The notes under the pieces are model-generated. The model saw only the letters and a list, made by a program, of their open reading frames with translations, searched no databases and was not told where the DNA came from. Of a stretch of DNA of 64,000 nt, positions 1 to 64,000 are shown in pieces. Made by a program: the position numbers and the translations under genes. Numbering within the stretch: position 1 is the first letter of the stretch; each line of letters opens with the position of its first letter. Source of the stretch: Acidobacteriota bacterium (GTDB lineage Bacteria > Acidobacteriota > Terriglobia > Acidiferrales > UBA7541); assembly GCA_013289855.1 (NCBI GenBank), contig JABCZD010000002.1, positions 372,001-436,000 of the forward strand, in the 5' to 3' direction.

Positions 1-1
1 C

Positions 2-730
2 TTGGCGTCGCTGGTGTTACCGGCCGGGATGCGCACGCTGCTATATCGCAACGTCGAGCCGGGATTTGTGCCGTCCGCATTGACGGATGCCGGCGGGGAA
101 GTCGCCCAGGCGGACCGCTTCGCTCCGATTATCGAGCGCATTCAGCGCTCGTCCGAGCCCGTAGTACAAACGGTGAACTGGACCACCAATCCGGCGGACG
201 CCGAAACGTTCCACGCCAACGGCTTGACAGGACGCAGCAAGGAATTACTCGGCGTGTTGCTGGTGGGAAGTTCGCGACGCGAATTGGTGACGTTAACCAC
301 GCACATTTTTGAAATCGCCGGCGCCGTGGTGGCCGCGGCATTGTTGGTGGGGCTGCTGATCAGTTTGTGGGTTGCGGCGCGCATTACCAAGCCGGTCGAA
401 GAATTGGCCGATGGCGCGCGCGAAGTGGCTGCCGGCCGCTGGGACACGCACATTCGTGTGCGTGGTAGCGATGAGATTGGGCAACTGGCGGGCGCATTCA
501 ACGAGATGACGTTGACGCTGGCGGAGCAAAAAGAACGGCTGGTGCAGACCGAGCGCGTCGCCGCCTGGCGCGAATTGGCGCGGCGGCTGGCGCATGAACT
601 GCGCAATCCGCTTTTCCCCATGCAGATTACCGTGGAGAATTTGCAGCGCGCCCGTCAGCTGGAAATAAGCAGTTCATGGAAGTTTTTAACGAGTCCACCG
701 CCACACTGCGCGCGGAGCTGGCGAATTTGA
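2..730 (+). CDS. NtrY-like sensor histidine kinase, N-terminal fragment (5' cut by window edge, 3' frameshifted)
   Basis: Membrane sensor kinase that would phosphorylate the NtrC-like regulator just downstream. Visible in order: end of a periplasmic sensing region (about residues 1-100), one membrane helix (about 103-125), a HAMP linker (about 126-178, with ITKPVEELADGAREVAAGRW) and the dimerisation/phosphoacceptor box AHELRNPL with His198. After RARQL near position 660 the frame runs into unrelated residues and stops. The correct continuation (FMEVFNEST...) is in the +1 frame at 676, so one base appears to be missing near 658-668. The true start lies upstream of the window. Either a real frameshift mutation or an assembly error; the protein family assignment is secure. 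Confidence 0.85.
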   Translation: MASLVLPAGMRTLLYRNVEPGFVPSALTDAGGEVAQADRFAPIIERIQRSSEPVVQTVNWTTNPADAETFHANGLTGRSKELLGVLLVGSSRRELVTLTTHIFEIAGAVVAAALLVGLLISLWVAARITKPVEELADGAREVAAGRWDTHIRVRGSDEIGQLAGAFNEMTLTLAEQKERLVQTERVAAWRELARRLAHELRNPLFPMQITVENLQRARQLEISSSWKFLTSPPPHCARSWRI

Positions 731-1323
731 ACGCCATTGTGAGCCGCTTCAGCGACTTCGCAAAAATGCCGGCGCCGCATTTTTCGCGCGTGAACGTGAA
801 TGAGGCGTTGCGCGACGCGGTGCGGTTGTTCGAGGCGCAATTTAACGCCGTCGGGAAGCCGATCATTACCCCAGAGTTTTTCTTGACCGATCCGCTGCCG
901 GAAATTGATGCCGACGCCGAGATGCTGCATCGCGCATTTCAGAATTTGGTATTAAACGCGCTGGATGCCATGCCCGCGGGTGGGACGCTCGCGATGCGCA
1001 CCCTTGAGAACGACGGCAATGTGCGTATCGAGGTCTCCGATACTGGAAAGGGTCTCACGCCGGAAGAGTGTTCGCGGCTCTTCACCCCGTATTACACAAC
1101 CAAGTCGCAGGGAACTGGTCTCGGACTGGCGATTGTCCAGTCGGTAGTGAGCGATCATCACGGGACAATTTCCGTGGTTAGCGAAGAAGGACGCGGCGCA
1201 ACGTTTCGTATCGAGTTGCCGCAGCGTCAGGAACGCGCCCGCGGTTCATCGGCGGAGGAAATCGCCGCGCCGCATGTGTCCAACTCCGCGAGCGCGGTGA
1301 AGCCGCCGATCGAAGTCGCCTGA
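676..1323 (+). CDS. NtrY-like sensor histidine kinase, C-terminal fragment (ATP-binding domain)
   Basis: Continuation of the preceding kinase in another frame. It carries the second dimerisation helix (SRFSDFAKMPAP, typical of NtrY proteins) and a complete HATPase domain: N box NLVLNALDAMPAGG, G1 box DTGKGLTPEE, F box FTPYYTTK and G2 box GTGLGLAIVQ. The ATG at 676 is probably only an internal methionine exposed by the frameshift. No phosphoacceptor His is present in this piece, so alone it could not act as a kinase. It is followed after a repeat-bearing gap of about 80 bases by the sigma-54 response regulator, the usual NtrY-NtrX/NtrC order. Confidence 0.85.
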   Translation: MEVFNESTATLRAELANLNAIVSRFSDFAKMPAPHFSRVNVNEALRDAVRLFEAQFNAVGKPIITPEFFLTDPLPEIDADAEMLHRAFQNLVLNALDAMPAGGTLAMRTLENDGNVRIEVSDTGKGLTPEECSRLFTPYYTTKSQGTGLGLAIVQSVVSDHHGTISVVSEEGRGATFRIELPQRQERARGSSAEEIAAPHVSNSASAVKPPIEVA

Positions 1324-1325
1324 GT

Positions 1326-1375
1326 TTTTGTAGCGGCCGCCTTCTGCCTGCCCCGGCTTGCCGGGGAGGCGGACG
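1326..1375. repeat. REP-like palindromic element, family A copy 1
   Basis: Begins TTTTGTAGCGGCCGCC and is identical for 21 bases to 5980-6000. Outer arms GCGGCCGCC and GGCGGACG can pair. Inside lies a perfect CCCCGGC-tt-GCCGGGG hairpin (1351-1366). It sits in the gap between the kinase and the regulator genes. Confidence 0.6.
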
Positions 1376-1405
1376 ATTTTTGTCACGGTTGCCGAGGAAA
1401 TAAAT

Positions 1406-2806
1406 TTGCCGCGTAAAGCCCATCTATTACTTGTGGACGACGACCCCAACACTCTCGCGTCGCTGTCCCGTGCGTTTCGGCTGGCCGGCCACGAGGCCAC
1501 CGTCTGCGATAACGCCGGCCGCGCCATGGATTTACTGCGCACGGAAACCTTCGACGTGATTTTCTCCGATGTGGTGATGCCAGGAAAAAGCGGCATCGAA
1601 TTTCTCGAAGATCTAAAGAAAGCGGGAATCGCCACTCCAATCATTTTAATTTCCGGCCAGGCCAACGTGGAAATGGCCGTGCGCGCCACGAAGTTGGGCG
1701 CACTCGATTTTCTCGAAAAGCCGCTCTCCACGGACAAGCTCCTCGTCACCGTGGAGAATGCCCTGCGCTTAACCCGCCTGGAAGACGAAAATCGCGAACT
1801 TCGCAGCAAACTCGGAAAACATGAACTCGTCGGTTCCGGGCCGGCCATGACCAAATTGCAGGCGCAGATTGCCCGCGTCGGCGCCAGCGAGACGCGCGTC
1901 TGCATTTTGGGAGAGACAGGGACTGGCAAGGAACTGGTAGCGCGCGCGATTCACGAAAAATCCCTGCGCCGCGAAAACGCCTTTGTCACCTTGAATTGCG
2001 CTGCGGTCCCGGCGGAACTGATCGAATCGGAATTGTTCGGGCACGAAAAGGGCGCTTTCACAGGAGCCGCGGCCAAACACCTGGGAAAGTTCGAGCAAGC
2101 CGAAGGCGGAACGCTTTTTCTCGATGAAATCGGCGATATGCCGGTAGCGATGCAAGCAAAATTGCTGCGCGTTCTGGAAGAAGGCGAAGTTGAACGCGTG
2201 GGTGGAGACAAGACCATCCGCGTGAATGTGCGCGTGGTGGTGGCTACGCACCGCAATCTGGAAGATCTGGTAAAACAGAATGCTTTTCGCCGCGATCTGT
2301 TTCACCGCATTTATGTCTTTCCCCTGCTGTTGCCGCCGTTGCGCGAACGCGCTGAGGACTTTCCTTCGTTGGTCGCGCATTTTGCCCGCCAGGTAGCGGC
2401 GCAGAATGGCTGGAAAGAAAAGGTCTTTGACGATGCGGCGATTGCAGAACTGCGGCGCTACTCCTGGCCAGGAAACGTGCGCGAACTGCGCAACGTAGTG
2501 GAGCGACTGGTTCTGCTAGCAGCCGAAGATGCGGTGAGCGCGGCAGATGTTCGTCTGGTCTTGCCGGGGACGGAAGATCGCATGATTGGCACGTCGGCCC
2601 GCTCTTCAGATGGCGCCAGCACCGGCGCGGGGACGTTGGCAGAACGCTCGGAAGCGTTCGAAAGGGAAGTGTTGACCGCGGAAATACGGCGGCACAATTT
2701 TCACATGACCAATGTGGCGCGCGCGCTGGGCCTCGAACGCAGCCATTTGTACAAGAAATGCCAGCAATTGGGAATCGATGTGCAGTTGCTGAAGAAGCCG
2801 GATTAA
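1406..2806 (+). CDS. Sigma-54-dependent response regulator, NtrC/NtrX type
   Basis: Two-component regulator that activates sigma-54 promoters after phosphorylation by the NtrY-like kinase upstream. The receiver domain (about residues 1-120) has the acidic pocket VDDDP and phosphoacceptor Asp55 in DVIFSDVVMPG. The AAA+ domain shows Walker A GETGTGKE (169-176), the sigma-54 contact loop GAFTGA (216-221) and Walker B GGTLFLDEIGDMP. A Fis-type HTH closes the protein (MTNVARALGLERSHLYKKCQ). I chose the TTG at 1406 because GAGGAAA precedes it by about 5 bases and the receiver fold starts directly after; a longer reading from TTG 1358 would begin inside the repeat hairpin. About 466 aa, normal for the family. 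Confidence 0.92.
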   Translation: MPRKAHLLLVDDDPNTLASLSRAFRLAGHEATVCDNAGRAMDLLRTETFDVIFSDVVMPGKSGIEFLEDLKKAGIATPIILISGQANVEMAVRATKLGALDFLEKPLSTDKLLVTVENALRLTRLEDENRELRSKLGKHELVGSGPAMTKLQAQIARVGASETRVCILGETGTGKELVARAIHEKSLRRENAFVTLNCAAVPAELIESELFGHEKGAFTGAAAKHLGKFEQAEGGTLFLDEIGDMPVAMQAKLLRVLEEGEVERVGGDKTIRVNVRVVVATHRNLEDLVKQNAFRRDLFHRIYVFPLLLPPLRERAEDFPSLVAHFARQVAAQNGWKEKVFDDAAIAELRRYSWPGNVRELRNVVERLVLLAAEDAVSAADVRLVLPGTEDRMIGTSARSSDGASTGAGTLAERSEAFEREVLTAEIRRHNFHMTNVARALGLERSHLYKKCQQLGIDVQLLKKPD

Positions 2807-2872
2807 ATCTCGCCAAAAGTATTTCCACCAATGAATCATCGTAAGTTATTGAAAAGGCTATGTCTATTCTTC

Positions 2873-2900
2873 TTTACAAAATAGCAATACGTGATATCAT
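2873..2900 (+). promoter_or_regulatory. Putative sigma-70 promoter of the XRE-flotillin-PspA cluster
   Basis: TTTACA (2873-2878), 16-base spacer, TATCAT (2895-2900), with an AT-rich surround. The -10 box lies inside an imperfect palindrome (see next entry), which suggests repressor control. Confidence 0.5.
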
Positions 2901-2918
2901 TATTGCAATGCGTTATTG
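2885..2918. promoter_or_regulatory. Candidate operator: two palindromes over the promoter of the XRE gene
   Basis: 2885-2905 reads CAATA, CG, the perfect palindrome TGATATCA, T, then TATTG. It is directly followed by CAATGCGTTATTG (2906-2918). Both have CAAT...ATTG arms and overlap or follow the -10 box, about 40 bases before the XRE start codon. Autoregulation is an inference. Confidence 0.4.
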
Positions 2919-2955
2919 AGGTGGTTGTCGTGAAAATCCAATCAAGGATTCCTGA

Positions 2956-3522
2956 ATGACTCTCAGCGACAAACTGCGTTCCTTGCGCTCGGTAGAAGGC
3001 TCGCTGCGCGGCCTGGGACGCACCATGACGCAGCTCGAAACGGTGAAAGCCATGAAACGCGAAGTGGGCAAAAGCGTCAGCCAGGCGTACCTCTCGCAAA
3101 TCGAGAGCGGTGCCCGGCCGCATCTGACGCACACCACGCAGCAGTTGCTGGCCAAGTTTTTCCGCGTATACCCGGGATTCCTGGTGGACGACCCACCCGG
3201 ATATGCCCGCGATCTGCAGTCGGAATTGCGCGTCGTCGACGCCAAGGTCGACTCGTGGCTATATGCCGGAGCGTCGCAATTTTCGGCGGACCCGGAGTTG
3301 CAACGCGCGTTGATCGCCGTGGCCGAGCATCACGACTCTCGCCAGGCGCTGCTGCTCCTGGCGGAGATTCTGCGCGCGCCGGGATTGGCGGAGCGATTGG
3401 GCGAGGTCTTGCGGCCCGACTCGCCAAGAAGCACCGATTTTCCCGGCGAAGTTCCGGGCTCCTTGCGGCGCGATCCGCCAAACAGGAATCGCCCGCCAGT
3501 CCGCGGCTATTTGGAGAATTGA
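2956..3522 (+). CDS. XRE-family helix-turn-helix regulator
   Basis: DNA-binding protein of 188 aa. The HTH lies at about residues 20-65, with SQAYLSQIESGARPHLTHTT as turn and recognition helix, followed by a helical region of unknown role and a Pro/Arg-rich tail. The ATG at 2956 is the first in-frame start after a good promoter. Only 38 bases separate its stop from the NfeD-like gene, so it is likely the first gene of the NfeD/flotillin/PspA cluster and its regulator. It could be tuned by proteolysis or ligand through the C-terminal half, but the sequence does not tell. Confidence 0.8.
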   Translation: MTLSDKLRSLRSVEGSLRGLGRTMTQLETVKAMKREVGKSVSQAYLSQIESGARPHLTHTTQQLLAKFFRVYPGFLVDDPPGYARDLQSELRVVDAKVDSWLYAGASQFSADPELQRALIAVAEHHDSRQALLLLAEILRAPGLAERLGEVLRPDSPRSTDFPGEVPGSLRRDPPNRNRPPVRGYLEN

Positions 3523-3560
3523 GTTTCACGGCCAAGTGAACTTGCTGTTCGGAGTTTTTT

Positions 3561-4217
3561 ATGACCTGGTCTGACTTTTATCTTCTGTGCTTCCTGGTGG
3601 GCTTCTCGTTAAGCGTTTTATCGTTCCTGGCGGGAGCCGTGCACATCCACCTGCCCTTCAAGATGCATTTTCCGTTTCACGGTGGGGGGCATGCGGCTGG
3701 CGGACATGGACATGTCTTTAGCGGCCATGCCTCTGCCGGCCACGGTGCGGGCAGCCATGCGAGCGGTGCGGGTGCGCGGGGCGGATCCCGTGGCAGTGGA
3801 CAGATTGCGTGGTTTAACCCGACGACCGCGATGGCGTTTCTCGCCTGGTTCGGCGGAGTTGGCTACATCCTCACCGTGCATTCGCACCTGATGGCGCTGG
3901 TGGCGCTCGGATTCGCGACGCTTGCCGGCCTAGTCGCGGCGTTCGTGGTTTTTCGCTTCATGGTCCGGTTAATGCGTGATAGCGAAGGCGAGATGTATGA
4001 CTGGGACTATCGCCTGGAAGGTGTAGTGGGGATCATCAGCATGCCGATTCGCGCCAAGGGAACCGGTGAAGTGATCTTCGAACAAGACGGCGCGCGGCGC
4101 AGCGTCGGTGCGCGATGCGACAACGGTGCGGCCATCGCCAAGGGCTTGGAGGTAGTCATCGAGCGTTACGACAACGGCATCGCTTACGTGCGCCCGTGGG
4201 AAGAATTCACCAAGTAA
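3561..4217 (+). CDS. NfeD-like membrane protein (YqiJ-type partner of flotillin)
   Basis: 218-aa membrane protein. Residues 1-30 form a membrane helix; a Gly/His-rich linker follows (about 33-80, many HGH, GHAS and GAGS units); two more helices lie at about 85-135; the C-terminal about 75 residues (LEGVVGIISMPIRAKGTGEV... to AYVRPWEEF) have the beta-rich OB-fold pattern of NfeD domains. NfeD proteins are normally encoded next to flotillins and act with them in membrane microdomains; here the flotillin gene follows. GGAG sits 6 bases before the ATG. The His-rich loop, possibly metal binding, is unusual. Confidence 0.8.
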   Translation: MTWSDFYLLCFLVGFSLSVLSFLAGAVHIHLPFKMHFPFHGGGHAAGGHGHVFSGHASAGHGAGSHASGAGARGGSRGSGQIAWFNPTTAMAFLAWFGGVGYILTVHSHLMALVALGFATLAGLVAAFVVFRFMVRLMRDSEGEMYDWDYRLEGVVGIISMPIRAKGTGEVIFEQDGARRSVGARCDNGAAIAKGLEVVIERYDNGIAYVRPWEEFTK

Positions 4218-4332
4218 CCTCGTCGCACGCAATCCAGCGCGGAGCGCATCATGCGGGACGGGCAGTGTTAGAAAAGTTTCGCGGACTGACGAAGCATAGA
4301 AACAGTCCGGACGGCGAAAAGAGGAGGTCTTT

Positions 4333-5775
4333 ATGTTCGGGCTATCGAATGATGTTCTGGTAATTGCAGGGCTTATCGTCGTGGCGGTCATCGTCCTGAT
4401 GGGTACGATCGCCAAGATGTTTCGCAAGGCGGGACCGCATGAAGCGCTGATCGTTTATGGCATGCGCGGCACGCGGGTAATCCGCGGCGGTGGCACGATC
4501 ATTTTACCAATGGTCGAAACGTGCAAAGAGCTGTCACTCGAGCTCATGTCCTTTGACGTGGCCCCCCAGCAGAGCTTGTACACCAATCAGGGCGTCGCTG
4601 TAACGGTAGAAGCCGTGGCGCAGTTAAAAGTGAAATCCGATCCCATCTCTATCAAAACCGCTGCCGAACAATTCTTGACCAAGCGGCCGGACCAGCGCGA
4701 AGGGTTGATTCGCCTGGTGATGGAAGGCCATCTGCGCGGCATCATCGGCCAGCTCACCGTCGAGCAGCTGGTGAAAGAGCCGGAGATGGTGGGTGAACGT
4801 ATGCGTTCCACCTGCGCTTCGGACATGAACAAGATGGGGCTCGACGTGGTCAGTTTCACCATCAAAGAAGTCCGCGACAAGAACGAATACATCACCAACA
4901 TGGGGCGGCCGGACATCGCCCGCATCAAGTTGGTAGCGGAAGTCGCCGCTGCCGAAGCCGAACGCGACATCGCCATCAAGCGTGCCGAGTCGCAACGCGC
5001 CTCCGCCGTAGCCAAAGCGCAAGCCGATCAGGAGCGTGTCTTTGCGGAAACCGCATCGTTGGCCAAGCAAGCCGAAGCCGAGCGCGACTTGGACCTCAAG
5101 AAAGCCAGCTACCTGGAGATGACCAAGAAGGCCCAGGCCACGGCCGACAAAGCCTACGAAATCGAAACCAACGTCATGCAACAGCAAGTCGTTGCCGAAG
5201 CCGTAAAAGTCCAGCAGATAGAACGCGAAGCGCAGGTCAAAGTGCAAGACGCGGAAATCCAACGCCGCGAACGCGAACTTATCGCCACCGTGCTCAAGCA
5301 AGCGGAAGTCGAGCGCAAGCGCATCGAGACCATCGCCAACGCCGAACGTCAACGCCTGATCAGCGAAGCCGAAGGCCGCGCCTCCGCGATTCGCGTGCAA
5401 GGCGAAGCCGAAGCGGAAATTATCTTCAAGAAGGGTGAGGCGGAAGCCAAAGCCATGAACATCAAGGCCGAGGCCTTCCAGGAATACAACCAGGCCGCCA
5501 TCGTGGACAAACTCTTCACCGGAATGCCGGACATCGTCCGCGCGCTGGCGGAACCGCTTAGCAAAATCGACAAGGTCACCATCGTATCCACTGGCAACGG
5601 TCATTCCGCCGGGGCCCACAAGCTCACCGGCGACATCACCGAAATCGCCGCTCAAGTACCGGCGCTATTTGAAGCACTCTCCGGCATGAAAATGTCGGAA
5701 CTACTCGGCAAGGTCCGGGCCATTGGCGACAAAGCTCCAAAGCTTCCGCCACCGGCTCCCGGTGCCAATTTCTAA
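4333..5775 (+). CDS. Flotillin family protein (YqiK/FloT-like)
   Basis: 480-aa membrane scaffold protein. An N-terminal hydrophobic anchor (about residues 5-25) is followed by the SPFH/band-7 domain (about 30-200) and a long Ala/Glu-rich coiled coil (about 200-370, with many EAE and KAEA repeats), then the typical C-terminal flotillin segment and a Pro-rich end. Flotillins organise membrane microdomains and influence fluidity and signalling. A strong GAGGAGG lies 5 bases before the ATG. It forms a cluster with the NfeD-like protein upstream and the PspA homologue downstream. Confidence 0.93.
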   Translation: MFGLSNDVLVIAGLIVVAVIVLMGTIAKMFRKAGPHEALIVYGMRGTRVIRGGGTIILPMVETCKELSLELMSFDVAPQQSLYTNQGVAVTVEAVAQLKVKSDPISIKTAAEQFLTKRPDQREGLIRLVMEGHLRGIIGQLTVEQLVKEPEMVGERMRSTCASDMNKMGLDVVSFTIKEVRDKNEYITNMGRPDIARIKLVAEVAAAEAERDIAIKRAESQRASAVAKAQADQERVFAETASLAKQAEAERDLDLKKASYLEMTKKAQATADKAYEIETNVMQQQVVAEAVKVQQIEREAQVKVQDAEIQRRERELIATVLKQAEVERKRIETIANAERQRLISEAEGRASAIRVQGEAEAEIIFKKGEAEAKAMNIKAEAFQEYNQAAIVDKLFTGMPDIVRALAEPLSKIDKVTIVSTGNGHSAGAHKLTGDITEIAAQVPALFEALSGMKMSELLGKVRAIGDKAPKLPPPAPGANF

Positions 5776-5783
5776 AACTTCTT

Positions 5784-5816
5784 CGTCCCGGCAGATCAAC
5801 GGGATCTGCCGGGACG
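5784..5816 (+). terminator. Strong hairpin after the flotillin gene (no U tract)
   Basis: GTCCCGGCAGATC (5785-5797) pairs perfectly with GATCTGCCGGGAC (5803-5815) around a 5-base loop; one more C-G pair extends it. No T run follows, so it may be an mRNA stabiliser or attenuator rather than a full terminator. Confidence 0.5.
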
Positions 5817-5840
5817 CTTCATTACTCCAGGGGGACGGTA

Positions 5841-5987
5841 ATGAGCGTCAAGGATAAGTTGCTGATACTCGGCGTTTTGTTCGCGATCGTAGTTGGATTC
5901 CTCGGTCACCACTATTGGGCGGTAGCCATAGAAGTATTCCAGCGCTTAGTAGCCACCGGCTTTGTCGGTAGGGTGTTGCTTTTGTAG
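5841..5987 (+). CDS. 48-aa membrane microprotein between flotillin and PspA
   Basis: Short ORF from ATG 5841 to TAG 5985. It begins MSVKDKLLILGVLF, has one clear hydrophobic helix (about residues 7-22), then GHHYWAVAIEVFQRLVATG and a hydrophobic C-terminus. A good AGGGGGA Shine-Dalgarno lies 5 bases before the ATG. It sits directly after the flotillin hairpin and 120 bases before pspA in the same direction. I do not recognise a family. The shape (short charged start, single membrane segment, twin His) fits a small partner of the NfeD/flotillin/PspA proteins, which is inference. Its stop codon falls within repeat family A. Confidence 0.6.
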   Translation: MSVKDKLLILGVLFAIVVGFLGHHYWAVAIEVFQRLVATGFVGRVLLL

Positions 5988-6010
5988 CGGCCGCCTTCTG
6001 AGGCGGTCGC
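5980..6010. repeat. REP-like palindromic element, family A copy 2
   Basis: The first 21 bases match 1326-1346 exactly. Here the stem is compact: GCGGCCGCCT-tctg-AGGCGGTCGC. It overlaps the stop codon of the 48-aa ORF. CGCCTTCTG is partly repeated just after (near 6008-6017). Confidence 0.6.
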
Positions 6011-6107
6011 CTTCTGCGACGTCACTCAGATTCGTTTTTGTATCAGACGGGCGTTAATCCCGGATGTTTTTGCTGTAGATGTTTTTGCGGTTGAAAGGAG
6101 AATCACT

Positions 6108-6779
6108 ATGGGACTACTGGAACGCGTCAGCACATTAATCCGCGCGAATCTAAACGACATGATCGATCGCGCGGAAGATCCGGAAAAAATGATCAAGCAA
6201 GTGATCGTGGACATGGAGAATCAATACCTGCAGGTAAAAACGCAGGTGGCCGTCTCCATCGCCGACCAGCACATGCTTGAGAAAAAATTCCAGGAGCATC
6301 AAAACACCGCGAAAGACTGGGTGAGAAAGGCGGAACTAGCCGTGGACAAAAACGAAGACGACCTCGCGCGCGCCGCGCTCGAGCGCATGCAAACCGCGCA
6401 ACGCATGGCGCAAAGCTTCCAGGAGCAGGTGAACGATCAATCCGCGCAAGTCGAAACCCTGAAAGCCGCTTTGATAAAGCTCGAACAAAAACTCGACGAA
6501 GCCAAGTCCAAGCGCGAACTGCTGTTGGCTCGCCATCGCCGCAGCGTGGCCATGGGCAAAGCCGCACGCGCCCAGTCCGAACTTGGCGCGCAATCAAAAG
6601 GCGCTGCGTTCGATCGCCTGAAAGATCGCGTAAATCTCAACGAAGCAGTCGCCAGCGCCGAAGTAGAAATGGTCACCGACGAAATGGGCGAGCGCCTCGT
6701 GCGCCTCGAACGCGACACCGAGGTGGAGCGCCTGCTCTCCGAACTGAAGAATCGCCGCCAGCTCACCGCCGGTTCGTGA
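6108..6779 (+). CDS. pspA: PspA/IM30 family phage-shock protein
   Basis: 223-aa peripheral membrane protein of the PspA/Vipp1 family, which coats and stabilises damaged inner membrane. The N-terminus (MGLLERVSTLIRANLNDMID) has the amphipathic helix and the RAEDPEKMI motif typical of PspA; the rest is almost entirely alpha-helical coiled coil with the AKSKRELLLARHR segment. GGAG sits 8 bases before the ATG. No PspB, PspC or PspF gene is near; in this cluster the partners are NfeD-like and flotillin proteins, a combination known from other bacteria. Confidence 0.92.
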   Translation: MGLLERVSTLIRANLNDMIDRAEDPEKMIKQVIVDMENQYLQVKTQVAVSIADQHMLEKKFQEHQNTAKDWVRKAELAVDKNEDDLARAALERMQTAQRMAQSFQEQVNDQSAQVETLKAALIKLEQKLDEAKSKRELLLARHRRSVAMGKAARAQSELGAQSKGAAFDRLKDRVNLNEAVASAEVEMVTDEMGERLVRLERDTEVERLLSELKNRRQLTAGS

Positions 6780-6801
6780 TTTTGCATCATTCGGGAGAAG
6801 C

Positions 6802-7587
6802 GTGCCGTGCGAGAATGCGAGTATGGAGCCTTGGTTACTCGCGACACCCGGCCTTCTTGCCGCCGCTGGAGGGATGATCGGCTATGCCGCGGCTCATCCG
6901 GCGTCGCAGTTGTTTGGCCGATCACTGCGACGCACAAACGCACCGAAGAAGATCGCCATAACTTTTGACGACGGTCCCAACCCAGCGATCACGCCGAAGC
7001 TGTTGGATCTGTTCGAGCGGCATTCCGGTCACGCCACATTTTTCCTGATTGGCGATTTTGTAAGGAAATGTCCTGAGTTGGTGCGCGAAACCTCGGCACG
7101 AGAGCATAGTCTCGGGAATCACACCTTCATGCATCCAAATCTTTTCAAGTGCGGTCCGTCAGAAATCCGCGACCAACTCCACCGCTGCAACGACGCCATC
7201 GCCGACACCACCGGCGCCGCTCCCAAATGGTTTCGCCCTCCCTACGGTCTGCGCAATCCATGGGTAATTCCAATGGCCAATAGCTTGGGAATGCAGACGG
7301 TGATGTGGTCGCTGATCACATGGGACTGGAAAGCGCAATCACCGGAATGGCTAATCCCCCGCATGGCGCCAATCGCCGAGCACGCGCAAAAGAAGGTCGC
7401 GAAAGCGAACAACCCAGAGGCACGAGCCCACGGCGACATCCTCTGCCTCCACGATGGCTTTCACATGCACTTGAACGGCGACCGCCACTGCACCCTCGCC
7501 GCCCTCGAATACTGGATGCCTCGCTGGCGTGACCTGGGCCTCGAATTTGTTACAATTGACGAAGCGGTGGGCACTCCCGCTCAATAA
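6802..7587 (+). CDS. Polysaccharide deacetylase (NodB/CE4 family)
   Basis: Metal-dependent deacetylase acting on N- or O-acetyl groups of cell-wall or extracellular glycans. The CE4 motifs are all visible: TFDDGP (with the catalytic-base and metal-ligand Asp pair), NHTFMHP (metal His pair), RPPYG, and near the end LHDG. An N-terminal hydrophobic stretch (about residues 10-30) may anchor or export it. The GTG at 6802 has GGGAG 4 bases upstream; ATG 6823 is an alternative. It follows pspA by 22 bases and is 3 bases before the next gene, so probably part of the envelope cluster. Confidence 0.87.
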   Translation: MPCENASMEPWLLATPGLLAAAGGMIGYAAAHPASQLFGRSLRRTNAPKKIAITFDDGPNPAITPKLLDLFERHSGHATFFLIGDFVRKCPELVRETSAREHSLGNHTFMHPNLFKCGPSEIRDQLHRCNDAIADTTGAAPKWFRPPYGLRNPWVIPMANSLGMQTVMWSLITWDWKAQSPEWLIPRMAPIAEHAQKKVAKANNPEARAHGDILCLHDGFHMHLNGDRHCTLAALEYWMPRWRDLGLEFVTIDEAVGTPAQ

Positions 7588-7590
7588 ACT

Positions 7591-7905
7591 ATGGACGAAC
7601 GATCTTTTTACACCGAAAAAGAAGAAGTCCGGAAGATTAAGCTGATCTGCCCCAGCTGCAAGGGTGAATTCGAAGCCCCGGTTCGCTGGAAGGTCTGCCG
7701 CAAAAAACGCGAACTCCCGCGCGGTGCCGGCGAAGAAGACCGCCACAAATTCGCCAAGGCCACTTCGTACATGGTGCGCCTCGAAGATTTAGTCGCCTGC
7801 TACAAGTGCCGCAAACGCTTCGAGCTAACCGGCCAATCCACGGTACTCATCAACGATAATCTCGGCGATCCCAACGCCGACCCCGAAAATTTCGGCAACC
7901 GCTAA
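7591..7905 (+). CDS. Small zinc-ribbon-like protein
   Basis: 104 aa, family not recognised. Two CxxC pairs, CPSC (about residue 20) and CYKC (about 68), are spaced as in a zinc ribbon; between them lies a basic loop RWKVCRKKREL. The C-terminus is acidic. The ATG is 3 bases after the deacetylase stop, so the two are likely translated together. Probably cytoplasmic; nucleic acid or protein binding cannot be told apart. Confidence 0.65.
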   Translation: MDERSFYTEKEEVRKIKLICPSCKGEFEAPVRWKVCRKKRELPRGAGEEDRHKFAKATSYMVRLEDLVACYKCRKRFELTGQSTVLINDNLGDPNADPENFGNR

Positions 7906-7915
7906 GTTTTGGAGT

Positions 7916-7960
7916 GCGGCGGTTTACCCTGACCGATTTCTGCGAAGGGCTTGACGCCGC
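7916..7960. repeat. 45-base dispersed repeat, family B copy 1
   Basis: Starts GCGGCGGTTTACCC and ends GAAGGGCTTGACGCCGC. 39 of 45 bases match 12378-12422. Its ends are inverted repeats of each other (GCGGCG / CGCCGC). Confidence 0.7.
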
Positions 7961-8012
7961 GCTCCGGTTGCCTCCGCATCGAACATCTCATTTTGTAACG
8001 GCGCAATCCTGT

Positions 8013-8137
8013 GTGTTCCGTCACCTGGGTTCCGCGCAAGACGACTCCCCGTTACCGACGATCCTCGGACAATAAAACTTCTGTGAATCCTCGGAATTCG
8101 CCACCGCACAGGTTACAGAACACAGGTCACGGAACAC
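8013..8137. repeat. Imperfect inverted repeat, 22-base arms
   Basis: The arm 8013-8034 (GTGTTCCGTCACCTGGG...) and the reverse complement of 8116-8137 (GTGTTCCGTGACCTGTG...) match at 19 of 22 positions, 81 bases apart. The right arm lies in a 14-base tandem motif (CAGGTTACAGAACA then CAGGTCACGGAACA). Intergenic and non-coding by appearance; a degenerate small mobile or REP-type element is possible. Confidence 0.55.
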
Positions 8138-8149
8138 GGCTCACGTCTC

Positions 8150-8350
8150 TCAAATCTCGGGATACATATCAAAAAACGCTTCCACCGACTGATGGAACGT
8201 CTTCTCAATCTCTTCTTTGCTCCCCTCAATCAAATGCATGGTAACGCGCGCCGTCTTCCCATTCTTCAGCGTCACCGTAGCATCCCCCACCTGCCCCAAA
8301 TCCTCTTCCGGCAACAACCGCATCCCATAAATCAGCGCTAGCTTAGCCAT
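8150..8350 (-). CDS. Conserved-looking small hypothetical protein
   Basis: 66 aa from ATG 8350, which has GGGAGG 6 bases upstream; a longer reading to 8395 has no such site. Begins MAKLALIYGMRLLPEEDLG, then a beta-rich segment (DATVTLKNGKTARVTMHLIEG) and an amphipathic C-terminal helix (SKEEIEKTFHQSVEAFFDMY). I do not recognise a family. It is divergent from the next gene, with about 125 bases between. Confidence 0.6.
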   Translation of the reverse strand: MAKLALIYGMRLLPEEDLGQVGDATVTLKNGKTARVTMHLIEGSKEEIEKTFHQSVEAFFDMYPEI

Positions 8351-8475
8351 TGAAAGCCTCCCTGTTGCTTTCCTCGCCACAGTGCTAACCTGCACCCACT
8401 CTTCACTGTGGCGCTATACTCAGACATCCGATTTTCCCCCAAGCCGCATCGCACTGGATATCGCGGAGGCCGCCG

Positions 8476-9267
8476 GTGAACCACCTCATCATTCGCAAAG
8501 CGCTAATAACCGTTTTCCTCGGTTCTACCGTCCTACTCGCAAGCCGCGCCTCCGCCCAAGAGCCAGACGGCCCGCAAACCGCCGCCCCTGCCCCCGTTCA
8601 ACCCGCCCTGAAGCCCGCGCACGCCGCCCAAGCAGCCAGCGGCAAGTTCATCACCCTGCCCTCCGGCACCCGCGTCGCTGTCGTCCTGGAAAATGGCATT
8701 TCCACGCGCAGCGCCAAGCCCGGCGATTCCGTATACCTGCGCACCTCATTCCCCATCACGCTCAACAATCAAATTGTGGTTCCCGTCGGCTCCTACTTGC
8801 GCGGCGAACTCCTCGACACCAAGCGCCCCGGACGCGTCAAAGGCCGCGGCGAATTTCGCATCAAACTGGACACTCTAATCTTTCCCAATGGTTACACCGT
8901 CAACATGAACGCGACCCCGCGCAGCGCCGATAGCGGCGGAAAAGAAACCATGGACTCCGAGGGCCAGATAAACGGCCCCAGCGGTAAAGGTAAAGATGTT
9001 GGCACCGTCGCCGCCACCACGGTAACCGGCGCGGGCATCGGCGCGATCGCCGACGGCGCCAAAGGCGCAGGCATCGGCGCAGGCATCGGCGGCGCCGCAG
9101 GACTAGCCGCAATTCTCCTCACGCGCGGTCCGGAAGCCGAACTCCCGCGCGGCTCCACGCTAGATGTCGTCCTAGAACACGATCTGCAGCTAGACGCCGG
9201 CCAAATTAACTATCACGATTTGGGCCAGGCTATGCCGGTAACCCCGCCGCCGGCCCGCGCACAGTAA
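8476..9267 (+). CDS. Secreted glycine-zipper protein with TrbI/VirB10-like beta region
   Basis: 263 aa. A signal peptide (about 1-27, cut after ASA) is followed by an Ala/Pro-rich linker and a beta-rich domain (about 58-140: LPSGTRVAVVLENGISTRSAKPGDSVYLRT...VPVGSYLRGELLDTKRPG) that resembles the C-terminal fold of VirB10/TrbI proteins. Then comes a Gly/Ala-rich zipper (about 175-215, GAGIGAIADGAKGAGIGAG) able to enter a membrane. No other secretion genes are near, so this is a stand-alone envelope protein, a kind frequent in Acidobacteriota. GTG start with GGAGG 8 bases upstream. Function unknown. Confidence 0.7.
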   Translation: MNHLIIRKALITVFLGSTVLLASRASAQEPDGPQTAAPAPVQPALKPAHAAQAASGKFITLPSGTRVAVVLENGISTRSAKPGDSVYLRTSFPITLNNQIVVPVGSYLRGELLDTKRPGRVKGRGEFRIKLDTLIFPNGYTVNMNATPRSADSGGKETMDSEGQINGPSGKGKDVGTVAATTVTGAGIGAIADGAKGAGIGAGIGGAAGLAAILLTRGPEAELPRGSTLDVVLEHDLQLDAGQINYHDLGQAMPVTPPPARAQ

Positions 9268-9298
9268 AATCTTTCGCCAAGCGCCGCGCAACCCGCCG

Positions 9299-10078
9299 CT
9301 AGTTCACCCAACTATCCGGCCGCGAAGGCGGCTCGTCTTTGTGCTTTCCCATAAACACTTCAAATTTTTTCCGGTTCCTCTGCAGCTTCCAATCAGACAC
9401 CGTGTTCCGCACGTTGTACAAAAACGATCCCCGCCGTAAATAAATCCACCCCACTAGCATCCCGCCCAGATGGCACAAATGACTCACCGCATCGCCGCCA
9501 ATGCCCAGCGTCGAAATAAACTCGATCGCCGCGATCACCGCCACGTACGGCCGCATGGGAATGGCCACCGGAAATGGGAATATCCACACCTGCCGCTCTG
9601 GAAACAACACCGCATTGGCCATCAAAATTCCAAATATCGCTCCCGACGCCCCAATCGTCGGAATGTCCGCAGGTCGATGCCCCCACAACATCGGCGTCAA
9701 CTTGACTAGAATCTCGATCAGTCCCGCGCCAATCCCGCACAGGAAAAAATAATTCAGAAACCTCCGCTTGCCCCAGGTCAGTTCCAGTTCCTTGCCAAAC
9801 ATCCAGAGAAACAGCATATTGAGTAGCAAATGCAAAAAGCTGCCATGCAGAAAAATGTACGTAACCGGCTGCCACAAGCGCATTCCGGGGATGAACCCCA
9901 GTGGCACCAATCCAAAGAAGTGATTTATCCAGGAGGACGCCGAAATATCCAGAAAACTGCCGACCAGTACTTGAACAAAATAAACGGCCGAACAGATCAG
10001 CACCAGCAGCTTCACGCCGGGCGGAATAAATCCGCGCCAGTTGAAGCGAACGCGCCGTGGACTATACATCGGGGGCAT
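9299..10078 (-). CDS. Rhomboid-family intramembrane serine protease
   Basis: 259 aa, about six membrane helices. The rhomboid dyad is visible: Ser145 in GASGAIFG and His203 in CHLGGMLVG, with the oxyanion Asn87 in HLLLNMLFLW. It cleaves membrane protein substrates within the bilayer. A cytoplasmic basic tail of about 45 residues follows the last helix. A CxxCH-free, compact bacterial GlpG-type core. Convergent with the preceding gene (31-base gap) and 56 bases from the end of the OPT transporter in the same direction, so possibly one transcript. ATG 10078 chosen; an ATG 9 bases later is possible. Confidence 0.9.
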   Translation of the reverse strand: MPPMYSPRRVRFNWRGFIPPGVKLLVLICSAVYFVQVLVGSFLDISASSWINHFFGLVPLGFIPGMRLWQPVTYIFLHGSFLHLLLNMLFLWMFGKELELTWGKRRFLNYFFLCGIGAGLIEILVKLTPMLWGHRPADIPTIGASGAIFGILMANAVLFPERQVWIFPFPVAIPMRPYVAVIAAIEFISTLGIGGDAVSHLCHLGGMLVGWIYLRRGSFLYNVRNTVSDWKLQRNRKKFEVFMGKHKDEPPSRPDSWVN

Positions 10079-10134
10079 ACTCGCAGTGTACGGCTACCCC
10101 GCCCGACCGTCAAAGCGCCCTTGCCCCCACCGTT

Positions 10135-12330
10135 CTAATCCAGCTTTTTCCGCGCAAAGTAAAACAGCGACCCCGCCAGCAGCAAAAACATGATCACGCC
10201 AAACAAATTACTCGTCGCCAGCGGCCCCAATATCTTCGGCCCCACCGCAAAAATATCCGCTCGCCACGGCAAATGCAGCACGGATGTCAGCCATCCCGGC
10301 ACGTGACTCGAGATTTCCGGGTCCTGCAGCAAATTGAGGATAATTCCCAGCAGCCCAAAGACGCCCCCCGCGGCAATCAACCCGCTCGAGTACAGCGCTC
10401 CAGGACTAGCCTCGCTCTCATCCTTCTTCTTTGTCGTCGCCTCCACCAGCCAGCGCACCAATCCCCCGGCAAACATCGCTCCCGTCGTCGCAATCGAAAG
10501 GTAAGACCCCGTCGCAAACGCTAGCGACCGCACTCCCAGAATCTCCACCGCGATCACCAGCGCCACGCCCATCAGCACCAACCGCCACGGCAATCGTTGA
10601 TTCAGTATTCCGTTGATCACCGTCGCCATCAATCGCGCTTGCGGCGCCGGCGCTTTGTCGCTGCCAATCCCTTGCGCCCATTGGTACTCGATTCTTTCCG
10701 TACTCGCATCGTACAAATATTCCCCGTCCGGAATCGTGCCCGAGCCCAGCGAATTCACCAGCACGTAGCTCTTATTCTTATAAGTGTACGAAGCTCGCTC
10801 GATCTTCACTCCCTGCGGCAACGCCTGGATGTTTACCGCAATCGGTGTGGGAATATATTTTTCCAGGCCGCTGTTCATCAGATTCAACGTCGCGCCAATC
10901 GCCACCGTGGAAACCGTTACGCCCACCAGCAGCGCCATCTGCTGCCAGAACGGCGTTGCCCCCACCAGATAGCCCGTCTTCAAATCCTGCGAGGTCGCGC
11001 CGGCAATCGCCGCCGCGATGCACACCACCCCGCCAATCATCAGCGCCAGCACCGCATAATTCGGCGACGTCCATCCCGCCAGAAAGAAAATCGCGCACGT
11101 GGCCATCAGTGTCGCGATACTCATCCCGCTGATCGGATTCGAAGAGTTCCCCAGCAACCCGCTGATCCGCCCCGCCACCGTCACAAACAAAAATCCAAAC
11201 ACCACCACGAATATGCCCGCAAAAATATTTTGATACCACGCCGTCGCTGCGCCTTGCATGGGATGAAACGTCAGCAGCACCCACATCATCACCACAATCA
11301 GAATCGACCCCACGATTACCCAGCGCATTGGCACATCGCGCTCGATGCGGCTCGCCGCTTCGGCGTCCCCGCCTTCCACGCGCGCATCCTTCAGTCCCGC
11401 CCGCAGCGCGGAAATAATCGTCGGCAGCGTTCGCAATAGCGTGATCAATCCCGCCGCCGCCACCGCGCCCGCTCCCATCGGCCGGATATAGCTGCGCCAG
11501 ATATCGTCCGGCGTCATCAACGAAATGGGAATCGTCGAAGGATAAATCGGCGTGTTCCCGCCCAGCTGCCCGTAGAACTTGATCGCCGGCATCATCACCA
11601 GCCACGAAACGATCCCGCCCGCGAACAATATCCCCGAAACGCGCGGCCCGATAATGTAGCCCACCCCCAAATACTCCGAAGTAATCGCTGCGCGAAAAGA
11701 CGCCCCCGGAAACCAGCTCGGCCGCGCTTCCGGCTGCGAAGTCCACATCTGAAACGTGTTCATCAAAAACGTATACACCCCGCCCAGCCCAAGTCCCCAG
11801 AACACTCGGCCCGCAAACGACCCGCCCCGCTCCCCGGCCACCAGCACGTCTGCGCAAGCCGTGCCCTCCGGGAAAGAAAGATTGCCGTGTTCCTTAACAA
11901 TCAGCTGCCGCCGCAAGGGCACCATGAACAACACGCCCAGCCATCCGCCCAGCAACGCCAGCGGGAACGTCCGCCAAAACGTAAACTCCGAACCAAACCC
12001 CAGAAAAATCAGCGCGGGAATCGTAAACATCACGCCCGCCGCCAGCGATTCCCCCGCCGACCCGGTAGTTTGCACAATGTTATTTTCCAGAATCGTCGAA
12101 CGCCCAAACGCCCGCAAAATACTGATCGACAGCACCGAGATCGGAATCGACGCCGACACCGTCAGCCCGGCCCGCAATCCCACATACACGGTGACCGCCC
12201 CAAACAAAAGCCCAAACAGCGCCCCCAGCACCACCGCCCGCAGCGTAAATTCCTTCAACGTCTCATGCGTCGACACATACGTACGAAACTCCGCAGGCGG
12301 TGCCGTGGAACTCCATGGCCGTTCGCTCAC
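10135..12330 (-). CDS. OPT family oligopeptide transporter
   Basis: About 731 aa inner-membrane transporter with roughly 15 hydrophobic helices. The N-terminal half has the OPT signature region (TLKEFTLRAVVLGALFGLLFGAVTVYVGLRAG), followed by SIPISVLSISILRAFG and the NNIVQTTGSAGESLAAG motif of the bacterial OPT/YSL branch. A soluble loop (about 505-560) interrupts the helices. Such proteins import oligopeptides or metal-chelate complexes by proton symport; the substrate cannot be told here. GTG 12330 chosen because GGAGGG ends 4-5 bases upstream; TTG 12333 would be too close. Confidence 0.9.
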   Translation of the reverse strand: MSERPWSSTAPPAEFRTYVSTHETLKEFTLRAVVLGALFGLLFGAVTVYVGLRAGLTVSASIPISVLSISILRAFGRSTILENNIVQTTGSAGESLAAGVMFTIPALIFLGFGSEFTFWRTFPLALLGGWLGVLFMVPLRRQLIVKEHGNLSFPEGTACADVLVAGERGGSFAGRVFWGLGLGGVYTFLMNTFQMWTSQPEARPSWFPGASFRAAITSEYLGVGYIIGPRVSGILFAGGIVSWLVMMPAIKFYGQLGGNTPIYPSTIPISLMTPDDIWRSYIRPMGAGAVAAAGLITLLRTLPTIISALRAGLKDARVEGGDAEAASRIERDVPMRWVIVGSILIVVMMWVLLTFHPMQGAATAWYQNIFAGIFVVVFGFLFVTVAGRISGLLGNSSNPISGMSIATLMATCAIFFLAGWTSPNYAVLALMIGGVVCIAAAIAGATSQDLKTGYLVGATPFWQQMALLVGVTVSTVAIGATLNLMNSGLEKYIPTPIAVNIQALPQGVKIERASYTYKNKSYVLVNSLGSGTIPDGEYLYDASTERIEYQWAQGIGSDKAPAPQARLMATVINGILNQRLPWRLVLMGVALVIAVEILGVRSLAFATGSYLSIATTGAMFAGGLVRWLVEATTKKKDESEASPGALYSSGLIAAGGVFGLLGIILNLLQDPEISSHVPGWLTSVLHLPWRADIFAVGPKILGPLATSNLFGVIMFLLLAGSLFYFARKKLD

Positions 12331-12377
12331 CAATCCCTCCCATCACGCCAAAAAATCTTCCGTCGCCCTTTTGCAGC

Positions 12378-12422
12378 GCGGCGGTTTACCCAGAGCGCTT
12401 CGCGCGAAGGGCTTGACGCCGC
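12378..12422. repeat. 45-base dispersed repeat, family B copy 2
   Basis: 39 of 45 bases identical to 7916-7960, same orientation; both end blocks (first 14 and last 19 bases) are perfectly conserved while the centre varies. Confidence 0.7.
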
Positions 12423-12451
12423 TATCGCTCCGTAAGCTAGCACGCCATGCT

Positions 12452-12489
12452 TTCTCTGCGCTCCTCTGTGACCTCTGTGTCTCTGCGTT
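12452..12489. repeat. Short CTCTGYG tandem repeat
   Basis: Four units of CTCTG(T/C)G within 38 bases, separated by 1-4 bases. Non-coding by appearance. Confidence 0.5.
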
Positions 12490-12861
12490 AATCCTCTAGC
12501 CTCGGCATTTGCGCAGCAGCTCCCGGCGCGGCTGGATTATGCCCCACCCCGCCCCGCCAAGAAAGTGTTTCCTACCTCTTCACCCGCGCCAGAGCATCGG
12601 CAACCGCCCGAACCTAGTCATCCATCCTGCCCGGTATTGCAGCCCCCATTGCCCCGAACACCGTACTGGACCGCGCGTTATCTTGACACCCAAACCCCGC
12701 TGCGGTATTGTCCCGCTGCACACGTTATACAGGTCGAACCTCACCACGCCCGAGGCCCGGTCCATGCCCAGAACTGCCGTCTCGCATCGTCTCTCCGCGC
12801 CCCGTCGCGCCAGTGCTCAAATTTCAAGCAATAGTAAATCCCTTCATCCGTGGAGTCCCTT

Positions 12862-14871
12862 GTGACCACTCTCTTCCCGCTCTGGCGAAAGCTGTCCCGT
12901 TTGCAACAGTTACGACGTTTCGCGTTTGTTGCGGCGCTCTCCTTCGCCGTAGCCCTCGCCATAACTCCCGCCCTTACCGCCGACGATTGGCTCCCCATCT
13001 CCCCCGAAGAACTAAAAATGACCAGCGAGCCGAAGGCTCCGGGAGCGCCTGCTATCTATCTCTACCGCCAGGTAGACCGCAGTGATCTTTCGCATGGAGG
13101 CCATGAACACAACTACATTCGGATAAAAATCCTCACCGAGGCTGGCCGTGACTACGCCAATATCGAGATTCCCTATCGCGACAGAATGGGTATCTCCAGC
13201 ATACGCGCGCGAACCGTGCGTCCGGATGGTTCCATCGTAAATTTCGACGGTCAGGTATTCAAAACCGCTGTGCAAAAAAATCGCGACTCGAAGTTTCTCG
13301 CGAAAACCTTCACCGTGCCGGATGTGCAGGTCGGAAGCATCGTCGAATATCGCTTTACCTATGATTTCGAGGACTACTATATATTCAATTCCGAATGGAT
13401 TGTCAGCGCACCACTGTTTACAAAAAAGGCCCTTTTTACCCTCAAACCATTCGATCGCTGGCCCATGCAATGGAATTGGCCCGCCGGGCTGCCGGAGGGT
13501 GCCACCAAGCCGGTTCAGGACGAACATAGCTCGATCGTCCGCATGACCGCGGAAAATATCCCGGCGTTTCAAGAAGAAGAATTCATGCCGCCACCCAACG
13601 AACTGAAATATCGCGTCAATTTTCTGTACAGTGAAGACGGCTTTGAGAACGACGAAAACAAGTATTGGAAAAAGTTCGGCAAGAAACAATACGATCGCGT
13701 CGAAGCCTTTGCCGACAAACGCAAAGCCATGGAAGAAGCGGTGGCCACCATCGTCTCGCCCTCCGATGCCCCTGAAGTAAAACTGGAAAAGATATATGAC
13801 CGTTGTCAGAAGATTCGCAACCTCTCTTATGAGCCGCGAATTTCCGGCGAGCAGATTAAGCACGACAAGATGAAGCTTCCCGAGAATTCCGAGGAGCTAT
13901 GGAAGCTCGGCTACGGTGCTGGAAAGGACATCACTTGGCTCTTTCTCGGCCTGGCTCGTGCCGCCGGTTTCGACGCCCGGCCCGCCTTGGTGGCCAGCCG
14001 TGCGGAACATTTCTTCAATCCTAAGCGCTTGGACAGCCGCGAACTGGACGCCAATCTTGTCGTCGTCAAGCTCAATGGCAAGGACATTTTTTGCGATCCT
14101 GGCGCCGCTTTTACCGCGTATGGAATGCTTCCTTGGGTGGAAACCGGAGCCAGAGGCCGCCTTCTCGATAAAGACGGCGGCGATTGGATCGAGACTCCTT
14201 TGCCGACTAGCAGCGCCACACGCATCGAGCGTAAGGCGGACCTGCATCTTAACGATGACGGCTCGCTCGATGGCAAGGTCACCGTCACTTATACCGGCCT
14301 CGAAGCCCAGGCTTGGCGGATCGATGAACGCGAACAGGATGATGCCGCGCGAAAACGCTCTTTGGAAGACAACTTGAAACGCAATATCCCCGCCGCCAGT
14401 GAGGTGGAACTGACGAACTCCCCCGAGTGGGCCGGCTCAAAAAACCCGCTGGTCGCCGAGTTTGACGTAAAGATCTCCAGCTGGCTCTCCACTGCCGGTA
14501 AACGTGAGCTCCTTCCGGCGGGTTTCTTTGTCAACAATGAGAAGCATATGTTCGAACATTCTACCCGTACTTTTCCCGTCTACTACCGCTTCCCGTTTCT
14601 CAAGACCGACGACATTGCCATTGCTCTTCCGCAAGGCTGGAAGGTCGACAGTGACCTAAAGCCCGTAACCCAGGACATCAAAGCTATTGCTTACTCGTTT
14701 TCCGTCGCCAGCAAACCGGGTACCGTCACCTTGCAGCGCTCCCTCCGCTGCGACATTTTCATCGTCCCAGCCGACAAATACTCCGTCCTTCGCGCATTTT
14801 ACCAGTACATTCGGACCGCGGACGACCAGCAGGTTGTACTCCTGCCCGCCGCTGCAGTGGCGGTCAACTAA
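12862..14871 (+). CDS. DUF3857/transglutaminase-fold protein, catalytic residues missing
   Basis: About 669 aa exported protein: signal peptide (hydrophobic core AFVAALSFAVALAITPALTA), DUF3857 domain (about 60-230), transglutaminase-like domain (about 310-425) and a beta-rich C-terminal DUF2569/DUF3858-like region. In the transglutaminase domain the Cys motif GDCKDK is replaced by GAGKDI (Gly354 at the Cys place) and the His by Asn398 in LDANLVVV; only Asp412 (FCDPG) remains. It is therefore predicted to be non-catalytic, perhaps glycan or peptide binding. GTG 12862 chosen with GGAG 6 bases upstream. One base separates it from its active-looking paralogue. Confidence 0.85.
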   Translation: MTTLFPLWRKLSRLQQLRRFAFVAALSFAVALAITPALTADDWLPISPEELKMTSEPKAPGAPAIYLYRQVDRSDLSHGGHEHNYIRIKILTEAGRDYANIEIPYRDRMGISSIRARTVRPDGSIVNFDGQVFKTAVQKNRDSKFLAKTFTVPDVQVGSIVEYRFTYDFEDYYIFNSEWIVSAPLFTKKALFTLKPFDRWPMQWNWPAGLPEGATKPVQDEHSSIVRMTAENIPAFQEEEFMPPPNELKYRVNFLYSEDGFENDENKYWKKFGKKQYDRVEAFADKRKAMEEAVATIVSPSDAPEVKLEKIYDRCQKIRNLSYEPRISGEQIKHDKMKLPENSEELWKLGYGAGKDITWLFLGLARAAGFDARPALVASRAEHFFNPKRLDSRELDANLVVVKLNGKDIFCDPGAAFTAYGMLPWVETGARGRLLDKDGGDWIETPLPTSSATRIERKADLHLNDDGSLDGKVTVTYTGLEAQAWRIDEREQDDAARKRSLEDNLKRNIPAASEVELTNSPEWAGSKNPLVAEFDVKISSWLSTAGKRELLPAGFFVNNEKHMFEHSTRTFPVYYRFPFLKTDDIAIALPQGWKVDSDLKPVTQDIKAIAYSFSVASKPGTVTLQRSLRCDIFIVPADKYSVLRAFYQYIRTADDQQVVLLPAAAVAVN

Positions 14872-14872
14872 C

Positions 14873-16885
14873 ATGCTCCGCCCCTTCGCATTGGCGCTTC
14901 TCGCCGCTTCGGCGTTTTTCGCCACACTCCTTGCCTTGCCCGTTCACGCTGATAACGGCGCCCCCGCGTGGATGCATTCCGCCGCCGTTGCCGCGCTTCC
15001 CCAGTACGACGACAAGACCAATGCCGTCATCCTCTACTCCGACGAATTGATCGCCGTTCAGTCTGACGGCAAGATCCGCAGGACCGTGCGCGTCGCCATT
15101 AAAATACTTCGTCCCGCTGGGCGCAGCTTGGGCAAGCATCGCTTCGCCTATGATCCCGATACCAAAATCATCAGCCTCCACGGGTGGACGATTCCCGCCC
15201 AGGGTAAAGACTATGAAGTAAAAGAAAAAGACATGCCCGACGAAGGTTACATTCCCTTCGAGTCTGGTGAACTGGTCACTGACGTTCGTACCAAAAATTT
15301 GGACTTACCCGCCGCAGATCCGGGCAATGTCGTCGGCTACGAACTCGTGCAAGACTGGCGGCCCTATATCTTTCAGGATATGTGGGGAGTCCAGCGTCAG
15401 ATTCCCGTGCGCGAAGCCCACTATGCTCTCCAACTCCCGCCCTCCTGGGAGTACAAAGCGGTATGGGCGAATCATCTGGATGTCGTTCCTTCTACCTCCA
15501 ACGGGCTGTATTCTTGGTCGCTGTCCGACGTTCCCGCAGTACGCTGGGAACCCGAAATGCCACCTTGGCACGGCGTCGCCGCCAGAATGGTTGTCACCAT
15601 ACTACCGCCCGGTTCCAGCAACAGCGGTTTTGAATCCTGGGCCAAGATGGGGAGTTGGTACTCTGAGCTCACGCGGGGCCGCCGTGACGTTACGCCGGAC
15701 ATTCACGCCAAGGTCGTCGCGCTGACCGCTTCGCTTAACTCCCCTCTGGCTAAAATGCAGGCGCTGGCCGGCTATTTGCAAAAAGACGTTCGTTATCTGG
15801 CCATGGAGCTGGGTATCGGCGGCTACCAGCCCCACCCCGCTAGCTTCGTTTATTCTCATCATTTCGGTGATTGCAAAGACAAGGCCACGCTACTGAGCGC
15901 TATGCTGGCGGACGTTGGCATTGATTCCTACTACGTAATCATCAATGCTGATCGCGGGGCCGTCGATGCCAGCACGCCGCCCGCCGTCGGGAATTTCAAC
16001 CACGCCATTCTCGCCATCAAAATACCGGAAGGAATAGCGGACGCCGCATTGCCCGCATTCACAGTTCATCCCAAATTCGGACGTCTCCTCTTCTTTGACC
16101 CCACCGACACCTTGACCCCCTTCGGATATTTGCGCGGAGATCTGCAGTCCAATTACGGCATGTTGGTTATTCCGGACGGTGGCGAGCTCGTTCATCTTCC
16201 GCAACTCCCGCCCGCCAAAGGCGGAACTCGACGTACCGCGAAGCTGGCCCTCGATCCTCAAGGCAACCTTACCGGTGACTTCGTCGAAATTCGCACCGGA
16301 GATTCTGCCACCGGCCAGCGCTACCGCCAGCACGCCGTGACCAAGAGCGAGGATCGCGTCAAGCCCCTCGAATCACTCGTCTCCGATTCGCTCGGTAGCT
16401 TCGTTTTCACCAAAGCTTCGATCTCCAATCTCGACGACACCAGCCAGCCGTTTGGCTACTCCTACTCTGTCGTCGCCCGCAATTACGCCAAAACCGCGGG
16501 CAATCTCCTGCTCGTTCGCCCCGGCGTTGTTGGCAGCTACGCCAGCGGCATCCTGGAGCGCAAGGAGCCTCGCCAATATCCCATCGAGATAGACTCTCCC
16601 GCGCAGTATTCCGATGCCTTCGATATCACTCTGCCGCCCGGCTATGAAGTTGACGATCTCCCGGCCCCCGTGGACATCGACAACAAATTCGCCAGCTATC
16701 ACAGCAAGACAGAGTTGCGCGGCAACATGTTGCATTACGACCGTGTCTACGAGGTGAAGCAACTCACCATTGCGATGGACCAGATGGAAGACTTCCGCAA
16801 GTTCAATCGTATCGTCGCCGGGGACGAACGCAGCACCGCCGTCCTGAAGCCGTCCGCTAGCGCCCAGGGTCCCACGAACCACTAG
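14873..16885 (+). CDS. DUF3857/transglutaminase-like protein, catalytic triad intact
   Basis: About 670 aa with signal peptide (LRPFALALLAASAFFATLLALPVHA). The DUF3857 domain covers about 50-210 and the transglutaminase core about 270-420 with Cys334 (HHFGDCKDKATLL), His377 (GNFNHAILAIK) and Asp409 (LLFFDPTD). Proteins of this type are periplasmic or outer-surface and may cross-link or cleave amide bonds; the true substrate is not known. ATG 14873 lies one base after the stop of the upstream paralogue, so translation is coupled. The longer in-frame reading from 14687 overlaps that gene and is not real. Confidence 0.88.
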   Translation: MLRPFALALLAASAFFATLLALPVHADNGAPAWMHSAAVAALPQYDDKTNAVILYSDELIAVQSDGKIRRTVRVAIKILRPAGRSLGKHRFAYDPDTKIISLHGWTIPAQGKDYEVKEKDMPDEGYIPFESGELVTDVRTKNLDLPAADPGNVVGYELVQDWRPYIFQDMWGVQRQIPVREAHYALQLPPSWEYKAVWANHLDVVPSTSNGLYSWSLSDVPAVRWEPEMPPWHGVAARMVVTILPPGSSNSGFESWAKMGSWYSELTRGRRDVTPDIHAKVVALTASLNSPLAKMQALAGYLQKDVRYLAMELGIGGYQPHPASFVYSHHFGDCKDKATLLSAMLADVGIDSYYVIINADRGAVDASTPPAVGNFNHAILAIKIPEGIADAALPAFTVHPKFGRLLFFDPTDTLTPFGYLRGDLQSNYGMLVIPDGGELVHLPQLPPAKGGTRRTAKLALDPQGNLTGDFVEIRTGDSATGQRYRQHAVTKSEDRVKPLESLVSDSLGSFVFTKASISNLDDTSQPFGYSYSVVARNYAKTAGNLLLVRPGVVGSYASGILERKEPRQYPIEIDSPAQYSDAFDITLPPGYEVDDLPAPVDIDNKFASYHSKTELRGNMLHYDRVYEVKQLTIAMDQMEDFRKFNRIVAGDERSTAVLKPSASAQGPTNH

Positions 16886-17001
16886 CGCCCGTAGGTTGGT
16901 TGGGCTCAGGGTCCGACCGCAGGGTCGCCCGCACCACCCACACATGAGTTACTATTTATGTAACAAAATTTCGAAGTAAATGAAATAGAATCAATATGTT
17001 C

Positions 17002-17054
17002 CATATCATACTGAGCGCAAAGGGCTTTAACTCCTTTCCGCTCAGTATGATATG
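17002..17054. terminator. Long hairpin between convergent genes
   Basis: Perfect 16-base arms, CATATCATACTGAGCG (17002-17017) and CGCTCAGTATGATATG (17039-17054), plus an inner AAAGG/CCTTT stem. It lies in the 226-base gap between two convergent genes and may end transcription from both sides, though T runs are absent. Confidence 0.5.
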
Positions 17055-17111
17055 AAATTCGCGTACTGCCGTTTGCTCCCGCCTTTACTTACTTGGCTGC
17101 GGAACGCTCCG

Positions 17112-17567
17112 TCATCCCAGCTTCGACAACCGCTCGCGCACGCGGTCACTCAGCGCTTTGCCGTCCACAGTTTTGCCCTCCAGCGTGGCCTTGGCGGACT
17201 TCACCACCGCTCCCATCTGCTTGATGGACGTCGCGCTGGTCTCCGCAATGGCTTTGTCGATGGCCGCATCCATCTCCGCGACGCTGGCGCCGGCCGGCAA
17301 GTACGACTCCAGTATCGCCAGCTCCTTGGTCTCTTTCTCGGCCAGTTCGGGGCGGTTGCCCTTGGTGAACTGTTCGATCGATTCCTTGCGCTGCTTCACC
17401 AGCATCTGCAAAATCTGAATAGACTCGCTTTCATCCAGCGCGCGAATTTTTTCAATTTCGCGGTGCTTCATCGCCGCCTTTACGCCGCGCAGCACGCTGA
17501 GTTTTAGCTCGTCTTTCGCGCGCATGGCATCCACAAGATCTTTCTGAATTTTTTCCGCCAGACTCAT
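17112..17567 (-). CDS. yqeY: GatB/YqeY domain-containing protein
   Basis: 151 aa, all alpha-helical. It matches YqeY, a stand-alone version of the tRNA-binding tail domain of the GatB amidotransferase subunit: MSLAEKIQKDLVDAMRAKDELKLSVLRGVKAAMKHREIE at the start, ESYLPAGASVAEMDAAIDKAIAE in the middle, GKTVDGKALSDRVRERL at the end. Proposed to act in tRNA-dependent amidation or tRNA handling; the precise job is not established. GGAAAAAG precedes the ATG. Divergent from serA. Confidence 0.92.
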   Translation of the reverse strand: MSLAEKIQKDLVDAMRAKDELKLSVLRGVKAAMKHREIEKIRALDESESIQILQMLVKQRKESIEQFTKGNRPELAEKETKELAILESYLPAGASVAEMDAAIDKAIAETSATSIKQMGAVVKSAKATLEGKTVDGKALSDRVRERLSKLG

Positions 17568-17817
17568 CGCTTTTTCCTCTAGTCATCAATATAGCAGAGG
17601 CCTCACCCATCTTTATTATTTGGATGGAACTCGTGTTCGCCGCGCGCGTTTGCCTCCCACGCCCGAAACACCTCCGCGTGTGCCATTTGACACCGCGCTC
17701 CCTGCTCGTTACCGTAGTTCTCTTGTATTCACGCTAAAAAACTCGCCTGACGGTCGCGGAAATATTCCGCACCGCTCGGTGGCGAAGACAATTCCATCAC
17801 GGGGCTAGGACAAACGC

Positions 17818-17838
17818 ATGAAGGTCGACAACGCATGA
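17818..17838 (+). other. Six-codon leader ORF overlapping the serA start
   Basis: ATG AAG GTC GAC AAC GCA TGA. AGGA lies 7 bases before its ATG, better than the site in front of serA, and its TGA overlaps the serA ATG (ATGA). The segment ACGCATGAA occurs twice, 17 bases apart, so a duplication of the start region is the alternative. Translational coupling is inference. Confidence 0.3.
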
Positions 17839-19472
17839 AAGTCATCGTAGCGGATAAGATCAGCGAACGCGGCGTAAAACTTCTCAAGGAGCAAGCCGGC
17901 TGGAACATTGTCCAGACCACCAAAGATAATCTGATCGCCGAACTTGCCGACGCGGATGCGCTGATTGTGCGCAGCGCCACCAAAGTCACCGCCGACCTGC
18001 TGGCAAGAGCTCCGCACCTCCGCGCTGTGGGTCGCGCCGGTGTCGGCGTCGACAACATCGACCTCGAAGCCGCCACCAAACGCGGCGTCCTGGTGATGAG
18101 CACGCCGGGCGGCAGCTCCGTCAGCGTGGCGGAACACACTTTTGCGCTGCTGCTCGCACTCGTGCGTGAATTGCCGAAATTCGATGCCTCCATGCGCGCA
18201 GGTCGCTGGGAAAAATCTTCGTCGGGAGCCGAAGTTCGCGGCAAGACGCTCGGCTTGATCGGCCTCGGCCGCATCGGCAGCGAAGTGGCGTTGCGCGCCG
18301 AAGCTTTCGACATGCGCGTGCTGGCGTACGATCCTTTCATCAGCGAAGCGGCGGCGCGCGAGCTCTCCGTGGATCTGGTCCCCATCGAGCAGCTGCTTGC
18401 GGAGAGCGATTTCATTTCGCTGCACACCGCGGTGGTGCCGCAAACGCGCAACATGATCAACGCGGAAAACATCGCCAAAATGAAAAAAGGCGTGCGCATC
18501 GTGAACGCCGCGCGCGGCGAACTGATCAACGAAGCGGATCTGGCGGCCGCGATTCAAAGCGGCCACGTCGCCGGCGCGGCGCTGGATGTTTTCGCCGAAG
18601 AGCCTCCGAGAAATTGTCCGCTGATTGGTTTGCCGAATGTGATCACCACGCCCCATGTCGCCGGTTCCACGGCGGAAGCGCAGGAAGAACTGGGCACGCA
18701 AGTGGCGGTGCAGATCCGCGATTATCTGGTGGATGGAATTATTCGCAACGCGGTAAATCTTCCCGCGCTTTCCGCGGATCAATATCGCCGCGTGCGCCCG
18801 TACCTGGCGCTGGCGGAACGCCTGGGCTCGCTGGTCTCGCAAGCCGCCGCGTTCCGCCCCGCGCGCATCCGCATTCGCTACGCGGGAGAAGTCGCGGAAG
18901 TCGGCACGCATTTGCTGCGCAGCGCGGTGCTCGCCGGCGTGCTCAACGCTGTCCTCGACGAAAAAGTGAACGTCGTGAACGCGCCTGCGGTAGCCGCCGC
19001 GCGCGGTCTGCGCGTGGAAGAAGAAACGCGCAAACGCGAGCATGGCTTTCCACACACGCTCGAAGTTGCGGCACTGCCCGCACAAGGCGACACCTCCGTT
19101 AGCGCAGGCGCGAGCGGCGCCAAGCCGCAAAGTATCGAAGCTGGTAAGGGCGGCTTCACCGCGGAAGGCACGGTCTTGCATGACGGCTCTCCGCGCGTGC
19201 TGATGATCGAAGGCATCCCGCTCGAAGCACAACTCGAAGGCACGATTCTCTATTTGCGCAACGACGACAAACCGGGCGTCATCGGCCAGGTCGGTTCAGC
19301 GTTAGGGAAACTCGGTGTGAACATCGCCACTTTTGCGCTAGGCCGCAGCGCGGCGCATGAGGGTGCTCACGCGGTTTCCCTGGTCCGCGTCGATGGAGAA
19401 GTTTCCGCGTCCATTCTGGATCCCCTTCGCGCCATTCCTGCGATCACCGAGGCTAGACTAGTCCGGCTCTGA
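17835..19472 (+). CDS. serA: D-3-phosphoglycerate dehydrogenase
   Basis: First enzyme of serine synthesis: oxidises 3-phosphoglycerate to 3-phosphohydroxypyruvate with NAD+. 545 aa, long (type 1) form: substrate domain, NAD-binding domain with GLIGLGRIGSEVA (about 138-150), catalytic Arg in NAARGELI, Glu in AEEPP, His in TPHVAGST; then an allosteric substrate-binding domain (about 320-460) and a C-terminal ACT domain (about 470-545) that in relatives senses serine. Cytoplasmic. Divergent from yqeY with 267 bases between. The insert TSVSAGASGAKPQSIEAG near 415 is a low-complexity loop. Confidence 0.95.
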   Translation: MKVIVADKISERGVKLLKEQAGWNIVQTTKDNLIAELADADALIVRSATKVTADLLARAPHLRAVGRAGVGVDNIDLEAATKRGVLVMSTPGGSSVSVAEHTFALLLALVRELPKFDASMRAGRWEKSSSGAEVRGKTLGLIGLGRIGSEVALRAEAFDMRVLAYDPFISEAAARELSVDLVPIEQLLAESDFISLHTAVVPQTRNMINAENIAKMKKGVRIVNAARGELINEADLAAAIQSGHVAGAALDVFAEEPPRNCPLIGLPNVITTPHVAGSTAEAQEELGTQVAVQIRDYLVDGIIRNAVNLPALSADQYRRVRPYLALAERLGSLVSQAAAFRPARIRIRYAGEVAEVGTHLLRSAVLAGVLNAVLDEKVNVVNAPAVAAARGLRVEEETRKREHGFPHTLEVAALPAQGDTSVSAGASGAKPQSIEAGKGGFTAEGTVLHDGSPRVLMIEGIPLEAQLEGTILYLRNDDKPGVIGQVGSALGKLGVNIATFALGRSAAHEGAHAVSLVRVDGEVSASILDPLRAIPAITEARLVRL

Positions 19473-20000
19473 GGCCGGAATCTCCGGCGCAAATCACCAG
19501 CGTTGTGCTTTACTCGCGTAACTGTTTGCTCGAGGCAACTAATTCTCGAAGCGGCTGCGGCTTGGCATGCTGAGCAAGTCTAGAGATCCGTATCATGCGT
19601 TGCGGTAAGTTCTCCCGCGCGAAAATCCGCTCAGGCCATACGTATTTCTATAGCATCAGAAATATTTCTGCGCCGCATCATTAGAACTTTCCTTGACACC
19701 ACCACACATCTGTCTTACAACTTCTGGTAACTATTGGTGAATGATCGGGTGGGCTCTCGGGGATTTCTTAGCATCCGTCCGCGGTGTCCAAGTTTCGTCA
19801 GCGGCTTCAGGGCAGCCGGCTGCGAAGCTTCAGGCCTGTCGTTTTCCAAAAAATTATCGTGCTGTTAAATGAAATCTCGCGAATGCGCCAGATCAGACTT
19901 CATCTTGTTGCCGTGTTTTTATTTTTTGCGCGCACGCAAAATTTGCACTAAGCACTGGGGCCTCGAAGCTGAATGTACAGCCAGTTCAGGAGACAAAGCA
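19473..20000. other. Upstream region of the first TonB receptor, long leader
   Basis: 528 bases without a gene. Just after serA is a GCCGGA-atc-TCCGGC hairpin without a T run. A good promoter lies at 19693-19721 (see entry), which would give a leader of about 270 bases. An in-frame extension to 19869 exists but lacks a ribosome site. Confidence 0.45.
19693..19721 (+). promoter_or_regulatory. Putative sigma-70 promoter of TonB receptor 1
   Basis: Consensus TTGACA (19693-19698), 17-base spacer, TACAAC (19716-19721). Confidence 0.5.
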
Positions 20001-23000
20001 GTGAAAAAAATAATTCATACTTTGCAATTATTGGGACTCGCATTCATAGCATTCCTGCTGATCGGAACGAGCCTGCACGCGCAAGATGCCACCGGCCGCA
20101 TTCTTGGCAATGTCACCGATCCCAGTGCAGCACCGATTCAGGGCGCCAAGGTGACCGTTGAAAACATTGCAACTAAGACGACGCATAGCGTGGAAACGGA
20201 TGCGGCGGGGTTTTACCAGGTTTTGGGATTGCCGATCGGATACTACGTCGTCACCGTGGAGCAAAGCGGTTTTCGCAAACACGTCTTCGAACATCAGAAC
20301 CTGCAAATCAATCAATCCCTGCGCCTGGACGCCAAACTGGAAATCGGCCAACAAACCGATGTGATTGAAGTGAAAGATCAGGCCGCCAACGTCGAAACGC
20401 AGAACCAAACGGTTGGCTCCTCGGTGGTCGGCGAGGCCATCCAGCAAGCGCCGCTCAATGGCCGAAACGTTTTGGACCTGGCGAAATTGCAGCCTGGAGT
20501 AACGGAGACGAACGGCGATTCCACGGCGGCGGGAACCTTCAGTATCGGCGGCGGACGGAGCGACTCGGTCACGTTTCTGCTGGACGGCGGGCTGAACAAC
20601 AACCTTCTGGACAACAGCGTGGTTTTTAATCCGAATCCGGATACCATCGCCGAGTTTCGCGTTCTGGAGAGCAACTATTCCGCGGAATATGGGCGCAATG
20701 GCGGCGGCATTATCAGCGTGGTGACCAAGTCTGGCACCAACGAATGGCATGGCAGCGCGTTTGAGTTTTTGCGCAACGATGCCTTCAACGCGAACACATT
20801 TTTCAACAACGAAAACGGCCTGCCGCGCAACGTCCTAAAGCGCAATCAGTACGGCGGAACCTTCGGTGGTCCAATTACCATCCCCAAGCTGGTGAACGGC
20901 AAAGATCGTTTTTTCTTTTTCGTGGGCTATCAAGGGCAACGGCTCTCCGCGCAAGAGACCACTGGGGAAGGCACAGTCTTCACGCCGGCGCAGCTCACTG
21001 GCGATTTTTCAGGACCAGGGTCCACTCCAGCGAATGGGGTTTGCCCGAACTTTGACCCCAATGTGGCCGCCTTTCTTCAAGCCAACCCGTTCTATCAACC
21101 CAACGCGACGCTCGCCAGTTGCGCCGTCATCAGTCCGTCGGCGATCAGTTCAGTCGCCGCAAAGTATATCGCCGCGGGTTTGATTCCCAGCTCCCCTACC
21201 GGTTTGGCGAGCTATCAAGGTGCAAGCACCAATAATAACAACGAATTGACGATGAAATTCGACTTCGCGATCACGCAGAACGACAAGGTGAGTGCGACGC
21301 TTGGCGGCGCGCGCAATCCGCAGCTGAATCCGTTTGACTACGCCACCGCGCCCGGCTTTCCTGACCTAACAAACGACAACAACTATTTTGCAAACGCCGC
21401 TTATACCCACGTTTTTTCGACCAGCCTGGTGAACGAATTCCGGCTGTTTATACAGCGGAACAACTTCTTGCAGGAACAGCCGGCGGCCACATTGCCGACT
21501 GCAGCTGACCTGGGTATTGGAATTACGCCGGACAATCCGACCGGACCGACAAACCTGCTCTTTGACAATGGCCTAGCGCTGGGATTCAGCGAGCAAGGTC
21601 CGACGTCGCTGATTAATAATACGTTTGGCTTTACCGACACCGTGACGTACATTCACGGAAAGCATAGCTGGAAAATGGGCGGTGGGATCTCAGCGTATCA
21701 GAACAATACGGTTTACGATTTCTATATTAATGGGGAATTTGATTTCAATTCCACCGTAAACGGCGCCAACTTTGCCACCGGCAATTCACTAGCCGATTTC
21801 ATCATTGGAGCTCCAGAGTCTTTCACCCAGGCGCCCGCTGCGCCATCCAATATTCGGAGCAAGTCCTACTATGGTTTTTTACAGGACGAATGGCGCATGA
21901 CGAAACGCTTCACCCTGGATTTGGGCATACGCTACGAGTACAACAGCCCGAAGCAAGACACGCAAGGGCGCTCCTTTTCGGTAATTCCTGGGCTGCAGTC
22001 GCAGGTTTTCCCGAATGCGCCAACGGGCTTGGTGTATCCCGGTGATCCCGGCGCTCCAGTGGGCGTGAATTTTCCGGACACGAAGAACTGGGCGCCGCGA
22101 TTCGGATTTGCCTGGGACATTTTCGGCGATGGCAAGACCAGTCTTCGCGGCGGGATTGGGGTGTTCTACGACATCCTGAAGGGTGAAGACAATCTGCAGT
22201 TCAACGGCCAACCTCCGTTCTTCGCCGATGCCGGTTTGTTTTTTAATCCCGTGGGACCGGGGCAAAATAGCCCTGTAGCTTATCTGACGGACCCCTTTGG
22301 TTCGGCGGGTGCGGTAAATCCGTTTCCATCAAAACCTCCGCCGTCGAATATTAACTTCCTGGATGCGGGGATTTTGCCGCTCAACAGCAATGGTTTCGTC
22401 TTCCTCGTGGATCCGCACCTGAAGACTCCTTATACCTACCAGTACAATTTGAGCTTGCAGCGCGAAGTCGTCAGAAATACGGTGTTGGAATTGAGTTACG
22501 TGGGAAGCAGTTCGCATGGGCTTACCTCGTTGCAGGATATCAATCCATTCATTTTGGGAACTACAGACCGCGTCCTGAATTTGGGAGCGGGCGACAGCAG
22601 CTGCGTCGATGAAGATGGCAACAGCTCCTCGGGTGTCAGCCCGACCGCCACCTGCAGCTTTGCTGGTTTGCCCGAATTCAAAAACGTCGCTAACGCGAAC
22701 TACAACAGCTTGCAGGCCAGCTTGACCCAGCAAGTCGCCAATACGCGCTATATTGGCAAGACGTACTTCACGCTGGCGTACACCCTATCGCACAGCCTCG
22801 ACGACGCATCCGGCTTCCGCCAAAGAAACAGCAGCGTGGCGTCTTACGAGCCACAACTTTTTTACGCGTCCAGCGATCAGGACGTGCGGAACCGCATTAC
22901 GTTCAGCGGTGGCTGGGACATGCCCTTTGACCAAATGCTCAGTTCCGCACCGAAGCGCCTAACCCAAGGTTGGAGCTTGTTTCCCATCATCACCTGGCAC

Positions 23001-23597
23001 TCGGGATTTCCCTTCGATATCTTCGCGAACCTCGGAGACCGATTCGATCCCGGGGCGGAAGGTCCGTCAGGCGCTGGAGATCCCTACAACGTACGGGCGA
23101 ATATCACAGGTCCGACGAACACTCTTAATCCGAAGACGCCCTCGACGTTCAACGGCACTACCGCCAACTACTATTTCAACCCGAACAGCTTCAGCAACGC
23201 GCAGTGCCCAGCGCCTGCGTTCATCGATCCTACACAGCCACCTTGTGTGCCGGGACCCGATATGCTCCCGTCGAACGCGCAAGTGGTTGCTAATCCCGCG
23301 CTAGCCACCTATGGAACATTGCCGCGGAATTTCCTGCGTGGACCGGGCTTTATTAATTTCGATCTGGCGTTATCAAAGACGACCGCGATCACGGAGCGAT
23401 TGAAGCTGGAATTTCGTGCGGAGTTCTTTAACCTCTTCAACCATACGAACTTTTTGAACCCTGGTGTCAACAACAACGGCAATGGCACCTTCTCCGGCTA
23501 CGGGGTTGGAGTCGACCCCAACAGCAGTCAATTTGGGCAAATCACTTCAACCTACGATCCGCGCATCATTCAATTGGCGCTGCGACTGGCGTTCTGA
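20001..23597 (+). CDS. TonB-dependent receptor, Oar-like with carboxypeptidase-regulatory domain
   Basis: About 1198 aa outer-membrane protein. Signal peptide (KKIIHTLQLLGLAFIAFLLIGTSLHAQ), a CarboxypepD_reg-like beta sandwich (about 30-115: GRILGNVTDPSAAPIQGAKV), a plug domain (about 125-240, QAPLNGRNVLDLAKLQPGV, then YSAEYGRNGGGIISVVTKSG) and a beta barrel up to the terminal Phe (LALRLAF), the usual outer-membrane insertion signal. Acidobacterial genomes hold many such receptors, thought to import oligosaccharides. GTG start chosen since AGGAGA lies 7 bases upstream. No obvious substrate clue; the tRNA and LacI genes follow. Confidence 0.92.
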   Translation: MKKIIHTLQLLGLAFIAFLLIGTSLHAQDATGRILGNVTDPSAAPIQGAKVTVENIATKTTHSVETDAAGFYQVLGLPIGYYVVTVEQSGFRKHVFEHQNLQINQSLRLDAKLEIGQQTDVIEVKDQAANVETQNQTVGSSVVGEAIQQAPLNGRNVLDLAKLQPGVTETNGDSTAAGTFSIGGGRSDSVTFLLDGGLNNNLLDNSVVFNPNPDTIAEFRVLESNYSAEYGRNGGGIISVVTKSGTNEWHGSAFEFLRNDAFNANTFFNNENGLPRNVLKRNQYGGTFGGPITIPKLVNGKDRFFFFVGYQGQRLSAQETTGEGTVFTPAQLTGDFSGPGSTPANGVCPNFDPNVAAFLQANPFYQPNATLASCAVISPSAISSVAAKYIAAGLIPSSPTGLASYQGASTNNNNELTMKFDFAITQNDKVSATLGGARNPQLNPFDYATAPGFPDLTNDNNYFANAAYTHVFSTSLVNEFRLFIQRNNFLQEQPAATLPTAADLGIGITPDNPTGPTNLLFDNGLALGFSEQGPTSLINNTFGFTDTVTYIHGKHSWKMGGGISAYQNNTVYDFYINGEFDFNSTVNGANFATGNSLADFIIGAPESFTQAPAAPSNIRSKSYYGFLQDEWRMTKRFTLDLGIRYEYNSPKQDTQGRSFSVIPGLQSQVFPNAPTGLVYPGDPGAPVGVNFPDTKNWAPRFGFAWDIFGDGKTSLRGGIGVFYDILKGEDNLQFNGQPPFFADAGLFFNPVGPGQNSPVAYLTDPFGSAGAVNPFPSKPPPSNINFLDAGILPLNSNGFVFLVDPHLKTPYTYQYNLSLQREVVRNTVLELSYVGSSSHGLTSLQDINPFILGTTDRVLNLGAGDSSCVDEDGNSSSGVSPTATCSFAGLPEFKNVANANYNSLQASLTQQVANTRYIGKTYFTLAYTLSHSLDDASGFRQRNSSVASYEPQLFYASSDQDVRNRITFSGGWDMPFDQMLSSAPKRLTQGWSLFPIITWHSGFPFDIFANLGDRFDPGAEGPSGAGDPYNVRANITGPTNTLNPKTPSTFNGTTANYYFNPNSFSNAQCPAPAFIDPTQPPCVPGPDMLPSNAQVVANPALATYGTLPRNFLRGPGFINFDLALSKTTAITERLKLEFRAEFFNLFNHTNFLNPGVNNNGNGTFSGYGVGVDPNSSQFGQITSTYDPRIIQLALRLAF

Positions 23598-23805
23598 TCC
23601 GTAAGCGCAGACCTAAGACGGGCCGGGCGCCGAAAGGCGTACCGGTCCATTTTATTTCACGGAGCTCGGGGTTATCGGAGACCGATGACGTTCGTCGTGA
23701 AGCCTGCCGCTAAGCCCGTCGCAAAACTGCCTAGAAGCGCTCCACAGGCCGTGCTAATATGGAGTTCTCGCTCAGCGGCGAGCATCGCGCGCTGAGTAGT
23801 ATTGT

Positions 23806-23883
23806 CGGGGCGTAGCGCAGCCTGGCTAGCGCGCCTGGTTCGGGACCAGGAGGTCGAAGGTTCAAATCCTTTCGCCCCGACCA
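23806..23883 (+). tRNA. tRNA-Pro (anticodon CGG)
   Basis: Acceptor arms CGGGGCG/CGCCCCG, anticodon stem CCTGG/CCAGG around loop TTCGGGA (anticodon CGG), T arm with GTTCAAATC, and encoded CCA end. Confidence 0.97.
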
Positions 23884-23997
23884 CTTTTCTCCTCTAAATT
23901 TGTCCGCTGACAGTTGGCCTAGTTCCTGCGCGGTAATTCCATTCCGTTGTATTTCGTGCTGCGCGTTTCGTGCTGGCGATGCGCGAAGCGGTGGGAT

Positions 23998-25089
23998 TTA
24001 ACTCGGGTCGTCACTCGGTTCTTTTGCGAAACGATGCTTCTTGCCATCGCTGGACTGGTCAGCGTGGCCGATAGCCCTGGTCGAGCCACGAACCACTAGT
24101 TCGGGCTCCACGGTGATCTGTTTGCGAAAACGCTCTGAACCGTTCAACTGGTTCAGGACGCACTGCGCGGCAATCCTACCCATGTTGGACATGGGCTGAC
24201 GAATGGTGGTGAGCCGGGGATTGCTGAACGCTGCGATTTTAATGTCGTCGAATCCGATGACGGAGACATCCTCGGGAACGCGCAGGCCAAAATCTTCCAG
24301 CGCGCGCATAGCGCCGATGGCCGCCAAATCATTGAAGGAAACCAAGGCGGTGAAGCGTTCGCGGCTGGAAAGCAGACGCTGCATGACGGGATAACCCAAT
24401 TCCGGCGAAGTACTGTCCTGATCGAGTTGCACGGTGAGCTCGGGTTTGATGGCGATACCGATTTCTTTCGCCACGGCAACCAGACTCAGCCAGCGTTCAT
24501 CGGAATCCGAACTGAAAGACTGACCACGCATGAAGGCCACATGGCGGTGCCCCAGGGAGTACAGATGCGCCAGAGCAAGTTCGGCGGCGAACTTGTGATC
24601 AAGAACGACGTTGGTAACGCCGTTAATGGGCCGGTGACCGGCAACGGCGACGACCGGCACCGCGTACGAGTGCTCCAGTGCCGTATCAATGGTGATGAGG
24701 GCTTCCGCTCCGCGGCCGAGCAGCATCTGCGCGTATTCTTCTACAAGATTTTTGCGGTGGCGGTGATGCGCGGTGAAATAAAAATAGCCCGCTTCCATCA
24801 AGTGATCGCCGATGCCGCTCATCACCTGGGTGTGATAGCCGTCGCCCAGCTCCGGCACCAATATTCCGATGGTCAAGGTGCGGCGATTGCGCAGCGAGCG
24901 GGCCAGCAGGCTGGGGCGATAGTTAAATTTCTTTGCGGCGGCTTTTATGCGGTCACGCGTGGCTTGTGGGATGGAACGTCCGGGAACTTCATTGAGAACC
25001 ACTGAGATGGTGGCCGGATTCAGTCCGAGGTATTCTGCGAGTTGCTTCAGTCCGATGGGTTCATTCTTGGGCGGCGGAGTTTTTTTCAT
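23998..25089 (-). CDS. LacI-family transcriptional regulator (repressor 1)
   Basis: 363 aa. N-terminal LacI HTH (about 13-70: GLKQLAEYLGLNPATISVVLNEVPG, hinge region YRPSLLARSLRN) and a periplasmic-binding-protein-like sugar sensor (about 72-340) with the usual GFDDIKIAAFSNPRLTTIRQP end motif. A Lys/Asp-rich tail closes it. It is read in the same direction as the GH30 gene, 240 bases downstream of that gene's end. Candidate operators with the LacI-type CG centre lie upstream of the GH30 gene and of TonB receptor 2, so control of these genes by this protein is likely (inference). Effector sugar unknown. Confidence 0.93.
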   Translation of the reverse strand: MKKTPPPKNEPIGLKQLAEYLGLNPATISVVLNEVPGRSIPQATRDRIKAAAKKFNYRPSLLARSLRNRRTLTIGILVPELGDGYHTQVMSGIGDHLMEAGYFYFTAHHRHRKNLVEEYAQMLLGRGAEALITIDTALEHSYAVPVVAVAGHRPINGVTNVVLDHKFAAELALAHLYSLGHRHVAFMRGQSFSSDSDERWLSLVAVAKEIGIAIKPELTVQLDQDSTSPELGYPVMQRLLSSRERFTALVSFNDLAAIGAMRALEDFGLRVPEDVSVIGFDDIKIAAFSNPRLTTIRQPMSNMGRIAAQCVLNQLNGSERFRKQITVEPELVVRGSTRAIGHADQSSDGKKHRFAKEPSDDPS

Positions 25090-25330
25090 GGCGTTGATTT
25101 GTCCGCGCCGCGAGACGGTTCAGCGCAGCCGCAATCGAAGAGACCGAAGGTTGTCTGTTGAGGAATACACAACGCGCAGATGCATCCGAGCATGCGGGCT
25201 TTTCTCGCTATTGTCGAGGCTTTGGTACTAGCGAGACTATCCTAGCGCAAAGAACAGCTCTTTGTATCCCGCAACCTTTGGCGTGGGCTTCAGAGTGGGC
25301 AAAGCGCGGGTTTCTGTTACCACACTTCTG

Positions 25331-26746
25331 CTACCACACCAGGGTGGTGACGGATTCCGGATCAAGCGCCACGTCCATGGCCTTGGCTCCAAGTTGGCAC
25401 CGCACCGTTTGTTTTTCGCCGCGGTTCGTCAGCACCAGGACGAAGCTTCCATCCGGGTTCTGGCAGGCGACATGATCAATGTTATTCACGTTTCCTTCGG
25501 AGGCGACCACATGCGCGCCTCTGCGAATCGCTTTCGAGTAATGTGCCATGGCCCAATACTGCCCGCTGCGGGTAATCTCTTGCGTCTGCGAATTCAGCGT
25601 GACCAAGCCACCGCAAGGGAACGGGCCAATGTTCGGCCGGCCTTTTTCGTCCAGCAAAACATTCCAGCCGACGATGCATTCCGCCCAGTTGCGCAAAATT
25701 GCGGTCATGGACTGAGACCACTTGGTCCAATCCGTCGCATAGTCCGGACTGGTGATGTCGGGTCCGCCCTCTGTGAAGTAACAATTCTTGGCGGGGAAAG
25801 CGTCGTGCACGCGGGTCATGGCGTCCGGATTGCCGAGATATCCGTGCCAGGCTACGCCGTCGACATATTTGTTCAGTACGGGATCGCTTAGTTCATCGAC
25901 GGCGCGGCCGGCAAGATTGTAATTGTGGTCGAGTATCCAGATTTTAGTGTCGAGAGAAGCGCGCTCCAAGGCGGGCCCGAGAAATTTTTTGATGAACTCC
26001 ACCTCGTACTCTTGGCCCCACAGGGCGGCCGGCATTCTGGAATCCTGATCCGTGTCGACTTCGTTTTGAATGGTGACCGCGTTGATTTTGACGCCTTCAG
26101 CGGAGTAGCCCTGAAGGAATTTGACGAAATAGTCAGCGTAGGGAGCGAAATATTTTTTCCGCATGGAGCCGCCTAGCAACGAGCCGCCGGCCTTCATCCA
26201 GCCTGGAGGACTCCAGGGCGTGGAAAAAAGAAATAGCTCGGGATTGCTTTGGCGGGCATCGCGAAGCGCCGGAAGAATGTAACTTTTGTCGTGATCGAGA
26301 TTGAACTTTTTCAATTCGGGATCCGGTTCGGTGCTGTCGTCATAACTGTAGGGCATTGTGGAATAGTCGCTGGCGCCGATGCAGGTGCGGCTTACCGAGA
26401 GGCGCAATCCCGCCGGGCCATACAGTTCAGAAAAGAGCGCCTGTTTTTGTTGCGTGTTCAGCTGCGAATACAGATAACACGAGGAATCAGTAAGAGCGGC
26501 GCCAAAGCCCAGGAGTTGCTGATATTGCTTGGAAGCATCAATGCGAATGCTTTGCGGAGAGTTGTCCGCAGCGCGCCATGCCGGCGCCGTGGTTTCTTCG
26601 TATTTGCGGTCCTTGGACGTACACCAGGCGCGAACGCTGCCGGCCGCCGAGCTGGCCCACACAGAAGCGCCAGTTAAACCACTCGCCAAGCCGCAGGATG
26701 CTGCCGCGGCGACTCTCAAAAAATCTCTGCGTGTGCGCGATGTCAT
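25331..26746 (-). CDS. Glycoside hydrolase family 30 enzyme (glucosylceramidase-like)
   Basis: 471 aa retaining beta-glycosidase. Tat signal (TRRDFLRVAAAASCGLASG), then a TIM barrel with the acid/base Glu229 in TIQNEVD and the nucleophile Glu326 in YFTEGGPD, and a short beta side-domain to the C-terminus (SVTTLVW). GH30 members cut beta-1,6-glucan, beta-glucosyl or beta-xylosyl bonds; the exact specificity is open. ATG 26746 chosen because GGGGAA lies about 5 bases upstream and the twin-Arg motif follows at once; the reading to 26779 adds 11 residues. Exported folded by Tat. Divergent from TonB receptor 2 across an operator-rich gap. Confidence 0.9.
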   Translation of the reverse strand: MTSRTRRDFLRVAAAASCGLASGLTGASVWASSAAGSVRAWCTSKDRKYEETTAPAWRAADNSPQSIRIDASKQYQQLLGFGAALTDSSCYLYSQLNTQQKQALFSELYGPAGLRLSVSRTCIGASDYSTMPYSYDDSTEPDPELKKFNLDHDKSYILPALRDARQSNPELFLFSTPWSPPGWMKAGGSLLGGSMRKKYFAPYADYFVKFLQGYSAEGVKINAVTIQNEVDTDQDSRMPAALWGQEYEVEFIKKFLGPALERASLDTKIWILDHNYNLAGRAVDELSDPVLNKYVDGVAWHGYLGNPDAMTRVHDAFPAKNCYFTEGGPDITSPDYATDWTKWSQSMTAILRNWAECIVGWNVLLDEKGRPNIGPFPCGGLVTLNSQTQEITRSGQYWAMAHYSKAIRRGAHVVASEGNVNNIDHVACQNPDGSFVLVLTNRGEKQTVRCQLGAKAMDVALDPESVTTLVW

Positions 26747-26813
26747 GCTTTTTCCCCGGGGTTGCGGATTTTGGGCCATTTTGTAAGAGAGTTGCTTGCA
26801 CCATGTTTACCAA

Positions 26814-26827
26814 GACAAACGATTGTC
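26814..26827. promoter_or_regulatory. LacI-type operator candidate 1
   Basis: GACAAACGATTGTC: arms GACAA/TTGTC perfect, CG centre. It lies about 70 bases upstream of the GH30 start. Preceded by AA as in the other two copies. Confidence 0.6.
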
Positions 26828-26912
26828 GCAAGATTGCACACCCATCCGGGTTTTGGCAATGGAAAAATCGATTTAGCGGCAAAAATGGCCGATTTTGGGG
26901 GGTATTGGTTAA

Positions 26913-26926
26913 GACAAACGATTACC
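26913..26926. promoter_or_regulatory. LacI-type operator candidate 2
   Basis: GACAAACGATTACC, matching operator 1 at 12 of 14 positions and at all of the first 11. About 27 bases before the forward -35 box. Confidence 0.55.
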
Positions 26927-26952
26927 TTAATGAAAAGCATCACATTTTCTGC

Positions 26953-26982
26953 TTGACAGCGATAGTCGAATGGGTTTGTAAT
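26953..26982 (+). promoter_or_regulatory. Putative sigma-70 promoter of TonB receptor 2
   Basis: TTGACA (26953-26958), 18-base spacer, TGTAAT (26977-26982). Operator 3 lies about 35 bases past the predicted start point. Confidence 0.55.
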
Positions 26983-27021
26983 GCGTCCCAGTTATAGTGC
27001 AAACCCACTAGGAAGTACTAA

Positions 27022-27035
27022 GACAACCGTTTGCC
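27022..27035. promoter_or_regulatory. LacI-type operator candidate 3
   Basis: GACAACCGTTTGCC: same AAGACAA left arm, CG centre, right arm with one mismatch. Downstream of the predicted transcription start, as expected for a roadblock site. Confidence 0.5.
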
Positions 27036-27171
27036 TGTTTTTAGTACTAGTGGGAGAGGTGGTTTTCGCGCAGCGCTTCGGCGGTAGTAGGGGTGATGTT
27101 TGGACCGCTCGGGACGCTACGGTGGGACGAACGTTTGGGGTGTCACTTAACTCGTGGTGGGAAGGAAAAAA

Positions 27172-30100
27172 ATGAAATACGCATTTCGTTTCGCTCTCTC
27201 AGTTCTGTTGTTGCTGGGCATGACCAGGGGTGGTTTTGCGCAGAGCACCAACTCAGGCGAGATTCGCGGCACCGTACTGGATGCGTCGGGCGCCGCGGTC
27301 CCGGGGGTAACGGTGACGCTCAAGAACATTGACACCGGCGAGACCAAAGACTTCGTCACCAACGCCGATGGTATTTACGACACGGTTTCGACGCGTCCTG
27401 GAAATTACAATCTCACTTTCACGAAGGAAGGGTTTAAGCAAGTCACGCGAGGACCCATCCAGTTGCAGGTTTCTGTGATCACCGAGGACGCGAGCTTGCA
27501 AGTGGGCCAAGTATCAGAGGTGGTTCACATCGAAGCCAACGGCGTGCCGTTGCTGCAGACGGAAAGCGGCGAGCAAGGGCACATTTTGGAGGCCAAGACA
27601 ATTGGAGAATTGCCGCAGATCGGCGCCGGCATCACCGGTAATGACTGGGCAAACTTCAACATCTTGCTCCCGGGAGCTGGAAGTTCTCCCACGCAACCGT
27701 CCTCGGAAGGTAGCGGGGCCTATAACGCCGGTGACGCGGTTTCCATCAACGGCAACCTCCCGAATTATGCGAACTATCTGCAAGATGGAGGCGTCGTTCA
27801 GCTGCCGGTTAGCAACAACGTAGATAACACTTTGTTCTCGGCCGTACAAGAGGTCCAGATTACGACCTCGTCGTTCTCGGCGCAGTATGGTATCGGCGGC
27901 GCGGTGTTCAACCAGATCACCAAGAGCGGGACCAACTCGTATCACGGCTCGGCGTATGAATATTTTCAGAACTCCGCTCTAAACGCGAGTCCCTTTTTCT
28001 GGCTTCCGAATAACAGCAGTAGCGGCGGCTATTCTCCACAGAAGGTAGGCTACCTCCGGTACGATGAGTACGGCGGAACGGTAGGCGGGCCAATCCTAAA
28101 GAACAAGCTGTTCGTTTTCTTCGCGGTGGACAAGCTCTATAACAACGGTGCCTCAAGCTCCACACTCGGCACGGTTCCCACGCTAGCGGAAAGAGGCATA
28201 GGAACGCCCGAAGGCGCCTACGTCTTCACCGGCCTGCCAACTCTGTACGACCCGACAAGCTGCAACACGCCGGGATGTACTCGAAAGTCATTCGCTTCGG
28301 AGAATACCGGTGCACTTGCTGGCCTGAACGCGATTCCTGCTGGCGACATCGATCCGGTGGCGGCCAAGATTTTGGCTCTCTATCCTATGCCCAATGTGGG
28401 AGCGGCTGGAGCGACCTCGAATAACTTCAGCACCACCTTGCCGGCCCCGAACCCCAATCTGCGCTTTTTCGGACGTCTCGATTACACGCTCTCTCCGTCC
28501 AATACGATGAATTTCTCGATCAGCCAGAAGAACAACCCCGGGGTAAACAAGTACGGACCGCTTCCTTGCCCGATTAACTGTTTTTCTGGAGACATCGATG
28601 GGTACAACGTGCAATTCACCGATACCTGGACGATCAGTCCGAATTTCTTTAACGAATTCCGCATGGCATACACCAAACAGGGGAACTGGTTCATTCCTGA
28701 TACGGTTGGGTTCAACTCCGAGACGCAACTGGGTTTGCAATACGCGAAGGCGGACATTCTTCCTACGATAAACATCGGTGGTGCGGGACTCTGCTGCGCG
28801 CAGCTGGCTCCCGGCACCAACGCCATCTACATTGAAAATCTCTACGATCCGTCGGACGTCATAACGCTGATTAAAGGCAAGCACATTTTGCACTTCGGCG
28901 TTGAGGTGCTGATGGGCCAAGGCAACACCACACCATGGGGAAACCTGCAGGCGGGCAATTTCAACTTTACCGGGAACTACACCGCGCAAAACGGCGCGGT
29001 AGCGGGTAGCACCGGTACTGGTTTCGCCGATTTCCTGCTTGGCGACGTGCAGAGTTGGAGCGCCACCAACCAAGCCGTTTCTTACGCGAGGCTCAAGAGC
29101 CCGCAGCTGTTCGTTCAGGACGACTTCAAGGTCAAACCGAATCTCACCATCAACTTGGGGCTGCGTTACACGGCCACAACAGGTTTTACGGAAATACACA
29201 ATTCCATTGGCGGCTTCGATCCGAATATCCCGCTGACCTACCCATGCCCCTCTCCCCAGTTCTCGAACTGCTCGTATGAGGGCACTTTGGGGTCGATGTG
29301 GTTCGCCCCGCAGGATAATCGAAACTCAGCACAGCAGCCTATTTACAATATCTTCTTGCCGCGAGTCGGCTTTGCGTGGAGCTTCATGCCGAACACCGTA
29401 TTGCGAGGCGGCTTCGGGATGTATTCGTATAACTTCAGTCAGGACGTTTACGGAGCCGGAATCGGAGCCGGTTCCTTGAGCACCAGCACCGGTAGCGCTT
29501 CGGACCCGTTCGCGGGAACTGGACCGACACCGCTCATCTACTTGAGTTCATCTGCTGCCGATGCGAACGCTGTGCTCAACTACGTGATTGGCTCGCCGAC
29601 CTCAAGAACGCCTTACACCTATCTTAATCTCCTATCTCCATCCAATCAGACCTACGTTCCTTATAACGTCCCGGTGGGTCGCATCAACGAGTGGACGGTA
29701 AGCATTGAGCATCAGTTTACCGGGGACCTCATGGCGTCCCTAGCGTACGTTGGGAGTCACGGAAGTAATCTGCAGTTCCCAACGGACATCAATCAAATCA
29801 CCAGCCCGGCTGGCATTGCCGCAAGCTCGGCCGCTGGATCGGCGGTTCAGGCGGATCGTCCTTTCCCGGCCTGGGGGCAACTGGGCGGTAATAATTACAA
29901 TGGCATTTCAAACTATAACGCCGTTCAGGCACTTGTCACAAAACGTTACTCCAAAGGACTGCTCTTCAGCGCAAATTTCACTTGGTCGCACTTTTTGGAC
30001 GACCAGGATTCGGGCGGATGGGGCAGCCGCGGGGGCACGCAGTATTGGCAAATCGGGAACGACCCCGCTGCGAACTATGCCAATTCCAACTTCGACATAC

Positions 30101-30720
30101 CAATTGCATTTAAGGGATATGCGTCCTACGAGCTGCCTTTTGGTAAAGGCAAGCAATATCTTAGTAATAAAGGGACGGTAGTGGATGAACTCGTGGGTGG
30201 TTGGCGCATTGCGGGAACATTCCTCGCGCAGAGCGGAAATCCGTTCACCGTTGTGATGGGCACTAACATGAACAACACCATCACAGGCTGCAGCGTCGGC
30301 GGCACTGCCACCGGCGGCGACGTCAATAACGGCTGTAATTGGTTCCCCAACATCGTGGGCAACATTAATGGACCGAAGACCTCCGCCGAGTGGTTTAACA
30401 CTTCAGCGGTCGCCGTGCCAGGGAGCGCGGGCGTGTTTGCATTCGGCGACGAGGGCAGGAATATCTTCCGGGGGCCAAGGCTATCGGTGGTGAACCTGTC
30501 CCTCGCGAAGGACTTCAGTTTCATGGAACGGTTCCATTTGGCCCTTCGCGCAGACTTTGTCAACGCTCTGAATCATCCCAGCCTCGGACTTCCGGATCAG
30601 ATCTGGAATGGACCGACCGCGCCGTTAGGCAATTTCGGCCAGATCAACGGGTCGACGCTGGGTGGTGGAGTTGCGGTGGCCCCCCGCAGCGGTCAATTGA
30701 GTGCTGTGTTCTCGTTTTAA
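27172..30720 (+). CDS. TonB-dependent receptor 2, Oar-like with carboxypeptidase-regulatory domain
   Basis: About 1182 aa. Signal peptide (KYAFRFALSVLLLLGMTRGGFAQ), CarboxypepD_reg-like domain (about 25-110: GEIRGTVLDASGAAVPGVTV), plug region with SFSAQYGIGGAVFNQITKSG, and a long barrel ending in Phe (QLSAVFSF). ATG 27172 has GGAAGGAAA directly upstream; the reading from 27154 adds six residues. It is probably the outer-membrane gate for the oligosaccharide released by the GH30 and GH55-like enzymes nearby, judged only from gene order and shared operators. A clear terminator follows its stop. Confidence 0.92.
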   Translation: MKYAFRFALSVLLLLGMTRGGFAQSTNSGEIRGTVLDASGAAVPGVTVTLKNIDTGETKDFVTNADGIYDTVSTRPGNYNLTFTKEGFKQVTRGPIQLQVSVITEDASLQVGQVSEVVHIEANGVPLLQTESGEQGHILEAKTIGELPQIGAGITGNDWANFNILLPGAGSSPTQPSSEGSGAYNAGDAVSINGNLPNYANYLQDGGVVQLPVSNNVDNTLFSAVQEVQITTSSFSAQYGIGGAVFNQITKSGTNSYHGSAYEYFQNSALNASPFFWLPNNSSSGGYSPQKVGYLRYDEYGGTVGGPILKNKLFVFFAVDKLYNNGASSSTLGTVPTLAERGIGTPEGAYVFTGLPTLYDPTSCNTPGCTRKSFASENTGALAGLNAIPAGDIDPVAAKILALYPMPNVGAAGATSNNFSTTLPAPNPNLRFFGRLDYTLSPSNTMNFSISQKNNPGVNKYGPLPCPINCFSGDIDGYNVQFTDTWTISPNFFNEFRMAYTKQGNWFIPDTVGFNSETQLGLQYAKADILPTINIGGAGLCCAQLAPGTNAIYIENLYDPSDVITLIKGKHILHFGVEVLMGQGNTTPWGNLQAGNFNFTGNYTAQNGAVAGSTGTGFADFLLGDVQSWSATNQAVSYARLKSPQLFVQDDFKVKPNLTINLGLRYTATTGFTEIHNSIGGFDPNIPLTYPCPSPQFSNCSYEGTLGSMWFAPQDNRNSAQQPIYNIFLPRVGFAWSFMPNTVLRGGFGMYSYNFSQDVYGAGIGAGSLSTSTGSASDPFAGTGPTPLIYLSSSAADANAVLNYVIGSPTSRTPYTYLNLLSPSNQTYVPYNVPVGRINEWTVSIEHQFTGDLMASLAYVGSHGSNLQFPTDINQITSPAGIAASSAAGSAVQADRPFPAWGQLGGNNYNGISNYNAVQALVTKRYSKGLLFSANFTWSHFLDDQDSGGWGSRGGTQYWQIGNDPAANYANSNFDIPIAFKGYASYELPFGKGKQYLSNKGTVVDELVGGWRIAGTFLAQSGNPFTVVMGTNMNNTITGCSVGGTATGGDVNNGCNWFPNIVGNINGPKTSAEWFNTSAVAVPGSAGVFAFGDEGRNIFRGPRLSVVNLSLAKDFSFMERFHLALRADFVNALNHPSLGLPDQIWNGPTAPLGNFGQINGSTLGGGVAVAPRSGQLSAVFSF

Positions 30721-30744
30721 CCCCGGTGCAAGCAAGTCGAGGAA

Positions 30745-30775
30745 GGGACGGCGGTCGCCGCCGTCCCTTTTTTTT
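30745..30775 (+). terminator. Rho-independent terminator after TonB receptor 2
   Basis: GGGACGGCGG-tcg-CCGCCGTCCC (30745-30767) followed by eight T. Confidence 0.95.
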
Positions 30776-30812
30776 CGGGCCAACGCGAATCTGAAATGCC
30801 GCGCCGCCGCCG

Positions 30813-30818
30813 TATACT
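30813..30818 (+). promoter_or_regulatory. -10 box next to the TPR gene start (leaderless candidate)
   Basis: TATACT ends 6 bases before the ATG at 30825, which puts the expected start point on or next to the ATG. No convincing -35 box and no Shine-Dalgarno. Confidence 0.35.
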
Positions 30819-30824
30819 GAAGTC

Positions 30825-32024
30825 ATGAAGACGAGAGAAGTCCTTCTATCGGTGATTGCTGGGCTTTTTCTGGACGTTGCGCCGTGCTTCTCGCAGTCCG
30901 CGCCGAGCACGCAGCAGCAAATCGCGGCACACAGTCTCAAAGCCCAGGAATATCTAAAAGAGAATAAGCCGGAGCTGGCGGTGCCGGAGTTCAAAGCGCT
31001 CGTCGCGCTCGAACCGAACAACGTTGACGCGCGTGGAAACCTCGGCGTGCTGTTGTTCTTTCAGGGCGCGTACGCGGACGCGATTCCGCAGCTGCGGGCC
31101 GCATTGAAACTGCAGCCAGCGCTTTGGAAAATACAAGCTCTACTCGGAATGGCGGAAAAGCGGACGGGAGATGTTGCCAGCGCGCTGGGCGATTTGGAAA
31201 AGGCGTTTCCGAAGCTTACGGAACAGAAGATTCGCATTGAGACGGGCATGGAGCTGATCGAGATTTACTCCAAGTCCGGAGATCTGGAGAAAGCCGCCGT
31301 GACCGTCGGAGTGCTTCGCGAGCTGGAGCCGACAAACGTCGAAGTTATTTACGCGGCGTATCGCGTTTATTCGGATCTGGCCGACGAAACCAAGCTCAGC
31401 TTGTCCGTGGTGGGGCCGAAGTCGGCGCAAGTCCATCAAATGATGGCGCATGAGCTGGCCCGAGAAGGGAAGACGGATGAAGCCATCGCGAACTATCGCG
31501 CCGCGCTGGCTATCAATCCGGCGCTGCCCGGTCTCCATTTTGAGTTGGCGGAAATGTTGAACAATCCTGCGGTGAAAGATGGCGCGGAAGAGGCCGAGCG
31601 GGAGTACAAGGCGGCGCTGGAAGTTAACCCGCTGGACGAAAAGTCCGAGTGCCGACTGGGCGATATCGCGGCGCTGCGCGGCGATCAGAAAGAGGCCTTC
31701 GAGCGGTATTCGCGAGCTCTGCAACTGCAGCCCGACGATGCCGATGCCAACATCGGTCTCGCCAAAGTTTTAATGTCCATGAATCAGCCTGAGAAGGCCG
31801 AAGCACTGCTAAAGCATGCCATCGCGCTAGATCCCACCAGCGCGCAGGCGCATTTCCGGCTAAGCACCATCTACCGGCAGACTGGGCGCCCTGAGGATGC
31901 CAAGCAAGAACTGGCCGAATATCAGAAATACAAAGACATGAAGGAAAAATTGCGAGAGATGTATCGCGCCATGCGCCTCGATCCTGGCAAGCAAGAGCCG
32001 GACGACACCGACGCGCACAACTGA
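30825..32024 (+). CDS. Exported tetratricopeptide-repeat protein
   Basis: 399 aa with a signal peptide (about 1-23, ending PCFSQ). About nine TPR units follow, e.g. LKAQEYLKENKPELAVPEFKALVALEPNN, DAIPQLRAALKLQPAL, EAIANYRAALAINPALPGLHFELAE, EAFERYSRALQLQPDDADANIGLAKVL, ending in a basic tail. TPR solenoids bind peptides or proteins; the partner is unknown. It stands directly after the terminator of the TonB receptor and 61 bases before the GH55-like gene, and likely starts a TPR-glycosidase-CRTAC1 transcript. Confidence 0.88.
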   Translation: MKTREVLLSVIAGLFLDVAPCFSQSAPSTQQQIAAHSLKAQEYLKENKPELAVPEFKALVALEPNNVDARGNLGVLLFFQGAYADAIPQLRAALKLQPALWKIQALLGMAEKRTGDVASALGDLEKAFPKLTEQKIRIETGMELIEIYSKSGDLEKAAVTVGVLRELEPTNVEVIYAAYRVYSDLADETKLSLSVVGPKSAQVHQMMAHELAREGKTDEAIANYRAALAINPALPGLHFELAEMLNNPAVKDGAEEAEREYKAALEVNPLDEKSECRLGDIAALRGDQKEAFERYSRALQLQPDDADANIGLAKVLMSMNQPEKAEALLKHAIALDPTSAQAHFRLSTIYRQTGRPEDAKQELAEYQKYKDMKEKLREMYRAMRLDPGKQEPDDTDAHN

Positions 32025-32085
32025 AGAGTTGCGAACAGCGAAATTACGCGGAAGCTAGAAGGCAGCAACATCGTGAGGCAGTAAA

Positions 32086-35052
32086 ATGCTTAAAGCTCTT
32101 TTACCGCTGGCCCTGCTCGCCGCGCCGGTCGTTTCAGCGTTCGCTTCGTCTTACTATCCGCTGCGCTTGGATGACCCTAAGGCCATCTACCTGACGCCGG
32201 ACAATTTTGCCGTTCATGGTGATGGCCTGGCTGACGATTCCGACGCGCTGCAGCAGGCCATGAATAAAGTTCAGGAAACCACCAACCAGGGAATTTTATT
32301 CGTGCCCGCGGGCCGGTATCGGCTGACGAGGACGATTTATGTTTGGCCGGGAATCCGGCTGATCGGCTTTGGCGCCACGCGGCCGGTCTTTGTGCTGGGC
32401 GCAAACACGGCTGGTTTTCAGCAGGCTCCCAAGTACATGGTGTTTTTCGCTGGTGGCCGTCCCGGATACGGGCGAGCGCCTCGCAACGGCAAAGCTGCGG
32501 GAGATGACACTCCGCCGGATGCCGATCCCGGGACATTTTATTCCGCGATCAGCAACATCGATATCGAAATTCAACAGGGTAACCCCGGCGCGGTGGGGGT
32601 TCGGGCGCGCTATGCCCAGCACTGCTTTCTGGCGCACATGGATTTCCACATCGGTTCAGGTCTCGCGGGTATTCATGACGGCGGCAATGTGGCGCAGGAT
32701 GTGCATTTTTACGGCGGGCAGTATGGTGTGTGGACGCGCAAGCCGTCTCCTGGTTGGCAATTCACGTTGATTGACGCGAGCTTTGAAGGCCAGCGCGAAG
32801 CGGCCATTCGCGAACACGAAGCCGGACTGACGTTGATTCGTCCACAATTCAAGAATGTTCCTACGGCGATTTCTATCGATGCGAAATATTCCGATGAGCT
32901 GTGGATAAAAGATGCCTGGATGGAAAATATTTCCGGTCCGGCCGTGATTATCAGCAACGAAAACAACGCACGCACCGAAATCAATATGGAAAATGTGGTG
33001 TGTCGCGGCGTTCCGGTTTTTGTTTCTTACCGGGAGAGTGGGAAACAAATTGCCGGCGGTCAGGGAGCCTACGCGGTAAAAACTTTTTCGCATGGTCTGC
33101 ATTTCGCGGATATTGACGCGACTCCCGCGATTCAGGACGTCTTCGAGCTGGGGCCGTTGCTTACGTTACCGGCGTCCGTTGCGTCTGACATTCGCGAACT
33201 GCCGCCGATGGACACGTGGGTGAATCTCCGCACGCTGGGCGCGCACGGCGACGGCGTGGCGGACGACACGGAAGTTCTCAAAAAAGCGATTGCCGAGCAC
33301 CGCACGATCTATTTGCCGTCCGGGCAGTATCGCGTTACGGACACGATTACGTTGCGACCGGACACCGTGCTCATCGGTTTGCAGCCGAGTGTTACGAGAA
33401 TATTTCTTGCCGACGGAACGCCCGCGTTTCAAGGAATTGGCAGTCCCAAGGCGCTTCTGGAAACGTCGCGCGGCGGAACGAATATTGTTACCGGCATCGG
33501 ACTGTACACCAACGGAATCAATCCGCGCGCAATGGCGGCAAAATGGATGGCGGGTGCGGACTCGATGATGAACGATGTGCGCTTTTTGGGCGGGCACGGC
33601 ACCATCGAACCCGGCGCCACCCCGGAAGAGGCGGAAAAAATCTGGCACCAGATTTACAACAATACGCACACCGCGGATTCAAATATCAATCGCCGCTGGG
33701 ACGCGCAGTATCCGAGCCTGTGGATTACCGATGGCGGCGGAGGAACCTTCGTCGATCTCTGGACGCCGAGCACGTTTGCGCAGGCGGGGCTGTACATTTC
33801 CGATACTTCGACGGAGGGACGCATTTACCAGTTGTCCAGCGAGCACCACGTTCGCAACGAAGTGATGCTGCGAGATGTTTCCAACTGGCAAATCTATGCC
33901 TTGCAGACTGAAGAAGAGCGCGGCGAGGGAGGCTTCGCTTTGCCGCTGGACATTCAGGATTCGAGCAACATTACCATCGCGAACTTCCATCTCTACCGCG
34001 TGGTGAGCGCGTACCAGCCTTTCCCGTACGCCATCAAAGTCACAAACTCTAAGAACATAAAGTTCCGCAATATTCATTGCTACAGCGACAGTAAAGCTTC
34101 ATTTGATAACGCCGTTTACGATCAGACGCACAATGTTGAGATCCGCCAGCGTGAGTTTGCCTGGCTCACCGTTTCCGGGGATGCGCCGAAAATCCCGACG
34201 CAGACGCCGGGTCCAATCATTGCCGAAGGCGCGAAGCTGGAGAAAGTTGCGGGAGGATTTTTCAACATTTCTGGCGGAGCCGTTGATGACTCCGGGAATC
34301 TTTACTTCGTGGATGCCAAATGGCAAACCATCTACCGCTTTTCTCCGTCGGTTCGCCAGGTAACGATGGTGCGCAACAACCCCTTGGAACCCGTCCAGCT
34401 CGCCTTTGATAAAGCCGGCGACTTGATGGTGATTTCGTACGCGGGGAACGGCACGGTGTACAGCTTTAAAACGGACTCGCGGGGTGACGAAATTACATTG
34501 CTCAAAGCTGTTCCCTCGGAGCCGCGTCCCGGGATGAATGTGGTCTTGCCCGCGACTTTCTGGCGCAACGACAATGATTTCCTTGAGAAAATTCCGGTGC
34601 AGAAGCCGTACCAATTTGTGTCGCCCGATGGCAGCACCTTTGTGCCCGCGGGCGAGGATTTTGTGAACGGGGAATTGTATTACGGCTCCAAAATCCACGA
34701 CGTGCTGCGGGCTTTCGGCATGATTACTGTTGCTCCGAATCAGCCGTACTTTGTTTCCGATGAATCCGGAGAGAAAACTTATTCCGGCAGCGTGGGTGCT
34801 GACGGCACCATCGGGGGCCTGAAGCTTTTTGCCGAGCAAGGCGGCGAAGGTCTTACATGGGACGAACAAGGCAACGTGTACATCGCCGCGGGACAGATTT
34901 TCGTTTACAGTCCAGCCGGGAAACTAATTGACACTATCGTAGTTCCGGAACGCCCTTCGCAATTGTTGTTTGGCGGCAGCGACGGTAAAACTTTGTTCAT
35001 CTTGGCGCGCAGCTCCTTATATGCTGTGCAAAGCCGTTTCAAGGGTCATTGA
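32086..35052 (+). CDS. Double pectate-lyase-3 (GH55-like) beta-helix protein with C-terminal beta-propeller region
   Basis: 988 aa with signal peptide (LKALLPLALLAAPVVSAFA). Two Pectate_lyase_3 beta-helix units: the first at about 45-330 (VHGDGLADDSDALQQAMNKV, FVPAGRYRLTRTIYVWPGIRLIG), the second at about 385-680 (LGAHGDGVADDTEVLKKAI, IYLPSGQYRVTDTITLRP). This tandem is the layout of GH55 exo-beta-1,3-glucanases. The last about 270 residues look like a SMP-30/NHL-type propeller (GGAVDDSGNLYFVDAKWQTIYRF, WDEQGNVYIAAGQIFVYSPAGKLIDTI). Catalytic residues cannot be fixed by eye. Its stop overlaps the next start. Confidence 0.8.
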   Translation: MLKALLPLALLAAPVVSAFASSYYPLRLDDPKAIYLTPDNFAVHGDGLADDSDALQQAMNKVQETTNQGILFVPAGRYRLTRTIYVWPGIRLIGFGATRPVFVLGANTAGFQQAPKYMVFFAGGRPGYGRAPRNGKAAGDDTPPDADPGTFYSAISNIDIEIQQGNPGAVGVRARYAQHCFLAHMDFHIGSGLAGIHDGGNVAQDVHFYGGQYGVWTRKPSPGWQFTLIDASFEGQREAAIREHEAGLTLIRPQFKNVPTAISIDAKYSDELWIKDAWMENISGPAVIISNENNARTEINMENVVCRGVPVFVSYRESGKQIAGGQGAYAVKTFSHGLHFADIDATPAIQDVFELGPLLTLPASVASDIRELPPMDTWVNLRTLGAHGDGVADDTEVLKKAIAEHRTIYLPSGQYRVTDTITLRPDTVLIGLQPSVTRIFLADGTPAFQGIGSPKALLETSRGGTNIVTGIGLYTNGINPRAMAAKWMAGADSMMNDVRFLGGHGTIEPGATPEEAEKIWHQIYNNTHTADSNINRRWDAQYPSLWITDGGGGTFVDLWTPSTFAQAGLYISDTSTEGRIYQLSSEHHVRNEVMLRDVSNWQIYALQTEEERGEGGFALPLDIQDSSNITIANFHLYRVVSAYQPFPYAIKVTNSKNIKFRNIHCYSDSKASFDNAVYDQTHNVEIRQREFAWLTVSGDAPKIPTQTPGPIIAEGAKLEKVAGGFFNISGGAVDDSGNLYFVDAKWQTIYRFSPSVRQVTMVRNNPLEPVQLAFDKAGDLMVISYAGNGTVYSFKTDSRGDEITLLKAVPSEPRPGMNVVLPATFWRNDNDFLEKIPVQKPYQFVSPDGSTFVPAGEDFVNGELYYGSKIHDVLRAFGMITVAPNQPYFVSDESGEKTYSGSVGADGTIGGLKLFAEQGGEGLTWDEQGNVYIAAGQIFVYSPAGKLIDTIVVPERPSQLLFGGSDGKTLFILARSSLYAVQSRFKGH

Positions 35053-36791
35053 AAGAGTTCTCACGATTTATGCCCACGTTGGCGCGGTTCGCGATGTTCG
35101 CGGTTTTGATTGTCCTTCCGATTAACGCTCAGACTAAGGCGCAACTTTCTCCGAGCTCGGCGCCGGACGTGGCTTCATTGCCGCAGTTTGTGGATATTAC
35201 CGCTTCGACCGGCATCAAGTTTGAGCATCTCTCGAGTCCGGAACAAAAATACATTGTGGAGTCCATGGGCGGCGGCGTCGCTTTGATTGACTATGACCGC
35301 GATGGCTGGCCCGATATTTATTTCACCAACGCGCAAAATGTGGAGATGGCGCGCACGGGGCAGAAAGCGCGTAGCGCGCTGTACCACAACAACCGCGACG
35401 GAACGTTTACAGACGTTACCGACAAAGCCGGCGTTGGCTATCCCTGCTGGGCGATGGGCGTTGCGGTGGGCGACTACAACAATGACGGCTGGCCGGATTT
35501 GCTGGTCACCTGTTTTGGCGGAGTGGTGCTTTATCGCAACAATGGCGATGGAACATTCACTGACGTCACCAAGCAGGCTGGCTTGTCCAACGATTCGCTG
35601 TGGGCCACTGGAGCGGCGTTTGGAGATTACGACGGTGATGGCTGGGTGGATCTCTTCGTGGCGCACTACGTCGATTTGCAGCTCAGCGATCTCCCGCGTT
35701 TTGGTTCGGCAAAGACCTGCAAATACCGCGGCATTGATGTGCAATGCGGCCCGAAGGGACTCAAAGGCTCGCCCGATAATCTGTATCACAACAACGGCGA
35801 TGGGACCTTCACGGACGTATCGAAAAAAGCCGGCGTCAGCGATCCACAAAATTATTTTGGCCTGACGGCGGTGTGGTCGGATTTCAACGCGGACGGTCAT
35901 CTGGATCTGTTTGTAGCTAACGATGGGCAAAAAAATTATCTGTACCAAAATGATGGGAGCGGGCATTTCACGGATGTCGCGCTCGCTGCGGGCGTAGCGG
36001 TCAGCCAGGACGGTGCGGAGCAAGCCAACATGGGTGTGGCTCTCGGGGACTTTTTGCATACGGGGCGTTCATCGATCGCCATCAGTCACTTCAGCGATGA
36101 ATACGCCACGCTGTTCCGCAACGACGGAAACATGAGCTTCAGTGATGTTTCGTATGCTTCCGGTATCGCACCGGCTACAACTCCGTACGTCGGCTGGGGA
36201 GACGAGTTTATTGATAGCGACAATTCCGGATGGATCGATTTTTTTCTGGTGAACGGGCATGTGTACCCGCAAGTAGATAGCCTACCGGCCGGCGCACGAT
36301 ACCGCGAGCCGAAGCTGTTGTACCAGAATCAGCGCGACGGCACGTTCAAGAACGTCAGCAAGCTGGTGGGACCGGCCATCCAGATTCCCCAAGTTAGCAG
36401 GGGCGTGGCGATGGGGGATTTATTTAACGACGGGTGCGTGGATATCGTGGTGGAAAATCTTACCGGCAGTCCCATGATTCTCAGACCGCAATGCAGCACC
36501 GCGAATCACTGGATCAGTTTTGAACTGGAAGGCACAAAGAGCAACCGGCTGGCCCTGAGTGCTCGCGTAAAAGCGATTGCCGGCGACTTGGTGCAGACCA
36601 ACGAAGTCTTGAGCGGCGGCAGTTATCTTTCGCAGAATGATCTACGCGTGCACTTCGGACTTGGCAAGCGCGACTCCGTCGACAAGGTTGAAATTCTCTG
36701 GCCCAACGGAGAAACCGAGACGCTCAGCCATCTGGCCGCGAATCACTTTTACTACATCAAACAGGGCAAAGGCATCGTTCCTAGACCGTAG
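35049..36791 (+). CDS. CRTAC1 family protein (FG-GAP/VCBS repeats plus ASPIC/UnbV)
   Basis: 580 aa exported protein. After a signal peptide come at least six FG-GAP-type calcium loops (DYDRDGWPDIYF, DYNNDGWPDLLVT, DYDGDGWVDLFVA, DFNADGHLDLFVA, DSDNSGWIDFFL, DLFNDGCVDIVV) forming a beta-propeller, then the ASPIC/UnbV domain (LSGGSYLSQNDLRVHFGLG...VEILWPNGETETL). Such proteins are surface or periplasmic and probably carbohydrate binding. The TTG at 35049 overlaps the upstream stop (TTGA); ATG 35070 is an alternative start that keeps the signal peptide. Convergent with the formate dehydrogenase operon (15-base gap). Confidence 0.9.
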   Translation: MKEFSRFMPTLARFAMFAVLIVLPINAQTKAQLSPSSAPDVASLPQFVDITASTGIKFEHLSSPEQKYIVESMGGGVALIDYDRDGWPDIYFTNAQNVEMARTGQKARSALYHNNRDGTFTDVTDKAGVGYPCWAMGVAVGDYNNDGWPDLLVTCFGGVVLYRNNGDGTFTDVTKQAGLSNDSLWATGAAFGDYDGDGWVDLFVAHYVDLQLSDLPRFGSAKTCKYRGIDVQCGPKGLKGSPDNLYHNNGDGTFTDVSKKAGVSDPQNYFGLTAVWSDFNADGHLDLFVANDGQKNYLYQNDGSGHFTDVALAAGVAVSQDGAEQANMGVALGDFLHTGRSSIAISHFSDEYATLFRNDGNMSFSDVSYASGIAPATTPYVGWGDEFIDSDNSGWIDFFLVNGHVYPQVDSLPAGARYREPKLLYQNQRDGTFKNVSKLVGPAIQIPQVSRGVAMGDLFNDGCVDIVVENLTGSPMILRPQCSTANHWISFELEGTKSNRLALSARVKAIAGDLVQTNEVLSGGSYLSQNDLRVHFGLGKRDSVDKVEILWPNGETETLSHLAANHFYYIKQGKGIVPRP

Positions 36792-36806
36792 CATGCGCCG
36801 GCGACG

Positions 36807-37760
36807 TTATTCCTCTGGCGGGTCAGCAGGCTGAATTTGCACGTATTGCCAGCCGAAACGGCCCTTGATGCAAAGATTGCCGTGGGTGACGCTATGGTCG
36901 AGCGGTGAAGTTACGCGAACGATCTTGCCATCTTGCTGGTGCACGGTGAGGTCGCAGCCCACACCGCAATAGGGGCAGATGGTGTCGGTTTGCGTCTGGC
37001 GCGCTTCGTCCCACGTGCCGGCCTGGCGCATATCGTATTCGCTTTTGAACATTAGCGCGCCGGTAGGGCAGACGCCGATGCAATTGCCACAATAGACGCA
37101 GGCGGAATCCGGCAGCGGGACGTCGAATTCGGTGGCGATACGAGCGGAGAAGCCACGGCCGGCGACGGCGATGGCAAAGGTATTTTGCGCATCCACGCCG
37201 CAGGCTTCCACGCACTTGTAGCAGAGCACGCATTTGGAATAGTCGCGAACGTAGAGATCATTATCAATTTTTATAGGCTGGGCGACGGTGGCGCGAGTTT
37301 CGCCGAAGCGCTCGGGGTGCGCATCGTAACGATCCATATATTCCCGCATGTTCGGCGCAGTGGAGAGGTCCACGGAGGACGCCAGAAATTCCAGCACGAT
37401 GCGGCGGCTCAAGCGGACACGCTCGGAATCCGTCTTGATGGACATGTTGGGTTCGACTTTGCGCGAGCATGCGGGAACCAGCGTGCGCGAGCCTTCGAGT
37501 TCCACCACGCACACGCGGCAGACGTTTACGGGAGTGAGGCTCTCGAGATAGCAGAGCGTTGGGGTCTCGATACCGAGTTCTTTTGCCGCGTCCAAAATGG
37601 TGGAGCCTTCGGGAACGGAAATGGCCTGGCCGTCAATTTTTATGTCGATGGACCGGCGGGCTATCTTCGGAGGAGCGGCGGGAATGGGGCCGCGTGGGAG
37701 AGGAATGGTGGGCCGTGGGGCGTCGAAATTCGCGGGATTGGTGATTACGATTTCGCTCAT
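36807..37760 (-). CDS. Formate dehydrogenase Fe-S subunit carrying the detached N-terminal part of the alpha subunit
   Basis: 317 aa. Order: 2Fe-2S ferredoxin domain (Cys70, 81, 84, 98), linker, two 4Fe-4S ferredoxin motifs (CVLCYKCVEAC 177-187; CVYCGNCIGVC 221-231), then the [4Fe-4S] domain that normally opens the molybdopterin protein (Cys262, 265, 269, 297; CPYCGVGCD, then GNLCIKGRFGWQYV). The chain ends right there, exactly where the catalytic protein encoded at 39665-41566 would continue. The NuoG-type His-Cys3 cluster between the first two domains has no Cys. Moves electrons from the Mo/W site towards the NuoEF fusion. ATG 37760 overlaps the upstream stop (ATGA); a reading to 37973 overlaps that gene and is not real. 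Confidence 0.9.
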   Translation of the reverse strand: MSEIVITNPANFDAPRPTIPLPRGPIPAAPPKIARRSIDIKIDGQAISVPEGSTILDAAKELGIETPTLCYLESLTPVNVCRVCVVELEGSRTLVPACSRKVEPNMSIKTDSERVRLSRRIVLEFLASSVDLSTAPNMREYMDRYDAHPERFGETRATVAQPIKIDNDLYVRDYSKCVLCYKCVEACGVDAQNTFAIAVAGRGFSARIATEFDVPLPDSACVYCGNCIGVCPTGALMFKSEYDMRQAGTWDEARQTQTDTICPYCGVGCDLTVHQQDGKIVRVTSPLDHSVTHGNLCIKGRFGWQYVQIQPADPPEE

Positions 37761-39655
37761 GAAAAAATGCTCCAGCGTTGCAAGGCCGATTCGATCGCGC
37801 TTGAGGCGGTCTGGCCCAGGCCACAGATGGAAGCGTCGCGCATGGCTTGTCCCATTTCGCGCAACATAGCGATTTCCTGTGCCGCGGAGCCGAGCGGTTT
37901 GCCGCTGACCAGACGCAGCAAGGATTCTTCCTGGCGTGTTACGCCAACGCGGCAGGGCACGCACTGACCGCAAGTTTCGTGATGGAAAAAGCTGGCGATG
38001 CGCAGCAGGATTTGGCGAAGATCGACGGTTTCGTCAAACAGCATGACCACGCCGGAACCCAGGGTAGCTCCGATAGCGCGCGTGCCTTCAAAAGTAAGCG
38101 GAGTATCGAGCTCTTTGGGAGAAACGAAAGCTCCAGCCGCGCCGCCCAAGAGGATGGCTTGCAGCTTGCCGTTGCCGGCGACGCCACCAGCGAGGTCAAT
38201 CAGTTGACGCAGCGTCGCGCCCATTGCCAGTTCGTAGACGCCGGGTTTGGCGATGTGTCCGCAAAGACAGAAGAGCCGCGTGCCGGCGGAATTATCCGTG
38301 CCGAGTTTGGCATACGCTGCGCCGCCATCGCGAATGATGCCGGGAACGTTGACGAGCGTTTCCACGTTGTTGACGGCGGTGGGCTGGCGGAAGAGCCCGG
38401 ATTGCGTGGGGAAGGGCGGCTTGTTGCGCGGTTCGCCGCGGTAGCCCTCAATGGAATTAAAGAGCGCCGTTTCCTCGCCGCAGATGTAAGCGCCGGCGCC
38501 GCGGCGAATTTCAATATTAAATTGCAGACCGCTGCCGAGAATATTCTCGCCGAGAAAGCCGTTTTCGAGAGCGGAGTCGATGGCGTGCTGCATGCGTTCG
38601 GCGGCCAGAGGATATTCGCCGCGTAGGTAGACGTAGCCTTGGCGCGCGCCGGTAACGAAGCCATCAATGGTGATGCCCTCGATGACCGCAAATGGATCGC
38701 CCTCCATGAGGATACGGTCCTTAAAAGTACCAGGCTCGGATTCATCGGCGTTGCAGATAACGTAGTGCGCGCGGCCAGAGTCCTGCTGCAGGAGGTTTCT
38801 CTGAAGGAAAAGCGCTTCCCACTTTTTGGCAATAGGAAACGCCGCGCCGCCGCGGCCGAGCAGTTTTGACGCCGCCAATTCGCGCAGCGTGCCTTCGGGG
38901 CCGAGCGCAATGGCCTTGCGTAAGCCTTCGTAGCCGCCGAACTTTTGATACGTCTCGATCGTGGTAGCGCAGCCTTGGCTGATGCGATGAAGAAGTCGCA
39001 GCGGTGGGGAGGAACTTTTCTGCGCGGCCTGAGGCACGCTGGCTTTCAGATCGAGGACATCCGGCTCAGCGGGCAGGCGATCCTGAATCGCATCGTCTAG
39101 CAAAAACTGCACCGCCCTGGCTGAAGCGGGCGCTAACACTCGCTCGTGGGATTTTTCGCCGGCGGAACTGATGAGCACGGCAGGCGCGCGCTCGCAAAGG
39201 CCTAGACACTGACTGCGCAGCCAGATGGCGCGTCCACCAGAGCACGGAGAGCCTGCGGGACCGAGAGTACTTTCGAGCTCGGCGCAAAGTTGCTGCGAGC
39301 CGCGCGTGATGCAGGCGATGTCGTCGCAAACGTGGGCAACAATCCGCGGGCGAGCTTCGAGGGCAAACATTCCGTAGAAAGAAGCCACGCCATGAACTTC
39401 GGCGGGCGCAATGTCCAAACGCAGCGCGACGTAGTTGAGCGCGCCGGGACTGATCCAGCCGATGCCGTTCTGAATTGCGTGCAGCGTGGGGAGCAGACGA
39501 TGCCGCTGGCCGTGACTATCGCCATTGTAAGCGGCGCGCGTGTCTGAAGTTTGCCGCTGACCACCTTGCCAGCTTGATGCCGGAACGCCCAGTTCGGAGT
39601 CCACGGCCACGCGTTCTTCCGCGGTCGCTTGCGCGTTGGTTAGATGAATATCCAA
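37757..39655 (-). CDS. NuoE-NuoF fusion, NAD-reducing subunit of formate dehydrogenase
   Basis: 632 aa diaphorase. NuoE part (about 50-190) with thioredoxin-like 2Fe-2S ligands Cys110, 115, 150, 154 (CDDIAC, CLGLC). NuoF part (about 225-625): NADH/FMN-binding GRGGAAFPIAKKW (268-279), GAGAYICGEETAL and SIEGYRGEPRNKPPFPT, SLBB region, and the 4Fe-4S ligands Cys562, 565, 568 (CGQCVPC) and Cys611. It takes electrons from the Fe-S subunit and reduces NAD+ (or the reverse). Ten bases follow the catalytic gene, and its stop overlaps the next ATG, so the three genes form one operon. Fused NuoEF is a known variation in formate dehydrogenases and hydrogenases. Confidence 0.93.
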   Translation of the reverse strand: MDIHLTNAQATAEERVAVDSELGVPASSWQGGQRQTSDTRAAYNGDSHGQRHRLLPTLHAIQNGIGWISPGALNYVALRLDIAPAEVHGVASFYGMFALEARPRIVAHVCDDIACITRGSQQLCAELESTLGPAGSPCSGGRAIWLRSQCLGLCERAPAVLISSAGEKSHERVLAPASARAVQFLLDDAIQDRLPAEPDVLDLKASVPQAAQKSSSPPLRLLHRISQGCATTIETYQKFGGYEGLRKAIALGPEGTLRELAASKLLGRGGAAFPIAKKWEALFLQRNLLQQDSGRAHYVICNADESEPGTFKDRILMEGDPFAVIEGITIDGFVTGARQGYVYLRGEYPLAAERMQHAIDSALENGFLGENILGSGLQFNIEIRRGAGAYICGEETALFNSIEGYRGEPRNKPPFPTQSGLFRQPTAVNNVETLVNVPGIIRDGGAAYAKLGTDNSAGTRLFCLCGHIAKPGVYELAMGATLRQLIDLAGGVAGNGKLQAILLGGAAGAFVSPKELDTPLTFEGTRAIGATLGSGVVMLFDETVDLRQILLRIASFFHHETCGQCVPCRVGVTRQEESLLRLVSGKPLGSAAQEIAMLREMGQAMRDASICGLGQTASSAIESALQRWSIFS

Positions 39656-39664
39656 TCAGGGCCT

Positions 39665-41566
39665 CTAAACAGGTTGCAACTTTTCGATGCGAATGGCGGT
39701 GGCTTTAAATTCCGAGGTGCCGGATCGAGGATCAACCGCGTCAATGGTCAAATCATTTGTGGAAACCTGATCGTGCGCATGGACCGACAAAAATGCCAAT
39801 CCCGGACGCAGCGCCGCATCAAACTTCACCGGAGCCACAACCGATCCGCGCCGTGACGTCACGCGTACCCTTTCACCCTCAAGCAGCGCATAGTGCAGCC
39901 CATCTTCCGGAGAAACTTCCAGAGCTACTTCACGGCGCAGCGGTGAGGCAAATTTTTCCGTCTGCACGCCGGTGTTGTAGTCGTCGAGCTTCCGGCCGGT
40001 AGTCAGGCGGATGGGATATTGTTCGTCGAGTTGGTCCACTGGCGGCTCAAATTCCACCACGCTGAACGGCGCGCGCGGGCCGATGAGCGGATCGCTCCAG
40101 AACCGTCCGTGAAGGAACATCTCTCCCGGGTGAGATTCGTCATAGCAGGGCCACTGAATGCCGCCCAATTCTTCGAGGCGGCGGTAGCTCATGCCGCCGT
40201 GCATGGGACTCAGCGAGCGCACCTCGTTCCAGATCGTTTCCGGATCCGGAGCGCCCCAGTTATGACCGAGGCGGCAAGCCAGATCGAAAATAATATCCAG
40301 GTCGTCGCGAACACCATCGGGAGAAGCGACGGTACGACGCACACGCTGCACGCGACGCTCGCTGGAAGTTACCGTGCCTTCATTTTCAAACGCACCCGCC
40401 GCGGCGGGAAGAACCACATCCGCAAGTTCAGCCGTTTTGGTATAGAAAAGATCTTGCACCACCATGAATTCCAATCCGGTCAGGCGCTTTAAGGTGCGAT
40501 GCCGGTCGGCTTCAGAGTCGGCGGGATTTTCGCCGAGCACATATAGCGTAGTGAGCGCGCCGTGCTCCATGGCCTCAAACATGTCGCTGAGATGCCAGCC
40601 GCGTTTAGGCTGAATTTTAACGCCCCAGGCTTTCTCGTATTTCGCACGAATTTCATCGTTCTCCACATGCTGGAAGCCGGGGAAGCGGTCGGGAATCGCG
40701 CCCATATCGCCGCCGCCCTGGACGTTGTTCTGCCCGCGGAGCGGATTTACGCCGCTGCCGTAGCGGCCAACGTGTCCGGTGAGAATCGTTAGATTGATCA
40801 GCGCTACCACGTTGTCCACGGCGTTGTGATGCTCGGTGATGCCCAGCGTCCAGCAGAGTTGCGCGCGCGGAGCCTTGGCGTAGGCGTGCGCCATCTTACG
40901 AATGGCGGCGGCCGGCACGCCGGTCTCGCGTTCCGCGCGTTCGAGGGTGTATTTCTCCACATGCGCTTTGTACGCATCGAAGCCACTGGTAGCGTGGCGG
41001 ATAAACTTTTCATCGTGCAGTCCGGCAGCAATAATTTCCCGCGCCACGGCGTTGGCCAGCGAGATGTCCGAGCCAACGTCCAACCCCAGCCAAAGCGTGG
41101 CCCATTGCGCGGAACTGGTGCGCCGCGGATCGATCACGTAAAGCTCAGCGCCGTTACGAAGGCCTTTCAGCAGATGATGAAAAAAGATCGGGTGCGTTTC
41201 CCGCGCGTTGGAGCCCCACAGCAAAATCACGTCCGTATCTTCAATTTCGCGATACGAACTGGTCCCGCCGCCTGCCCCGAAGACCGCCGCCAGACCGGCG
41301 ACGCTGGGGGCGTGTCAAGTTCGGTTGCAGCTATCAATGTTGTTGGTGCCCATGACGCTGCGAGTGAATTTTTGCGCGGCGTAGTTGACCTCGTTGATGG
41401 TCTTGGAACAGCTGAACATGCCAAAGTCGCGATGGTCGTTCTTGGCGATGGATTTGCGAAACGCCGAAGCTACACGGTCCAGGGCTTCGTCCCAGGTGGC
41501 TGGACGATGCGAACCATTTTCGCGAATCAGAGGTTGGGTGAGGCGGGCTTTCATTGGCTTGGGCAT
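39665..41566 (-). CDS. Selenocysteine-containing formate dehydrogenase catalytic subunit (molybdopterin), lacking the N-terminal Fe-S domain
   Basis: 633 aa with TGA (41317-41315) read as Sec84. Oxidises formate to CO2 at a bis-MGD Mo/W site. The sequence around the UGA, NNIDSCNRT-U-HAPSVAGL, is the family active-site motif with Sec (or Cys) at this place followed by the conserved His; reading continues without a break through ILLWGSNARETHP, DPRRTSS, QNNVQGGGDMGA and the C-terminal dinucleotide-binding domain (about 515-633, PIRLTTGRKLDDYNTG). It starts at MPKPMKARLTQPLIRENG, i.e. after the [4Fe-4S] domain present in relatives; that domain is in the protein at 36807-37760. GGAGG precedes ATG 41566 by 4 bases. 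A routine call would give 41315-41566 and 39665-41230. Confidence 0.92.
41274..41317 (-). promoter_or_regulatory. UGA codon and bacterial SECIS-like hairpin in fdh mRNA
   Basis: UGA is at 41317-41315. After 18 bases comes loop GGTCT (41296-41292) closed by GTCGCC (41302-41297) and GGCGGC (41291-41286), six pairs with one G-U. A lower stem GCCCC/GGGGC (41311-41307 with 41278-41274) extends it. Loop sequence and distance agree with the E. coli fdhF element as I remember it. Confidence 0.8.
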
Positions 41567-41692
41567 GGAACCTCCAAAATCGGCAGCCGAGGCAATTGTA
41601 ACATCTCGAGACGGAGGCCCTCTTCGGCGTGCGTCGGGCTCCCTTAGCGCAGCATGGAACAGTGCAGCAGCTCTTGGAATAGCTCGTTCGCG

Positions 41693-41872
41693 TTATTTGC
41701 TCCGGGCTGCGGGCGTGCTGGGGACCACGGACACTGCGGGCGGGGGCGGAGCTTGAAAGAGTTTTCGGGCATTCTTCCAAAGCTGCGTAACCCCCCAGGC
41801 CCACGGAAGCGCGACGAGGAGCCAAGCTAACGCGACCACTATCGCGGGCGTTTTTTTGTATTGGTTTTCCAT
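41693..41872 (-). CDS. MFS transporter small subunit (59 aa)
   Basis: Short gene from ATG 41872 to TAA 41693, located 19 bases after the OFA-type transporter and before the formate dehydrogenase gene. Begins MENQYKKTPAIVVALAWLLV, continues as one membrane helix (about 9-31, ...ALPWAWGVTQLWKNARKLF) and ends in a Pro-rich tail. The pattern hydrophobic AWL-V-x-P-x-xWG-x-x-x-L/x-KSL is that of the small proteins encoded beside oxalate/formate-type MFS carriers and annotated as their small subunit. Its ribosome site is weak, fitting coupled translation. Role presumably to assist the carrier. Confidence 0.75.
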   Translation of the reverse strand: MENQYKKTPAIVVALAWLLVALPWAWGVTQLWKNARKLFQAPPPPAVSVVPSTPAARSK

Positions 41873-41891
41873 AATTGCTCGCTTTCAGTGA

Positions 41892-43340
41892 TTATCGCGT
41901 CGCGACGGCCGAGCCCGGAACAGCTGCAAGGTTCTTGTCGACTTCCTCGCTCTTGTACCAATGTTTGGAATCCACTGGGCGAACCGCGGCGTTGGCCAAG
42001 AACCCGACAATGAGTAGGCCGACCATGACGTAGAGAACCGTGGAGTAAGCATCGGCCAGCGGCACGCCTTTGCCCTTCTCATATTCCCGGATGTAGTTGA
42101 CTAGCACGGGGCCGAAAACTCCGGCCGCCGACCAAGCGGTAAGCAAGCGTCCGTGAATGGCGCCAACTTCCATGGTGCCAAAGAGGTCCCGCAGATATGC
42201 GGGGATGGTGGCGAAGCCGCCGCCATACATGGTGAGAATCACCGCGCAGATAGTAACGAAGAGCTTAATGTTGTTCAGGCCGCTCGCACCCGTGCTCGGA
42301 GCCAGGTAGTAAAGAGTCGCGCCAAGCAGGAAGAAAACGTAATACGTGTTTTTGCGGCCGATGTAGTCGGAGACGGAGGACCAGACGAATCGCCCGCCCA
42401 TGTTGAACAAACTGAGGAGAGCCACAAAGCCGCCGGCGGCTACCGCAGTAATCTGTCCTTTGAACAGTTCCTGAATCATCGGCGAAGCCTGTTCGAGGAT
42501 GCCGATGCCGGCGGTCACGTTCATGCACAACACGATCCAGAGCAGCCAGAATTGCGGCGTGCCGAAAGCTTCGTTGACCTCCACGCTGTGAGCGGTGACC
42601 AGGGACTTGGGCTTGACGGGAGCTACCCAGCCTTCTGGCTTCCAGCCTGGGCGTGGCACCCGCACGGTAAAGACGCCGAACATCATCGCGACGAAGTAGA
42701 TGGTCCCCATCACCAGGAACGTTTTTTGCACGCCCAGATCGCGGTCGGTGCGGAAGAAAGCCATCAAATCGTTGGACAAGGGAGAGCCAATGAGCGCGCC
42801 TCCGCCAAAGCCCATGATGGCCATGCCCGTGGCCATGCCTGGGCGGTCGGGGAACCATTTGATAAGCGTGGAGACCGGGGAGATGTAACCGATGCCCAGA
42901 CCGATGCCGCCAATCACGCCGTAGCCAAAGTAAATGAGCCACAGCTGATGGAGCTGGACACCAGCAGCGGAGATAAAAAAACCGCTGGTGAAGCAGACCG
43001 CAGAGGTGAACATAGCTCGCCGCGGCCCCACGCGCTCCAGCCATTTGCCAAATATCGCGGCCGATAACCCCAGGCAAACGATGGCCAGGCTGAAGATCCA
43101 TCCCAGGGAAGTGAATTTCCAGTCCGAAGGATTTGGACTGTCAACGCCGGGAAGGGCCTTGAGTCCGCCCCCAGAAGTGGCGACCTGCAGGAGGTAGTTC
43201 AGCGGTTTCTTGAACACGCTGAAGGCGTAGACCTGTCCTATCGCCAAGTGAATCGCCAGGGCCGCCGGAGGGACAAGCCAACGGCTGAATCCCGGTTCGG
43301 CGACGGAGTGGTTACGGTCGAGAAAGGATAACAGCGCCAT
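41892..43340 (-). CDS. OFA-family MFS transporter (oxalate/formate antiporter type)
   Basis: 482 aa, 12 membrane helices. OFA signs are the N-terminal GFSRWLVPPAALAIHLAIGQVYAFSVF, the loop GYGVIGGIGLGIGYISPVSTLIKWFPDRPGMATG between helices 4 and 5, and a large central loop (about 225-265). OFA carriers exchange small carboxylates such as oxalate and formate; being first in the formate dehydrogenase operon, formate uptake or exchange is the likely role. GGAG lies 8 bases before the ATG. Followed by the small subunit, the catalytic gene, NuoEF and the Fe-S gene in the same direction. Confidence 0.9.
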   Translation of the reverse strand: MALLSFLDRNHSVAEPGFSRWLVPPAALAIHLAIGQVYAFSVFKKPLNYLLQVATSGGGLKALPGVDSPNPSDWKFTSLGWIFSLAIVCLGLSAAIFGKWLERVGPRRAMFTSAVCFTSGFFISAAGVQLHQLWLIYFGYGVIGGIGLGIGYISPVSTLIKWFPDRPGMATGMAIMGFGGGALIGSPLSNDLMAFFRTDRDLGVQKTFLVMGTIYFVAMMFGVFTVRVPRPGWKPEGWVAPVKPKSLVTAHSVEVNEAFGTPQFWLLWIVLCMNVTAGIGILEQASPMIQELFKGQITAVAAGGFVALLSLFNMGGRFVWSSVSDYIGRKNTYYVFFLLGATLYYLAPSTGASGLNNIKLFVTICAVILTMYGGGFATIPAYLRDLFGTMEVGAIHGRLLTAWSAAGVFGPVLVNYIREYEKGKGVPLADAYSTVLYVMVGLLIVGFLANAAVRPVDSKHWYKSEEVDKNLAAVPGSAVATR

Positions 43341-43673
43341 TCCTGAGCTCCTTAGATGAAACAGTTACCAGACGCAACAATCGCATCGAGCAGGTACATC
43401 TCTTACATAAGGTCTTGAAAGCGGTCCCGGGGGCCCCTTTAATTACATCGGTATCGTGAAAAAAGCAATACCCGGCGTGGGGCTGCGTCAATGCTTGACA
43501 ATCTTGTGACAACCAGGAACTTCCTTGCAAATTACCGCGCGCCACGCGGCTGTGTAGAAATCGTCTGTCCCGTCCAGCGGAACGCCGATGGCCACGGTTC
43601 TGAACATCCATGCGGAGCAGGATGGTGCTAGCTCCGCTGAGCGAGCTTGTTGTTTTTGCGACGCCACGCCCCA

Positions 43674-43685
43674 GCAAACGATTAC
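43674..43685. promoter_or_regulatory. LacI-type operator candidate (repressor 2, distal)
   Basis: GCAAACGATTAC, 11 of 12 bases equal to the reverse complement of the site at 43901-43912. CG centre. Confidence 0.4.
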
Positions 43686-43858
43686 TTGGGAACGTTGTAT
43701 GGCGTGCTGGACGGTCCCAACGCAGCGAACGTGAAGATCGGCCTGAGGATACCAAGCATGGTTAGACACTTGTCCAGCAAATTGGCCGAGAATTGGAGTA
43801 TTGTAACGCGGAATTAGGACCATCAGGAGCTTACGAGATGATCTCCGTAAAACAAGAC

Positions 43859-43887
43859 TTGACAAGTCGGAGAAGCGGGAATAGGTT
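43859..43887 (+). promoter_or_regulatory. Putative promoter of the LacI 2/arabinose-type operon
   Basis: TTGACA (43859-43864), 17-base spacer, TAGGTT (43882-43887). The operator at 43901 follows at about +7 to +18. Confidence 0.4.
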
Positions 43888-43900
43888 GGGGTGCCAGGAA

Positions 43901-43912
43901 GTAATCGTTTAC
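43901..43912. promoter_or_regulatory. LacI-type operator candidate (repressor 2, proximal)
   Basis: GTAATCGTTTAC: arms GTAA/TTAC, CG centre, 42 bases before the LacI 2 start codon. Confidence 0.5.
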
Positions 43913-43954
43913 ATCATGATTTTGCGCGCAAAAATTTTGGCGCGATAATTTGCA

Positions 43955-44986
43955 ATGAATATTCGTGAAATCGCCAAGCGCGCGAGAGTATCGACCGCGA
44001 CGGTATCGCGCACGATAAATCGCATTCCAACAGTGCAGCCGCAACTGGCCAAGCGCGTTTGGAGAGTAGTGGAAGATCTCGGCTACTTCCCCAATACCCA
44101 GGCCCGGGCTTTGGTTTCCGGGCGCAGCCGCATTTTCGGACTGATTGTTTCCGAAATCACGAACCCTTTTTTCCCGGAAATCGTACACGTTTTCGAAGAC
44201 ACCGCGGTTCACCACGACTACGAGATATTGCTGACCTCCACCGTCCATGATCCGGTGCGCATGAAGCTTGCGGTGCGCCGGATGCTTGAACACCGGGTCG
44301 AAGGCGTGGCGGTGATGACCTTCGGCATGGAAGAATCGCTGCTTGACGACCTTAAGCTGCGAAAAATTCCGCTGGTTTTCGTGGATGTCGGACCGCCACG
44401 GCCGTACGTTAGCAATATTCGCATCGACTATCTCCATGGTATTCGGCAAGCGGTGCAACACTTGGCGGCATTGCGCCACGAAAGGATCGGATTCATCACC
44501 GGGCCGCTCGCGCTCAGATCCGCGACGACCCGCCGGGAAGCGTTTGTGCAGTCCATGAATGAGATCGGTATCACCGTGGACCCGCAATTGATTGTGGAAG
44601 GCAACCATACGCTGGAAGGTGGAGAAGCCGCCTTCGGAAAATTGGCGCGCTTGCCGTCCCGGCCCACGGCAGTGCTGTGCTCGAACGATATGACGGCGAT
44701 GGGCGTCATGCGTAAGAGTTATGCGGAAAAGATAGTAGTTCCGCAGGATTTGTCTGTCATCGGGTTCGACAATATTCGCATCTCGCAATATATTTTGCCG
44801 CCGCTGACCACCGTGGAGATGTCGCAGGCCGAACTTGGGCGAATGGCGTTCCTCGCATTGTTGAACGACGTGCAACGAGAGACGCCGAACCGGGCCGGTA
44901 CGGAGTATGTTTTGAAGACGAGCTTGGTGCTGCGGGAATCGACGGCGCTGAATAAGCGAGCCGCGACGCGCGCCGAACGGATCTAG
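43955..44986 (+). CDS. LacI-family transcriptional regulator (repressor 2)
   Basis: 343 aa. HTH at the very N-terminus (NIREIAKRARVSTATVSRTIN, hinge YFPNTQARALVSGRS) and sugar-binding core with GFDNIRISQYILPPLTTVEM near the end. It precedes the FucI-like isomerase by 77 bases in the same direction, so it is probably the local repressor of the isomerase-kinase-epimerase operon and of itself through the palindrome 42 bases upstream. Whether it also reads the distal site towards the formate operon is open. Effector is likely the pentose or deoxy sugar used by the operon. Confidence 0.93.
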   Translation: MNIREIAKRARVSTATVSRTINRIPTVQPQLAKRVWRVVEDLGYFPNTQARALVSGRSRIFGLIVSEITNPFFPEIVHVFEDTAVHHDYEILLTSTVHDPVRMKLAVRRMLEHRVEGVAVMTFGMEESLLDDLKLRKIPLVFVDVGPPRPYVSNIRIDYLHGIRQAVQHLAALRHERIGFITGPLALRSATTRREAFVQSMNEIGITVDPQLIVEGNHTLEGGEAAFGKLARLPSRPTAVLCSNDMTAMGVMRKSYAEKIVVPQDLSVIGFDNIRISQYILPPLTTVEMSQAELGRMAFLALLNDVQRETPNRAGTEYVLKTSLVLRESTALNKRAATRAERI

Positions 44987-45063
44987 AACCGGACTAGGAA
45001 GGCAGAATGCATGGGAGCCGCAAGAGTAAGTTGAAGAGAATCCTGTAAGGGAGCATTCATAGA

Positions 45064-46476
45064 ATGGGCAAAAAAATTACCTTTGGTCTAATAATCGGCA
45101 ATCGCGGATTTTTTCCCGATCATTTGGCAATGAGCGGCCGCGAAGAGATGATCCAGGTTCTGCAGTCCGCCGGAATTGACGTGGTCGTTCTCGGACCGGA
45201 GCAGAGCAAACACGGTGCCGTGGAGACCCATGAAGAAGCCAAGCGTTGCGCTGCATTGTTTCGCTCGGCCAGCGACCGCATAGACGGCGTAATTGTCTCA
45301 CTGCCGAACTTTGGCGATGAACGCGCCATCGCGGATACCTTGCGGCTCGCCCGGCTGAATGTGCCGGTGCTGGTGCAGGCTACTCCGGATGCGCCTGCGA
45401 AAATGACCATCGCGCATCGCCGCGATAGTTTTTGCGGAAAAATGTCGGCCTGCAACAACCTCAAACAGTATGGAATTCCTTACTCGTTGACCACCCTGCA
45501 CACCGTGGCTCCAGGTTCAGAAGAGTTCAAAAGAGATCTGGCCTGGTTCGCTGGCGTTTGCCGGGTGGTAAACGGGTTGCGGAATCTCCGCATCGGGGCA
45601 ATCGGTGCGCGGCCTGCGGCCTTCAATACCGTCCGTTACAGCGAAAAGCTCCTCGAAGCCTCAGGTATTTCCGTTGAGACGCTGGATCTCTCCGAAGTCT
45701 TGGGTCGTATCGGCCGAATGAAAGATGACGACGATAGCGCCATGCGCAAACTGCAGTCCATTCAAAAATACGTTTCCACCTCCGGCGTTCCGGAAGCGGC
45801 TCTGTTGAAGATGGCGAAACTTGGCGCGGTTGTCGACCAGTGGATGAGCGCCGCCAGCGTGGACATTAGCGCCGTGCAGTGCTGGACTTCGATCGAGGAA
45901 AATCTCGGTGTTGTCCCATGCACGGTTATGAGCATGATGAGCGACGATCTGCTGTCGAGCGCTTGTGAAGTAGACGTTTGCGGCGTGCTTAGCATGCATT
46001 GCCTCCGCTTGGCTTCTGAAACGCCCAGCGCCTTGCTGGATTGGAACAATAATTACGGCAGCGATCCCAACAAAGCCGTCTGCTTCCATTGCAGTAATCT
46101 GCCGAAGCATTTCTTCCGTGAGGTCAAAATGGACTTCCAGGAAATCATTGCCGGTACCGTTGGAAAGGACAATACCTTCGGCACTTGTGTCGGTCGCGTT
46201 AAGTCCGGCCCAATGAGTTACGCGCGCTTGTCCACCGACGACCGCACCGGCCGAATTCGCGGCTACGTTGGCGCCGGCAACTTCACGGACGACCCGCTGG
46301 AAACTTTTGGCGGTGCGGGAGTCGTCGAGATTCCGCGGATGCAGGAACTCCTTCGTTACATCTGCGAAAACGGATTCGAGCACCATGTCGCGGCTAATTT
46401 TTCCTCCGTCAGCGGAATAATTCACGAAGCTGCGATCCGCTACCTTGGATGGGATACCTACTGGCATGCCCGGTGA
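45064..46476 (+). CDS. L-fucose/L-arabinose isomerase family protein
   Basis: 470 aa. FucI/AraA-like isomerase fold: N-terminal Rossmann-like domain (FGLIIGNRGFFPDHLAMSGREEM, RIDGVIVSLPNFGDE), middle domain with RIGAIGARPAAFNTVRYSEKLL and the typical VDQWMSAASVDISAVQCWTSIE region, and a C-terminal beta domain. Such enzymes convert an aldose to a ketose with Mn2+. Followed by an FGGY kinase and an AraD-like epimerase, it would supply the ketose: L-arabinose to L-ribulose or a similar sugar. It belongs to the COG2407 branch rather than to classical AraA. First structural gene of the operon. Confidence 0.88.
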   Translation: MGKKITFGLIIGNRGFFPDHLAMSGREEMIQVLQSAGIDVVVLGPEQSKHGAVETHEEAKRCAALFRSASDRIDGVIVSLPNFGDERAIADTLRLARLNVPVLVQATPDAPAKMTIAHRRDSFCGKMSACNNLKQYGIPYSLTTLHTVAPGSEEFKRDLAWFAGVCRVVNGLRNLRIGAIGARPAAFNTVRYSEKLLEASGISVETLDLSEVLGRIGRMKDDDDSAMRKLQSIQKYVSTSGVPEAALLKMAKLGAVVDQWMSAASVDISAVQCWTSIEENLGVVPCTVMSMMSDDLLSSACEVDVCGVLSMHCLRLASETPSALLDWNNNYGSDPNKAVCFHCSNLPKHFFREVKMDFQEIIAGTVGKDNTFGTCVGRVKSGPMSYARLSTDDRTGRIRGYVGAGNFTDDPLETFGGAGVVEIPRMQELLRYICENGFEHHVAANFSSVSGIIHEAAIRYLGWDTYWHAR

Positions 46477-46538
46477 GCATTTGCATTAGCAAACGCCGCC
46501 GTGAGATTTTGCAATGAGGGAAATTTGAATAGAGGCTT

Positions 46539-48122
46539 ATGGCGATTGTCGCAGGCGTAGATTTTGGCACGCTCAGTGTTCGCGTTGCCGTGGTTGACAG
46601 CGAAAGAGGACGCCTCGGTTCAGCGGTCGCGGAGTATCCGCTGCACCGCACCAAGGACGACCCTGATCGGGCCACGCAAAGTCACGCGGATCACATGCGC
46701 GCGTTGACGGAAGCTATGCGCGACGCTTTGCAGGCCGCCAACGTCTCCGGGAATCAGATTGCTTCCTTGGCGTTGGACACCACCGGCTCCAGCGTCATTC
46801 CGGTTGGCGAGAACTTGCTACCGCTGGACGACTATTACCTCTGGTGCGACCACCGCGCCTGGCGCGAGGCCGCGCTCATAACCGAGACCGCCCACCAGCG
46901 GAACCTCGAGGCCATCAAATGGTGCGGGGGAATCTATTCCTCGGAGTGGGGATTTTCGAAACTGCTGCATTGGCTTCGCACACAACCGGAAAAACGCAGC
47001 CAGTTCGTAACCGCCTTCGAGCATTGCGACATGCTCACAGCCGTGCTCTGCGACGTAAAGACCGCCGCGGAAGCGCCTCGCTCCATCTGTGCCATGGGTC
47101 ACAAGTGGATGTGGAACGAGTCGCTCGGTGGACTGCCGCCCGAAGATTTTCTCGAAGCTGTCGATCCGCTGTTGCAAGGAATCCGTCCCAAGCTGGACGG
47201 AAGATACGCTGCCAGCGACACCATCGCCGGATACCTGTCTCCGAAATGGGCTAAGGCTCTAGGTTTGCGCGCGGGCATCCCCATCCCCGTGGGCGCCTTT
47301 GACGCGCACTGGGACGCTATTGGAGCGGGCGCGCGCTCCGGGGATGTGTCCAATGTTGTCGGCAGCTCTACCTGCATCATGGCCATTGGTGATGACGCGC
47401 GCCAGATTCCTGGCGTATGCGGTGTCGTCGAGGGTTCGATAGATCCCAAGAAAATCGGTGTTGAAGCTGGCCTTTCTGCCACCGGGGATCTATTCGGTGT
47501 GATCGCGCGCCGCTCCGGGATCTCTGTCAAGGATCTCTGTGTTGGCCTCGAACAATATCGCCCCGGCCAAACCGGCCTGCTGCGTATGACCTGGGACAAT
47601 GGCGACCGAACCATTCTCGTTAATCCTGACCTTGGTGGCATCACTTTTGGGTGGAACATGACGCATAGTCCACAAGACGAACTGTTCGCCGCCATCGAAG
47701 GCACCGCTTTTCACACACGCGTGATTCTTGAACGCATGGCTGAATACGGCGTGCCCGTCGAACGCGTCATCAATGCAGGCGGAATTCCTCAGAGAAACCC
47801 GGTACTCAATCGCGTGTATGCCAACGTTTTTAATAAGCCCGTATTGGTCCCGAAAGGTGATGTAACCAGCCTGGGTTCCTCCATCTTCGCGTTTCTCGCG
47901 GCCGGCACCTTTCGCTCCATCGAAGAGGCGCAAGACGCGATTTGCCCTGGTTATCACGTTGTGGAGCCGGACCCCGTTGCCGTACGCGTCTACGAAGAGC
48001 TGTATCAGATTTACCGCGACGTATACTTTGCCTTCGGCGCGGCGAATTCCAAACCAATACTTGCGGGCGGTATTCTCCCTGCGCTGCGCAGGATTGCGGC
48101 AGCCGCGCGAGGCGCGCTATGA
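46539..48122 (+). CDS. FGGY-family carbohydrate kinase, ribulokinase-like
   Basis: 527 aa sugar kinase. The N-terminal phosphate loop GVDFGTLSVRVAVVD and LALDTTGSSVIPVG match ribulokinase; substrate-binding YYLWCDHRAWREA; C-terminal FGGY domain with AIEGTAFHTRVILERM and INAGGIPQRNPVLNRVYANVF, LGSSIFAFLAAG. Phosphorylates the ketose made by the isomerase upstream, most likely L-ribulose to L-ribulose 5-phosphate. 62 bases after the isomerase; its stop overlaps the start of the epimerase gene (ATGA). Confidence 0.9.
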   Translation: MAIVAGVDFGTLSVRVAVVDSERGRLGSAVAEYPLHRTKDDPDRATQSHADHMRALTEAMRDALQAANVSGNQIASLALDTTGSSVIPVGENLLPLDDYYLWCDHRAWREAALITETAHQRNLEAIKWCGGIYSSEWGFSKLLHWLRTQPEKRSQFVTAFEHCDMLTAVLCDVKTAAEAPRSICAMGHKWMWNESLGGLPPEDFLEAVDPLLQGIRPKLDGRYAASDTIAGYLSPKWAKALGLRAGIPIPVGAFDAHWDAIGAGARSGDVSNVVGSSTCIMAIGDDARQIPGVCGVVEGSIDPKKIGVEAGLSATGDLFGVIARRSGISVKDLCVGLEQYRPGQTGLLRMTWDNGDRTILVNPDLGGITFGWNMTHSPQDELFAAIEGTAFHTRVILERMAEYGVPVERVINAGGIPQRNPVLNRVYANVFNKPVLVPKGDVTSLGSSIFAFLAAGTFRSIEEAQDAICPGYHVVEPDPVAVRVYEELYQIYRDVYFAFGAANSKPILAGGILPALRRIAAAARGAL

Positions 48123-48814
48123 AGCTACAGACTCTGCGAGAAGAAGTTTTGCAAGCGAATCTCGACCTGGTGCGGCGAGGGCTCGTTCTCTACACTTTCG
48201 GAAATGTCAGCGGCATCGCTCGCGACGAAGCGCTGGTGGTCATCAAGCCCAGCGGCGTGGCCTACGAAACAATGAAGCCCGCGGATATGGTCGTCGTCGA
48301 CTTGGCCGGGAAAACTGTCGAAGGCTCTCTGCGGCCTTCCTCCGATCTTCCTACGCATCTTATCCTCTACAAGGCTTTTTCCACGATTGGTGGAATTGCA
48401 CATACGCACTCGCGGGCAGCGACTTCTTGGGCTCAGGCCCAGCGCGAAATACCGTGTTTCGGCACCACGCACGCCGATTATTTTCATGGTTCCGTTCCGG
48501 TAACCAAGCCGCTCACTCCGGCGCAAATACGTTCGGACTACGAAACCAACACAGGCCACGCCATTGTTCGGCTCCTCGCGAAGCAAGATCCCCTTCATGT
48601 GCCCGCCGTGCTGGTTGCCGGCCACGCGCCGTTTTGCTGGGGCGAAACCCCGGCAAATGCCGCGCACAACGCTGTCGTGTTGGAAGAGATTGCCGCCATG
48701 GCCCTGCAGACGCTCGTGGCGAATCCGAAGGCACGCCCAATTTCTAAAGCTCTTCACGGAAAGCACTTCTTCCGAAAGCATGGCAGCACGGCGTACTACG
48801 GCCAGAAGAAGTAG
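48119..48814 (+). CDS. araD: L-ribulose-5-phosphate 4-epimerase (AraD/class II aldolase family)
   Basis: 231 aa. Class II aldolase/AraD fold: LYTFGNVSGIAR, IKPSGVAYETMKPADMVVVDLAG, HTHSRAATSWAQAQREIPCFGTTHADYFHGSVPVT with the zinc His pair (HTH) and a third His near GHAPFCWG. The length and HTHS/GTTHADYF motifs favour AraD over FucA. It converts L-ribulose 5-phosphate to D-xylulose 5-phosphate, which enters the pentose phosphate path. ATG 48119 overlaps the kinase stop; the reading from 47942 lies inside the kinase gene and is not real. Confidence 0.92.
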   Translation: MKLQTLREEVLQANLDLVRRGLVLYTFGNVSGIARDEALVVIKPSGVAYETMKPADMVVVDLAGKTVEGSLRPSSDLPTHLILYKAFSTIGGIAHTHSRAATSWAQAQREIPCFGTTHADYFHGSVPVTKPLTPAQIRSDYETNTGHAIVRLLAKQDPLHVPAVLVAGHAPFCWGETPANAAHNAVVLEEIAAMALQTLVANPKARPISKALHGKHFFRKHGSTAYYGQKK

Positions 48815-48914
48815 TCAGCCGCGATGCAAGAATGGAATTCGACCGCCAGAAACGCAGCGAAGACCGCGGCCGCACCAATCAAGTTGGCCGCAACGGCCCA
48901 TCATCTGGCGCAGG

Positions 48915-48920
48915 TATAAT
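48915..48920 (+). promoter_or_regulatory. Consensus -10 box of surE, very short leader
   Basis: Perfect TATAAT 14 bases before the surE ATG; predicted leader of about 8 bases. No -35 box at 16-18 bases. Confidence 0.4.
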
Positions 48921-48934
48921 GTTTCCCACCTACT

Positions 48935-49696
48935 ATGACTCACATTCTCTTGACCAACGATGACGGCTATCAGGCCGCCGGGCTGCTCGCACTCGCCGAA
49001 GCTTTGCAGGATATTGCAACCATTAGCATTGTGGCGCCAAGCACAGAACAGAGCGGCGCGGCGCAATCGCTGACGCTTCGTCAGCCGATTATTTGCAACA
49101 ACATCGCCGAGCGCCAATGGGCCATCGACGGGACCCCTGCGGACTGCGTAATCGTTGCGCTTCACAAACTCCTGCCGCAAAAGCCGGATCTGGTCATCTC
49201 GGGCATCAATCACGGAGCCAATCTGGGAGAAAATATCTATTACTCCGGCACCGTCGGCGCCGCTCGCGAATCCGCTTTGCACCATATTCCTTCGCTCGCC
49301 ATGTCGTTATGTTCCAAAGCCAAAGGCGTAAAGTTCGATGACGCTGCTCGTATCGCGCGCGCTGCCGCGGAGCTAATCTTGAAACACGGTCTGCCCGACC
49401 AGGTGCTGCTCAACGTCAATGTGCCCCCTGCGTGGACTGGCGGAGTACGCTTGACCAGGCAATCGAAAAAAATCACCCGTAATCAGCTTACGGAAGGAAA
49501 GGATCCTCGCGGCCGCAGTTACTTCTGGCTTTTCGAACAGAAAATCGACAAAGACGTCGCGCCAGACACGGATTACGCGGCCATTTTCGCCAGCCACGTC
49601 TCCGTCACCCCTTTACATCTCGATCCCACGCACGCCGATTCGCTAAACGGCTTGGCGCATTGGGCCAAAAGTTTAGAAAAGACATTTCACAAATGA
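48935..49696 (+). CDS. surE: 5'/3'-nucleotidase SurE
   Basis: 253 aa. Metal-dependent phosphatase that removes 5' or 3' phosphate from nucleotides. The metal site is seen in ILLTNDDGYQAAGL (NDD) and in GINHGANLGENIYYSGTVGAARE; IDGTPADCV and APSTEQSGAAQSLTL are further SurE signatures. Normal length. Cytoplasmic. 120 bases after the epimerase, with its own -10 box, so probably a separate transcript. Confidence 0.95.
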   Translation: MTHILLTNDDGYQAAGLLALAEALQDIATISIVAPSTEQSGAAQSLTLRQPIICNNIAERQWAIDGTPADCVIVALHKLLPQKPDLVISGINHGANLGENIYYSGTVGAARESALHHIPSLAMSLCSKAKGVKFDDAARIARAAAELILKHGLPDQVLLNVNVPPAWTGGVRLTRQSKKITRNQLTEGKDPRGRSYFWLFEQKIDKDVAPDTDYAAIFASHVSVTPLHLDPTHADSLNGLAHWAKSLEKTFHK

Positions 49697-49745
49697 ATTT
49701 AACGGTGCACTGCCAAGCGGGTTATGCCCTCCATCTGCGAACGAC

Positions 49746-50897
49746 ATGAGCGCAACCAAGACATATGATGTAGCGGTTGTGGGGGCGGGAGTTTTCGGTG
49801 TCTGGACCGCCTGGCATCTCGCCAAGCGCGGCCAGCGCGTCCTGCTGCTCGATGCCTACGGACCCGCACACACGCGCGCCAGTTCCGGCGGCGAAACGCG
49901 CATCATCCGTATGGGCTATGGCGCCGATGAACTGTACACCCGCTGGTCACAGCGTTCCCTCGTGCAGTGGAAAGAATTATTTGCCGCTACGCACCAGCAA
50001 CTTTTCCATGAAACCGGCGTTCTCTGGCTTGCAGCAAGCGGCCTGCGAGAAAAGCAAACCGTGGAAACGCTGCAATGCTGCGGGGTTCCCCATCGTGTGC
50101 TGCAGAGCGCTGAGCTTACGCGAGCCTATCCACAAGTAGATTTTTCCGGTGTCGAGTTTGCCATTTTCGAGCCTGCCAGCGGAGTGCTCATGGCGCGGCG
50201 CGCAGTCGCTACGGTCGCCGCCGACGCGCTGCGAATGGGCGCGGAATACCGTGTTGCACAGGTTCTCGCTGCCGAAAAATCGGTTAACCCCCAACAAATT
50301 GAAACCACGGCTGGAGACGTGATTTCTGCCAACCACGTGGTTTTCGCGTGCGGCGCCTGGCTTGGAAATATTTTTCCAGAAATTCTGGGACCGCGCATTT
50401 TTCCCACCCGCCAGGAAGTGTTTTTCTTCGCCACTCCACCGGGAGATACGCGCTTTGCGTCGCCCGCGCTGCCCACCTGGCTCTTCAAGGAAGAGCAAGT
50501 CTACGGCATGCCAGACATCGAATCTCGCGGGCTAAAAGTCGCCTTCGATCATCACGGCGAACTCGTCGATCCGGAAACACAATCGCGCTTCGCGTCAGGT
50601 GAGGGCGCCGAGCAAGCCCGTCGCTACGTTGCGCGCCGCTTTCCCGCGCTGCGCGATGCGCCCATCGTGGAATCTCGCGTCTGCCAGTATGAAAACACTT
50701 CCAGCGGTGATTTCCTCGTCGACCGCCATCCCGCGCTTGAAAATGTCTGGTTCGTAGGTGGCGGCTCGGGTCATGGCTTCAAACACGGACCCGCTATGGG
50801 CGAGTACGTTGCTGGCCAAATTCTTGGGGATGCGGCCGCGGAAGCGCGATTCTTATTAGCTAGTAAGGAAACCGTTCAGCGCCGCGCAGTGTACTAA
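49746..50897 (+). CDS. FAD-dependent amine oxidase, MSOX/SolA type (sarcosine or N-methyl-tryptophan oxidase family)
   Basis: 383 aa. Dinucleotide-binding GAGVFGVWTAWHLAKRG (13-29), family motif SSGGETRIIR (46-55), covalent FAD Cys313 in RVCQYENTSSGDFLVDRHP, and end motif VGGGSGHGFKHGPAMGE. These are the marks of monomeric sarcosine oxidase, N-methyltryptophan oxidase and the related fructosyl-amine oxidases; they oxidise secondary amines with O2, making H2O2. The substrate cannot be told from sequence alone. 49 bases after surE in the same direction. Confidence 0.88.
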   Translation: MSATKTYDVAVVGAGVFGVWTAWHLAKRGQRVLLLDAYGPAHTRASSGGETRIIRMGYGADELYTRWSQRSLVQWKELFAATHQQLFHETGVLWLAASGLREKQTVETLQCCGVPHRVLQSAELTRAYPQVDFSGVEFAIFEPASGVLMARRAVATVAADALRMGAEYRVAQVLAAEKSVNPQQIETTAGDVISANHVVFACGAWLGNIFPEILGPRIFPTRQEVFFFATPPGDTRFASPALPTWLFKEEQVYGMPDIESRGLKVAFDHHGELVDPETQSRFASGEGAEQARRYVARRFPALRDAPIVESRVCQYENTSSGDFLVDRHPALENVWFVGGGSGHGFKHGPAMGEYVAGQILGDAAAEARFLLASKETVQRRAVY

Positions 50898-50968
50898 AGC
50901 ACTGGTTTCTTGTACTTGCGCCCGTCACTGGATTGTCGGCAGTCTGTGTTTTGCGTAAGCCGCAAACG

Positions 50969-52288
50969 CTATATTTTCGGTGCACGCCGCCGCGTGGCCG
51001 ATGAAATGGCACTAATTTTCTTGGCGCGTCGCGCCTTTTCCGCATACAAGTGCTGATCCGCGTCCGAAAGCAATTTCTCGATGCGCTCGCCTTCGCCGCG
51101 ATAAATCGAAATGCCGATGCTCGCCGATATCGCGGGCGTTTCTGTACTCTCCGCCATCACCACGTGGATGCGCTCCGCAACAAGTCGCGCGTCGGTTTCT
51201 TCTGTCTCCGGCAACACCAGTGCAAACTCGTCCCCTCCATAGCGCGCCGCGGTATCCACCGCGCGACAATGAATACGCAAAATATCTCCCAGCCGCGTTA
51301 TCGCCCGGCTCCCAACCAAATGACCGTACGTATCGTTGATGCTTTTTAGTCCATCAAGATCGAGAAGCAGTACTGCGAAGGGCCGGTTGTTGCGATTGGT
51401 GCGTTCCGTCTCACTCTCCAGCACATCCAGCAGGCGGCGATAATTCGCCAAGCCGGTGAGCGGGTCGCTCACCGCCAGATGCCGAACCTGTTCAAATAGC
51501 CTGGCATTGTCCAGCAGCGCGCCTCCCACCGCCACCGTGTAACTCATCACCGTGAAGGCCTGTGCCAGCACGAACGGCGCGTCCAGCAACCTTTGCGATT
51601 GGCTCGCTGCCAGTTGCGCCGCTACGTTCATCCACGCCGCGGTATAGATGGCATTGTCAAACGCCGTGTGTTCGATGGCTAGCCTGCGTCGATACCAGAT
51701 CAGCGCCACAATGAAAAACGCTGCGGGAAGCAGTTGCTGCGGAGAGGGAAGAAACGCTCCCGGGTGCGGCGAAACCTCCGTCGGCATGCGTCGCAGCGCC
51801 GCCGTGATCAAGTACGTCATCCCGACCACGGTCAGTAGCGCGCCGGCAATCTCCCGCCGCGGATGGCGCGATCGCGGTAGAAAATGTTCCACCAGCAAAG
51901 CCACCACGAACAAAAGGGCCAGCACCATGCGGCTGACCCACCAGGCCAGCGGAGCCCAGCGGAACGGTACCGGCGCCTCTGGCGTCAGCTGAAAAAACAA
52001 GACGCTGGAAGCCATCAGCACCGTTCCCGACAGCAAAAAACCGGCGCCGAGAATCAACGAGATGCGGTCTTGTGTGCCCTGAAAACGCACCAACGTGACT
52101 GCCGCGAAAATGAACGATAGAAGCCCGGTAATGGCTTGCAGATAGCCCTGGAGAACCGCGTCGGGCGTGATCAGGATGCGCCGTGAAGAGTACGCCGCCA
52201 AAAGCAACAACAGAAAAACAGCGATATTGGACAGCACAATGTTTGTCGCACTGCGCTTCCGTTCAGGAATAGCCGTCAGTCCGCCCAT
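50969..52288 (-). CDS. Membrane-bound GGDEF diguanylate cyclase
   Basis: 439 aa. N-terminal half with about 6-8 membrane helices (residues 15-265), no recognised extracellular sensor, then a GGDEF domain (about 275-430): LAVSDPLTGLANYRRLLD, LDLDGLKSINDTYGHLVG and active-site GGDEF in AARYGGDEFALVLPE. An RxxD inhibitory site (RAVD) lies five residues before it, so product inhibition is expected. Makes c-di-GMP from two GTP. No EAL domain follows. Divergent from the SIS-APC-LacI operon. Confidence 0.92.
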   Translation of the reverse strand: MGGLTAIPERKRSATNIVLSNIAVFLLLLLAAYSSRRILITPDAVLQGYLQAITGLLSFIFAAVTLVRFQGTQDRISLILGAGFLLSGTVLMASSVLFFQLTPEAPVPFRWAPLAWWVSRMVLALLFVVALLVEHFLPRSRHPRREIAGALLTVVGMTYLITAALRRMPTEVSPHPGAFLPSPQQLLPAAFFIVALIWYRRRLAIEHTAFDNAIYTAAWMNVAAQLAASQSQRLLDAPFVLAQAFTVMSYTVAVGGALLDNARLFEQVRHLAVSDPLTGLANYRRLLDVLESETERTNRNNRPFAVLLLDLDGLKSINDTYGHLVGSRAITRLGDILRIHCRAVDTAARYGGDEFALVLPETEETDARLVAERIHVVMAESTETPAISASIGISIYRGEGERIEKLLSDADQHLYAEKARRAKKISAISSATRRRAPKI

Positions 52289-52644
52289 AGGAGTTCACGT
52301 TGCTTCGCAGGCTGGGCGCCCTACCTACTTAGACTACTCACAGGCCCTCTACGTTGCGCCAAATAAGCTGTATGAGTGTTGATAAGCCAGCACTGTACTA
52401 AAGAACAGGCGCGCAAACGGCCGCGTTCGCAAGAACTCATTTCCCGGCGCTCACGCGAAATGCCTTTCCGCTGAAAATCGCAGGCAGAAAAATGGGTCTT
52501 GCGCAGTCGGTTCTGCTCAAGCAAAATAGCTCTATTGAAACGATTCAATAAGCACTTTACGAAGATGCCGGGCACGCTGGCGAACACGCCAAAGCCCTTT
52601 TTTATCTTTTGTTTGCGCCGCAATCCGTGCCTCCGGAGTCGAAT
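52289..52644. other. Divergent region between GGDEF gene and SIS operon
   Basis: 356 bases. Besides the palindrome at 52533-52550 there is a weak promoter TTGCGC (52499-52504), 17 bases, CAAAAT (52522-52527) that places the palindrome at the transcription start. No gene seen. Confidence 0.45.
52533..52550. promoter_or_regulatory. LacI-type operator of the SIS-APC-LacI operon
   Basis: TATTGAAACGATTCAATA: perfect 7-base arms, TATTGAA/TTCAATA, around a CG centre with one A on each side. About 95 bases before the SIS start codon. Confidence 0.7.
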
Positions 52645-53871
52645 GTGAAGAGACCTAGTCGCAAGCCAGCTCGAAAACCTGCCAATAAAAAGTCATTCGT
52701 CGCCGCTATCAATGCTGCGCCAGGGCATCACACCATCCGCGAAATTCTCTCGCAGCCTGCCATGTGGGCAGAGACAGACGCGCACCTGGCCAGCGACGGC
52801 ACCATCGATCGCCTCGCGGCGCAATTCACCGCCCAAGAGCCCTGGCTATTCATCGCTTGCGGATCGAGCTATTACCTGTCGCAACTGGTCAGCGCCATCT
52901 GGTCGCGCAATTTCTCCCTTCGCTGCTCGGTGGTACCGGCGTCCGAATTTCTGTTCGCGCCTGAAGAGATTTTGCGCAGCACCGGGGCCACGCAAGTCGT
53001 TTTCGTCTCGCGCTCTGGCGAAACCACGGAGGTGCTTCGCGCCGCGGAGATTCTGCGCCAGCGCGCCGGCATTCGAACACTCGGAGTGACCTGCAACCCC
53101 GCTTCAACTTTCGAACGCCTGTGCACGCAAATGTTTACCCTCCCCTGGGCCGACGAAAAAAGCACCGTGATGACGCGCTCCTTTACGTCGATGCTGCTCT
53201 CCTTCCAGCGACTGGGTGCGCGATTGCGGGGCGACACCGAGTTGTCCGCGGCGCTCAACCATCTTCCGCAATTGGCCCAGCCATGGCTGGACCTTAATGC
53301 TGATAGAATCCGCAAGTTCGCCAGCAAGCGGCCCTTCGCCGACTTCGTCTTTCTGGGGCAAGGCGCACACTATTGGCTGGCGCAGGAAGCCGCGTTGAAA
53401 ATCACCGAAATGTCGGCCTCGTACGCGCAGGCCTATCACAGTCTGGAATTTCGTCATGGCCCACGCTCCATCGCCGGCCCGGATACGCTGATAACACTTT
53501 TTATTTCCGATGCCGCCGCCGCGGAGGAAACTCTCCTCGCTCGCGAACTCAAAACTCTGAACGCCACAAATTTCGTGATTGTGAATCGCGCGACTCCCGA
53601 ACTTGCAGCTTCGAGCGATTTGCTTGTCTCACTGGACCTGGACGGTCCGGAATTTGCCCGCTTCGCTCTCGCCGCCATCCCTGCCCATCTTCTCGGCACC
53701 GCCGTCGGCTTGCGCAAAGGCCTCGATCCGGACTCTCCGAAAAATCTCACCCGCGCGGTGGTCCTCGGCGATTCCGCGTCCACGCCAAAAATAATATCGC
53801 GCACCAAGGCAAGCTCCGCGTCCGTGTCACCTACCAGGAACAGCGCCCGAACTAGCGAGGGACGCGCTTGA
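52645..53871 (+). CDS. SIS-domain sugar-phosphate isomerase/deaminase (GlmS-C, NagB-II, FrlB-like)
   Basis: 408 aa with two SIS domains (about 60-200 and 225-375). First: LFIACGSSYYLSQLVSAIW and VVFVSRSGETTEVLRAAEI; second: FVFLGQGAHYWLAQEAALKITEMSASYAQAYHSLEFRHGP, the latter being the motif of the amino-sugar isomerase/deaminase branch. No glutaminase domain, so it is not a full GlmS. It likely removes ammonia or an amine from an amino-sugar or fructosamine phosphate. GTG 52645 chosen for GGAG 6 bases upstream. Basic N-terminus (KRPSRKPARKPANKK). Its stop overlaps the permease start (TTGA). Confidence 0.85.
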   Translation: MKRPSRKPARKPANKKSFVAAINAAPGHHTIREILSQPAMWAETDAHLASDGTIDRLAAQFTAQEPWLFIACGSSYYLSQLVSAIWSRNFSLRCSVVPASEFLFAPEEILRSTGATQVVFVSRSGETTEVLRAAEILRQRAGIRTLGVTCNPASTFERLCTQMFTLPWADEKSTVMTRSFTSMLLSFQRLGARLRGDTELSAALNHLPQLAQPWLDLNADRIRKFASKRPFADFVFLGQGAHYWLAQEAALKITEMSASYAQAYHSLEFRHGPRSIAGPDTLITLFISDAAAAEETLLARELKTLNATNFVIVNRATPELAASSDLLVSLDLDGPEFARFALAAIPAHLLGTAVGLRKGLDPDSPKNLTRAVVLGDSASTPKIISRTKASSASVSPTRNSARTSEGRA

Positions 53872-55253
53872 CCGCCGACAACCGCACAACGTCCGTCGCG
53901 AAGTCGAGCGGAACTCCCGCAACAAACCAGGGTCCGACTCTGCGTCGCACGCTTACCCTCTGGAACCTGATCATCATCGGCATTGTAATTATCCAACCCA
54001 TCGCCCCGATGGGTATTTACGGCGTGATCAGCAATGCCGCTGGCGGCCACGTGGTCACCACGATTTTGATCGCTATGGTGGCCATGCTCTTCACCGCCAT
54101 CAGCTACGGGAAAATGGCCCGCGCCTACCCCAGCGCCGGCTCCGCTTATACCTACGTCGGACAAGAAATTCATCCCGGCCTCGGCTATTTGACCGGCTGG
54201 GCCATGGTGATGGACTACATCCTGAACCCGCTGATCTGCACCATCATCTGCAGTCAGCTCACGCAAAATATTCTGCCGGGGATGCCCTATTGGATTCTTG
54301 CCATCTTGTACGCGGTGTTTTTCACCGGCCTGAATCTGCGTGGCGTAAAGACTTCGGCGCGCATCAACGAGGTTCTCGCTGCCGGCATGTCCATCGTGGT
54401 GGTGGTCTTTTTCGTCTTCGTTGTACGTTTCGTTTGGGGCCTACACCACTACGGTGCCGGATATTTCACGCTGCCGTTCTACGATCCCGCAACCTTCAAC
54501 TTCAGCAGAATTTTTCGCGGCACCTCCATCGCCGTCCTCACCTACATCGGATTCGACGGCATTTCCACGCTCTCCGAAGAAGTGGAAAATCCGCGCCGCA
54601 ACATCATGCTGGCCACGGTGCTCGTCTGTGTTATCACAGGCGTTCTTTCTTCGTTGGAAGTTTATGCCGCCCAATTAATTTGGGGCTCTAAACCGTTTCC
54701 CCCAGAAATGGAAACTTCGGCCTTCCCTCTGGTGGCCCGGCAGATCGGCGGTTTCTTTCTTTTTCACCTATTAAACTTTACGGTATTGATCGCCAACGTC
54801 GGATCCGGCATGGCCTCGCAATTCGCCGCCGCCAGATTGCTCTACGGCATGGGCCGCAATGACGCGCTACCAAAAGGGTTTTTCGGAAAAATTGCCGCCA
54901 AAACCCAAATCCCCGCCAACAACGTCATCCTTATCGGTGCGATCGCTTTGGCCGGCGCGTTCATGATCACCTACGACCGCGGCGCGGAACTACTAAACTT
55001 CGGCGCCTTCATCGCCTTCATGGGCGTCAATGCCGCATCTTTCATGCGCTACTACGTACGTTCGGACGAAAAGAAAATTGGCAACTTCCTCGTTCCGGTG
55101 CTGGGATTTCTGATCTGCGGATTTATCTGGTGGAACCTCAGCCCGCCCGCCAAGATCGCCGGCTCTATCTGGCTTGCCGTCGGTATCATTTACGGCGCGT
55201 GGAAAACCTCGTGGTTCCGTACGCAAATGTCTTTTGACGTTCCGGCAGAGTAA
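53868..55253 (+). CDS. APC-family amino acid/amine permease
   Basis: 461 aa, 12 membrane helices. APC signs: first helix LWNLIIIGIVIIQPIAPMGIYGVISNAAGGH, then ISYGKMARAYPSAGSAYTYVGQEIHPGLGYLTGWAM, and helix 6 region YIGFDGISTLSEEVENPRRNIM. Imports amino acids, polyamines or amine conjugates by proton symport. TTG start overlaps the SIS stop, implying coupled translation. The combination SIS enzyme plus APC carrier recalls the fructoselysine system (FrlB with FrlA), but no FrlD-type kinase is present. Confidence 0.92.
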   Translation: MTADNRTTSVAKSSGTPATNQGPTLRRTLTLWNLIIIGIVIIQPIAPMGIYGVISNAAGGHVVTTILIAMVAMLFTAISYGKMARAYPSAGSAYTYVGQEIHPGLGYLTGWAMVMDYILNPLICTIICSQLTQNILPGMPYWILAILYAVFFTGLNLRGVKTSARINEVLAAGMSIVVVVFFVFVVRFVWGLHHYGAGYFTLPFYDPATFNFSRIFRGTSIAVLTYIGFDGISTLSEEVENPRRNIMLATVLVCVITGVLSSLEVYAAQLIWGSKPFPPEMETSAFPLVARQIGGFFLFHLLNFTVLIANVGSGMASQFAAARLLYGMGRNDALPKGFFGKIAAKTQIPANNVILIGAIALAGAFMITYDRGAELLNFGAFIAFMGVNAASFMRYYVRSDEKKIGNFLVPVLGFLICGFIWWNLSPPAKIAGSIWLAVGIIYGAWKTSWFRTQMSFDVPAE

Positions 55254-55297
55254 GAACTGTTCCCGCGTCACCTTGCATTACTCGACGCCCAGGAAGG

Positions 55298-56416
55298 ATG
55301 ATGGTGCCCACGGGAGACCCACCCTTGAAGCGCGAAAGCAGCGCCAGCTCCACGGTAACCATGCGCGACGTGGCTACGGCCAGCGGTTTTTCCTCCGCCA
55401 CCGTCTCCATCGTCTTGAACAACGCGCCGCTAGCTCGCTACATCGCGCCCGCCACAAAAAAACGCATCGAAGACGCCGCCAAAAAACTCGGCTACCGCCC
55501 CAATGCCATGGCGCGCTTTCTCCGCAGCAAACGCAGTCACAGCATCGGCGTAATGTTTTTCGACATTACCGATCCCTACTGCACTCCCATCCTTCGCGGC
55601 ATCGAGAACGCTCTGTATCAATCCTCATACGTCCCGATCTTTGCCGACGCCCACAATCAGAAAAATCGTTTCGAGCGTTATCTCGAGATGCTCCTCGAAC
55701 ATCACGTTGAAGCTCTCATTGTCGTCGCCAACTGGCTGCTCGTGGACATTCATCTGCTCGCCGACGTCAGCAAACGCAACATTCCCGCCGCCACCATCTG
55801 CTGGGAGCTCGATGGCGACACCGTCAGCTCCGTAATGGTTGACAACGAAATGGGTGGGCGCCTCGCCCTCGAACATCTCTACCAGCTCGGCCATCGCAAG
55901 ATTGCTTACATCCGCGGCCCGAAAATGCTTATCGACAGCGGTCCGCGCTGGAAGGGCATCCAAAAATTCGCCCAATCTGTAAAGCTGGAGATCGATCCCG
56001 CGTTGGTTACCCAGTTGACCGACTCCTTCGACGCCAACTCCGGCTTCGAAGGCGGCTACCGCTTCACTGAGGAATTGCTGCAAAAGAAAAAACGCTTCAC
56101 TGCTTTGCTGGCCTTCGACGATCTAACCGCATTCGGCGCCATTCGCGCGCTCACCAAGGCCGGCATCAAAGTTCCCGAACAGTGTTCCGTAATTGGTTTT
56201 GACGACGTGCCGCTGTCCGCGCTCTCGGCCCCATCCCTCACCACTATTCGTCAGCCGCTTGAGACCATGGGTGGCCTCGCCGTGCAAATGGTCATGGACA
56301 GCATCAACGCCGGTCTTGAAAAACGCGATTGGACCAGCTCTCGCCAGCGCGTGACCCCCGAACTTGTCATTCGCGATTCCACGCGCGCCGCCTCGCAAAC
56401 CGCCGCCGACGACTAG
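55298..56416 (+). CDS. LacI-family transcriptional regulator (repressor 3)
   Basis: 372 aa. HTH at about 21-80 (TMRDVATASGFSSATVSIVLN, hinge YRPNAMARFLRSKRS), sugar-binding core with DDVPLSALSAPSLTTIRQPLETMG. Last gene of the SIS-APC operon (44-base gap) and the natural ligand of the palindrome at 52533-52550. AGGAAGG precedes the start closely; ATG 55298, ATG 55301 or GTG 55304 are all possible. Followed by a strong bidirectional terminator. Confidence 0.93.
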   Translation: MMVPTGDPPLKRESSASSTVTMRDVATASGFSSATVSIVLNNAPLARYIAPATKKRIEDAAKKLGYRPNAMARFLRSKRSHSIGVMFFDITDPYCTPILRGIENALYQSSYVPIFADAHNQKNRFERYLEMLLEHHVEALIVVANWLLVDIHLLADVSKRNIPAATICWELDGDTVSSVMVDNEMGGRLALEHLYQLGHRKIAYIRGPKMLIDSGPRWKGIQKFAQSVKLEIDPALVTQLTDSFDANSGFEGGYRFTEELLQKKKRFTALLAFDDLTAFGAIRALTKAGIKVPEQCSVIGFDDVPLSALSAPSLTTIRQPLETMGGLAVQMVMDSINAGLEKRDWTSSRQRVTPELVIRDSTRAASQTAADD

Positions 56417-56483
56417 CGAACGTTTCTGCGCAAAAGAACTTCCGCGCGAAAATGCCGTGGGCGCAAATAATGTCGCAAATAAA

Positions 56484-56512
56484 AAAAGGCGCGGACAAAG
56501 TCCGCGCCTTTT
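56484..56512. terminator. Bidirectional Rho-independent terminator
   Basis: AAAAGGCGCGGAC-aaa-GTCCGCGCCTTTT: perfect arms, A run on one side and T run on the other. It serves both LacI 3 (+) and the VWA gene (-). Confidence 0.95.
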
Positions 56513-56534
56513 CGCCGTAACACTAGCGCAGCGG

Positions 56535-57473
56535 CTATTCGACCTTGGGAATGAACACTTCCGAAGGCGTCAAAAACTCCACATTCGGATTCTCCGTTGC
56601 CACGCGCACGCGTTCGAACCGCCCCTTCTTTCCACCGCTGCCGCTCGAAAAGGTCAGCAAGTATTGGTTATTCAGGTGCATGAATATCTCGTCGAAGTAG
56701 GGCTTCAGCGTTACCGGCGCGCCGAATCCCAAATAGTAAGATTCCGCTCCGGTCTCATCCGAAAGCTGGCTCAGACTCGACTGCGCGTTAAACGAGCGCG
56801 TGAATCCGCGACCAGCATGTCCGGTGTCCGGCGCATAGATGGTCCAGACATTTACGTTGGCTTTCTGCGCGCGATCGATCGTCGGATCCAGGTCCGGGCT
56901 CGTCGGCCCGAAATTTCCGCGAAAGTAATCGATGCCCGAAGAGATCAGCACGATAGACTTACGCACGCCGCTGTCGTTGTCTGGCCACCGCTTGATCATG
57001 TCTTGTAGTTCCAGATACGGGCTGGAAAAAGCGCCTTGCCCGCCGATCGGAATGCGCAGCGCCTTGGCAGCCAGTTCGTGATTTGCTGTGAAATCCTGCG
57101 CCACCGTTACCGCGCCATTGCGGCCGTAGAAGACGCCGACGCTCGTGCTCGCCGGCTGTGCCATGATGAACGCTTTCAGATCGTTCCACTGCAGCGCGAT
57201 GTTGCTCCCCAGCGAATCGTCAATCACGATCGCCAGCAGCAACGCGTCGCCTTTGCGCCAATCCGCTACCTGCATCCGTTCCTTGCCCTGATAGAGTTCC
57301 ACGTCGCTCTTCGTCAGCGGAGGAGGCGCCGCATCTTTCTTTCCAACCGCCGTGACCGTCATGGTCACCAACGCGGGTTCCGCTGCGCCCTTCGCCTCAT
57401 ACGTGCACGCTGCCGCCAAAATGATTGCCAGGCTGAGTAACCCGGCCTTCCAAACACTTTTTCCGTTCATCAA
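56535..57473 (-). CDS. VWA (VWFA-related) domain protein, probable lipoprotein
   Basis: 312 aa. Hydrophobic leader ending in ILAAACTYE, a possible lipobox with Cys23. A von Willebrand A fold spans about 75-290 (DALLLAIVIDDSLGSNIALQWNDLKAF, VRKSIVLISSGIDYFRG, ANVNVWTIYAPDTGHAG). The metal-site motif DxSxS is only partly kept (DDSLGS). This matches the acidobacterial VWFA-related family, mostly of unknown function, acting in the envelope. AGGAG lies 8 bases before the ATG. Convergent with LacI 3. Confidence 0.85.
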   Translation of the reverse strand: MMNGKSVWKAGLLSLAIILAAACTYEAKGAAEPALVTMTVTAVGKKDAAPPPLTKSDVELYQGKERMQVADWRKGDALLLAIVIDDSLGSNIALQWNDLKAFIMAQPASTSVGVFYGRNGAVTVAQDFTANHELAAKALRIPIGGQGAFSSPYLELQDMIKRWPDNDSGVRKSIVLISSGIDYFRGNFGPTSPDLDPTIDRAQKANVNVWTIYAPDTGHAGRGFTRSFNAQSSLSQLSDETGAESYYLGFGAPVTLKPYFDEIFMHLNNQYLLTFSSGSGGKKGRFERVRVATENPNVEFLTPSEVFIPKVE

Positions 57474-57656
57474 AATACTCCTTTTCTTAAACCTGCTTAC
57501 TTAGATGCACCCTGGCCGAGAAAGGAATACATCGTCGCTCCCTTGCTTTGTCCCTCGGTCAGCCGCCCTGCGATTACCTTTGCGACGTAACCGATTCCGC
57601 ATTCTCTCCGCCGTACACCTATAGCCTTCGAGTTCGCCACGCTATTCTTACTAGGC

Positions 57657-59987
57657 GTGTCTCCCCTACTCACTTCCGAACACTCCACCCCGCCATCTGC
57701 GTCGCGAACGCCCGAGAAATCCGTCCACCAACCCTCCCAACCGAGCCTTTCCTCAATTTCGCCGCCAAATGTTTGGATCTATACCCGCTCCATCGATTTG
57801 ATGGTGGGCTGTGGCGCATGGTCCGCGCCTTTGCTGCTGTTGGCCCTTTTCGCTTCCAATACCCACGCGCAGGCCTGGACCGTCGGATTTTATTTTGTCG
57901 CCTTGCTGTTCAATTACCCGCATTTCATGGCCACCGTCTATCGGGCCTATCACACCCACACAGAATTTGCGAAGTATCGCGTCTTTACCGTGCATATCGC
58001 CCTGCTGCTTATCGCCGCCGGCGTCGTGGCCCATCTTTGGTATCCGCTGCTGCCGTGGATCTTCACGCTCTATATCTGTTGGAGCCCTTGGCATTACACT
58101 GGACAAAACTTTGGTTTATTGCTGATGTTCGCCAAGCGCTCGGGAATTTCTCCCACAACTCTCGAGCGTCGCGCTTTACGGCTGGCCTTTGTGGCCTCTT
58201 TTGTGATGCTAATGCTCAGCTTTCATACTGGAGCGTCGAACAATCCACTAATATTTTCTCTCAACCTGCCCGCGGGCGTTACTGCGCCAGCCCGTGGCGC
58301 GCTGGCGGTATTTTTTATTTTGGCTGTCGTCTGGGCGTTTTCCTCGCTCCTTCGCCGTACCACCTGGCGCGCTGCTTTCCCTTCGCTTCTGCTCGCACTC
58401 ACGCAATTTCTGTGGTTCCTCCTTCCCGCCATCTTGGAACTCGTTACGCGCCGCGACGTTCCGCAAACCGGTTACAGCAGTGGAATTCTGGCCGTCCTGC
58501 ACTCCACGCAATATCTCTGGATCACCAGCTATTACCAGCGCAAAGAAGCTCGCGCCGCCGGCGATGCAAACTGGAAATTCTCAACCTACTTGTTGACGCT
58601 CATTGCCGGCGGCATCGCGCTATTTATTCCCGGCCCTTGGATTGTCAGCCGCCTGTTTCACGCAGACTTTGCCGCAAGCTTTCTCACCTTCACCGCGCTC
58701 GTCAACATTCATCATTTCATCCTCGATGGCGCACTTTGGAAACTCCGCGATACACGCATAGCTTCCTTTCTCGTCAACTCCGAGTCACGGCAATCTCCGG
58801 GCCCTTCGCTTCACATCGCCGATTCGCCTGCGGATGCGCTCTCCGGTCCGCTCTCTCGTTTTCTGGCGGGTATCGTCTCGAAGCTCCGATGGTTTGCAGG
58901 TCCCGATTCCGTCGCCCGCGCCTTACGCATCGGCGCCGTGGTGTTGCTCTTCACGGTCGCGGCGGTCGACCAACTCCATTTCTACTTGGCGAATCGTATC
59001 GATCGCCTGGAATCCTTGCGGCGCGCTGCGCTATTGAATCCCGAAGATAGCAGCGTGCAATTGCGTCTCGCACACGCCGCGGAAGCCGTTGGCAATCGCA
59101 CGACGCAAATCGCCGCCTTACGTCGCGCCGCGCACATCAATCCCGACGATCAGAATGTCCAGGAAAGCTTCGCTCGCGGCTTAATCGAATCCGGAAATAC
59201 CCGCGAGGCCTACGCGCAGTATCGCGAAATCACCGCGCGATGGCCGCGTGACGTCGATGCACTCGTGAACCAGGGTCTGCTCGCACTGCAGCTCGACAAT
59301 AGTGGCGAAGCCGTCGACGATTGGCAGCGTGCCATCGCCGTCGATCCTGAACAATCCCATGCCCAGCTCTATCTTGCCCAGTTACTTGAACACCGAGGAC
59401 AGGTACAAGTTGCGGCGCGCCACTATCGCGCCTATCTGCAGTTGGCGGCCGCTCACCCGGCCGAACATCTTCACGACGCGTCATCTCTTCTAGCTGTGCA
59501 ACTCAAAGTTGCCGATGCCGATGTCGCCGCGAACCACAACGAAGAAGCGCGCGGCGAATATCTCGCCGGCATTCGTCTGGCGCAATCCAACCGAGACGCT
59601 GCGCTCGAAAGTTTGGCGCTTGTGCATCTCGCCGATGTACAGGAAAAGCTCGCAACTCCCGTCGATGCCCTGCGTTCCTATCAACGTGCACTGCAACTGG
59701 ATGCCTCGCTCGCGGACCCCCGCAGCGCCGCCGCCGACTGGCTCAACTATGGACAATTTCTTCGCCGCCATGGCCAATCGGAAGAATTGCTGCTCGCGTG
59801 TCTGCTCCATGCGCAGGAGCTTCTGAGCGCCACTCCCGGCGACGAACTCATTGCCGTAGCCCAGGCTCGCACCGAAAGCGAAACACACCTTGGTCGCGCG
59901 ACCGCCGCCAGGATCCGTTCGACTCTGAACTCGGAATTGCAGACGATGCTTTCGCTCCCTGCCAGCGCCGCTTCAACTGGAAAATAA
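57657..59987 (+). CDS. Multi-spanning His-rich membrane protein with C-terminal TPR domain
   Basis: 776 aa, family not recognised by name. Residues about 45-450 form around ten membrane helices with clustered His: NYPHFMATVYRAYHTH, WSPWHYTGQNFG, LHSTQYLWITSYY and NIHHFILDGALWK. Such patterns recall metal-dependent membrane oxidases or desaturases, though spacing does not match any I know. Residues about 465-770 are TPR repeats (RRAALLNPEDSSVQLRLAHAAEA, WQRAIAVDPEQSHAQLYLAQLLEH). GTG 57657 is the first plausible start; the family start is somewhere before WIYTRSIDLMVGCGAWSAPLL. Stands alone. Confidence 0.75.
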   Translation: MSPLLTSEHSTPPSASRTPEKSVHQPSQPSLSSISPPNVWIYTRSIDLMVGCGAWSAPLLLLALFASNTHAQAWTVGFYFVALLFNYPHFMATVYRAYHTHTEFAKYRVFTVHIALLLIAAGVVAHLWYPLLPWIFTLYICWSPWHYTGQNFGLLLMFAKRSGISPTTLERRALRLAFVASFVMLMLSFHTGASNNPLIFSLNLPAGVTAPARGALAVFFILAVVWAFSSLLRRTTWRAAFPSLLLALTQFLWFLLPAILELVTRRDVPQTGYSSGILAVLHSTQYLWITSYYQRKEARAAGDANWKFSTYLLTLIAGGIALFIPGPWIVSRLFHADFAASFLTFTALVNIHHFILDGALWKLRDTRIASFLVNSESRQSPGPSLHIADSPADALSGPLSRFLAGIVSKLRWFAGPDSVARALRIGAVVLLFTVAAVDQLHFYLANRIDRLESLRRAALLNPEDSSVQLRLAHAAEAVGNRTTQIAALRRAAHINPDDQNVQESFARGLIESGNTREAYAQYREITARWPRDVDALVNQGLLALQLDNSGEAVDDWQRAIAVDPEQSHAQLYLAQLLEHRGQVQVAARHYRAYLQLAAAHPAEHLHDASSLLAVQLKVADADVAANHNEEARGEYLAGIRLAQSNRDAALESLALVHLADVQEKLATPVDALRSYQRALQLDASLADPRSAAADWLNYGQFLRRHGQSEELLLACLLHAQELLSATPGDELIAVAQARTESETHLGRATAARIRSTLNSELQTMLSLPASAASTGK

Positions 59988-60021
59988 CGCGAGGGCGGCA
60001 ATCGCATCCTGCGGCGGCGGA

Positions 60022-61344
60022 TCAGTTTCGCTCAAAACGAATTTTCCGCGCGCGCAGCGAATCATAGATCGGCGCATTGCGCAGCAGCGCAGGCACCAGC
60101 ATGGCCATGAAGCATGCGCCGATCATCGGTAGCAGGAGCGTCACGTCTCCGGTCATCTCCGTTACCAGCACGATCCCGGTGAGTGGAGCTTGCACAACGC
60201 CGCAGAAAAAAGCCCCCATTCCCACCAGCGCGAACGCCTCGGGTTGAATGTTGAGCCCGGAGAATAAGTCTCTGCACAGAATCCCAAAAAACAGTCCGAG
60301 TTGCGCTCCCAAAACGAGCATGGGAGCGAATAGCCCGCCTGGCGTCGCTGCGGCGTAAGATACTGCGCCAAGTCCGAAGCGAACCAGGAATAACAATGGT
60401 AGCAACGCCAGCGTCCCTACGCCCAGCAGCGTACTTTGCGTGATGGGATGCCCCCCTCCGACCACCTCAGGCGCGAACCACGCCAGCATTCCGACTGCTG
60501 CGCCGATGATCGCGGCGCGCAGTTCTACTGGGTATCGCCGCAGTTTGTCCGCCGTCGCGAGCGCGCCCAGGATTGTGTGGTTGTAGGCCACCGCGGCAAG
60601 GCCGGCCACGATACCAAGGACGAAGAACAGGCTTCTCACTTTGTTACTGGGAAACGCGAACGCTGGGACGTGGAAGTCCGATCCTGCCCCCAGAAAAAAT
60701 CGCGACACGAAAATGGCTGACGAAGATGCGCCCAGGGCCGCCATCGCAATTCGCGGCTCGAACTTCCGTACTAACTCCTCCAGCACGAAGATTGCTCCAG
60801 CGATTGGAGCATTGAACGCTGTGGCCAGCCCCGCACCCGCTCCCGCCGCCATCAGCACTCGGACGTCTGGCCAATTGCGATGACAAATGTTTCCAAGACG
60901 ACGCGCGACACAGGCGCCCATCTGGACGCTCGGACCCTCGCGGCCGAGCGCGAGCCCCGAGCCAATAGCCAGTACTCCGCCGAAAAACTTAACGGGAATC
61001 AGCGCAAGTGTTGTGTGATGCACCTTTCCCTCGAGGGCCGCCTCGACGTTAGGAATTCCACTCCCTGACGCCGGAGGCGCAAATCGGCGCACCAACCAAG
61101 CCGCAATCGCCGTGGCTCCGGCGCACGCGGAGGTCACGAGCAAAAAACCGCCCGCTTTCTGACCATGCGCCCAGACGATTAGCGCATCGCGCAGGTGATC
61201 CGCACGGATAAGCGCCAACCGAAAGAGCGATGCCAGCAACCCCGCCAACCCGCCCGTGGCGGATGACAGCAGCGCGAGGATCAGCAGATCGCCGGTTTTC
61301 TCGTAGGGAGCTTCCACTGCCTCAGGTTTCTCTACCGCAGCCAT
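60022..61344 (-). CDS. ClC-type chloride channel/transporter
   Basis: 440 aa, about 10-12 helices. The three chloride-site motifs are seen: GSGIPNVEA, GREGPSVQMG with the gating Glu, and GGLFAPMLVLGAQLG. The gating Glu suggests a Cl-/H+ exchanger rather than an open channel. No CBS domains follow. ATG 61344 chosen: the protein starts MAAVEKPEAVEAPYEKTGD right before the first helix; the reading to 61431 adds a basic, unconserved-looking stretch. Divergent from proline dehydrogenase. Confidence 0.92.
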   Translation of the reverse strand: MAAVEKPEAVEAPYEKTGDLLILALLSSATGGLAGLLASLFRLALIRADHLRDALIVWAHGQKAGGFLLVTSACAGATAIAAWLVRRFAPPASGSGIPNVEAALEGKVHHTTLALIPVKFFGGVLAIGSGLALGREGPSVQMGACVARRLGNICHRNWPDVRVLMAAGAGAGLATAFNAPIAGAIFVLEELVRKFEPRIAMAALGASSSAIFVSRFFLGAGSDFHVPAFAFPSNKVRSLFFVLGIVAGLAAVAYNHTILGALATADKLRRYPVELRAAIIGAAVGMLAWFAPEVVGGGHPITQSTLLGVGTLALLPLLFLVRFGLGAVSYAAATPGGLFAPMLVLGAQLGLFFGILCRDLFSGLNIQPEAFALVGMGAFFCGVVQAPLTGIVLVTEMTGDVTLLLPMIGACFMAMLVPALLRNAPIYDSLRARKIRFERN

Positions 61345-61600
61345 TTGAAGACCACCCGTGAATGGAGTGGAACGCGCAAACGCACGTCGAAGAGCAACCA
61401 ACAAACGCCAGACAACGATCGGGGAAGACAAAACCCGCAGTCGAACTTATCACGAATCGTTCCCGTTTCCCCGCTGCGTCGCGAAATCGAAAAGGGAATC
61501 GCTACCAGGGCCGCCACTCGGCTGGCGCTCGTCGCACGCTCTCCGTTAAAATGCGCATCGCCACGGAAGTGACTGTCTAGGCTGCGGAGACTTTCGCGAT

Positions 61601-62539
61601 ATGCCCATCATGCGTTCCCTGCTGCTCGCCGCCGCGCAAAATCGCTGGCTGCGGGACCATGCCTCGCACTATCGATTTGTTCGCCGCACCGTCTCGCGTT
61701 TCATGCCCGGAGAATCGCTGGACGAAGCGCTTTCCGCGGCGCAAATTTTACGCAAGAAAAATATCGCCGCAATCTTCACCCATCTCGGCGAAAACATTGC
61801 CGACCGCGAAGAGGCCCGCCAGGTTACCCGGCATTACCTCGACGCACTCGACCGGATTCACAGCCTCGGCGCCGCCGCGCCAGCCATGGAAATTTCCCTC
61901 AAATTGACGCAGCTCGGCCTGGACCTCGATCCCGAGCTTTGCTACGAAAATCTGCAAGAAATCATCGCCCACGAAAATAAAGAAACGACCGTCTGGATCG
62001 ACATGGAATCCAGCGAATACGTGGATCGTACTCTGGCAATTTATCATCGCGCCAAGCAGTCCTATCCCAACGTCGGCATTTGCCTGCAAGCCTACTTGCA
62101 TCGCACCAAAGAGGATCTCGCTGCCCTCCTGCCTCCGCGCCCAGCCATTCGCTTGGTTAAAGGCGCGTACAACGAGCCGCCGCAGGTGGCTTTCGCAAAT
62201 AAAGCCGATGTCGATAAAAATTATTTTGCGCTGGCACAGGACATGTTGTGCGCACAGAAAGATGGCACTTGCCAGCGCGCCGCCTTTGGCACGCATGACG
62301 TCGCTTTGATTCGCCGCCTGGCCGACTCTGCCGCAGCCATGGGAATCTCCGTGCAAGACTTTGAAGTACAAATGTTGTATGGCATTCAACGCGCCGAGCA
62401 AGAGCGCTTGGCCAGCACAGGCTATCGTTCCGTAGTTCTAGTGGCTTACGGCACGTTCTGGTATCCGTGGTTTGTCCGTCGCCTCGCCGAACGCCCCGCC
62501 AATTTATGGTTCATGCTCCGCAATCTTTTCGCCGCATGA
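61601..62539 (+). CDS. Proline dehydrogenase
   Basis: 312 aa FAD-dependent enzyme converting proline to pyrroline-5-carboxylate, with electrons going to the respiratory chain. The TIM barrel is seen with SLKLTQLGLDLD, WIDMESSEYVDRTL, GICLQAYLHRT, IRLVKGAYNEP, FGTHDVALI and FEVQMLYGIQ. It is the short monofunctional type (PutA's second domain is absent and no P5C dehydrogenase gene is next to it in this window). A tRNA-Pro gene lies just downstream on the other strand. Confidence 0.94.
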   Translation: MPIMRSLLLAAAQNRWLRDHASHYRFVRRTVSRFMPGESLDEALSAAQILRKKNIAAIFTHLGENIADREEARQVTRHYLDALDRIHSLGAAAPAMEISLKLTQLGLDLDPELCYENLQEIIAHENKETTVWIDMESSEYVDRTLAIYHRAKQSYPNVGICLQAYLHRTKEDLAALLPPRPAIRLVKGAYNEPPQVAFANKADVDKNYFALAQDMLCAQKDGTCQRAAFGTHDVALIRRLADSAAAMGISVQDFEVQMLYGIQRAEQERLASTGYRSVVLVAYGTFWYPWFVRRLAERPANLWFMLRNLFAA

Positions 62540-62598
62540 TTCTGGATCGATGAGATAAAAGGGAATCAAGGAAGGCAATTCAAAGCAGAAACGAAAAA

Positions 62599-62675
62599 TG
62601 GTCGGGACGACTGGATTCGAACCAGCGACCTCACCCACCCCAAGGGTGCGCGATACCAGGCTTCGCTACGTCCCG
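62599..62675 (-). tRNA. tRNA-Pro (anticodon GGG)
   Basis: Minus strand: acceptor CGGGACG/CGTCCCG, anticodon stem CACCC/GGGTG around TTGGGGT (anticodon GGG), GTTCGAATC in the T arm, CCA encoded. Confidence 0.97.
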
Positions 62676-62798
62676 ACCGCAGTGGCCGCACTCGCCAAAT
62701 AACAAAAATGTTAAAGGAAAGATGCCGTCACTCAGAGCGACCGCGCCAGGTTGCTTAAACAGTTCCGTTGCGCGGTTTGGCCTAGTCCTACAAGGCTA

Positions 62799-63236
62799 TC
62801 ATCGCCGTTCGAGGAGCGTCAAGAAAGCGCGCAAGGAATCGCGCAAATCCAACAGCATCTTGCGATTGAGCAGCTGTGCCGGTGGCTCGCCGTGAACATC
62901 ACCGCGCAGTTCACCATCGCGCGCATCCGGGCTGGTCAGTTGAAACTCCGAGTGCTGCGGCTCTAGCGCGGCGTTGGGATCGCGCAGGTGGCGGCGGGCT
63001 CCCGCTATGGTAAAGCCTTCGTCGTACAGCAGCCGCTTGATGCGCCGCACCATGTCGACGTCGTCGGCGCGATACAAGCGGTGGCCGCTGGCGCTTTTCA
63101 CCGGCTCCAGCATGGGAAACTCCGTCTCCCAGTAACGCAGGACAAACGGCTTCAAATCCGTCATTCGGCTTACTTCGCCGATGCGGTAGAAATCTTTTTC
63201 CGTGGTGATTTGCGCAGCAGCTGCGGTGCCGGCCAT
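62799..63236 (-). CDS. MerR-family transcriptional regulator
   Basis: 145 aa. Winged HTH of the MerR type at about 15-85 (DFYRIGEVSRMTDLKPFVLRYWETEFPMLEPVKSASGHRLYRADDVDMVRRIKRLLYDEGFTIAGARRHL). The branch with RYWETEFP is common in Acidobacteriota and is often found near ribosomal or integration-host-factor genes. After a variable linker comes a helix (RKMLLDLRDSLRAFLTLLERR), probably for dimerisation. No Cys metal sites. AGGAAA precedes the ATG. Confidence 0.9.
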   Translation of the reverse strand: MAGTAAAAQITTEKDFYRIGEVSRMTDLKPFVLRYWETEFPMLEPVKSASGHRLYRADDVDMVRRIKRLLYDEGFTIAGARRHLRDPNAALEPQHSEFQLTSPDARDGELRGDVHGEPPAQLLNRKMLLDLRDSLRAFLTLLERR

Positions 63237-63315
63237 TTTTATTTCCTGTTCGGAGGGGACGGCTAATCGTAGCAGTTTGCCAAACTTTTTTCAGCGGTGC
63301 TTTTGTTCCGGTGGT

Positions 63316-64000
63316 TCATCGCTCGTCCTCGGAATGATCTTCGCGTTTGTCGCGTTTCCTCATGCGCTGGATAAACCGGACAGGGGTGCCCACGAAATCA
63401 AACTTGGCGCGCAATTCATTTTCGAGAAAGCGCTGATAACTGAAATGCAGCGGCTCTTTCTGGTTGGTGAAAATCAAGAAGGTGGGCGGAGCGGTCTTAG
63501 CCTGCGTGATGTAATAGATGCGCACCGGACGCGCCTTCGGCGTGGTCCCACGCTGCAGGTCGACTTCGTCTTTCAGCCAATTATTGAGCGCAGGTGTTGA
63601 AATTTTTCGCCGTCGCGCTTCTGCGCACTGATTAATCAGCGGATACAGCTTCTGCGTGCGGTCACCGGTTTTTGCCGACAAGAAAACAATCGGCGCGTAA
63701 CTAAGAAATTTTAGCTTCCCGCGCACCATTTTTTCGTAATCGATGAGCAGACGATCTTTCGCGGCATCACCAAACGTATGCTTCACGCCGGGCACGCGCC
63801 GGCGCTCACCCTTGGCGCTGGCGTCATCGCGCGCAGATGCCAATCCCGCCGCGCCAACCGCCAAATCCCATTTGTTCATCACGATCACCACTGAGCGCCC
63901 GGACTCTTCCGCGTAACTCGCAATCGTCGCATCGCCCTGCGTGACACCGTGCTCCGCGTCCACCACCAGCAGCGCCACATCGCAGCGTTCCAGCCCGCGC
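63316..64000 (-). CDS. der: Ribosome-assembly GTPase Der (EngA), C-terminal part, cut by window edge
   Basis: About 228 residues visible; the gene runs beyond position 64000. Part of the second G domain: LVVDAEHGVTQGDATIASYAEESGRSVVIVMNKWDLA (G4 motif NKWD), FLSAKTG (G5), then the KH-like domain (ALNNWLKDEV, YYITQAKTAPPTFLIFTN, YQRFLENELRAKFDFVGTPVRF). Der acts in 50S ribosome subunit assembly. A segment GAAGLASARDDASAKGERRRVPGVKHTFGDAAK after NKWD is longer than usual. The basic tail RMRKRDKREDHSEDER is normal for the family. Confidence 0.95.
   Translation of the reverse strand, partial: RGLERCDVALLVVDAEHGVTQGDATIASYAEESGRSVVIVMNKWDLAVGAAGLASARDDASAKGERRRVPGVKHTFGDAAKDRLLIDYEKMVRGKLKFLSYAPIVFLSAKTGDRTQKLYPLINQCAEARRRKISTPALNNWLKDEVDLQRGTTPKARPVRIYYITQAKTAPPTFLIFTNQKEPLHFSYQRFLENELRAKFDFVGTPVRFIQRMRKRDKREDHSEDER

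Follow-up and report, generated by a model that had tools for sequence, protein, structure and literature searches.

Three repeats in the gap between two divergent genes of sugar metabolism raise the questions of whether they are operators, which protein would read them, and which genes they would control. The gap considered here lies in a 64-kb stretch of acidobacterial DNA (the window), part of a genome of 5.35 Mb (G000). A sequence-only reading had placed in it three LacI-type operators, and had suggested that a nearby repressor, LacI 1, acts from them on both flanking genes by looping.

Three palindromes in a divergent control region

On one side of the gap is the gene for a GH30 enzyme (25331..26779, minus strand; the conserved start is probably at 26746), whose nearest solved relative is 5NGK, the endo-1,6-beta-glucanase BT3312. 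On the other is TonB receptor 2 (27172..30720, plus strand), which has a carboxypeptidase-regulatory domain and an outer-membrane barrel. The receptor gene is followed on the same strand by genes for a TPR protein (30825..32024), a probable operon partner that is also found 3′ of the receptor in the related genomes G001, G020, G061 and G062; a GH55-like protein (32086..35052), another probable partner, with pectate-lyase-type beta-helix matches and a C-terminal SGL domain; and an FG-GAP/UnbV repeat protein (35049..36791), possibly the last gene of the operon, whose ORF overlaps the preceding one by 4 bases. The LacI 1 gene (23998..25089, minus strand) lies 3′ of the GH30 gene on the same strand. 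Its 363-aa product is, as judged from its domains, a LacI/GalR-family repressor with an HTH and a sugar-binding core, and is the probable reader of the operators: the core matches PF13377 (E 1.6e-32) and PF00532 (E 3.7e-22), the HTH scores 26.4 bits against PF00356, just below the cut-off of 27, and the protein aligns to PurR over residues 14-337.

Three exact copies of AAGACAA(A/C)CG are present, all on the plus strand (26812-26821, 26911-26920 and 27020-27029), and each forms one half of an 18-bp imperfect palindrome centred on CG. The sequence-only reading had described these copies and palindromes correctly, with positions that were off by about 2 bases; the spacing that it put near 100 bases is 99 and 109 bp. 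The whole array fits within 226 bp between the two divergent genes. Operator 1 (26812..26829; AAGACAAACGATTGTCGC) is 65 bp from the GH30 ATG at 26746, an ATG conserved in three genomes. Operator 2 (26911..26928; AAGACAAACGATTACCTT) is upstream of the likely receptor promoter, and operator 3 (27020..27037; AAGACAACCGTTTGCCTG) is downstream of it, in the untranslated leader. Each differs from the symmetric consensus at two positions. Operator 3 is the best conserved, with 16-17 of 18 bases shared between genome pairs compared with 13-15 for operators 1 and 2. In G000 it is flanked by an inverted repeat, AGTACTAA...TTAGTACT (window 27014-27048), which was not seen by eye in the aligned sequences of G001 and G020.

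The likely receptor promoter (26953..26982, plus strand) consists of a −35 element, TTGACA (26953-26958), and a −10 element, TGTAAT (26977-26982), with a spacer of 18 in G000; TTGACA and GTAATGC are invariant in the alignment of three genomes. A consensus promoter scan did not find it because the scan demands an A at position 2 of the −10 element, and its identification therefore rests on conservation and inspection by eye. There are 24 bp between operator 2 (centre about −70) and the −35 element, and operator 3 starts ~40 bp past the −10 element, so that the pair encloses the promoter. The layout is as first described, with one site near the GH30 start, one before the forward promoter and one after it.

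The GH30-receptor pair is kept in G001 and G020, with identities of 80 and 62% for the receptor, 68 and 66% for the GH30 enzyme, and 87 and 81% for LacI 1, respectively. In the alignment, the operators occupy matching places in all three genomes and, together with the TTGACA −35 element and the GTAATGC around the −10 element, stand out from flanks that have mostly diverged. The operator spacings are 99/109 bp in G000 and G001, and 99/108 bp in G020. The distance from operator 3 to the receptor ATG is 152, 148 and 137 bp in G000, G001 and G020, and that from operator 1 to the GH30 ATG is 65, 62 and 58 bp; thus, the inter-operator lengths are steadier than their surroundings across these three genomes. 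Between G000 and G020, the spacer separating operators 1 and 2 has 24/81 identical positions without gaps and 40/95 with gaps, about as in shuffled sequence (mean 0.41, 200 shuffles). The same spacer can still be aligned between G000 and G001 (33/81 ungapped, 53/88 gapped), as can the spacer separating operators 2 and 3 in all pairs of the three genomes.

Occurrence of the motif and the LacI 1 clade

A genome-wide motif search had been proposed as a check, and its outcome depends on the length of the motif. AAGACAA(A/C)CG with up to one mismatch has 8 matches in the window against 7.88 expected, and its exact form occurs 19 times in the genome (3 of these within 218 bp) compared with 25 for the reversed control. 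We therefore rejected the 10-mer as evidence on its own, there being no excess in window or genome. The 18-mer AAGACAAACGATTGTCTT, itself derived from sites already inspected, has seven places in the whole genome at up to three mismatches and none for the reversed control. The seven include all three window sites. Two more lie 5′ of a second GH30 gene (GH30b; contig C1) and 5′ of a GH55 beta-1,3-glucanase gene (contig C4). The other two are without clear link to glucan use: one is near a cold-shock-type gene, so named by eye (C1:76974), and one, with two mismatches, is at the start of a MASE1-PAS-HisKA_3 histidine kinase ORF (C3:364584; L030:6585-6602), where it may reflect chance or a regulatory link.

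With the looser pattern WAGACAANCGNTTGTCTW at up to two mismatches, there were nine places in G000 and six for the control, and 35 of 61 genomes had one or more; a lone 2-mismatch match elsewhere is therefore no evidence. We inspected 13 of the 14 stretches fetched around other 2-mismatch places in LacI 1-type genomes (L175-L187; not L188). Twelve sites fall inside an ORF of at least 90 aa, although not all such ORFs need be genes, and the remaining one (L187) is 126 bp from a 451-aa ORF with no Pfam match. We took these places to be probable chance matches.

A search of 61 genomes with LacI 1 gave some match in 45. All nine genomes in which a LacI 1-type repressor is encoded have a TonB-type receptor gene accompanied by WAGACAAnCGnTTGTCTW at 0-2 mismatches, each time in the gap before that gene. 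Mismatches to WAGACAANCGNTTGTCTW number two at each of the three sites in G000, one at the best site in G001, one in G003, and none in G020, G017, G030, G032, G061 and G062. In G017, G032, G003 and G030 (LacI identity 64-68%), the 0-1-mismatch site separates the LacI gene from a divergent TonB-type receptor gene. The 19 sites collected from the nine genomes give a symmetric, CG-centred motif of 25.4 bits, a value that is inflated because the sites were chosen for matching. G029 was left out of the nine as it has only a LacI 1-like C-terminal fragment (72%, residues 207-353); there is no site on the 5.3-kb contig that carries it.

At 20 loci scanned with the 18-mer (up to four mismatches), matches were found at 6/6 loci with a LacI 1-type gene and 0/14 others; the reversed control gave two matches, both in one of the 14. 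Upstream regions of LacI genes were scanned in 55 cases (one gene being read twice), seven of them LacI 1-type. A 0-1-mismatch site is directly upstream in four of these seven, and the other three genes (G000, G001 and G020) have their sites in the GH30-receptor gap instead. Among the 48 upstream regions of other LacIs, one has a 1-mismatch site (G034, L152), and the palindrome TACTAAANCGNTTTAGTA is present in 17, with three mismatches at most. The reversed pattern at 0-1 mismatches was found in none of the 55.

In a 40-row tree, eight LacI 1-type proteins form one clade (support 99/99); the tree omits the G030 LacI, which is split between two frames and was assigned by its identity (64-65%) and helix sequence. 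All 14 rows labelled TACTAAAnCGnTTTAGTA (TACTAAA) are in another clade, of 18 rows, which joins the LacI 1 clade at 95/58, the support on which its status as nearest sister rests. Several members of this TACTAAAnCGnTTTAGTA-palindrome clade (L068-L085 and others) are divergent from TonB-type receptors. Their helix and loop residues differ from those of LacI 1, whose VPGRSIP loop is one residue shorter.

Two genomes came later. A LacI 1 protein search of named genomes returned 13 loci: those of G001 and G020, two new ones at 76%, and nine distant ones at 25-32%. The new orthologues are from G061 and G062, Acidobacteriaceae records titled ‘palsa’, and were found by the LacI protein after the WAGACAANCGNTTGTCTW pattern was fixed. 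The LacI contigs of these genomes (L191 and L192) have no site and first looked like counter-examples because the receptor operon is on other contigs; a genome search resolved this. In each genome, the receptor 2 orthologue is preceded by a perfect TAGACAACCGATTGTCTA, ~75 bp ahead of its protein match, and the GH30b orthologue (82 and 74% identity) by a site with one mismatch. Whole-genome counts were four places in each, compared with four and two for the control, and the sites named stand apart from the other places by mismatch rank and position only. A 2-mismatch site common to the two genomes precedes an MFS/sugar transporter gene (L220:3420, L221:3280), which is possibly a further regulon member, the evidence from two such close relatives being weak. 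On L191 and L192, the GH55-like gene is followed by the GH30 gene in the same orientation, with the LacI 1 gene convergent to GH30; the three-operator divergent layout is therefore either not ancestral to the whole clade or has been lost.

Sites were also seen apart from LacI 1-type repressors. In G034, TAGAAAATCGTTTGTCTT, with one mismatch, lies upstream of a LacI from a different clade (C128, L152:3771; helix TAGTVSAVLN), and the motif may therefore not be private to LacI 1 and its kin. The same helix occurs in a LacI of G035, where the upstream site is weaker (L169, four mismatches). Among the matches listed is a 1-mismatch place in G059, a genome in which no LacI 1-type gene was found; the 11 kb around this place contain no LacI match. 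In G018, where no LacI above 52% identity to LacI 1 was seen, the GH55 gene (L149, C264; 89% identity) retains, over its operator region, 22 consecutive identical bases and a site with three mismatches. The upstream region of LacI 1 itself has no good site (five mismatches), and hence there is no sign of autoregulation unless LacI 1 is read from the GH30 promoter.

On their sequence and context, the window palindromes look like LacI-family operators: they are even, CG-centred, 5′ of sugar genes, and conserved with orthologues of the regulator. That LacI 1 probably reads them, as first proposed, is strongly supported by the comparison of genomes, including the two found after the motif was fixed and the related clade with a different motif. 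A different LacI paralogue might read them instead, given that G000 has eight matches to LacI 1 and that the G034 LacI shows a close site beside a repressor of another clade. We consider this very unlikely. Among the G000 paralogues placed in the tree, C3 is in the TACTAAA clade, and C9 and C7 lie elsewhere outside the LacI 1 clade; a second LacI in the window (LacI 2, 55298-56416) and three further matches were not in the tree. Moreover, the motif accompanies the receptor in every genome with a LacI 1-type gene. It is scarcely credible that the repeats are not operators at all, being either chance similarity or a conserved RNA leader element. The lack of an excess of the 10-mer over its control would fit chance, and the position of operator 3 in the leader, within a short inverted repeat, would fit an RNA element. 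Against these stand the 7-to-0 count of the 18-mer, the sites on both sides of the likely promoter, the absence of the flanking repeat from G001 and G020, and the recurrence of sites in G061 and G062. An Rfam element at 26700-27250 was also rejected, no match being found up to E 1.

Predicted regulon and mode of control

The genes linked to the operators probably point to beta-1,3/1,6-glucan, as in fungal walls or laminarin, as the substrate. The window GH30 enzyme has its best solved match in 5NGK (E 4.5e-59), compared with 3.3e-23 for AcXbh30A and 1.7e-13 or weaker for chains named xylanase. For GH30b, the corresponding values are 7.6e-81 for 5NGK, and 1.4e-25 and 1.8e-18 for AcXbh30A and the xylanase-named chains. 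The GH55 protein encoded on C4 matches the structures 4PEW and 4TZ1 (E 1.6e-162 and 2e-161), which are of SacteLam55A (PMC10637969), a Streptomyces GH55 exo-acting beta-1,3-glucosidase. The GH55-like third gene of the operon is more distant, its best solved match being the beta-1,3-glucanase 5M5Z (E 5.6e-9) over residues 297-488 (192/988), and it also has two pectate-lyase-type matches. By homology, then, the targets would be glucan-active enzymes. The sequence-only reading had named beta-glucans or xylans: homology favours the former, and we rejected a xylan utilisation locus as xylanases rank far below 5NGK for both GH30 enzymes. The CG-centred palindromes in front of 13 more GH30 genes, namely those of G003 and G030 and 11 from genomes lacking a LacI 1-type gene, are unlike the motif.

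The second GH30 gene (L027:7122-7226, C1) and the GH55 gene (L028:9619-9729, C4) are 70% alike over 105 bases (E 1.6e-6). The likeness runs from part of the operator through the leader into the beginning of the signal peptide, although the genes are unlinked and of different families; their promoter regions are also alike by eye. An operator-leader-signal-peptide cassette may have been copied between unlinked glucanase genes, as if recruiting them to the regulon.

Similar sites beside receptor genes in relatives that carry LacI 1 make this look like an ordinary sugar-sensing switch, and we think it highly probable that the palindromes are LacI 1 operators in a local LacI-family regulon for beta-1,3/1,6-glucan use, released by a glucan oligosaccharide. 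Without inducer, LacI 1 dimers would occupy the three operators. Operator 3, just past the receptor promoter, would block the receptor-TPR-GH55-like operon, and operator 1, next to the GH30 start, would block GH30 transcription; the positions of the sites support the proposed control of both sides. Operator 2, upstream of the receptor promoter and between the other two, would probably strengthen binding or shared repression. The inducer that releases LacI 1 would probably be an oligosaccharide of beta-1,3/1,6-glucan, and LacI 1 probably also controls the second GH30 and the GH55 exo-beta-1,3-glucanase through single operators elsewhere. By eye, these single sites follow promoter-like sequences. 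Operators downstream of apparent promoters fit repression by promoter occlusion or roadblock, and LacI roadblocking downstream of promoters is documented (PMC4132739).

LacI 1 could alternatively be an activator, or a dual regulator, working from operator 2 rather than only a repressor. The place of that operator relative to the −35 element, kept in three genomes, would suit such a role. A location downstream of apparent promoters, as seen for the GH30b and GH55 sites and for operator 3, which is the best conserved, fits repression, and we therefore regard activation as unlikely.

Looping and comparison with known systems

Repression by LacI 1 might be accompanied by looping, as the sequence-only reading had suggested. 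LacI 1 dimers bound at operators 2 and 3, which enclose the receptor promoter at a distance of 109 bp, would pair with each other, as would those at operators 1 and 2, 99 bp apart; an HU-like protein might assist, as in E. coli gal, and one complex would shut both sides. Looping extends the explanation by a local LacI 1 regulon rather than excluding it, and we hold it to be possible though doubtful. In its favour, the spacing of the triad is kept in three genomes even where the spacer of operators 1 and 2 has diverged to chance level (G000 versus G020), and the distances to the ATGs vary more. Yet that spacer is still alignable between G000 and G001, as is the spacer of operators 2 and 3 in all pairs, and the triad is present in three genomes only. 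Four of the six other genomes (G003, G017, G030 and G062) have one clear site; G032 has a second site, with three mismatches, 104 bp away, and G061 has a 4-mismatch site 96 bp upstream.

A lac-type looping repressor has a C-terminal tetramerisation helix with Leu heptads. LacI 1 and seven other clade members end within about 26 residues of the aligned core, with no Leu-heptad tail by eye, and the alignment of LacI 1 to E. coli LacI (1lbg, 360 residues) stops at position 329. On this short tail without a Leu repeat, judged by alignment and eye, LacI 1 does not match a looping repressor of the lac type. The helical phase also bears on looping. At 10.5 bp per turn, 109 bp is 10.4 turns, and at 10.9 bp it is 10.0 turns. 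In gal, OE (−60.5) and OI (+53.5) are 113 bp apart and are looped by GalR dimers with HU; the placing of the window operators around a promoter resembles this arrangement, but spacings of 103, 113, 123 and 133 bp repress in gal and 108 bp does not, so that 99 and 109 bp are near the bad phase, about 4 bp off the GalR-loop optima (PMC4693257). A longer in vivo helical repeat of 11.1-11.6 (PMC1762422) would bring both spacings nearer to whole turns.

In the fullest version, a LacI 1 that lacks the tetramerisation helix would hold both divergent promoters by a double loop (~99 and 109 bp), formed dimer to dimer or with help from HU; the spacing of the three operators would be selected more than their sequence, and the cassette would have been copied between unlinked glucanase genes. 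We offer this as a speculation that is rather improbable as a whole. If true, the double loop would be one switch for both the GH30 enzyme and the receptor operon.

In the E. coli lac operon, LacI likewise has three operators, of which one is at the promoter or just beyond it. Here, LacI 1 lacks a recognisable tetramerisation helix and the operators are within 226 bp between divergent genes. E. coli gal, with GalR and HU, is alike in having a LacI/GalR-type repressor and operators flanking a promoter ~110 bp apart; the window has a third operator for the divergent gene, spacings of 109 and 99 bp rather than 113 bp, and looping that is a proposal (PMC4693257).

Among LacI-family operators surveyed by Ravcheev et al. 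(2014, PMC4052901), most are even palindromes with a central CG, three adjacent sites are reported in 116 operons, and inter-site distances peak at 13, 22 and 32 bp. The window operators are therefore of a known sort. They share with the local regulons of that survey the 18-bp even CG palindrome, the sugar genes near the regulator and the multiple sites in divergent regions, and differ in their spacing of about 100 bp. Acidobacteria have no occurrence in the main text of the survey (PMC4052901), and no acidobacterial LacI regulon of this sort was found by title in the literature searched, the longer lists being covered in part. If the prediction holds, beta-glucan use in acidobacteria gains a regulator with a defined 18-bp operator and a set of genes, and operator recognition could be studied in two related LacI clades that differ in the half-site beside them (GACAA versus CTAAA).

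A further parallel is with the Bacteroides 1,6-beta-glucan PUL BT3309-BT3314, which also combines an outer-membrane receptor with a GH30 enzyme, the window enzyme being related to its BT3312 (5NGK). That PUL has a SusR-type regulator, a SusC/D pair and a GH3 (PMC5481569), whereas the window locus has a LacI-type regulator, a receptor with a carboxypeptidase-regulatory domain, and GH55-type proteins.
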